From IMG/VR virus record IMGVR_UViG_3300015209_000004, positions 1-28,269 of that record: a stretch of 28,269 nt of DNA. One strand, 5' to 3'. This document shows, in pieces, positions 1-28,269 of this stretch. Below the pieces are notes generated by a model, which ran no database searches, had not been told where the DNA came from, and saw only the letters and a program-made list of their open reading frames with translations. How positions within the stretch are numbered: the stretch's first letter is position 1; each line of letters starts with the position of its first letter. Position numbers and translations under genes: made by a program. This DNA comes from a virus.

Positions 1-2
1 CC

Positions 3-284
3 GAACCGGAAGCCGCCGCGTACGTCGACCTCGCCGACGGGTTGCGGTCCCCGAACCTGGACGGTGGGGGTCGAAGCATCGGCGCGCACGCCGACCCGAC
101 CCTCCAGGTCGCTTTGGCGAACGTCGCTTCCCCCGGCCGGCACACCCCTGTGGACCTGCTCGCCGAAGCCGCAGACCACCGCCGCCATGCGGTCCGAAGC
201 CTCAGGGCCGCCCTGAGCGCCCCGAACACCTGTTCGGCCCCCGTGGTACCCGAAACGGGGTTGCGGGCGGGAGGCGCAACGTGA
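3..284 (+). CDS. Hypothetical protein, 5' partial
   Basis: The reading frame is open to the left edge of the window, so the true start lies outside it and the visible part is a C-terminal fragment of about 93 residues. It is Ala/Pro/Arg-rich and contains no motif I recognise. Its stop overlaps the GTG of the next gene as GTGA, the translational-coupling layout used throughout this region, which supports it being a real gene. A TTG at 42 could serve as a start, but the frame continues upstream without a stop, so a longer protein is more likely. Confidence 0.5.
   Translation, partial: EPEAAAYVDLADGLRSPNLDGGGRSIGAHADPTLQVALANVASPGRHTPVDLLAEAADHRRHAVRSLRAALSAPNTCSAPVVPETGLRAGGAT
118..136 (+). 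repeat. Dispersed 19-bp motif, copy 1
   Basis: CGAACGTCGCTTCCCCCGG recurs at 2257-2275 with 18 of 19 bases identical. A looser version (ACGGACGCTTCCCCCCGAC) lies near 2133-2151. The two good copies are read in different codon phases, so protein conservation does not explain the match. The function is unknown. Confidence 0.4.
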
Positions 285-643
285 CGGAGGTCTGCGAGTG
301 CGGGAAACCGACCGACGACCACACGATCCGAGAGCTACGGGTCTGCCACCCCGCAGAGCGACTGAACCTGCCCTACGAGGAATGTGACATGAGCGGCAAC
401 CTCGCAGACCAGGGTCAGCTAGCTGGAGGACTCGTCGTCCGGGGTCTGGTCGTAGACCTGCCCGAATCGTTCGGCGGAACACTCTGCCTGCCCGCCCTCG
501 GCTTCACGTTCTTCGGCCCGGACGGGCTGACCGAGGTCGCCAAAACGCTCCTTGTCCTCGACGACAACCGCATGAGAAACCTCCGCAACATCGTCGGGTC
601 TGCCATCGACGGGGCCCTCAAGCACGCCAGGAGACGCAGATGA
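281..643 (+). CDS. Hypothetical protein with N-terminal Cys cluster
   Basis: A 120-residue protein starting at a GTG that overlaps the upstream stop (GTGA). The first 40 residues carry Cys-x-Cys, a His and two further cysteines (CECGKPTDDH, RVCHP, EEC), compatible with a small metal site. The rest is a mixed hydrophobic/acidic region ending in a basic LKHARRRR tail. I do not recognise a family. It is followed by an ATGA overlap with the next gene, so it sits inside one translationally coupled run of small phage genes. Confidence 0.6.
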   Translation: MTEVCECGKPTDDHTIRELRVCHPAERLNLPYEECDMSGNLADQGQLAGGLVVRGLVVDLPESFGGTLCLPALGFTFFGPDGLTEVAKTLLVLDDNRMRNLRNIVGSAIDGALKHARRRR

Positions 644-948
644 CTCTGACCGATGACCCTAACGACCCTCGCCTAACCCACGGCGTCGACAGCACACCCG
701 GACCTCAAGCCGACGTCTACCTCGTCCCACCTGCCGAGGAGGCCCCACGGTTCGTTCGACCGGTGCGCAGGACCTACGTCCACCAGAAGTGCGGGGCGGA
801 GACGAGGATGGGTCTGAGGCTTGCTGAGGCTTACGCCCGCGACCCGCGTTTCTACGGTGCCACGTACTGCGTCAACTGTCGGATGCACCGACCGGTCGGG
901 GCCGAAGGCGAGTTCGTTTGGAACGACGGCTCGAAGGTTGGAACGTGA
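640..948 (+). CDS. Small zinc-knuckle-like phage protein
   Basis: 102 residues. The C-terminal half has KCGAETRMG, then ARDPRFYGATYCVNCRMHRPVG, then GEFVWNDGS. This spacing of Cys, CxxC and His, followed by a G-E-F-x-W motif, is a pattern I associate with a small uncharacterised protein found in many actinobacteriophages. That recognition is from memory, not a search. The N-terminus is Asp/Pro-rich and looks disordered. It begins in an ATGA overlap with the upstream gene. A structural zinc site is inferred from the cysteines; function is unknown. Confidence 0.65.
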   Translation: MTLTDDPNDPRLTHGVDSTPGPQADVYLVPPAEEAPRFVRPVRRTYVHQKCGAETRMGLRLAEAYARDPRFYGATYCVNCRMHRPVGAEGEFVWNDGSKVGT

Positions 949-953
949 CCACG

Positions 954-968
954 AAACCGAAGGAGAAC
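954..968 (+). promoter_or_regulatory. Repeated ribosome-binding cassette, copy 1
   Basis: The 15 bases AAACCGAAGGAGAAC, with Shine-Dalgarno core AAGGAG, precede the ATG at 971. An identical 15-mer lies the same distance from the ATG at 1249. It decides the start of the 971 gene over longer in-frame options. Confidence 0.65.
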
Positions 969-970
969 AC

Positions 971-1252
971 ATGACGACGACGCCCCACCACTGCCACGTG
1001 CCGCTCTCAGTGAAGGTGCGAGGCCAGCACTGGCTGGCACTACTCAGGCGGCTAGCTCCGCTAGCCCGATTCCGGGCGCTGCGCCCCGTCGTCCTGCTCG
1101 CAATCCAAGCGGTAGCACCCCGAGTATGGGCCGACGTCTACGTCGACGGCTCGCGCGCTCGGGTCGGCAAGGTGAGAGTCAGCGTGACGCAGGACGACGA
1201 TGGCGGGCTGGTTATCGGGACCGCACCACCCAAACCGAAGGAGAACCCATGA
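971..1252 (+). CDS. Hypothetical protein
   Basis: 93 residues. The start was chosen at the ATG behind the AAGGAG cassette; the frame is open to 821 but that extension overlaps the preceding gene. The middle is a basic, Leu/Arg-rich helix (ALLRRLAPLARFRALRPVVL) followed by a short strand-rich part (ADVYVDGSRARVGKVRVSV) and a Pro/Lys tail. The Lys/Pro tail is itself encoded by the second copy of the ribosome-binding cassette, so the regulatory repeat and the C-terminus of this protein are the same DNA. No family recognised. Confidence 0.55.
   Translation: MTTTPHHCHVPLSVKVRGQHWLALLRRLAPLARFRALRPVVLLAIQAVAPRVWADVYVDGSRARVGKVRVSVTQDDDGGLVIGTAPPKPKENP
1232..1246 (+). promoter_or_regulatory. Repeated ribosome-binding cassette, copy 2
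   Basis: Identical to 954-968 (AAACCGAAGGAGAAC) and placed the same distance before the ATG at 1249. It lies inside the 3' end of the upstream coding sequence. Confidence 0.6.
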
Positions 1253-1380
1253 ACTGCTGGCTGCTCGTCTACACGTCACGGCCGTCGAGCCGCGAGTACC
1301 CCAAATCCCGCCGCATCCCACGGCCCAGGCCGACCCCGGTGCGTGGCATGCCCGCCGGCACCTTCCCGATCCGGCCATGA
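1249..1380 (+). CDS. Small hypothetical protein, 43 residues
   Basis: A short basic, Pro/Arg-rich protein beginning MNCWLLVYTSRPS. The evidence that it is translated is its context: a strong repeated Shine-Dalgarno cassette, ATGA overlap with the gene before it, and overlap of its own stop with the ATG of the gene after it. The sequence resembles no family known to me. It may be a coupling leader rather than a functional protein. Confidence 0.45.
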   Translation: MNCWLLVYTSRPSSREYPKSRRIPRPRPTPVRGMPAGTFPIRP

Positions 1381-1640
1381 TGACCAACGAAGGCGAAGCG
1401 TGGGTGGAACGCCACCAGCGAGCGTGGATCGCCTCCGCCGCTTCCCGCTATGACGTCCAGACGGCGCTGATCGCCGAACTGGAAGCCTGCTCGTTCGACG
1501 ACGAGGAAGGCGACAACCGTGACGACCTGCTCCGCTACGAAGGTGCCGCCACGGAGCGTGCCAAAATCGTCGTCTGGCTGATCGCCACCGGCTACCCCGG
1601 CCAGGCTGGCGCCATCGCCGAAGGATCGCACCACCAGTGA
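1377..1640 (+). CDS. Hypothetical acidic protein
   Basis: 87 residues from the ATG at 1377, which overlaps the previous stop (ATGA); a second ATG directly follows at 1380. The protein looks mostly helical: an Arg/Trp-containing N-terminal helix, an acidic linker (SFDDEEGDNRDD) and a C-terminal helix (ERAKIVVWLIATGY). Its stop overlaps the next GTG. No recognisable domain. Confidence 0.55.
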   Translation: MMTNEGEAWVERHQRAWIASAASRYDVQTALIAELEACSFDDEEGDNRDDLLRYEGAATERAKIVVWLIATGYPGQAGAIAEGSHHQ

Positions 1641-2020
1641 CCACCACCCGTGAACACCTGGGCGACGCACTCACACACCTCGCCGAAGCCCTGTCCCTCA
1701 CCCACCGCGTCCTCCCCCCCTCCACGACGATCAGCCGCCTGCAACCCCAAGGCGACCGGGGCTGCCTCGCCCACCGACGGGCAGGCACATTCGCCCCAAC
1801 AGACCGCAGACACCGTGGCCTGTGCCGCTGGTGCTACGACTACCAGCGTGCCCACGGGCAGATGCCCACCGTCGACATCCTCGGGTTGCACGACGCCGGC
1901 TACCCGATCCCGGCCAAGGCAAAACCGAAACCGGTCAGGCCCAGACCGGACCGCAGACCGTCACGGCGACGCCGGTTGGAAGCACGCCTGGCCGACGTCG
2001 CACACAGGCTGGCCTCATGA
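1637..2020 (+). CDS. Hypothetical basic protein with CRWC motif
   Basis: 127 residues, GTG start in a GTGA overlap. The N-terminal part (about 1-35) is predicted helical. The middle has GLCRWCYDYQRAHGQMP, a CxxC followed by a helix and a turn, which may be a minimal metal- or nucleic-acid-binding element. The C-terminal 35 residues are strongly basic (KPKPVRPRPDRRPSRRRR), consistent with nucleic acid binding. This is inference from composition; I recognise no named family. It is the last gene before a non-coding gap. Confidence 0.55.
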   Translation: MTTTREHLGDALTHLAEALSLTHRVLPPSTTISRLQPQGDRGCLAHRRAGTFAPTDRRHRGLCRWCYDYQRAHGQMPTVDILGLHDAGYPIPAKAKPKPVRPRPDRRPSRRRRLEARLADVAHRLAS

Positions 2021-2061
2021 GCCCGAACTACATGGGTGTCATGCGCTGTGACCTGCGGGAT

Positions 2062-2134
2062 GTTACGCTCACGCTAGGTGGGTGGCAGTGTCGGCGGACA
2101 CAAACCATGAGCGGCGCATGGTTCGGGCCGTAAC
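2062..2134 (+). ncRNA. Possible structured RNA or cos-like dyad cluster
   Basis: The 143-bp gap before the HNH gene can fold into a four-way junction. An outer stem GTTACG/CGTAAC (2062-2067 with 2129-2134) encloses three hairpins: CTCAC/GTGGG (2068-2082, one G-U pair), GTGTC/GACAC (2088-2101, four-base loop) and AACCATG/CATGGTT (2103-2123, seven-base loop). It does not align to a tRNA: there is no T-arm or CCA. Being next to HNH and terminase genes it could instead be dyad DNA for packaging. A 38-codon ORF also runs through it. Chance folding of GC-rich sequence cannot be excluded. Confidence 0.35.
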
Positions 2135-2163
2135 GGACGCTTCCCCCCGACAGACCGCACCCG

Positions 2164-2472
2164 ATGCCTGCCTCTAGCCCCTGCCCTGTCCCCGGATGTC
2201 CAGCGTTGAAGCCGTGCCCGACCCACAAGCCGAAGCCGTGGAGCGGCTCAACACGCCGAACGACGCTTCCCCCGGACTGGTCCCAGCGGCGCCGAACCAT
2301 CCTCCGTCGTGATGGCGGACGGTGCACTAAGTGCGGGGCGCCGGCCACCGACGTTGACCACGTTGTCCGTGGAAACAATCATGACGAATCCAACCTCACG
2401 AGCCTCTGTCGTCTTTGTCACGGGGTAAAGTCTGCTTATGAAGGCAACCAAGCCAGACACCACAACCGGTAG
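2164..2472 (+). CDS. HNH endonuclease next to terminase
   Basis: 102 residues. It has an N-terminal knuckle (C7, C12, C18, H21), then C54-x2-C57, the D65-H66 catalytic pair in TDVDHVVRG, N77 in DESNL, and C82-x2-C85-H86 with K89. This is the HNH fold with structural zinc cysteines. HNH proteins beside TerS and TerL are established partners of the packaging motor; in HK97-like phages the HNH protein supports cos cleavage. The position immediately before the terminase genes suggests the same job here, and cos-type genome ends. It starts after the gap with no overlap to a neighbour. Confidence 0.9.
   Translation: MPASSPCPVPGCPALKPCPTHKPKPWSGSTRRTTLPPDWSQRRRTILRRDGGRCTKCGAPATDVDHVVRGNNHDESNLTSLCRLCHGVKSAYEGNQARHHNR
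2257..2275 (+). repeat. Dispersed 19-bp motif, copy 2
   Basis: CGAACGACGCTTCCCCCGG, differing from 118-136 at one base, lies within the HNH gene. It could be a protein-binding site or a relic of duplication. Confidence 0.4.
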
Positions 2473-2475
2473 AAC

Positions 2476-2611
2476 GTGCAAGGTGTCTTCCGTCGCCTCT
2501 ACGAGCAGGGGATGAGTCAGCCACAGGTCGCCGCCGGGCTCGGATGCAACAGCGCAACCGTATCCCGCATCCCTCCAAGCGCTCGGCGTACTCGCACATG
2601 GACGCCTGTGA
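2476..2611 (+). pseudogene. Small helix-turn-helix protein, apparently frameshifted
   Basis: From the GTG at 2476 the frame reads RLYEQGMSQPQVAAGLGCNSATVSR, a convincing helix-turn-helix. The continuing frame (to 2688) then turns into Arg/Pro-rich shadow-like sequence, whereas the +1 frame from about 2571 reads SLQALGVLAHGRL and stops at 2611, the expected end of the recognition helix plus wing. One extra base near 2568-2572 would explain this. It is either a recent mutation, an assembly error, or the unshifted 70-residue protein is real. A full protein would be about 45 residues, a DNA-binding regulator or terminase accessory. Confidence 0.45.
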
Positions 2612-2730
2612 ACAGAGCGAAGACTCGGCCCCCCGCACGTTGGCCCGGTAGGGGGGAGGCCCCCGCCATCGGGGAGCGAGGACCGTGAGGGGGGGCTGAT
2701 TTTGAGCCGTACGGAACCTGGGAGGTCCTG
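2612..2730 (+). other. Leader of terminase small subunit gene, with G/C hairpin
   Basis: If the helix-turn-helix gene ends at 2611 this stretch is non-coding. It holds a five-pair hairpin GGGGG-AGG-CCCCC at 2652-2664, a weak GGCT/AGCC stem around an AT-rich loop at 2694-2708, and the GGGAGG ribosome-binding site near 2719. No T-run follows the hairpin, so it is not a classical terminator. I see no clear promoter. Confidence 0.3.
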
Positions 2731-3177
2731 ATGCCGCCGCTGCCGAAGGACGCCTCAACCCGGGTTCGTCGGAACAAGACCACGGCCACTGCACGGGGGC
2801 CCCGGACCCTCCATGCCGTCCCCGCTAGCGCCTCTTCCGCCTTCCATCGGCTACCGGAGGTACGTCTGTGGAGGGCGCAGACGGTGGCATGGTGGGCGGA
2901 TCTTTGGGCCTCGCCGATGGCGCCGGAGTATGACACGAGCGACGTTCACGGCCTCGTGCTCCTGGCTGTCCTGGTCGACGACTTCTGGCGTGATGGGTCG
3001 CGCGAGCTGGCTGCGGAGATTCGCCTGCAACGGCAGTGCTACGGCCTGACGCCGATCGACCGCAGGCGGCTCCAGTGGGAGATCGACCGGGGCGAGGAGG
3101 CGGAGGAGAAGCGCCAGACCCGTCGGACGGCGCCGGCCAAGGCCCGGAAGGACCCCCGCTCCTCGCTCGGCGCTTGA
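2731..3177 (+). CDS. terS: Terminase small subunit
   Basis: 148 residues, ATG behind GGGAGG. The middle reads WWADLWASPMAPEYDTSDVHG, then LAVLVDDFW, then AAEIRLQRQCYGLTPIDRR and RLQWEI. These are the hallmarks I know from actinophage small terminases: W-x-SPMAxEY, DVHGL, EIRLQ and GLTPxDRRRLQW. The family binds the packaging site and delivers DNA to the large subunit. The N-terminus is basic and probably contacts DNA; the C-terminus is charged and disordered. It overlaps the large subunit by TGATG. Confidence 0.9.
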   Translation: MPPLPKDASTRVRRNKTTATARGPRTLHAVPASASSAFHRLPEVRLWRAQTVAWWADLWASPMAPEYDTSDVHGLVLLAVLVDDFWRDGSRELAAEIRLQRQCYGLTPIDRRRLQWEIDRGEEAEEKRQTRRTAPAKARKDPRSSLGA

Positions 3178-4820
3178 TGGCGACGCTGGTCGTTCCACCG
3201 CTCGACGAGTCACCTTGGCCGACGCTTGGTCCGCAGGTGTGCGATTTCGTGGAGGAGTACGGGCGCTATGGTCCGGGCGATCTGGAGGGCAAGCCGTACG
3301 AACTCACGGACGACTTCCGGGCGCAATTGTACCGGATGTACGAGGTACACCCGAAGGGCCACCGCCTCGCCGGGCGCCGACGGTTCAAGAGGGTCTGCTT
3401 GGAGGAACGGAAGGGCACGGCGAAGACAGAGCGGGCGATGCTGATCGCCCTCGCCGAGTCGCACCCTGACGCCCCGGTCCGCTGCGACGGGTGGCGGCGT
3501 GTCGGTTCTAGGTGGGACCCGGTGGGCCGCGGGATGCGATCGCCGTACATCCCGCTGGTGTCGTACACGGTCGAGCAGACCGAGGACCTCGGCTTCTCCG
3601 TGCTCCGGTCGATCATCGAGCACTCGGACCTCGTCGACGACTACGACCTGAGCCTCGAGCGCATCCTGGTCCTCGATGAGCGTCGCCGGGCGGCTGGGAA
3701 GATCGTCGCCCTCGCGGGCTCCCCGGGTGCCCGTGACGGTGCGAAGACCACGTGGCAGCACTTCGACGAGCCGCACCGCATGACGCTCCCACGAGCTGTG
3801 AAGGCGCACTCCACGATGCTGGAGAACACCTACAAGCGGGTGATGGCGGACGCCTGGACGCTGGAGACGACGACGCCCGGTGAGCCCGGCGAAGGTTCGG
3901 TGGCGGAGAACACCAGGGAGTATGCCGAACTGGTCCACGAGGGAAAGGTGGACGACCCCCGGCTGTTCTTCTTCTCCAGGTCGGCGCCGGCCGAGATGCC
4001 GATGGAGACGCCCGAGCAGGTGATGGAGGCTCTCGTCGAGGCTTCACCGAAGGGCGATTCGTGGTCGGCCGACCTTGACGCGCTCGTGGCCCGGTGGTTC
4101 GAGCCGAAGGTGGACCGCCAGTTCTACCGCCGGGTCTGGTTGGCGCAGTGGGTGCAGGGCGGCTCCCAGGCGTTCGACATGTCGGCGTGGGCCGAGGCTG
4201 CCCGCCCGGGCGGCACGCTAGAGAAGGGCGAGTTGGTGGTGGGTGGGTTCGATGGTGCGGTCCGGCGGGACACCACCGCGCTGGTGCTCACCTCGGTGAT
4301 CACGGGTTTGCAGGTGGTCGCCGGTTCGTGGCGCCGCCCGGATCATGCCGCGGCCGATTGGGAGGTGCCCCGGCGGGAAGTCACAGCCACGCTGCTGGCG
4401 GCGGCGGAAGAGTACGACCTGTGGCGGCTCTACTGCGACCCGTTCAAGTGGGGTCCGTGGATCGACGAGTGGGCCGGGAACCTCGGGGAGAGCAAGGTCC
4501 AGACGAAGGACACGACGAAGGTGTTGCAGATCGCCTACGCCTGCCGTAACTACGCCTCGGCGATCAAGGGCCAGGAGTTGGGCCACGCCGATGACGCGGT
4601 GCTGACCGACCATGTTGGCAACGCCCGCCGGGTGCCGGTGCCGGTGTGGGACGAGGACCAGCAGCAGCTCTGGCGGATCTCCAAGGACCGCCCGGACAGC
4701 GACAAGAAGATCGATGCAGCGATGGCGGCGATCCTGTCGTGGGAGGCCCGTGGTGATGCGGTCGCGGCCGGCGCCAAGAAGTCGGAGGCCGAGTACGCCA
4801 TCCCGATCCGGGTCCGCTGA
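3177..4820 (+). CDS. terL: Terminase large subunit
   Basis: 547 residues from the ATG at 3177, overlapping the small subunit stop; the frame is open further upstream but that lies inside terS. The ATPase half has a Walker-A-like loop EERKGTAKTE (about 76-85, with K83-T84 as the phosphate-binding pair) and a Walker B WQHFDEPHRM (D197, E198). The RNase H-fold nuclease half has acidic residues in GGFDGA (D359), LYCDPFKW (D421) and KIDAAMAAIL (D513). It powers DNA translocation into the prohead and cuts the concatemer at the portal. The length is normal. The Walker A lacks the usual second glycine, as in some phage terminases. Confidence 0.95.
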   Translation: MATLVVPPLDESPWPTLGPQVCDFVEEYGRYGPGDLEGKPYELTDDFRAQLYRMYEVHPKGHRLAGRRRFKRVCLEERKGTAKTERAMLIALAESHPDAPVRCDGWRRVGSRWDPVGRGMRSPYIPLVSYTVEQTEDLGFSVLRSIIEHSDLVDDYDLSLERILVLDERRRAAGKIVALAGSPGARDGAKTTWQHFDEPHRMTLPRAVKAHSTMLENTYKRVMADAWTLETTTPGEPGEGSVAENTREYAELVHEGKVDDPRLFFFSRSAPAEMPMETPEQVMEALVEASPKGDSWSADLDALVARWFEPKVDRQFYRRVWLAQWVQGGSQAFDMSAWAEAARPGGTLEKGELVVGGFDGAVRRDTTALVLTSVITGLQVVAGSWRRPDHAAADWEVPRREVTATLLAAAEEYDLWRLYCDPFKWGPWIDEWAGNLGESKVQTKDTTKVLQIAYACRNYASAIKGQELGHADDAVLTDHVGNARRVPVPVWDEDQQQLWRISKDRPDSDKKIDAAMAAILSWEARGDAVAAGAKKSEAEYAIPIRVR

Positions 4821-4845
4821 GCACTGATGCCCGAGGAGGCGCCGG

Positions 4846-6312
4846 ATGATCGACACCGACGCCCCGATGTCCCCCGGGTGGTGGCTCCAGAAACTGGCCA
4901 AGGCGCTCGACGCCAAGCAGCCCCGCCTCCGTGACCTCCGGAACCGATTCGAGGGCGACGCCCCGCTACCGCCCGGGCCGGACGGTGAGGCACGACGGGC
5001 GTACGAGCCGTACTGGCGGAAGGCCCGGACCAACTTCGCCGAGCTGATCGTCGAAGCGCTCCGCCAGCGGCTGAAGGTGACGGGGTTCCGCACGGCGGCC
5101 GGTGGGGACGAGAACGGCGACGAGGCGGCGCGGCGGATTAGCGAGGAGACCGGGTTCGACGTCCTCCAAGCCGACGTCCACGAGTACGTCTTCTCGATGG
5201 GCGAGGGGTACACGATCACCGGGTTGGACACCTCGACGGGACGGCCGGTTACGACGGCTGAGGACCCACGTCAGGTCATCACGATCCACGACCCGGTGTT
5301 CGAGCGGATCGTCCGCGCCGGGTTGAAGATGTTCCACGACGACGACATGGACCGGGACTACGCCTACCTGTACCTCCCCGGCCTTCGCGCCCCAGGCTTG
5401 GCCGGACCCATCCCGGCTCGGGTGTTCGTCGCATACTTCGACCGCAAGCAGCTCCGCTCGGTCGGACCGAGGTTCGCACCTCGTACGTGGTCGTGGGACG
5501 ACACGAGGGGCGGCGCCGACGGTGAGGCGCTGATCGGTGCCGCCGGGAACGTCCTGGTCCGCCCCCCGATCGTGCGGTTCCGCAACCGTCACGGCGTCGC
5601 GGAGTTCGAGCATCACACAGACGTGCTCGACCGCCTCGACCACGGAACGCTTCAGCGCATGGTCATCGCCACGATGCAGGCGTTCCGTCAGCGCGCGATC
5701 AAGGGCGCCCCGATCACGGACCCGGCAACAGGGCTCAAGATCAACTACGACGACCTCCTCGCCGCCGACCCCGGCTCGGTCTGGCTCCTCCCGGGCGTGG
5801 TCGAGATGTGGGAATCCGGTCAGGTCGACCTGACCGGCGTCCTGACCGCCAGCAAGGATGACCTCCGGGTCCTCGCAGCTGTCACGCAGACGCCGCTGGC
5901 GGCGTTCATGCCGTCGGAGGGAGCGCAGACCGCGGAGGGAGCGACGTTCCAGCGGGAGGGGCTCGTTTTCAAGGCCGGCGACCGGATGGTCAGGCTCACC
6001 GAGGGTTGGAAGGACAAGATGGCCCTCGAGTTCGAGGTGCTCGGCGACCTCGAGCGGGCCGACCGTTCGCAGGTCGAGGTTCTGTGGCAGTCGCCGGAGC
6101 GCAGGTCGCTGGCCGAGATGGCGGATGCCTGGTCGAAGACGGGTGACCTGCCCTTCGCCTCCCGGGCCGAACTGGTGCTCGGCTCGACACCATTGCAGCT
6201 TGCCCGCATGGAGTCCCAGCGGGCCGCTGACGCCCTGATGATGGCGGCGCTCCTGCCGGCGCCGGCACCGCTGGGCCTTCCCGCCGGACCCGCGCCCACC
6301 ACCGGCGCCTGA
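4846..6312 (+). CDS. Portal protein (SPP1 gp6-like)
   Basis: 488 residues behind GAGGAGG. Portal-like features: N-terminal helix, RRAYEPYWRKARTNFAELIVEAL, a middle region with repeated VFERIVRAG / FVAYFDRKQ strands, a clip/stem segment RMVIATMQAFRQRAIKG, and the conserved AAVTQTPLAAFMPSEGAQTAEGA loop followed by a long helix (about 350-420). The C-terminus is Ala/Pro-rich. It forms the dodecameric ring at the head vertex through which DNA passes. Its position after terL and TGATG overlap with the MuF-like gene are canonical. Confidence 0.93.
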   Translation: MIDTDAPMSPGWWLQKLAKALDAKQPRLRDLRNRFEGDAPLPPGPDGEARRAYEPYWRKARTNFAELIVEALRQRLKVTGFRTAAGGDENGDEAARRISEETGFDVLQADVHEYVFSMGEGYTITGLDTSTGRPVTTAEDPRQVITIHDPVFERIVRAGLKMFHDDDMDRDYAYLYLPGLRAPGLAGPIPARVFVAYFDRKQLRSVGPRFAPRTWSWDDTRGGADGEALIGAAGNVLVRPPIVRFRNRHGVAEFEHHTDVLDRLDHGTLQRMVIATMQAFRQRAIKGAPITDPATGLKINYDDLLAADPGSVWLLPGVVEMWESGQVDLTGVLTASKDDLRVLAAVTQTPLAAFMPSEGAQTAEGATFQREGLVFKAGDRMVRLTEGWKDKMALEFEVLGDLERADRSQVEVLWQSPERRSLAEMADAWSKTGDLPFASRAELVLGSTPLQLARMESQRAADALMMAALLPAPAPLGLPAGPAPTTGA

Positions 6313-7034
6313 TGCCGACCGCTGAGGACCTCGGCCGCCACGCCGTCGCCTACAAGACGATCACGGCGCTGATCCGCCAACGTGTCCTCGACTACTTCGC
6401 CGCCACCTGGGGCGGCCTTGGCGCCTACCGGGACGCCGACATCGACCGGTGGGTCGCAACGATCCTCCCCGTGGTCAACGCCGGCCTCGCGCAGACCGCC
6501 TCCCTCACCGACGCCTACCTAGCCTCCGTCATCGCCTCCAAAACCGGCGAGGCTGCCACTCCGGCCGGCGTACGACCCGCTGACGTGACCACCGACGCCC
6601 TCCGAGGCGTTCCCGGCGCCGAGGTCTACGGCCGGGCCGGTGTGACCGTGTGGACCGCCCTAGCCGCCGGTGTCCCGTTCGCCGCCGCCGTGCAGCGAGG
6701 GTTGGACCGGGCGCAGCAGATCGCCGCCACCGACATGCAACTCGCCGCCACGCACACCACGGCATCTGTCCTCGGCGGTGACAGCCGGGTGGCCGGCTAC
6801 GTCCGGGTCGTCAGCGGCGGCGCCTGCGAGTTGTGTGCGGCCGCAGACGGGACGTTCTCCCGCTCCGACGACCTACTCGCCGTCCACGTAGGCTGTTCTT
6901 GCTCCTGCGAACCAGTACTCCGCGACGAGGAGCGCCCGAAGGCCGAGCCTGACACTGACGTCGTCGAGGTCCACGAGCACGGGGAAATCGGGCCGGTGCT
7001 GACCACACCCGGACAGGCGTTCACTGAACCCTGA
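6312..7034 (+). CDS. MuF-like minor head protein
   Basis: 240 residues. The N-terminal two thirds is helical (AVAYKTITALIRQRVLDYF and later DRAQQIAATDMQLAATH). The C-terminal part has C172-x2-C175 in GACELCAAADG, then H192, C195, C197 and C199 in AVHVGCSCSCEPV. This CxxC plus H-x-x-C-x-C arrangement is typical of the MuF domain in actinophage head proteins next to portal. Such proteins are internal minor capsid proteins, sometimes annotated as capsid maturation protease. I see no protease catalytic residues. The acidic tail (EVHEHGEIG) is probably flexible. Confidence 0.85.
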   Translation: MPTAEDLGRHAVAYKTITALIRQRVLDYFAATWGGLGAYRDADIDRWVATILPVVNAGLAQTASLTDAYLASVIASKTGEAATPAGVRPADVTTDALRGVPGAEVYGRAGVTVWTALAAGVPFAAAVQRGLDRAQQIAATDMQLAATHTTASVLGGDSRVAGYVRVVSGGACELCAAADGTFSRSDDLLAVHVGCSCSCEPVLRDEERPKAEPDTDVVEVHEHGEIGPVLTTPGQAFTEP

Positions 7035-7067
7035 GCGGGGCAGGTTGCCCAGGCCCGCCAACAACCA

Positions 7068-7113
7068 CGCCCTCCGGGGCGGATAAGCGCCCACGGCCAG
7101 CGCCCAATGGCCG
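7068..7113 (+). promoter_or_regulatory. Two hairpins in the scaffold gene leader
   Basis: The 100-bp gap between the MuF-like and scaffold genes contains CGCCC-TCCG-GGGCG (7068-7081) and CGGCCA/TGGCCG with an eight-base loop (7094-7113). GGAGG for the GTG at 7135 follows. Without a T-run these are not clear terminators. They could be an mRNA processing or translational control element that sets scaffold and capsid levels. Confidence 0.4.
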
Positions 7114-7134
7114 GCTACTCCCCACGGAGGACCA

Positions 7135-7836
7135 GTGCACACGACCGAGCGCGCCCTCAAGCCGGGCCCTCTTCTCCCTACGCTCATAGAGCGGATCCCC
7201 TACGACGTCCTTTCCCGCTTCCGGATGGAGGCTGGCTCTGACGGCGGCACCGACTCCGGCGGCGGCGGAGACGCCGGCAAGCCCGACCCCGACGCCAAGA
7301 CGTTCACACAGGCCGACCTTGACCGGCACATCGCCGACAGGTTGGCCAGGGACCGAGCGTCCAAGTCGGACTACGACGACCTGAAGGCGGCGAAGGTGGA
7401 GCTGGACGAACTGAAGGCCAAGGGCCAGACCGAGCAGGAGAAGGCGGTCACCAAGGCCGCGAAGGACGCCGAGCAGGCGGCACGCTCAGACGAGCGGAGC
7501 AAGGCCGACACCCGGGTCCTCCGGGCCGAGGTGAAAGCGGCAGCCGGAGCGAAGTTCGCCTCCCCGGCGGACGCTCTCGCCCTTGTCGATCTGACCGGAC
7601 TGTCCGTCGCCGACGACGGGACCGTGGACGAGACGGCGATCGCGAAGCGGCTCGACGACCTACTGGCCGCCAAGCCGTACCTCGCCGCCGGCTCCGCCGG
7701 AGGCAACGCCTCGACGGCCGCCGGCCTCGCCGGACTTGGTCAGGGGCAGCGTCAACCGGCCGGGAAGGTCTCCGGCAAGGAGCAGGGGCTGGCAATGGCC
7801 GCGAAGCGGTTCGGCCCCCGAGACAAGAACACCTAG
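7135..7836 (+). CDS. Scaffolding protein
   Basis: 233 residues from a GTG with a strong GGAGG five to six bases upstream; an in-frame ATG at 7225 is an alternative with a weaker site. A Gly/Asp-rich N-terminus leads into KTFTQADLDRHIADRLARDR, the conserved entry to scaffold coiled coils. A long Lys/Glu/Ala helix follows (about 75-140, ELDELKAKGQTEQEKAVTKA), then a small ordered part and a basic C-terminus (KRFGPRDKNT) of the sort that touches capsid protein. It guides prohead assembly and is then lost. Position between MuF-like and capsid genes fits. Confidence 0.9.
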   Translation: MHTTERALKPGPLLPTLIERIPYDVLSRFRMEAGSDGGTDSGGGGDAGKPDPDAKTFTQADLDRHIADRLARDRASKSDYDDLKAAKVELDELKAKGQTEQEKAVTKAAKDAEQAARSDERSKADTRVLRAEVKAAAGAKFASPADALALVDLTGLSVADDGTVDETAIAKRLDDLLAAKPYLAAGSAGGNASTAAGLAGLGQGQRQPAGKVSGKEQGLAMAAKRFGPRDKNT

Positions 7837-7884
7837 CGCGCCGGGGAACCGCCCGGCCGCTCAACCACCGAAAGGAACAATGGC

Positions 7885-8586
7885 ATGACCGACATCTCGG
7901 TTCTCTCCACGCCGTTCCAGGTCGAGAAGCGGTCGTGGCTGTTGAGCCAGCACGGCACCGATCCTGGATGCACCGTGAACGTAACGCTCGACGTGAGCGC
8001 GTTCACAGCGGCCCTCCACTACCCGAACGGCTACATCCCGTCCGGCACGGCCATCTCGCTGCTGTCGAACAAGCTCTACGGCCCGTACACGGTCTCGACC
8101 GAGGTCCAGACGGTGACCGAGGGCGGGGCCGGACTCACGTCGTTCACGCTGACCTTCTCGGGCCAGACGACGACGAGCCTGGCCGCCGCCGCCACCGCCG
8201 CCACGGTCCAAGCGGCGCTGGAGGCGCTCTCCAACGTGGGCGCCGGCAACGTCACGGTTACGGGTGCCGCTGGTGGCCCGTACACGGTCACCTTCGGCGG
8301 GACGCTCGCCGGGACAGACGTGGCGCAGATGACCGCCACCCCGACCGGTGGTACCGGCACGGTCACGGTGGCCACCACCACCGCCGGTGGAGTCGAGACA
8401 GCCGGTGTGGGCGATTTCGCCTCCGGCATCCTCTTCTCCTCCACCAAGGTGCCGAACACCGCCGACACGACCAAGGACACGGGCGCAGCGATGCTCGTGC
8501 ACGGCTTGGTGAGGCTGTCCCGCCTGCCGTTCCCGCTGAATGCGAACGGCCAGGCCGACCTCAAGCTCATCCACTTCGTGGCCTGA
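7885..8586 (+). CDS. Head decoration protein with inserted domain
   Basis: 233 residues. The flanks (1-70 and about 172-233) form one decoration-protein-like sequence: KRSWLLSQHGTDPGCTVNV, YPNGYIPSGTAISLLSN, then ASGILFSSTKVPN and VHGLVRLSRLPF. Between them, residues about 72-169 form a separate beta-rich module with SFTLTFSGQTT, VQAALEALSNVGAGNVTVTG and GPYTVTFGGTLAGTDV, a repeat type I have seen in many phage and environmental structural proteins. It probably projects from the capsid surface. The gene lies directly before the capsid gene with AAGGAG between them. Confidence 0.8.
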   Translation: MTDISVLSTPFQVEKRSWLLSQHGTDPGCTVNVTLDVSAFTAALHYPNGYIPSGTAISLLSNKLYGPYTVSTEVQTVTEGGAGLTSFTLTFSGQTTTSLAAAATAATVQAALEALSNVGAGNVTVTGAAGGPYTVTFGGTLAGTDVAQMTATPTGGTGTVTVATTTAGGVETAGVGDFASGILFSSTKVPNTADTTKDTGAAMLVHGLVRLSRLPFPLNANGQADLKLIHFVA

Positions 8587-8602
8587 GAGAAGGAGACCAG
8601 AC

Positions 8603-9634
8603 ATGACAATCGTCTTCGACGGCCCCGTCAACCCGGATGCACTTACGACGTTCGTTCGTGAGGTGCCGCTCCCGGCGGAGTTCGTCCTCAACCAGATCCT
8701 CCCCGACCGCTACAAGACGACGAACATCGTCGACCTGGCGGAGATCACCCGCACGAACCGCACCGCCCGGTTCCGCGCTTACGACGGCCGCCTCCACGTC
8801 TCCGAGCGTGATGCCGTCAGCCTCAAGCAGGTCAAGCTGCCGCCTCTCTCCACGTCCTACAGCATGGGCGAGTACGAGCGGCTGCAGCTGGAGTTCACCC
8901 GCACCGGCGGCACGAACACCGCCACCCTCGTCGATGCCGTCTACGACGACGCGACGAACGGCACCCGTGAGGTGCTGGCCCGCATGGAGCAGGCCCGCGG
9001 CGACGTGCTCACCGACGGGAAGTTCACCGTCGCAGGCGAGGGGAACCTGTTCCTCGAAGCCGACTTCGGCGTCCCCGCCACGCACATCGTCACCGCCGCG
9101 ATCCTGTGGTCTGTGGTGGCCACCGCCACGATCGTGCAGAACCTGCGGACCTGGGTCGACGTGTTCATCGCCACCAACGGATTCCCGCCGGAGGGCATGA
9201 TCGTCTCGAACCGCGTCCTGGGCTTCATGCTCCAGAACGCCGAGATCCGCACCCTGGCGTCGTCTCTCACCGGCGCCCCGGCACTCGTGAGCCGCCAGAC
9301 CGTGGAGGGCGCCCTCAACGCCTTCACGCTTCCCCCGATCACCTTCGTCTACGACTCCAAAGTGGACGTGGACGGGACGACCACGGCCGTCATCCCCGAC
9401 GACCGGGTGATCCTCCACGGCCGGGACGTCGGCTACACCGCCTGGGGCATCACGGCCACGTCGCTCGAGTTGGTGAACAGCCAGAAGGTGGACATGTCGT
9501 TCGAGGACGCCCCGGGCATCGTGGGCGTGGTCGAAAAGGACGGGCCGCCGTACCGCGAGTTCACCTACGTCGACGCCGTGGGGATGCCGGTGCTCGAGAA
9601 CCCGAAGCGGCTGTTCGTAGCCAAGGTGCTGTAG
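8603..9634 (+). CDS. Major capsid protein (phage capsid E type)
   Basis: 343 residues; ATG at 8603 behind AAGGAG. The sequence fits the HK97-fold capsid E family: an N-terminal region with FVLNQILPDRYKTTN, a spine-helix region ARMEQARGDVLTDGKFTV, an A-domain part (VDVFIATNGFPPEGMIVSNR) and a C-terminal EKDGPPYREFTYVDAVGMPVL-NPKRLFVAKVL typical of this family. It forms the icosahedral shell. The length is normal. Order scaffold, decoration, capsid is standard. No frameshift or insertion. Confidence 0.93.
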   Translation: MTIVFDGPVNPDALTTFVREVPLPAEFVLNQILPDRYKTTNIVDLAEITRTNRTARFRAYDGRLHVSERDAVSLKQVKLPPLSTSYSMGEYERLQLEFTRTGGTNTATLVDAVYDDATNGTREVLARMEQARGDVLTDGKFTVAGEGNLFLEADFGVPATHIVTAAILWSVVATATIVQNLRTWVDVFIATNGFPPEGMIVSNRVLGFMLQNAEIRTLASSLTGAPALVSRQTVEGALNAFTLPPITFVYDSKVDVDGTTTAVIPDDRVILHGRDVGYTAWGITATSLELVNSQKVDMSFEDAPGIVGVVEKDGPPYREFTYVDAVGMPVLENPKRLFVAKVL

Positions 9635-10009
9635 GTGGGCCGCCGCCTCAGCGACAACGTCTGGCTCACGGTGGACAACGTGCCGCGGTTCCTCGCGGCC
9701 GGTTCCGAGCCGACCGAAGCCGAGGCGGCGCTCATCAAGAACGAGAAGGCGTGGGAGGACGAGCCGAAGCGCTTCACAGCCTCGCCCGGCGAGTCGTTCG
9801 ACAACCGCGACGAGGCGCTCGACATCGTCAAGGCTCCGCCCCGCGAGGCGCTCGACATCGTCAAGGCTCCGCCCCGCAAGGGCCCGGGTTCCAGCCGTGC
9901 AGCCTGGGCCGCGTACGCCACCGCTCGCGGCCTCGACGTGCCGGAATCCGCTGACCGCGACGGCATCATCATCGAGGTCGAGATTATCGACGGACACGCC
10001 GAGGAATGA
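9635..10009 (+). CDS. Small head-tail region protein with internal repeat
   Basis: 124 residues from a GTG directly after the capsid stop. The middle contains EALDIVKAPPR twice in tandem, from a perfect 33-bp duplication. The C-terminus, SRAAWAAYATARGLDVPESADRDGIIIEVE, resembles small helix-extended-helix/SAP-like peptide folds found in short proteins after phage capsid genes, which bind DNA or protein; this is a resemblance only. It ends in an ATGA overlap with the connector gene. It may occupy the connector or be non-structural. Confidence 0.65.
   Translation: MGRRLSDNVWLTVDNVPRFLAAGSEPTEAEAALIKNEKAWEDEPKRFTASPGESFDNRDEALDIVKAPPREALDIVKAPPRKGPGSSRAAWAAYATARGLDVPESADRDGIIIEVEIIDGHAEE
9812..9877 (+). 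repeat. Perfect 33-bp tandem duplication
   Basis: Units 9812-9844 and 9845-9877 are identical and keep frame, adding 11 residues (EALDIVKAPPR). Absence of any substitution between the two copies suggests a recent event. Confidence 0.95.
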
Positions 10010-10407
10010 CCGTGACCCCGCTGGCCACGGTCGCCGACATCGAGGCCCGGGGTCACCCCGTCTCCGATTTCGACGAGGTGGCGCACATGGACCACCTGCT
10101 CCGTCTGGGCTCGGCGCTCCTCCGCCGACGGTTCGCCACGATCGACGTCCGAATCGCCAACCTCACGCTCGACGCCGAGCTAGTCAAGGACGTCCTGGTG
10201 GCGATGGTCCTCCGATCACCATCGGTCGCCAACCCGGGCGGCATCCGAAGCGAGAGCGTCGGCGCTTACAGCGTGACCTACGCGGTGACGTCCGGGTCCG
10301 GCGACGACGAGCTGGGCTTGACCGCTCAGGAGGCCGCGCTTCTCGCTCCGGCGGAGGAGACGTGGGCGCCGTTCGGGTCGGTGCGGTTGCGGGCGGCGCT
10401 CGGATGA
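10006..10407 (+). CDS. Head-tail adaptor protein
   Basis: 133 residues, ATGA overlap upstream. It begins PLATVADIEARGH, continues with helices MDHLLRLGSALLRRRF and AELVKDVLVAMVLRSPSVANPGGIRSESVGAYSVTY, then ends with LTAQEAALLAP. This helix bundle with a SESVGAYSVTY-type loop matches the Gp19/Gp15 (HK97 gp6-like) adaptor family of actinophages. It forms the ring under the portal that starts the neck. Genes before and after fit the connector order. Confidence 0.85.
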   Translation: MTVTPLATVADIEARGHPVSDFDEVAHMDHLLRLGSALLRRRFATIDVRIANLTLDAELVKDVLVAMVLRSPSVANPGGIRSESVGAYSVTYAVTSGSGDDELGLTAQEAALLAPAEETWAPFGSVRLRAALG

Positions 10408-10730
10408 CGCTGGCATCGTTGCTGACCCAGGCGGGCACGCTCCGCCGCCGGTCGGCTGTGACCCCGGACGCCGAGGGCAACCCGGTGGCGTCCGTCGTCC
10501 AGGTGGAGACAGTGGGCCGCCTGGACCAGCAGTCGACCGGCGACCTGGCCGACGGTGACCGCCGCACCACACGCCTCGTCCTGATCCTCGGCCGGGATGA
10601 GATGATCGACGGGAGCGACCAGTGGTCTCAGGACGGTCGCACCTACGAGGTGGTCGGCTCTCCACACCTGGCCTCGTCGCCGCGAGGTCCGCACCATTGG
10701 GAGGTCGAGTTGCGCGAGGTGACGCCGTGA
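10404..10730 (+). CDS. Head closure (stopper) protein
   Basis: 108 residues; ATG at 10404 overlaps the adaptor stop. It is a small beta-rich protein: TLRRRSAVTPDAEGNPVASVVQVETVGRL, TTRLVLILGRDEMIDGSDQW and DGRTYEVVGSPH, then HHWEVELREV. The D-x-W-x-x-DGRTYEVVG signature is characteristic of phage head-tail joining/stopper proteins (SPP1 gp16-like). It closes the filled head after packaging. GTGA overlap with the next gene. Confidence 0.8.
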   Translation: MTLASLLTQAGTLRRRSAVTPDAEGNPVASVVQVETVGRLDQQSTGDLADGDRRTTRLVLILGRDEMIDGSDQWSQDGRTYEVVGSPHLASSPRGPHHWEVELREVTP

Positions 10731-10882
10731 GCACCCGGCACGTGGTCCCCATCGGCGATGTCATCGAGCACGAGCTGGGCGACGACTGCCCGTGTGGGCC
10801 ACGGGTCGAGTTCGTCACGGGGGGTTCGGTGGTCGTCCACTACAGCCTCGATAACCGGGAAGCCGCGGAGATGACCGGGTGA
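10727..10882 (+). CDS. Small conserved phage protein with DDCPCGP motif
   Basis: 51 residues, GTG start. It reads HVVPIGDVIEHELGDDCPCG, PRVEF, then VVHYSLDNRE. I recognise this as a small protein recurring in actinophage connector regions, with the shape HVVP-x-D-xx-EH-xxx-D-C-x-CGP then VVH-x-SLD-x-RE, function unknown. The CxCG-P motif may bind a metal. It is coupled by GTGA overlaps to the stopper gene before and the Ntn-hydrolase gene after. It was probably retained because it is needed with its neighbours. Confidence 0.7.
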   Translation: MSTRHVVPIGDVIEHELGDDCPCGPRVEFVTGGSVVVHYSLDNREAAEMTG

Positions 10883-11439
10883 CTGCCGCTCTGGCCATCG
10901 CTGCTGATGGTGACGTGGTGGTCGGCATCGACTCCTGCTCAACCTGGCCGGGCGGGATGACGGTCGACAACGCCGAGAAGGGCATCGCCGAGTTCAGCTT
11001 CGATGGCCACCCGCCGCTCGTGGTGGTCTGCGCCGGCAGTTCGATGATCGCCGACGAGATGGCCAACGTTTGGGTCCCGCCGGTGCCCGCTAGCGCCGAG
11101 CCGATCGCGTTCCTCCGTGCCTGCTCGGCCTCGCTCCGGGCGTTCTTCTCGGAGGAGCCGAGGTGGACGATGGGGAAGGAAGAGGACGGCCGGAGCATCG
11201 CGGGCCACTTCGCGGCCGGGTGGCGGGGTGTCGCGGTGGAGATCAGCAGCGACTTCGGCGTGCTCCGCCCCCGCTCGGGCGAGGTGGCGATTGGTAGCGG
11301 CCGAGACTTCGTGTTCGGCGCGTTGGCTGCGACCAGAGGGCGACCGGCGGAAGAGCGGGTACGAGTCGCACTCGAAGCGGCCGCTGAGTACCAGCAGGAC
11401 GTGGCAGGACCGTTCGCCATCCGATGGGCTGGCCGCTGA
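10879..11439 (+). CDS. Proteasome/HslV-like Ntn-hydrolase
   Basis: 186 residues from a GTG, followed at once by Thr. After Met removal, numbering from this Thr gives T1, D17 (VVVGIDS) and K33 (DNAEK), exactly the catalytic positions of proteasome beta subunits and HslV. Further family marks are VVCAGSSMIADEM (substrate-pocket/helix 1 region), AIGSGRDFVFGALAATRG and ERVRVALEAAAEY, comparable to the AIGSG loop of HslV. There is no propeptide, as in HslV. These enzymes are self-assembling threonine peptidases. No unfoldase is visible in the window. It sits inside the connector operon (GTGA before, TGATG after), so a morphogenetic or host-targeting role is inferred, not shown. Confidence 0.85.
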   Translation: MTAALAIAADGDVVVGIDSCSTWPGGMTVDNAEKGIAEFSFDGHPPLVVVCAGSSMIADEMANVWVPPVPASAEPIAFLRACSASLRAFFSEEPRWTMGKEEDGRSIAGHFAAGWRGVAVEISSDFGVLRPRSGEVAIGSGRDFVFGALAATRGRPAEERVRVALEAAAEYQQDVAGPFAIRWAGR

Positions 11440-11777
11440 TGGCCGGACTGAGCGTGCGCGTCAGAGTCACCGACGACAATACCGACGCCCGACTCGCGGA
11501 CATCCGGCGCGCGGTGGAGGTTGGGATAGCCGCTGCAATCCCGGGCGTCATCGCTGTGGCTGACCGGAACGTCCGCGGCTACTCGCGTCGTGTGGCCCGT
11601 GGCCTCATCTCACTGCAGGTCGGCCCGGCCACCTGGAAGATCATCGGGTCCCATCCCATCTCCCACATCGTGGAGAACGGCGCCAGACAGGTCGCCGCCC
11701 GCCCGTTCCTCGTGCCGGCGCTGATGTCGTCTCGGGTCGACGTGGTCCGCCGGATCATCGACGCGGCCCGTGCCTGA
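11439..11777 (+). CDS. Neck/tail completion protein (HK97 gp10-like)
   Basis: 112 residues. The ATG at 11439 overlaps the previous stop; an in-frame ATG at 11424 is less likely since it lies well inside the Ntn-hydrolase gene. The motif GSHPISHIVENGARQVAARPFLVPAL is diagnostic of HK97 gp10-like proteins (the E-x-G-x-x...ARPFLxPA region). A long N-terminal helix (ADIRRAVEVGIAAAIPGVIAVADR) precedes it. The family acts at the head-tail junction or tail completion. Followed by the tail terminator gene with an 8-bp overlap. Confidence 0.8.
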   Translation: MAGLSVRVRVTDDNTDARLADIRRAVEVGIAAAIPGVIAVADRNVRGYSRRVARGLISLQVGPATWKIIGSHPISHIVENGARQVAARPFLVPALMSSRVDVVRRIIDAARA

Positions 11778-12213
11778 CACCCAGGACGACCTCGCTGACG
11801 CGTGGCTCCACACCACCCTGGTAGCCGACACGACGCTGACGGGGATGATCGGCCAGAACATTTACGGTGCGCTCGCCCCCGACGAGCTGCTCACGGGTGG
11901 GACCGTGCCGGACGCGTACGCCGTGTACGACTTCGTGTCAGGAAACGACGAACACGTGACGCTGACCCGGACAGGAAGCCGGATCCTTGTGTCCTGCCGG
12001 TACACGGTCAAGGTGGTCGGCCGGGGCCGTGACCGCATCCGGCTGCGGCCCGTGTGGCGGCGGTTGGACCTGCTGAACGGCGCCGAGGGCGACTACCTGG
12101 GGCAGCACTTCATCTGCGAACGGGTCGCCCCTGTCCGCTACCTGGAAACCGGCGACGGTCACCACTGGTGGCATCTCGGCGGCCAGTTCGACATCACAGT
12201 CCACACGATCTGA
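11770..12213 (+). CDS. Tail terminator protein
   Basis: 147 residues, GTG start overlapping the gp10-like gene. It has the mixed alpha/beta plan of tail terminators (DUF3168-like): helical start DLADAWLHTTLVADTTL, a GQNIYGALAPDE loop, strands DAYAVYDFVS, ILVSCRYTVKVVG, a helix VWRRLDLLNG, and a final strand pair with HHWWHLGGQFDITVHTI. It caps the finished tail tube before head joining. Position between gp10-like and major tail protein is canonical. Confidence 0.8.
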   Translation: MPDTQDDLADAWLHTTLVADTTLTGMIGQNIYGALAPDELLTGGTVPDAYAVYDFVSGNDEHVTLTRTGSRILVSCRYTVKVVGRGRDRIRLRPVWRRLDLLNGAEGDYLGQHFICERVAPVRYLETGDGHHWWHLGGQFDITVHTI

Positions 12214-12223
12214 GGAGACGCAC

Positions 12224-12391
12224 ATGGCCCGCAACCCCGAACCCGCGCACCCCGAACCGAAGGCGAAGGAGCGGCCGGTGTTCGACAACTACCCGGACCG
12301 GCCCTGGTCGGAGGCGGCCGACGCCCGCTATGTGACGGACGACGAGATCGCCGCCGCCAAGATCGCAGAGGAGGAGACCACCGATGCCTGA
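12224..12391 (+). CDS. Small acidic protein, 55 residues
   Basis: ATG at 12224 behind GAGGAG, stop at 12391 overlapping the next gene's ATG region. It is Pro/Glu/Ala-rich: a basic-Pro start (NPEPAHPEPKAKERP), then FDNYPDRPWSEAADARYVTDDEIAAAKIAEEE. Good Shine-Dalgarno, tight spacing and overlap with the major tail gene support translation. The 3' end of the gene carries GAGGAGG, the ribosome-binding site for the next gene. Function unknown; possibly a small tail assembly factor. Confidence 0.6.
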   Translation: MARNPEPAHPEPKAKERPVFDNYPDRPWSEAADARYVTDDEIAAAKIAEEETTDA

Positions 12392-13433
12392 GCGCGCCGC
12401 AGTCGTCGAGCATGTCCAGGTCGGAGTCGAAACGACTTCTGGCACATTGGTCGCGGCGACGAAACAGCTTTCGGCCACCAGTCTGAAGCTGTCCCCGAAG
12501 TCGGAGACCGACGAGTTCCGGCCGATGGGCCAGAAGGACATGACCATCGTCACCGAAGTCGCGGAGTGGTGCGAGGCCGCCATCGAGGGCCGGCTCACCT
12601 ACGACGAGCTTGGCTACATGCTGTCCGCCCACTTCGGCGCCCCGACCAGCCGCGCGGTCACTGACGCATCTCTGGTGGCCGTGTCGGGTGCGTTCGGGTA
12701 CGAGTGGACGGCGACGCAGACGGTCCTCGACACGCCGAAGTCGCTGACGGTCGAGCGTGGGTCGACGGTGCGGGCGAACAGGGCTGGGTACGGGGTGGCG
12801 AAGGATCTGAGTTACGCGATCCAGCGGAGGGGTGGTGGCCCGTCGATCGGTGGTGCGATGATCGCCCAACGGTTGCAGGACCCGGTGACCCTGACTGCGT
12901 CGCCCACGGTGGTGACCGCTACGCCGGTGCAGTCGCCACAGGTCGACGTGTTCCTCGACCCCACAGCGGCCGGGGTCGGGACGACAAAGGTCGCCCGTGG
13001 CGCAAAGGTCGAGTGGAAGCGGTCCGGGAAGTGGAAGGACTACTGGATCCTCGACACATTGCAGACATCCTGGGTGTCCCCGGTCGAGACGGCCGCAGAC
13101 GCGATGCTGACCATCACGTTGCAGTCGGACGCCGCCGGGATGGCGCTCCTGTCGAACCTGCGGGCCGGGTCGACGTTCTTCGTCAGAGTGCAGGCCACGG
13201 GCCCCCAGTTGGCGGTCACGGCAGGCGGGTGGAAGATCGGTGGTGGGTCGACGATCAGCGGCAACGCCTCCCAGTTGTTCCGCCACGACATCGCCGTGAA
13301 GGTGAAGGATGTCGCCCCGATTGAGGACACCGACGGTGTGATGGGTGGTGCGTGGCCGTTGCGGATCGTGTTCGACGCCACCCTCGGCTTCTCCGAGCGG
13401 TTCACGTTGGTCAACACGTTGGCCGCCTACTGA
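12384..13433 (+). CDS. Major tail protein
   Basis: 349 residues, ATG behind GAGGAG. Typical of actinophage tail tube subunits: AVVEHVQVGVETTSGTLVAA, FRPMGQKDMTIVTEVAEW, GRLTYDELGYMLSAHFGAP, and GYEWTATQTVLDTPKSLTVERG. The C-terminal half (about 170-349) adds beta-rich sequence, including a segment around VDVFLDPTAAGVGTTKVARG, ending PLRIVFDATLGFSERFTLVNTLAAY. It polymerises around the tape measure to form the tube. Order terminator, tail protein, chaperones, tape measure is standard for siphoviruses. Confidence 0.9.
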   Translation: MPERAAVVEHVQVGVETTSGTLVAATKQLSATSLKLSPKSETDEFRPMGQKDMTIVTEVAEWCEAAIEGRLTYDELGYMLSAHFGAPTSRAVTDASLVAVSGAFGYEWTATQTVLDTPKSLTVERGSTVRANRAGYGVAKDLSYAIQRRGGGPSIGGAMIAQRLQDPVTLTASPTVVTATPVQSPQVDVFLDPTAAGVGTTKVARGAKVEWKRSGKWKDYWILDTLQTSWVSPVETAADAMLTITLQSDAAGMALLSNLRAGSTFFVRVQATGPQLAVTAGGWKIGGGSTISGNASQLFRHDIAVKVKDVAPIEDTDGVMGGAWPLRIVFDATLGFSERFTLVNTLAAY

Positions 13434-13813
13434 TGCCGTCCGTCAAACGGATCGTCGCCGGGGCACCGATCCGCACGATCCGGTTCCCGTGGGGTGACGA
13501 CCAGATCGTGATGCACGTCCGGTCGTCTGGGATCACCGCCGCCGAAGTGGTCGACGCCGACCTGTCGGCCGCCGAAGAGCTCGGCGAGGGTGAACGGCTG
13601 CAACGGATGGTGGACACCGTCGCCCAGTCGATCGCCAAATGCCTCGTCGGGTGGAACGTCTACCTCGACGACGACGAAACGGTCGAGGCCCGCACCTACG
13701 AGGACGTGCTGCTCCTACCCACCGAGTTCCTGTTCGCCGCATTCGTCGCGCTCAAAGAACACGCGGAGGCTGATGGGTCGGGGGAAGCGTCCGCCGTCTC
13801 CGCCGTTGGCTGA
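13433..13813 (+). CDS. Tail assembly chaperone (gpG-like)
   Basis: 126 residues; ATG at 13433 overlaps the major tail gene stop (TGATG). It carries the phage chaperone plan: strand start KRIVAGAPIRTIRFPWGDDQ, helix VVDADLSAAEELGEGERLQRMVDTVAQS, then WNVYLDDDETVEARTYEDVLLLPTEFLFAAFVAL. It holds the tape measure in a state able to receive tail tube protein. Near the end a -1 slippery site allows a longer form. It lies between major tail protein and tape measure, as in lambda. Confidence 0.88.
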   Translation: MPSVKRIVAGAPIRTIRFPWGDDQIVMHVRSSGITAAEVVDADLSAAEELGEGERLQRMVDTVAQSIAKCLVGWNVYLDDDETVEARTYEDVLLLPTEFLFAAFVALKEHAEADGSGEASAVSAVG

Positions 13814-14025
13814 CCGCTGACGCTCTCGGGTTGGACGGCCCCGACGGTTACACCCCGCCCACCTGGGTGACGGTGCATCAGGTGGCCCGCACCTACGGGC
13901 AGTCACCGGTCGACGTGCGGGGTTGGCCGTGGGAGGACGTCGTCCGAGCCCAGGTCCTAAACCGGGCCGAGGGCGACGCGCAGGAGACGGTACGCAAACA
14001 TCATGAGGCGTTGAACGGGAGGTGA
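13433..14025 (+). CDS. Frameshifted tail assembly chaperone (gpGT-like)
   Basis: A -1 shift at GGGGGAA (13780-13786) would join the first 118 residues of the chaperone to 79 residues in the -1 frame, giving about 197 residues. The joined part reads RRWLTADALGLDGPDG, YTPPTWVTVHQ, WPWEDVVRAQVLNRAEGDAQ and ends at 14025. The -1 frame has a stop at 13771-13773 and the 0 frame stops at 13811-13813, so the shift must occur in this 40-base interval. The -1 frame lacks a good start and ribosome site of its own. The arrangement is the conserved tail chaperone recoding of siphoviruses. Confidence 0.85.
13780..13786 (+). promoter_or_regulatory. Predicted -1 slippery heptamer GGGGGAA
   Basis: In frame it is read G GGG GAA; slipping back gives GGG GGA. 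The Gly codon re-pairs perfectly, the second codon imperfectly. It is the only plausible slippery run in the 40 bases where the shift must happen. Confidence 0.75.
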
Positions 14026-14029
14026 CCTC

Positions 14030-17000
14030 ATGCCCAGCTTGGGTCGCATCCTTGAACGGCTGACGGTCGCTGTGGACGGTGACACGTCGGACGCCGAGTC
14101 GAAGCTGCACGGCCTGTCCGACGAGTCGAAAGGCGGGTCGTGGGTCGGGAAACTGGGCGGTGCCGCCGCCAAAGCAGGCGGGCTGCTCGCCGTCGGTGTC
14201 GGTGCCGGGGCGTTCGCCATGGGCACCCTGGGGATCGCCGCCGGCGCGTCCGCAGAGCAGGCCAACATCGCGTTCACGTCCATCATGGGCGACGCCGGCA
14301 AAGCCAAGGCGTTCATGGGCGAGCTAAGTGCGTTCGCGGCCTGCGTTGACGAGGAGACGGAGGCTTTCACGTTTGACGGCTGGAAGCGATACGACGATCT
14401 CGCCGTTGGCGACCTAATCCTCACCGTCAACGTCGCCACCGGTCTCGCCGAGTGGCAGCCGATCGAGGAGGTCTACATCCACGCAGCGGGGATGCGTCGC
14501 CTCATCAACATCGAGAGCAACAACCACTCGTCCTTGACAACGTTGAACCATCGGTGGCCGATCTACACCAGGGGGCAGCACAAGAACCGGGTGCTGATGG
14601 CCACCAGCGAAACCCTGTGCGTGGGCGACAAACTCATCGGTGCCGCACCCCTCGCCGAAGGCCCCGAGGAGGGCACCCACTCGGACGCCTTCGTGGAGGT
14701 CGTCGGCTGGTTCTGGACCGAGGGTCACATCCACGCGACAGATGGCGCGCTCGACGGTCCCAAGAGTTGCGCCACGATCCGGCAATCCATGCGGGCCAAC
14801 CCCGACAAGGTCGAGCGGATCGGGGCGGCACTCACCGGCGCCTTCGGTCCCGCAGGCCGCGGCAACTGGAGCACGGACGGCCCGGACGCGGAGGGATGCA
14901 TGACCTTCCGGCTTGCCCGGGACGTGGCGAAACAACTCGTAGCAGTCGCCCCTGACCGAGTGCCGACCATGGAGTTCTTGCACGGCTTGACCACAGATCA
15001 GCTCGAGCTCTTCATCGCCGTCTCCCTTCTCGGTGACGGTCATGTGCGTCCCCAGACCGGGCAGATGAACCTAACCCAGAAGCGCCAGGACATGGCCGAG
15101 CGGTTCGCTGACGCAGTGTCCTTGTCCGGTCGAGTGTGCCGTGTGTATTCCTCGGTCGAGCAAGGCCGGCGTCGATGGGTTGTGAGCGTATATAGGACGG
15201 CCCCGACTATCGGGATCTCGCACGCGGGCCGGGACGAGACGAAGATGCAGACGATCGCCCACGACCGCCTGGTGTGGTGCCCTCGGGTGGCGAACGGAAC
15301 ATGGTTCGCTCGGCGCCACGGCCGCCGCTTCTTTACCGGCAACTCGACACCGTTCGAGCTGCCCGGGCTGCGGGACTCGGCGTCACAGATGCTCGCGGTC
15401 GGTGTCAACGCCAAAGACGTGATCCCGATCATGCGCACGTTGGGCGACTCGACGTCCGCGATGGGTACCGGGGCTGACGGTATTCAGCGTGCGGTGATGG
15501 CCCTCACCCAGATGCAAGTGAAAGGGAAAGTAACCGGCGAGGAGATGTTGCAGCTGGCCGAGGCCGGTGTGCCCGCCTGGGATGCGTTGGCGACCGTCAT
15601 GGGTGTTTCGGTCCCTCAGGCGCAGGAAGCCGTGTCGAAGGGTCAGGTGAAGGTGAACACCCTGATGTCGGCCATCGAAACGTCGGCGGGCCCGGCGTTG
15701 GGCCGAGTCAAGGGGATGATGGACAAGCAGTCGCAGTCGCTCACCGGGCTGTGGTCGACGTTGAAGGACACGGTCGGCCAGGGGTTGGGCGACATGATGG
15801 GCCCCGCCATTCAGCAGATCGAGAAGCAGCTACCGGCCGTCACCTCGACGATCGGGGCGTCGCTGGCGTTGATCGGCCCGCAGGTGTCGACACTGATGAC
15901 CGGGGTCGTCGGCATCCTCGGTGACCTCCTGCCCTCCGTAGCGCCCCTGTTGGGCGCGGTGGCTCAGGCGTTGGGGGAGTCGTTCAAGACGTTGGGGCCG
16001 GCGCTGGCCCAGCTCGGACCGCCGCTGCTCCGAGTGTTCGAGGCGTTGCTGCCCGTCCTACCGGCGTTGGCCGGGGCGCTCGCCGCTCTCGTCCCGGCGC
16101 TGATCCCACTCATAAACGGGTTCGCCAAACTCCTCGAGCTGATCCCCCCGAACGTGCTCGCCGCGATCGTCGTCGCGTTCGTCGCGTTCGAACCGGTCGT
16201 CGCCATCTTCGGCGCGTTGTCGGCCATCCTCCCGATCCTGGCCGTCGGGTTCGAACTGCTGCTCGGCCCCGTCGGGCTGGTCATTCTCGCCGTCGCCGCT
16301 TTGGCCGCCGCCGGGTACCTGATCTACCGGAACTGGGACACGATCGTCGAGTTCTTCTCCGGCCTGTGGGACACCGTGTCCCAAGCGTTCATGACCGGGG
16401 TCGACGCCACCGTCGGGTTCGTCGAAAGCCTCCCCGGCCGGGCGCTCGACGCCCTCGCCGCACTACCCGGCCTCCTTGGTCATCTCGCCACACAGGCCAT
16501 ACGGTCGCTGCTCGCCGAGTTCTGGGCGTTCCCCGACCAGGTTGTTGACGCCGTCTCGACGCTCGCCCCGAAACTGGTTGGCGCCTGGTACGACGTGCAG
16601 GTCTGGTTGGGTCGGGCCGTGTGGGACGGCCTGGTCTGGTTGGCCGGGATTGTCGCCGAACTCCCCGGGATGGCCGTCAACGGATTGGCGAACCTCGGGC
16701 CGATGCTGGCCCGTGCCGGGTGGGAAGCGATGCAAGCCATGTGGAAAGGCATGGTGTGGATCGCCGACAGCCTGTGGAACCTGTTCCTCTCCCTCCCCGG
16801 CAACTTGGTGAACGCGCTCAGCAACCTCGCCGGCATGCTCAGCAACGTCGGCTACGACGCCGTCATGGGCCTGTGGCACGGCATCGAACGCCTGGCCGGC
16901 TGGTTGAAAGACAAGGTGTGGGGGTGGGTCAAAGATGTTCTCCCCGCCCCGATAATGAAGGCGTTGGGTATGGCTTCCCCGTCGAGAGTGATGATGGGCA

Positions 17001-17284
17001 TCGGTGAGAACGCAGGACTAGGGCTGGCACAAGGACTGCTCGGCACCGCGTCAGACGTTGCCGCCGCCGCTGGCTCTCTCGCCGGGGCGGCACAGCCGTC
17101 GCTTGCCGGGTCGTCGTTCGCCTCCTCGGTGAGCGGGCCCGGTGTCGGCGGTGGGGGCGGTGGTGGCACGACGGTGATTCAGATGGAGAACGCGACGATG
17201 ACCGTCGACCAGTTCTTCCGACGGTTCCGGGTGCTCGCCATCGACGACGGTGGCCGCAACGCTTTCGCCACCGCCCTCGGCTAG
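14030..17284 (+). CDS. Tape measure protein containing an intein
   Basis: 1084 residues as encoded; residues 105-438 are an intein, leaving 750 in the mature protein. The exteins rejoin as LSAFAA + STPFELPGLRDSASQML, the conserved N-terminal motif of siphovirus tape measures. Downstream are ADGIQRAVMALTQMQVKGKV, EEMLQLAEAGVPAWDALA, several long hydrophobic helices (about 600-770) and a repeated Trp-rich amphipathic section (about 770-960). Near the end is MKALGMASPSRVMMGIGEN, a recurrent tape measure motif, then a Gly-rich linker. It sets tail length; 750 helical residues would give roughly 110 nm by the usual 1.5 angstrom rise. GGGAGG precedes the ATG. Confidence 0.95.
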   Translation: MPSLGRILERLTVAVDGDTSDAESKLHGLSDESKGGSWVGKLGGAAAKAGGLLAVGVGAGAFAMGTLGIAAGASAEQANIAFTSIMGDAGKAKAFMGELSAFAACVDEETEAFTFDGWKRYDDLAVGDLILTVNVATGLAEWQPIEEVYIHAAGMRRLINIESNNHSSLTTLNHRWPIYTRGQHKNRVLMATSETLCVGDKLIGAAPLAEGPEEGTHSDAFVEVVGWFWTEGHIHATDGALDGPKSCATIRQSMRANPDKVERIGAALTGAFGPAGRGNWSTDGPDAEGCMTFRLARDVAKQLVAVAPDRVPTMEFLHGLTTDQLELFIAVSLLGDGHVRPQTGQMNLTQKRQDMAERFADAVSLSGRVCRVYSSVEQGRRRWVVSVYRTAPTIGISHAGRDETKMQTIAHDRLVWCPRVANGTWFARRHGRRFFTGNSTPFELPGLRDSASQMLAVGVNAKDVIPIMRTLGDSTSAMGTGADGIQRAVMALTQMQVKGKVTGEEMLQLAEAGVPAWDALATVMGVSVPQAQEAVSKGQVKVNTLMSAIETSAGPALGRVKGMMDKQSQSLTGLWSTLKDTVGQGLGDMMGPAIQQIEKQLPAVTSTIGASLALIGPQVSTLMTGVVGILGDLLPSVAPLLGAVAQALGESFKTLGPALAQLGPPLLRVFEALLPVLPALAGALAALVPALIPLINGFAKLLELIPPNVLAAIVVAFVAFEPVVAIFGALSAILPILAVGFELLLGPVGLVILAVAALAAAGYLIYRNWDTIVEFFSGLWDTVSQAFMTGVDATVGFVESLPGRALDALAALPGLLGHLATQAIRSLLAEFWAFPDQVVDAVSTLAPKLVGAWYDVQVWLGRAVWDGLVWLAGIVAELPGMAVNGLANLGPMLARAGWEAMQAMWKGMVWIADSLWNLFLSLPGNLVNALSNLAGMLSNVGYDAVMGLWHGIERLAGWLKDKVWGWVKDVLPAPIMKALGMASPSRVMMGIGENAGLGLAQGLLGTASDVAAAAGSLAGAAQPSLAGSSFASSVSGPGVGGGGGGGTTVIQMENATMTVDQFFRRFRVLAIDDGGRNAFATALG
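14342..15343 (+). mobile_element. Intein with LAGLIDADG-type homing endonuclease, in the tape measure gene
   Basis: 334 residues from C105 to N438. Block A: CVDEETEAFTFDGWKRYDDL followed by AVGDLIL. Block B: TTLNHRWPIY with T170/T171 and H174. Endonuclease motif 1: VGWFWTEGH (E231); motif 2: LLGDGH (D336). C-terminal blocks: VWCPRVANGTWFARRHGRRF then FTGN, with Ser as the first C-extein residue. N-terminal Cys, terminal Asn and +1 Ser are all present, so splicing should work. The usual penultimate His is Gly, a variant seen in other inteins. Both endonuclease acidic residues are present, so homing may be active. Confidence 0.92.
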
Positions 17285-20143
17285 ATGGCTCTTCCCCGTG
17301 ACCGGTTCGAGGTGGCGTGGACCGCCACACCTTGGGACGCCGACCCGTACTGGGTGGACGCCACACCGTGGCTGCTCGGCATAGGCCGGGAACGGGGACG
17401 GCAACCCCGCGACCCGGTGAACCGTGCCACCAAATGCCGGGCCCGGCTCGACAACCGTGACGGCCGGTTCACGATGCAGAACGGTCCGACCACACCGAAC
17501 CTGATCCCCGAAGCCGGTCAAACCGGGTGGATCGTGAACAGTTCGTGCACCATCGTGTTGCACGGCGGGTGGCTGCGAGCGACATGCACCCTGGCTGGGA
17601 GTATGGGTGTCCTCTCCCCGTCCGTGACTGGGATCGTGCCGGGGACCTCGTACACGTTCCGGGCGCTTCCTGTGGCGGTCACAGCGGCACGGGCAGCGAC
17701 GGTCACAGCCAAGTGGTACACGTCGGGCGGGGCGTTCATCAGTCAGACGGCCGGTACCGCGGTCGTCGAGGCGCCCGGTGTGGCGGTGACTGTCATCTCG
17801 ACCGCCCCAGCTACCGCCGCCCAATGCAAGGTTGGTGTCGACTGGGTGTCCGGTGTGGCCGTCGGCGAGACGCACGACCTGACATTGGTCGCGATGGCGG
17901 CCGGGGCGACCGTGCTGCCCCCGTACTGGCCGAACGTCGAACCCCGCCGGCCGTGCCGGTGGGTGACCGACGGCCCAACGAACCTGATCCCCGAACCCAA
18001 CGCGACATTCCCCACCGGCACGGCCGGCGCGTGGCTCGCTACGACAAACGCCGTGCTCTATCCGGCCGTGGGCTCACTGACGAACATCCCACCGGCCGCC
18101 GGCCAGTCTGACATGCAACTGCTGGTCGGCGGCCTGACGGCCGGCGGGACGTACACGTTCGCCGGGGTCCTCAGCAGCAACGTGAGCCGCACCGCTACCC
18201 TCACAGTTTTCTGGGTAGACAGTGGCGGACTGACGATCAGTTCCCAGGTGGTTGGTGTGTTCCCCCTGACGCCGTCTCCCGTGCAGAAGGTTGGGAGCGA
18301 GGTGGTAGCACCGGCCGGAACGACGCAGGCTTACCTACGTGTCGGGTTCGTGGCGGCAGGGGCCAACACGGACAACGTCGGTTTGCAAGCCATGCGTTTC
18401 ACCGGGGTGTCGCCGCATCCACGGTTCGAAGGGCTCCTGGAGAGCCTGCCGACAGCGTGGACCGATTTCGCCGACGAGGAAGCGACGTTCACAGCGTCCG
18501 GCCGGCTGGCAGGGTTGGCCGACATTGACCTGCCCGGCTCGGTGTGGGAACGGACCGTCAAATCGACGGCACCGGTCAACTGGTGGCAGTTCGACGAACC
18601 GGAAACAGCAACACGGTTCTACGACTCCGGGTCGGGTTCGTCGCCCGCTGTTCTCACATCCGGCTACGACGGAGACGGGGCCGCACCGAAAACGACGGGT
18701 GCGCCGATGCTGCCCTCCGGCGCCCGCCGGTTCGAGCCAGGGTCGTTCGGTCTGTCACCAACAAGCGTGACCGCAGGCACAGCCGACTGGACGGTGAGTG
18801 TCGTCGCCAGGATCGACATGCGCCGGCCAGCGTTCCCCCCGTTGGGCACACAGCGCAACACCACAACCGGCCTGGTGTACGCACACCAGATCGGTACGAG
18901 CGCGTTTGTGTACACGCTCCGGCTCGCCCACGAACACTTCGTGTACACGACCGGCGAGCTGCACAGCAGACTGTTCGTGGAGGTCAACTCGACGTTCGTC
19001 GCCCAGTTGATCGTCGTCAACTTCGGGACGATCGCCATCCCCTCACTTCTACGCGACGACTGGTTTGTAGTGACGATGCGTCGAGCGTCGAACGTCGTCA
19101 CCTTGTTCCTCGACGGTCAACCGGTGGCGGCAGGGTCCTCGACGTATTCGTTCGCTTCGTCGGACATGAGCGTCGGGCCGGTCCCAGCATCCGATGTCAC
19201 GCAACCGACGCCGATCGACGAAGCCGTTACCTGGACGCGGGCGCTGAGCGACACCGAGGTCGCCAACGTGGCAGACGCCGTCCAACGCCCGTACGCGGGG
19301 GACACCGTCGCCCAACGGTGGGACCGGTTCAGGACCACCTCGTTCTTCGGTGTTCTCGACACGAACGCCCTACTCCCCGGTGTCCCCCCGGCCCGCATGC
19401 CCGTCGTGTCAGGATTCGCCGACGCCGGCCAACACTTGGGGCGAACCCGGCTCGGTGGGAAAGCACTCACCTACCTTCACCGGTTGGCCCGCGCCTCCCG
19501 CGGCCGACTCGTCGACACACCAACCGGCACGATCGAGTTGCGCACCGGCGGCGACCTGTTGAACCGACGGACCAGTCAGGCCACGTTCGGCCAGCAGGCC
19601 GGGGACTTGCCGTACGCCCACGTCAGCACAGACCCGTCGTTCGCACGGATCGTCACCTCGGCCCGAGCCAAAATCGTGGAAGGCAGCGTGCGTGAAACGG
19701 TGGCCACGGACCTGATCCCCGGGTCGTCTGTCAGCTACGTCGACCGGTACGGGCGCCGCGGGCCAACAGAAGGCGAGATAGGCGACCTGCTGCTCAGCAC
19801 GGACCAGGAAGCGAAGGATTACACGTCGTGGCTCGTCAACGCAGGGAAACGTCCAGACGTCGCCCTCGACCCGCTCGTCCTCCACCCGTTGGGCGACACC
19901 GCGGTCACCACCGCCGTTCTCAGCCTCGACATTGACGACGTTGTCACCGTCCGCAAGAAGCATCCGAGGCAGGCGAACACGATCACCACCGTGTGCCGTA
20001 TCGCCGGCATAAACGAAACGGTGTCCCGCACCAACCGGGGCCAATCCTGGGTTTGCGAGTGGCGGCTCGAACCGTTGGACCCGACACCGTACATCCTGGC
20101 TGACGGCACCTACCTGGCCGACGGCACCCAAATAGCCTACTGA
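17285..20143 (+). CDS. Large minor tail protein with binding modules
   Basis: 952 residues, ATG directly after the tape measure stop. Residues 1-70 (WVDATPWLLGIGRERGRQ, ARLDNRDGRF) match the start of actinophage minor tail proteins of distal-tail type. Two modules beginning NLIPEAG (about 72-218) and NLIPEPN (about 232-373) resemble carbohydrate-binding jelly rolls. Residues about 430-668 (NWWQFDEPE to AVTWTRALSDTEVANVADAV, with WFVVTMRRASNVVTLFLDGQP) look like a LamG/concanavalin domain. The C-terminal 280 residues (VLDTNALLPGVPPARM, LHRLARASRGRLVDT, VSRTNRGQSWVCEWRLEPLD) form a tail-hub-like part. Likely acts at the tail tip, binding cell-surface glycan. Confidence 0.85.
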   Translation: MALPRDRFEVAWTATPWDADPYWVDATPWLLGIGRERGRQPRDPVNRATKCRARLDNRDGRFTMQNGPTTPNLIPEAGQTGWIVNSSCTIVLHGGWLRATCTLAGSMGVLSPSVTGIVPGTSYTFRALPVAVTAARAATVTAKWYTSGGAFISQTAGTAVVEAPGVAVTVISTAPATAAQCKVGVDWVSGVAVGETHDLTLVAMAAGATVLPPYWPNVEPRRPCRWVTDGPTNLIPEPNATFPTGTAGAWLATTNAVLYPAVGSLTNIPPAAGQSDMQLLVGGLTAGGTYTFAGVLSSNVSRTATLTVFWVDSGGLTISSQVVGVFPLTPSPVQKVGSEVVAPAGTTQAYLRVGFVAAGANTDNVGLQAMRFTGVSPHPRFEGLLESLPTAWTDFADEEATFTASGRLAGLADIDLPGSVWERTVKSTAPVNWWQFDEPETATRFYDSGSGSSPAVLTSGYDGDGAAPKTTGAPMLPSGARRFEPGSFGLSPTSVTAGTADWTVSVVARIDMRRPAFPPLGTQRNTTTGLVYAHQIGTSAFVYTLRLAHEHFVYTTGELHSRLFVEVNSTFVAQLIVVNFGTIAIPSLLRDDWFVVTMRRASNVVTLFLDGQPVAAGSSTYSFASSDMSVGPVPASDVTQPTPIDEAVTWTRALSDTEVANVADAVQRPYAGDTVAQRWDRFRTTSFFGVLDTNALLPGVPPARMPVVSGFADAGQHLGRTRLGGKALTYLHRLARASRGRLVDTPTGTIELRTGGDLLNRRTSQATFGQQAGDLPYAHVSTDPSFARIVTSARAKIVEGSVRETVATDLIPGSSVSYVDRYGRRGPTEGEIGDLLLSTDQEAKDYTSWLVNAGKRPDVALDPLVLHPLGDTAVTTAVLSLDIDDVVTVRKKHPRQANTITTVCRIAGINETVSRTNRGQSWVCEWRLEPLDPTPYILADGTYLADGTQIAY

Positions 20144-20160
20144 CCCCAGCGGGAGGACAC

Positions 20161-20286
20161 ATGCAAACCATCCATGTCGTGTCGGAGCAACGCGCCCTGG
20201 TGATGACTGTCGCCACGATGGTCGCATTCAGGGTTGTCGGGGTGCTGCTCGCCGTCCAGGTGGGGCTGCTCGGCAAGGACGGCTGA
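20161..20286 (+). CDS. Small single-span membrane protein, 41 residues
   Basis: ATG at 20161 behind GGGAGGA, stop at 20286 overlapping the next ATG (TGATG). It reads EQRALVMTVATMVAFRVVGV, then LLAVQVGLLGKDG: one hydrophobic segment interrupted by a single Arg. The ideal ribosome site and coupling support expression. It may be a small holin-like or tail-associated membrane protein; the sequence alone cannot decide. It is too short for length-filtered gene calls. Confidence 0.6.
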   Translation: MQTIHVVSEQRALVMTVATMVAFRVVGVLLAVQVGLLGKDG

Positions 20287-20639
20287 TGCCGACCGGTTCC
20301 GCGTTCACCGTCCCCGACGACTGGAACAACACGAGCCCACTGGCATCGTCCCGGCTCCAAACGTTGGCCGAGGACACCTACTTCAACTACCTGCGCATAC
20401 AGCAAGGCAAGATCACTGTCGTGTTCTCGGCTCAAACGTCGAGGGTCGGGACGCTCACGTTCCCCGTGTCGTTCCCGGCCGCCCCGATCGTGATCCTCAC
20501 AACCGAGTATGGCGGGTCGCTGGTGTGCAACACCAACCCGGTGTCCGCTGGGTCGTTTACGTGGGGCGTGAACGTGCAGGCCGGGCAGGCCGCGATCAGC
20601 GGCACGGTCATCCTGCACTGGGTTGCCGTAAAGGCATGA
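20286..20639 (+). CDS. Small tail fibre-tip protein, H-type-lectin-like
   Basis: 117 residues. N-terminal helix WNNTSPLASSRLQTLAEDTYFNY, then a beta-sandwich-like stretch: GKITVVFSAQTSRVGTLTFP, SFPAAPIVILTTEYGG, AGSFTWGVNV, SGTVILHWVAVKA. The pattern of a strand, F-P-x-x-F-xx-AP, and a final W-x-AV resembles the H-type lectin-like end domains common on phage fibres. Coupled to the tiny membrane gene upstream. Probably virion-associated and involved in host recognition. Confidence 0.7.
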   Translation: MPTGSAFTVPDDWNNTSPLASSRLQTLAEDTYFNYLRIQQGKITVVFSAQTSRVGTLTFPVSFPAAPIVILTTEYGGSLVCNTNPVSAGSFTWGVNVQAGQAAISGTVILHWVAVKA

Positions 20640-20660
20640 CCGACATCAAAGGGGTATGCG

Positions 20661-21554
20661 ATGGGTGACCGGTGGTGTATCGACTACGCGTGGGCTGGCC
20701 CGCCCGTCGACCAGATCGCCCGGGCCGGGTACATCGCCGCCTACCGGTACCTGTCCGGTGGCGCGTCCGGTAAAGACCTGAAACCGGTTGAACGTGACGC
20801 GCTGCGGGCGGCCGGGATCGGCATCGGGTTGGTGTGGGAAACCACAGCGAGCCGGGCCGGGCAAGGAGCGGCAGCCGGGCAGGCTGACGGGCCACGGGCG
20901 AACGCTCAAGCGGACCGGCTCGGGTTCCCCCGTGACGTTCCCCTGTACGCCGCCGTCGATTTCGACGCCACGAACATGCGGCCGATCGTCGACTACTTCG
21001 CTGCGTTCGGGCAGGCCGGGCCACGACTGGTACGACCGTACGGGTCGGCGAACGTCCTCGACGCGGTCTGCGGGTCGGGACGACCGAAGGTTGGCACGCT
21101 CGGCTGGCAGACGGTCGCCTGGTCCCGGGGTCGCATCTCGGTGCATGCCTGCTTGCACCAGCTTGTGGCCCGCCCGGTGCCTGGTGTAACCGGCGACCAC
21201 GACGACAACCGGGTACTCAAAGACGACATCGGCGCATGGATGCCCGCCACAGCACAGGCTCAGCCCGCACCGAACCCCACGGAGGAAGACATGTTCAGCG
21301 ACACCGACCGAACCAGGCTGGAGCGGTTGACTGCGGTCACCGAGCAGTTGCTGCTTGAGCAGGGCAAGGAACGGCCCACCCTGGCGCAGACCGGCGGGCA
21401 AGGCCCCGTCTACCTCGTGCTCGACGGCGCGGTGAAGGTGTACGTGTCCACGCCGGAGCATCTTGGCCGGCTGACCGGCCTGTACGGCGACATCGTGCAG
21501 TCGACGGCCACCGAGCTGGACGCCCTTCCGCTGATCGGCCCGGGCCCGACATGA
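20661..21554 (+). CDS. Endolysin, DUF1906 glycoside-hydrolase-like
   Basis: 297 residues; ATG at 20661 behind AAAGGGG. Residues about 5-195 match the DUF1906 (Rv2525c-like) barrel: CIDYAWAGPPVDQIARAGY, AAYRYLSGGASGKDL, ERDALRAAGIGIGLVWET, PLYAAVDFDAT with MRPIVDYF. The acidic residues in AVDFDA and the Glu in VWET are likely catalytic, by analogy to related TIM-barrel lysozymes. A Pro/Ala linker (about 196-208) leads to an 87-residue C-terminal unit with PVYLVLDGAVKVYVSTPEHLGRL, probably for cell-wall binding. A strong internal start exists at the linker. Position with several membrane proteins marks the lysis region. Confidence 0.85.
   Translation: MGDRWCIDYAWAGPPVDQIARAGYIAAYRYLSGGASGKDLKPVERDALRAAGIGIGLVWETTASRAGQGAAAGQADGPRANAQADRLGFPRDVPLYAAVDFDATNMRPIVDYFAAFGQAGPRLVRPYGSANVLDAVCGSGRPKVGTLGWQTVAWSRGRISVHACLHQLVARPVPGVTGDHDDNRVLKDDIGAWMPATAQAQPAPNPTEEDMFSDTDRTRLERLTAVTEQLLLEQGKERPTLAQTGGQGPVYLVLDGAVKVYVSTPEHLGRLTGLYGDIVQSTATELDALPLIGPGPT
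21281..21293 (+). promoter_or_regulatory. Internal ribosome-binding site and ATG within the lysin
   Basis: GGAGG at 21281-21285, five bases, then ATG at 21291, in the same frame as the lysin. It lies exactly at the junction between the catalytic part and the C-terminal unit, and is a better site than the one at the gene's own start. Starting here gives an 87-residue product ending at 21554. Confidence 0.65.
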
Positions 21555-21739
21555 GCCTCGAACGGTACGCCCACGTTCCCCAGGTCGCCCCCGGCGTGGC
21601 CGGCACCGTTCAGGTGCGCCATGTCGTCTGCGTCGAGCACCAGGTGGCGTGGCCGGTCGCCCAAGGGTGGGACACACCGGCCGAGGCGCTGGCCCACACC
21701 AAGACGAACCACGCGAGGAACTCCGATGGAATCGCTTAG
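21551..21739 (+). CDS. Small hypothetical protein
   Basis: 62 residues; ATG overlaps the lysin stop (ATGA). Contains VRHVVCVEHQVAWPVAQGWD and AHTKTNHARNSDGIA, with a Cys and several His that could form a small metal site (C-x2-H and H-x4-H). The shape resembles a C2H2-like finger but I cannot assign it. Overlaps the next gene by 14 bases. Confidence 0.55.
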   Translation: MSLERYAHVPQVAPGVAGTVQVRHVVCVEHQVAWPVAQGWDTPAEALAHTKTNHARNSDGIA

Positions 21740-21911
21740 AGCAATCTGCGAGGCATACCTGCGCTCGGTCGGTTTCACGACCTATCCCATCGACAACAAG
21801 GGTGACTACTGGGCACACCCGGAACTCGGGGGCGGCCGCACCTTCGAGCAGGTGTTGTCGTGGCAGATGGGCCGGGAGAGGGCAGCGGTACAACGGGGCG
21901 TGGCCTGCTGA
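21726..21911 (+). CDS. Small hypothetical protein
   Basis: 61 residues, ATG behind GAGGAA. It starts MESLRAICEAYLRSVGF, then TYPIDNKGDYWAHPELGGGR, then TFEQVLSWQMGRERAAV, a helix, a short loop, and a second helix. No known family. The start and stop overlap both neighbours, supporting translation as part of the same unit. Confidence 0.55.
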   Translation: MESLRAICEAYLRSVGFTTYPIDNKGDYWAHPELGGGRTFEQVLSWQMGRERAAVQRGVAC

Positions 21912-22141
21912 TGACCGGCACCCCTGACGTTTGGGAGTTCCGGTCCCCGAAGGTCGGGGCCGGCGAGACCTACGCGGACGGCACACGGGTCCCAGCGTTG
22001 GGATGCGACGTGTACCTGAACAACCTGAAGGTTGGGAAGGTCGACGTTCACATGCACCGCCGTGCCGGGCCGGACGGTGTGGTCGACACCTCCTACGGTG
22101 CGACGTTCATCGTGTTCGGGGCACCGCAAGGCGGGGCATGA
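21911..22141 (+). CDS. Small hypothetical protein
   Basis: 76 residues from the ATG at 21911 in a TGATG overlap. Likely beta-rich: VWEFRSPKVGAGETYADGT, VPALGCDVYLNNLKVGKVDV, then SYGATFIVFGAPQGGA. I do not recognise it. It lies between the lysin accessory genes and the membrane-protein run. Confidence 0.55.
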   Translation: MTGTPDVWEFRSPKVGAGETYADGTRVPALGCDVYLNNLKVGKVDVHMHRRAGPDGVVDTSYGATFIVFGAPQGGA

Positions 22142-22173
22142 CCTGCTCCCCGTGATGAAAGCGTGGAGATGAT

Positions 22174-22530
22174 GTGGCCCTCTGGCTGGCTTCCATCCCG
22201 ACCGAAGCCGCCCCGGTCGTCGCGGTCGGTACCGCTGTCGCTGCCGTCATCGGCTTCTCCGGGCTACTCGTCCGGCTGCTCGTATCGCAGCAGGGAGGGT
22301 GGAAAGTGTTGCTGATCGCAGCGCAGGAGCGGGCGACCGCTTCCGACGCCCGGGTGGCAGCGTTGGAGGTTGAGGTTGAGGCGTTGACGGCGTCGAAACG
22401 GGCGTGCGAAACGTTGGTCGAGACGCACAAGCGGATAGCGGAGGCGGCCGAGGCCCGGGCGCAAACGGCGGAAGAGAGGGCGACGATGTTCAGCCTGCGG
22501 CTGTCCGAGTACACGCGGCCGCCGCCGTGA
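22174..22530 (+). CDS. Membrane protein with coiled coil, holin candidate
   Basis: 118 residues, GTG start behind GGAG (an overlapping ATG at 22172 is in another frame). Residues about 12-36 ([20 protein letters not shown]) form one membrane span. The rest, [20 protein letters not shown] through [18 protein letters not shown], is a long charged coiled coil. A membrane anchor with cytoplasmic coiled coil after a lysin fits a class III-like holin or lysis regulator, but the family is not identified. GTGA overlap with the collagen-like gene. Confidence 0.6.
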
Positions 22531-23246
22531 CCGAACTGGAGCGCGAACGGGACGCTGTTGTTGTGGCCTACGGCGCTCGGCGTGTCCGGTCGGTGCTGAT
22601 CGGACTGCTGGCCGCTGTGGCCGTGATGGCTGTCATCGCCCTGTGGGTGTCACTGTCGGCTAGGTCGGACTTGCTAGCGGCCCGCAGGTCGGAGGCTCGG
22701 AAGGCCGGGCAGGTTGACGCGCTGGCACGCCAGGTGGAGGCGTTGGGCGCACAACCTGTCGTCCCAGCCGACCGGCCACCGGAGAAGGGGGAGAAGGGGG
22801 ATGCTGGGGTGAACGGTTCGCAAGGTCCGCAGGGACCGCAGGGTCAGCTTGGCGCGGCCGGTGTGCAAGGCGTGAAGGGTGACGTTGGTGGGCTCGGCCC
22901 GTTCGGTGCTGCCGGTGTGCCCGGCCCGATGGGTGTCGGCGCCGCTGGCCCCGCTGGGTCGAACGGTGCGCCAGGCCCGCAGGGTGCGACGGGTCCTCCC
23001 GGCCCGGCTGGCCCCGCTGGTGCGTCCGGTCCGCCGGGCCCTGCCGGGCCGCCTGGGCCGACGGGTGGCATAGGTGCTACGGGTGCCGCCGGCGCTACCG
23101 GTCAGACGGGTACTACCGGTCCGGTCGGGCCGCCTGGTGCCACCGGTCCCGCAGGCCCGGCCGGTCCTGCCCCCGGAACCGTCTACTGCACCCGGACCCC
23201 ACGGACATCCGGCATGTTCACCTGCTCGACAACCCCCCCGCTGTGA
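22527..23246 (+). CDS. Membrane-anchored collagen-like protein
   Basis: 239 residues from a GTG overlapping the upstream stop. Residues about 20-45 ([20 protein letters not shown]) are a membrane span, followed by a short coiled coil (ARQVEALG). About 42 Gly-X-Y triplets follow: 16, a two-residue break, then 26, rich in GPA, GPP and GAT. The end, [20 protein letters not shown], holds two cysteines. It probably trimerises outside the membrane. Collagen-like runs are common in phage fibres, but an N-terminal anchor in the lysis region is unusual. A spanin-like or surface-modifying role is speculation. Confidence 0.8.
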
Positions 23247-23263
23247 CCGAAAAGAGGCGCACC

Positions 23264-23593
23264 ATGACCGACACTTCCCGCACCCTTGTCACCGTGATCG
23301 TGGCCCTCGTCGCGTTCGCCGGAGGCAGACAGGTCGGGTCCGGTGGCGCGACCAATGGTGACGTGATCCACGCTCAGGTCAAGTTCGAGGACTGCGGCGA
23401 ACTCGCCGGACTCGAAGGCGCCCAGCTTGAGGATTGCATGGCGGGCCGCACACCCACACCGCCGCCGACGGTGCCCGACACGACGACGACCGTTCCGCCG
23501 TCCACCACGACATCGACGGTCCCTGTCACCGCTCCGCCTACCACGGCCGCCCCCGCACCTTCGCTGCCCGCGAAGCACGACCCGCCGGACTGA
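23264..23593 (+). CDS. Membrane-anchored Thr/Pro-rich protein
   Basis: About 109 residues from the ATG at 23264, which has AAGAGG eight bases upstream; a GTG at 23243 overlapping the previous stop is an alternative. A short span TLVTVIVALVAFAGG is followed by a two-Cys stretch (FEDCGELAGLEGAQLEDCMAG) and a Thr/Pro tail (TTTTVPPSTTTSTVPVTAPP) typical of extended wall-spanning linkers. It is the third membrane protein in a row after the lysin. Function unknown, perhaps lysis related. Confidence 0.65.
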   Translation: MTDTSRTLVTVIVALVAFAGGRQVGSGGATNGDVIHAQVKFEDCGELAGLEGAQLEDCMAGRTPTPPPTVPDTTTTVPPSTTTSTVPVTAPPTTAAPAPSLPAKHDPPD

Positions 23594-23597
23594 ACGG

Positions 23598-23864
23598 CTG
23601 GACGCCGACCACGGCACCTGGCGGGGATGGCTCGACGGGTGCCGCTGCGACCCGTGCAACACCCTCATCGCAGACATCCGGGCCACCTGGGAAGCGGCAG
23701 GCAAGACACCCCTCGAGCACGGCACCTACAGCGGCTACACGACCCACAAATGCCGCTGCGGACGGTGCCGCAAAGCGGCGTTGACGTACGAGCAGGGCTA
23801 CCGCCGCCGTCGGCAGAGCAACAGCCCCGAGCGGGGAGGGCAGGAGCCCAGCGGGCCCTCATAA
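23598..23864 (+). CDS. Cys-rich protein with duplicated HGT-GY-CxCxxC motif, start uncertain
   Basis: From about 23598 the frame reads DADHGTWRGWLDGCRCDPCN and later EHGTYSGYTTHKCRCGRC, two tandem copies of HGTxxG(Y/W)xxxxCxCxxC about 40 residues apart, then a basic YRRRRQS tail. The motif is one I know from small actinophage proteins; it is likely zinc-binding. There is no ATG, GTG or TTG in this frame between 23427 and the motif. Options are a CTG start at 23598, a +1 frameshift from the previous gene near its stop at 23591-23593, or an assembly error. The last 35 bases overlap the tRNA-like gene. Confidence 0.6.
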   Translation: MDADHGTWRGWLDGCRCDPCNTLIADIRATWEAAGKTPLEHGTYSGYTTHKCRCGRCRKAALTYEQGYRRRRQSNSPERGGQEPSGPS

Positions 23865-23903
23865 GGCCAGCCCAGCCGAGTTCGATACTCGGTCCCGCCA
23901 CCA
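23830..23903 (+). tRNA. tRNA-Met(CAT)-like gene with minimal D-loop
   Basis: T-arm CCGAG-TTCGATA-CTCGG (23876-23892) is textbook. The acceptor TCCCGCC (23893-23899), A and an encoded CCA follow. The 5' strand AGCGGGG (23830-23836) pairs with it except for an A-C mismatch at position 1-72. The anticodon loop is CTCATAA with CAT at 23860-23862, on a GGCC/GGCC stem. The D-arm GGGC-AGGA-GCCC has only a four-base loop and spacing around it is atypical, so this may be a degenerate tRNA, a tRNA-like element, or part of an attP core. The anticodon loop contains the TAA stop of the upstream gene. Confidence 0.6.
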
Positions 23904-23966
23904 CAGACCGACCCGATGTCGGTCGACCGCCTTCCGGCGGGTGTTCCCCGCGAGAGAGGCCGACGT

Positions 23967-26198
23967 ATGACACAGGTTGTTCTGCGGGCCAAGTACCCGA
24001 CGGCTGGAAGCAGCTACGGGAAGGTGTGGGTCGACCTGATCGGCACGGCTGGCTCCCCGGCCGGCGGCCTCGACACAGGCGGCCGCGCTGTCGTGTACCG
24101 CTCCGTCACAGGACGCCTTTCGCTGTCGAACACCGGCGAGATCACCCTCGAGCTGCAACCCACGAACACGCTGCTCCCCGCAGGGTTGGTGTACCGGGCG
24201 AGCTTCCAGAAGGCCGGTTCTCCCGTACCGGAGACGTTGGTGTTCGCCGGGTTCACCGGCGTCGGCCCGGTGTACGCCACCGACTACATCGTCGAACTCC
24301 CCGGCGACCTGCCCTCGGGGCCGCTCGCGGCACACATAGCTAACGGCACCGTCCACTTCGTGCAGTCATCCACTGCTCCAACTCCCTCGCTGGGTGTCAT
24401 CTGGCTGGACATCTCGGTAGCACCCCCGATCCTGAAGCGGTGGGACGGCGCTCAGTGGGTGACGTTCGGCGGCGCCGGTGGTGGTGGGACGGGCACGAAC
24501 GGCCTGTCTGTCCTGTCTGGTGCGGGTGCGCCCTCGGCACTGCTCGGCGTGAACGGTGAGCATTACATCGACACGGTGGCGAAGACGATCTACGGCCCGA
24601 AGACGGCCGGGGTGTGGGGTTCGCCTACCGCGCTGATCGGCCCCGCTGGTGCGGCTGGTGCGGCTGGTGCGGCTGGCCCTGCGGGAAGCCAGGGCCCAGC
24701 AGGCGCACAGGGTGCCGCTGGTGCCCAAGGGACGCCGGGGACCGCCGGAGCGCAGGGACCCGCGGGCCCTACCGGCAACACCGGTCCAGCAGGGCCATCC
24801 GGAGTGGTCACGGCCACGTCGCCGTTGGCCTACAACGCTGGCACGCAGACGGTATCTGTGGCGGTCGGTACGGGGACGGGCACCGTCGCCGCCGGCAACG
24901 ACGCCCGGTTCTCTGACGCTCGCACGCCGACCGCTCACGCCGCCTCCCACGTCTTCGGGGCCGCGGATGCGCTGACGCTCACCGAGGCGCAGATCACCAA
25001 CCTGGTGGCTGATCTGCTGGCGAAGGCGAGCGTCGCCTCAGTGCAGGCCGGCTACTGGGCCGCTGTCACCTACACCGCCGGCAACGCCTCGACGATTGCC
25101 CGGCCGGTCGGCGCCCACGTCCTGTGGTTCGGGCCCGGGTCGGTTCTGCCTGCGTCGTTCGTCGTCGGGTCCGACGCCGCCATCGACTACACGGCGGCCG
25201 CCGGCACCGGGTCCCAGGCCGCGGAGACGGACACCGGCGTGGGCGGCACGGCTTCCGGTTCCGGCGCCCGGGGGACGACCGCCGTCGAGGCGGACACGGC
25301 GGCATCAGGGACGGCTAGTGGTGGCAGCGGCAGCTCGACCGCCACCGAGGTCGACACGGCGAACGCCGGCACAGCGCAAGGCTCCGGGGTCCGCGGCACC
25401 CAGGCCACCGAGGCCGACACCGGGCAGGCGGGCACGGTCGGGACGGGTGGTGGTGGGCCGTTCGTCCTCTCCGCCACGGGCGACAGGATTCTCACGGCGA
25501 CCGGGGACCGAATATTCGGGGCAGCGTCTTTTAGCGCCGCCTCTGTCGTCACCGGTAACACGGCGACGGAGGCGGACACCGGAACCGCAGGCACAGCGTC
25601 CGGCTCCGGCGCTCTCGGCTCCACCGCCACGGAGGCGAACACGGCGGCGGGCGGAACGGCCCAGGGTTCGGGCGCCGGTGGGGCCACTGCATCCGAGACG
25701 GACACTCCCTCCGCAGGAACATCCAGCGGATCGGGTGCGGCAGGCTCGACGGCCACCGAGACAGACACCGCGCAGGGCTCCTCTGGAGCGGCGCCTTCCA
25801 CGGGCGCAAGGATCACGGACACCGGCGCTTTCCGCGTCACGGACACCGGCGCTTTCCGCACCACCGCCAGCGTTGGGACCCAGGCCACGGAGACGGACAC
25901 CCCCTCGGCTGGTACCGCTCAAGGGTCGGGTGCGCGCGGGACCACGGCGACCGAGGCCGACACGGCCGCCGCCGGCTCGGCCGCCGGTTCCGGCGCCCTT
26001 GGCAGCACCGCCACTGAGACAGACACGGGCACCCTGGGCACCGCCCAGGGGTCGGGGGCGGCGGGCACCCAGGCCACCGAGGTCGACACCGCAGCGGCCG
26101 GGACCGCTTCGTCGGCGGCCACGGCAAACAAGGTTCTCGCCGCGACCGGCGATCGCATCCTGACCGCGACCGGCGACCGAATCCTGACCGCAGCATGA
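23967..26198 (+). CDS. Repeat-rich tail fibre protein
   Basis: 743 residues; ATG at 23967 behind GAGAGAGG. N-terminal 125 residues look like a beta-rich attachment domain. Next is an SSTAPTPSLGVIWLD ... WDGAQWVTFGG stretch, often found before fibre shafts, and NGEHYIDTVAKTIYGPKT. An 18-triplet collagen-like run (GPAGAAGAAG to GPAGPS) follows, then LTLTEAQITNLVADLLAK, and after about residue 415 a Thr/Ala/Gly array of about 12 units of roughly 20 residues of the form ATExDTxxxGTAxGSGAxG. ATGDRIL and TDTGAFR mini-repeats interrupt and end it. A trimeric receptor-binding fibre is likely. Confidence 0.85.
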   Translation: MTQVVLRAKYPTAGSSYGKVWVDLIGTAGSPAGGLDTGGRAVVYRSVTGRLSLSNTGEITLELQPTNTLLPAGLVYRASFQKAGSPVPETLVFAGFTGVGPVYATDYIVELPGDLPSGPLAAHIANGTVHFVQSSTAPTPSLGVIWLDISVAPPILKRWDGAQWVTFGGAGGGGTGTNGLSVLSGAGAPSALLGVNGEHYIDTVAKTIYGPKTAGVWGSPTALIGPAGAAGAAGAAGPAGSQGPAGAQGAAGAQGTPGTAGAQGPAGPTGNTGPAGPSGVVTATSPLAYNAGTQTVSVAVGTGTGTVAAGNDARFSDARTPTAHAASHVFGAADALTLTEAQITNLVADLLAKASVASVQAGYWAAVTYTAGNASTIARPVGAHVLWFGPGSVLPASFVVGSDAAIDYTAAAGTGSQAAETDTGVGGTASGSGARGTTAVEADTAASGTASGGSGSSTATEVDTANAGTAQGSGVRGTQATEADTGQAGTVGTGGGGPFVLSATGDRILTATGDRIFGAASFSAASVVTGNTATEADTGTAGTASGSGALGSTATEANTAAGGTAQGSGAGGATASETDTPSAGTSSGSGAAGSTATETDTAQGSSGAAPSTGARITDTGAFRVTDTGAFRTTASVGTQATETDTPSAGTAQGSGARGTTATEADTAAAGSAAGSGALGSTATETDTGTLGTAQGSGAAGTQATEVDTAAAGTASSAATANKVLAATGDRILTATGDRILTAA
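25215..26198 (+). repeat. Array of about 20-codon repeats in fibre gene
   Basis: About a dozen degenerate units encode (T/Q)ATE-x-DT-xxx-GTA-x-GSGA-x-G. Insertions include ATGDRIL (four copies, two pairs, plus a final variant) and a nearly perfect 24-bp tandem at 25813-25836 and 25837-25860 that encodes TDTGAFR twice. The units differ in sequence, so the array is old, but the 24-bp tandem is recent. Confidence 0.85.
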
Positions 26199-26211
26199 CA
26201 AGGAGCACCCC

Positions 26212-26476
26212 GTGCCGAACGTGAACATCGACGCCATCCTCCAGGTGACCGGGCTTCGCCAACCAGGTCATGACGGCGGCGGTGCAGTCCTCGGGGATCA
26301 ACGGCACCAATAGCATGACCCCATTCTCGGGGACCACATCGCCGTGTGGCACGAGGTTGGCGACGGAGGACATGACCACGAACAAGATCTTCGCTGTGTC
26401 GTTCCAGTGGGGGACGGCTGCAGTGACCTGCGACTTCAAGTCGTACGGCGCCACGCTCACCCGCCTGTCTGCGTAG
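26212..26476 (+). pseudogene. Small protein interrupted by a +1 frameshift
   Basis: GTG at 26212 sits behind AAGGAG and reads MPNVNIDAILQVTG, but then runs into a stop at 26311. Shifting by one base at the GGG of 26251-26253 gives GFANQVMTAAVQSSGINGTN, then FSGTTSPCGTRLATEDMTTN and FQWGTAAVTCDFKSYGATLT, ending at 26476. Removing one G restores an 87-residue protein with no other defect. It may be a mutation, a sequencing error at a G-run, or recoding. The restored protein has two cysteines and resembles small virion proteins only in size and context. Confidence 0.6.
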
Positions 26477-26538
26477 TCGCCGGCCGAACGAAGTCCAACA
26501 CCCGTAACATCCGAACAACTACCCGGAGGTCTAACCAA

Positions 26539-26991
26539 ATGGCTCTACCCATCATTTTCAACGTTGCGAAGGGTGCGCAGGCCGGCTACGGCCGGTTGCC
26601 GCTCGCCGCTGACGCCCTCGGCGTCATGCTCCTCTCTGCCGTCGAGGCCGACACGGGGCTGCGGGACCGTGCGACGGTCGCCGCGATCTTGGCTGCGGCG
26701 GGGAACACCGAGGCGACGTTCACCGGCTACTCGAGGCTGACCGCCTCGGGTGTGACGGTGTCCGTTGACCAGACCAACGACTGGGTGACGGTGACGCTGA
26801 CGAACCCGACGTGGACGCCGACGACGGTGCAGACGCTCGCCGCGATCGTCATCTACTACGACGACGACACCGCCGCCGGGACCGACGCGAACCTCATCCC
26901 GATCTTCGCCGACTCGTTCGCGGTCACTACCGCGAGCGGTGTGGCGATCACCTACACCGTCGCCGCGGGTGGCTTCACGAAGGCCGCGTAG
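26539..26991 (+). CDS. Small virion-associated protein of the fibre region
   Basis: 150 residues, ATG behind GGAGG. It reads AQAGYGRLPLAADALGVMLL, LRDRATVAAILAAAGNTEAT, FTGYSRLTASGVTVSVDQTN, IVIYYDDDTAAGTDANLIPI and FADSFAVTTASGVAITYTV. I recognise this plan (GYxRLPLAADAL, a helix with AAILAA, EATFTxYxR, TNDxVTV, YDxDTxxGTDANLIP) as a protein that recurs next to tail fibre genes in phages infecting Actinobacteria. The role is not known; it may be a fibre-associated or head-fibre component. It stops 5 bases before the next start. Confidence 0.75.
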   Translation: MALPIIFNVAKGAQAGYGRLPLAADALGVMLLSAVEADTGLRDRATVAAILAAAGNTEATFTGYSRLTASGVTVSVDQTNDWVTVTLTNPTWTPTTVQTLAAIVIYYDDDTAAGTDANLIPIFADSFAVTTASGVAITYTVAAGGFTKAA

Positions 26992-26996
26992 CCCCG

Positions 26997-28178
26997 GTGG
27001 CTGACAGCCTCATCGGAGGGTTCTCCCTTCAGCCGCCGCAGTCCGGTGACGTGTTCGCCGCCGAGCGGGACCTGACGGTGACGACGGTCGCCGTCGCGGC
27101 CAACGTCGTCACCATCACCACGTCGACCCCCCACGGCCTGGTGGTCGGCCAGCCGATCGCGGTGGCGGGCGTGACGGCCGGGGCTACGGGCGTGAACAGC
27201 GCCACGCCGTCAACCGACACGGTGGCGTCAGTGGTGTCCGCGACCCAGTTCACCTACAACCACACGGCGACGACGTTCACCAGCGCCGCCTCGGGTGGCA
27301 CGGTGAAGGCCAACCTGGCGCCGTCGCTCACCCAACTGCGGGCCGTCATGGAGCAGGTCGACACGTTCAACACGGCCGGTTCGACGGCGGTGACGATCCC
27401 GACGTGGGCGAAAACCGTTGACTGTCATGTGATCGCCGGCGGGTGCGGCGGCGGGTCGGGGCGTCGTGGTGCGGCGGCTTCTGTCCGCTGCGGTGGTGGC
27501 GGCGGCGCTGGTGGCGGCTACTCGTTCGCCACCCTGTCGGTCGCTGATCTGCTGGCGGTGGCTTCAACGGTGAACGTCACGTCCGGTGCGGGTGGGGCGG
27601 GCGGTGCCGGGCAGACGGTCGACTCAACGAACGGCACCGCCGGCACGGTGGGCGGCACGTCGTACGTCGGGCCGTCGCCGGCGACCGCATATGTCAGGGC
27701 GACCCCCGGAGTCCAGGGGTCCGGTGGTACGGCCACGACGGGAGTCGGCGGCGCCGCTGGCACCGGAACATTCAACACGGCTAGCGGTGCGTCGGCGTCG
27801 ACCACCGGAGGTGTGGGCGGGTCGGGCGGTGCGACCGCTGCGCCGAGCGGCGGCGGCGGCGGCGGCGGGATCACATCAGCCGACGCTGCTTCGGCCGGAG
27901 GGTCCGCCGGAGGCATCGACACCAGGGCCTTGGTCACCGCACCCGCCGGAGGTGCTGCAGGCGCCAACGGGTCGACCGGCGCCGGCATCTTCTCCACCAG
28001 CCCCCTCCCCGGATTCGGCGGCGGCGGTGGTGGTGGGAGCACCACGGCCCCCGGTACGGGTGGCGCGGGGGAACGAGGCGGCGGCGGCGGCGGCGGAGGT
28101 GCGTCCCTCAACGGCGTCACGTCCGGTGCGGGTGGGGCGGGCGGTGCCGGGATCATCACCCTCATCTGGCGGGGCTGA
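26997..28178 (+). CDS. Glycine-rich tail adhesin
   Basis: 393 residues from a GTG at 26997. Residues about 20-100 (TVAVAANVVTITTSTPHGLV, TPSTDTVASVVSATQFTYNH) are a beta module of a type recurrent in tail proteins. From about 140 to the end lies a glycine-rich domain: GCGGGSGRRG, GGGGGAGGGYSF, many runs of 5-8 Gly, and a closing GGAGIITLIWRG. Long Gly runs suggest a polyglycine-II helix sandwich like the tip adhesins of some T-even phages; that is inference. It probably binds receptors at the fibre tip. A 37-bp direct repeat lies inside. Confidence 0.8.
   Translation: MADSLIGGFSLQPPQSGDVFAAERDLTVTTVAVAANVVTITTSTPHGLVVGQPIAVAGVTAGATGVNSATPSTDTVASVVSATQFTYNHTATTFTSAASGGTVKANLAPSLTQLRAVMEQVDTFNTAGSTAVTIPTWAKTVDCHVIAGGCGGGSGRRGAAASVRCGGGGGAGGGYSFATLSVADLLAVASTVNVTSGAGGAGGAGQTVDSTNGTAGTVGGTSYVGPSPATAYVRATPGVQGSGGTATTGVGGAAGTGTFNTASGASASTTGGVGGSGGATAAPSGGGGGGGITSADAASAGGSAGGIDTRALVTAPAGGAAGANGSTGAGIFSTSPLPGFGGGGGGGSTTAPGTGGAGERGGGGGGGGASLNGVTSGAGGAGGAGIITLIWRG
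27575..27611 (+). repeat. 37-bp direct repeat, copy 1
   Basis: Identical to 28115-28151, 540 bp apart and in the same frame (encoding VTSGAGGAGGAG). Recombination between copies would remove 180 codons without breaking the frame. Confidence 0.9.
28115..28151 (+). repeat. 37-bp direct repeat, copy 2
   Basis: Second perfect copy of 27575-27611, close to the 3' end of the adhesin gene. Confidence 0.9.
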
Positions 28179-28184
28179 TCCTGG

Positions 28185-28269
28185 GTGGTCGCCCTTCGCC
28201 ACACCATCATCACCGGCCAGTCGTTGGCGAACGGCGCCTCCGACGCAGCCATATCCCCCGCCTCCCAGG
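28185..28269 (+). CDS. SGNH-type esterase or tail hydrolase, 3' partial
   Basis: GTG at 28185, six bases after the adhesin stop; the frame stays open to the window end (28 codons). It reads RHTIITGQSLANGASDAAIS then PASQ. T-G-Q-S-L-A-x-G is the block I nucleophile motif of phage carbohydrate esterases and sialate-O-acetylesterase-like SGNH hydrolases, with Ser the expected nucleophile. It follows an adhesin, so it may deacetylate a cell-surface glycan during adsorption. Only the first motif is visible. Confidence 0.5.
   Translation, partial: MVALRHTIITGQSLANGASDAAISPASQ

Follow-up and report, generated by a model that had tools for sequence, protein, structure and literature searches.

In HslV and the proteasomes, an N-terminal threonine (Thr1) attacks peptide bonds, Lys33 and Asp17 shape its reactivity, and the ring of subunits hides the active sites. 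The prohead proteases of tailed phages belong to a fold class other than the HslV type. Phage proteasome homologs have been described under the names PPH, AAH, and CPH, with phage transmission noted (Fuchs, Alva and Lupas 2021), and no AAA+ partner, function, or informative genomic context was found for them (PMC8665760). At the time of that study, in 2021, no Actinobacteria-specific phage with an AAH was known, and the bacterial homolog BPH was found to be apparently not regulated by an unfoldase (PMC8665760). Furthermore, HslV without HslU was noted in a jumbo-phage paper (PMC7823757), and a “proteasome-like” gene is listed in the paper on Alteromonas phage V22 (PMC7289586). The peptidase family that concerns us here is not new, having already been catalogued from phages. 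Phage proteasome homologs have been catalogued without a function, and tight linkage to portal or connector genes in unrelated phages provides a specific hint to substrate; clean natural deletions provide ready-made comparisons. Here, we describe a locus that is an informative but not unique location for this known, uncharacterized phage family.

The locus lies in a 28,269-nucleotide stretch of viral DNA (positions 1 to 28,269 of IMG/VR record IMGVR_UViG_3300015209_000004), the whole of which is referred to here as the window. Its genes encode a terminase, a portal, a MuF/VG15-like protein, a scaffold, a decoration protein, a PF03864 capsid protein, a connector, Ad1, Hc1, a 51-aa ORF, the peptidase, a neck protein, a tape measure, and fibers. 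The features central to the comparison are as follows, with profile matches and their E values in parentheses.

6312..7034, + strand: probable MuF/VG15-like minor head protein (phrog_1522, E = 5.8e-41, N-terminal third of the profile; Pfam VG15 weakly)
7135..7836, + strand: scaffold protein (phrog_4708, 5.3e-19)
8600..9634, + strand: major capsid protein (PF03864), lacking any N-terminal pre-sequence when compared with relatives that do not have the peptidase
10006..10407, + strand: head-tail adaptor Ad1 (phrog_137, 4.8e-15)
10404..10730, + strand: head closure Hc1/stopper protein (phrog_501, 2.2e-7)
10727..10882, + strand: 51-aa ORF (phrog_2864, no function assigned), with a GTGA overlap with the peptidase gene
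10879..11439, + strand: predicted HslV/proteasome-type Thr1 Ntn-hydrolase, 186 aa, GTG start (from the ORF, phrog_1040, model and fold, and family alignment)
11439..11777, + strand: neck/tail completion (HK97 gp10-like) protein (phrog_5, 4e-4; TIGR01725, 0.028)

The peptidase gene sits inside the connector operon, as a preliminary description of this DNA had stated, with Hc1 and the 51-aa ORF upstream and the neck gene downstream. Its start codon overlaps the stop codon of the 51-aa ORF, and its 3′ end overlaps the neck gene in the sequence TGATG. Because of this junction, and because the neck gene of a relative (L011) begins MAGFRV, the likeliest start of the neck gene is the ATG at 11439 and not 11424. 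GC content by codon position in the peptidase gene (0.69/0.56/0.84) matches that of the neighboring genes, and the ORF is therefore a real coding gene. Its translation (10879-11439) reads MTAALAIAADGDVVVGIDSCSTWPGGMTVDNAEKGI..., with Thr immediately after the start codon and hence without a propeptide. The catalytic residues T2, D18, and K34 become T1, D17, and K33 once Met is removed, in the spacing of HslV and the proteasome, and the loops VVVCAGSSMI (AGSS) and AIGSGRDF (AIGSG) are present, with GSG at residues 139-141.

The preliminary description had reported no unfoldase, and among the genes that we scanned, part of the ORFs of this single viral contig, there was likewise none of the AAA+ type. 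Its statement that no other prohead protease is recognizable needs a caveat: the gene at 6312-7034 matches phrog_1522, “head maturation protease.” This label may mislead because the match covers only the N-terminal third of the profile, and a MuF-like minor head protein is more likely than a head maturation protease. In the connector protein gene, an 11-residue unit, EALDIVKAPPR, occurs twice in tandem (9812-9877).

The kinship of the peptidase is visible only via PHROGs, a family profile, and a structure model. In a PHROGs profile search, residues 7-179 matched phrog_1040, “peptidase HslV family” (E = 2.5e-7). Neither Pfam nor NCBIfam gave a match, phmmer with the sequence alone against the PDB returned only chance matches and no HslV, and scanning viral and genome contigs with the single protein yielded no close relative. 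A profile of 22 family members matched HslV (2.9e-11) and BPH (4.3e-10). The AlphaFold2 model, guided by an alignment of 21 relatives from viral contigs, reached a pLDDT of 87.7 and a pTM of 0.84 and has the four-layer Ntn fold of HslV and proteasome beta. Its leading PDB matches in Foldseek were all HslV, BPH, proteasome beta, or Anbu; against Escherichia coli HslV (1e94_A), 169 residues aligned (Z = 20.1, 2.7 Å, 17% identity over the structural alignment), starting with model residue 2 at chain residue 1.

Across a non-redundant alignment of 64 long-type members, the window peptidase included, T/S1 is kept in 64/64 (Thr in 62, Ser in 2), as are D17 (64/64), K33 (64/64), and GxG (64/64). A smaller MAFFT alignment misplaced the window K33, which falls in an invariant Lys column in the larger, non-redundant one. 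In the family tree, the window peptidase stands on a long branch (2.5) with weakly supported placement, and tblastn found no second copy of the family in the window contig. Taken together, sequence and predicted structure provide good support for a proteasome superfamily member with an intact active site, for which peptidase activity would be expected; a chance motif is ruled out by the fold and the family conservation. The complete T1/D17/K33 site claimed at the outset is thereby borne out, both by the reading of the ORF and by its invariance in the family, and the AIGSG loop is present, as stated. The preliminary description had left room for a fold outside the Ntn class and for relatives with unconserved T1, D17, and K33; the model has the HslV/BPH/proteasome fold, the three residues are kept throughout the alignment, and both HslV and Anbu, to which it had proposed comparing a predicted structure, are among the leading structural matches.

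Among described systems, the named members of phrog_1040 (Eps7 AGC_0103, Gordonia phage Daredevil gp62, and Vibrio phage phiTY18) share with the window peptidase T1/D17/K33, the lack of a propeptide, and a length of about 175-230 aa, at 15-27% identity; in most named phages the gene lies outside the virion operon, whereas the window member lies between the Hc1 and neck genes. PPH, AAH, and CPH are likewise phage-borne, group-I-like, and without a known AAA+ partner or function. PPH has ~140 residues and lacks helix H2, whereas the window peptidase has 186 aa and both helices (model residues 55-63 and 75-92), and PPH membership is ruled out by size and helix H2, judged against the published description (PMC8665760). 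HslV (ClpQ), a double-hexamer ring, is alike in fold, T1/D17/K33, GSG loop, and compact subunit but works with HslU, which was not seen among the window genes scanned. BPH (5ovs/5ovt) is among the nearest solved relatives by profile and fold (18-23% identity); it is a chromosomal bacterial gene, whereas the window peptidase is phage-borne. The beta subunit of the 20S proteasome has an N-terminal propeptide and an alpha partner, and the window peptidase has neither, with no second family gene in the contig. The prohead proteases of tailed phages occupy the same type of neighborhood, a head/connector operon, but the window peptidase gene is missing from contigs whose capsid proteins are closely related to that of the window.

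A tblastn search with the family member of a Vibrio phage returned 180 phage records, for the most part from T5-like phages of Salmonella and E. coli. In named phages, the peptidase gene adjoins thymidylate synthase, DHFR, ribonucleotide reductase, RNase H, PhoH, DNA ligase, or small early genes; the enzyme-gene neighbors are seen in T5-like, Vibrio, and Pumpernickel phages, and in T5-like and other phages the peptidase gene is outside virion modules. Long-type members occur in phages of Gordonia, Arthrobacter, and Microbacterium, which may update the 2021 statement on Actinobacteria-specific phages if they prove to be AAH (PMC8665760). Relatives were found by scanning for a degenerate DNA pattern that spans the AIGSGxDF loop; the family alignment is too diverse for a pattern scan. 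Applied to genomes, the loop pattern picked out mainly BPH-like genes from Betaproteobacteria and their relatives and no window-like prophage. The peptidase gene is mobile and dispensable, yet it is found repeatedly in or beside the head/connector module.

Nineteen viral contigs encode capsid proteins 57-73% identical to that of the window. We found no match to the peptidase in these 19 contigs, either by tblastn or by the family profile over the whole record (a search with no positive control among them), an absence that refers to sampled sequence, as the contigs are mostly incomplete and very different in their other genes (mosaic); several cover the connector genes. The neck gene directly follows Hc1 in L012, as it does after a short gap in L005, while other cargo genes (107-168 aa) fill the interval in L011 (5023-5346), L013, L014, and L018, and larger insertions do so in L015 and L021, the genes in this comparison being identified by position and partial homology. 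Since the Hc1-neck interval is empty or holds other cargo in relatives, it is an insertion site, which in the window contains the 51-aa phrog_2864 ORF and the peptidase gene; the ORF may be the second half of the cargo inserted there. A contig scan with the window portal as the query found no close relative.

The preliminary description had suggested, as one possibility, an enzyme that matures the capsid or scaffold and had raised the question of fixation at the connector locus, and here the data point the other way. No copy was found in contigs whose capsid proteins are 67-73% identical, and the capsid N termini are collinear. The capsid protein begins at the same residue whether or not the peptidase gene is present, so that there is no sign of a pre-sequence for the peptidase to remove. 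Nor is the gene fixed: the 19 capsid relatives show no copy in the sampled sequence, and other phages keep it elsewhere, among nucleotide-metabolism or early genes. A prohead protease would be retained wherever its cognate capsid protein occurs, and the peptidase is not so retained in the sampled contigs. We therefore set aside a prohead protease as the sole role, and a specific prohead-protease role in the window phage is unlikely.

Placement in virion modules is nevertheless recurrent. In ct2KA10-like freshwater phages, which have a PF13252 capsid protein (L037-L116, L117 [OX376640.1, 5698-8036], and L145-L221), the peptidase gene directly follows the portal gene in 79 of 80 loci found via the peptidase gene, and in the one exception the 1063 bases upstream contain no portal match. 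When the group was sampled by portal, the peptidase proved nearly fixed there: it directly followed in 59 of the 68 loci with enough sequence after the portal and was cleanly absent from the other 9, where the next small gene comes at once. Divergent peptidase clades occupy the same post-portal place (L161/L165 and L172/L203). In L132 (2059-6327) and L226 (4232-9162), the order is portal, small ORF, peptidase, MuF-like gene, scaffold, and putative capsid, with gene roles in these two and their relatives taken from sequence similarity with no profile check. Relatives of the L132/L226 peptidase, 54-76% identical, lie in other modules (L223, L225, L236, L238, and L240). In L238 (5434-6552), the peptidase gene is downstream of a GroES-like co-chaperonin gene, with an 80-aa ORF between them, and upstream of a clamp-loader-like gene. 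Virion-module placement thus occurs in three unrelated phage kinds (the window, the ct2KA10-like group, and L132/L226), a recurrence that exceeds what random cargo would be expected to show and that hints at virion proteins as substrates in some of the three.

On balance, we consider the window enzyme to be probably an accessory, unfoldase-less, self-compartmentalized Thr1 peptidase, acquired as late-expressed cargo between the head-closure and neck genes, and not an obligatory prohead protease. As a group-I proteasome homolog (HslV/BPH-like), it would lose its Met to free the N-terminal Thr nucleophile and, by analogy with HslV and BPH, may assemble into a ring that shields the active sites. 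Cleavage of short or unfolded polypeptides would proceed without a dedicated phage unfoldase, possibly with the use of a host one; ATP-independent cleavage is plausible because no unfoldase occurs among the genes scanned and BPH is apparently unfoldase-free. The operon position suggests late production with the virion proteins, and the enzyme might clear unassembled or misfolded phage proteins or degrade host proteins. An accessory turnover role of this kind is likelier than specific virion maturation, given that the capsid relatives lack the gene in the sequence sampled and that natural deletions of it occur elsewhere.

Trimming of a capsid, scaffold, portal-proximal, or connector protein during assembly would suit the connector operon of the window, the post-portal position in the ct2KA10-like phages (79/80 and 59/68 loci) and its occupation by divergent clades, and the place between portal and MuF-like gene in L132 and L226. 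Yet we regard such a maturation protease as unlikely in view of the close capsid relatives without the gene, their collinear N termini, the 9/68 portal loci that cleanly lack it, and the T5-like and other phages that carry it outside virion modules. We give similarly low credence to the idea that a proteasome-type Thr peptidase has been taken into virion assembly on several independent occasions, as a protease with portal, connector, or internal head proteins as its targets, for which the ct2KA10-like freshwater phages make the strongest case and the window the second. If its substrates are virion proteins, the enzyme would represent a class of maturation protease new to phages; to our knowledge, no virion-assembly protease of proteasome type has been described in tailed phages. 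The mobility of the gene and its scattered occurrence in unrelated phages and in different modules, together with the nucleotide-metabolism and early-gene neighborhoods, would also fit an auxiliary or counter-defense gene whose product degrades or activates specific host proteins (of defense, stress, or the proteasome/pupylation pathway, pupylation having been raised in the preliminary description). This is a possible but doubtful reading: there is no conserved partner gene, host target, or host assignment, the setting in the window is one of late genes, and the 2021 study found no informative genomic context for the family (PMC8665760).

Two further readings concern the protein itself. Connectase is a case of changed chemistry on this fold (PMC8665760), and the low identity to HslV leaves room for a different Ntn enzyme, such as a connectase-like protein ligase or a small-molecule amidase; we find this improbable, as the solved proteins closest to the window peptidase, in sequence and in structure alike, are HslV and BPH and the model has no connectase-like insertion. 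An inactive or decaying gene, to which the long branch and a composition unlike the rest of the family might point, is highly improbable given intact catalytic residues and both GSG-loop glycines, a normal codon-position bias, and a confident model.

Short proteasome homologs of PPH-like size also occur: L121, L140, L141, and L144 carry an identical one of 138 aa, and L122, L129-L131, and L139 carry others with different sequences.
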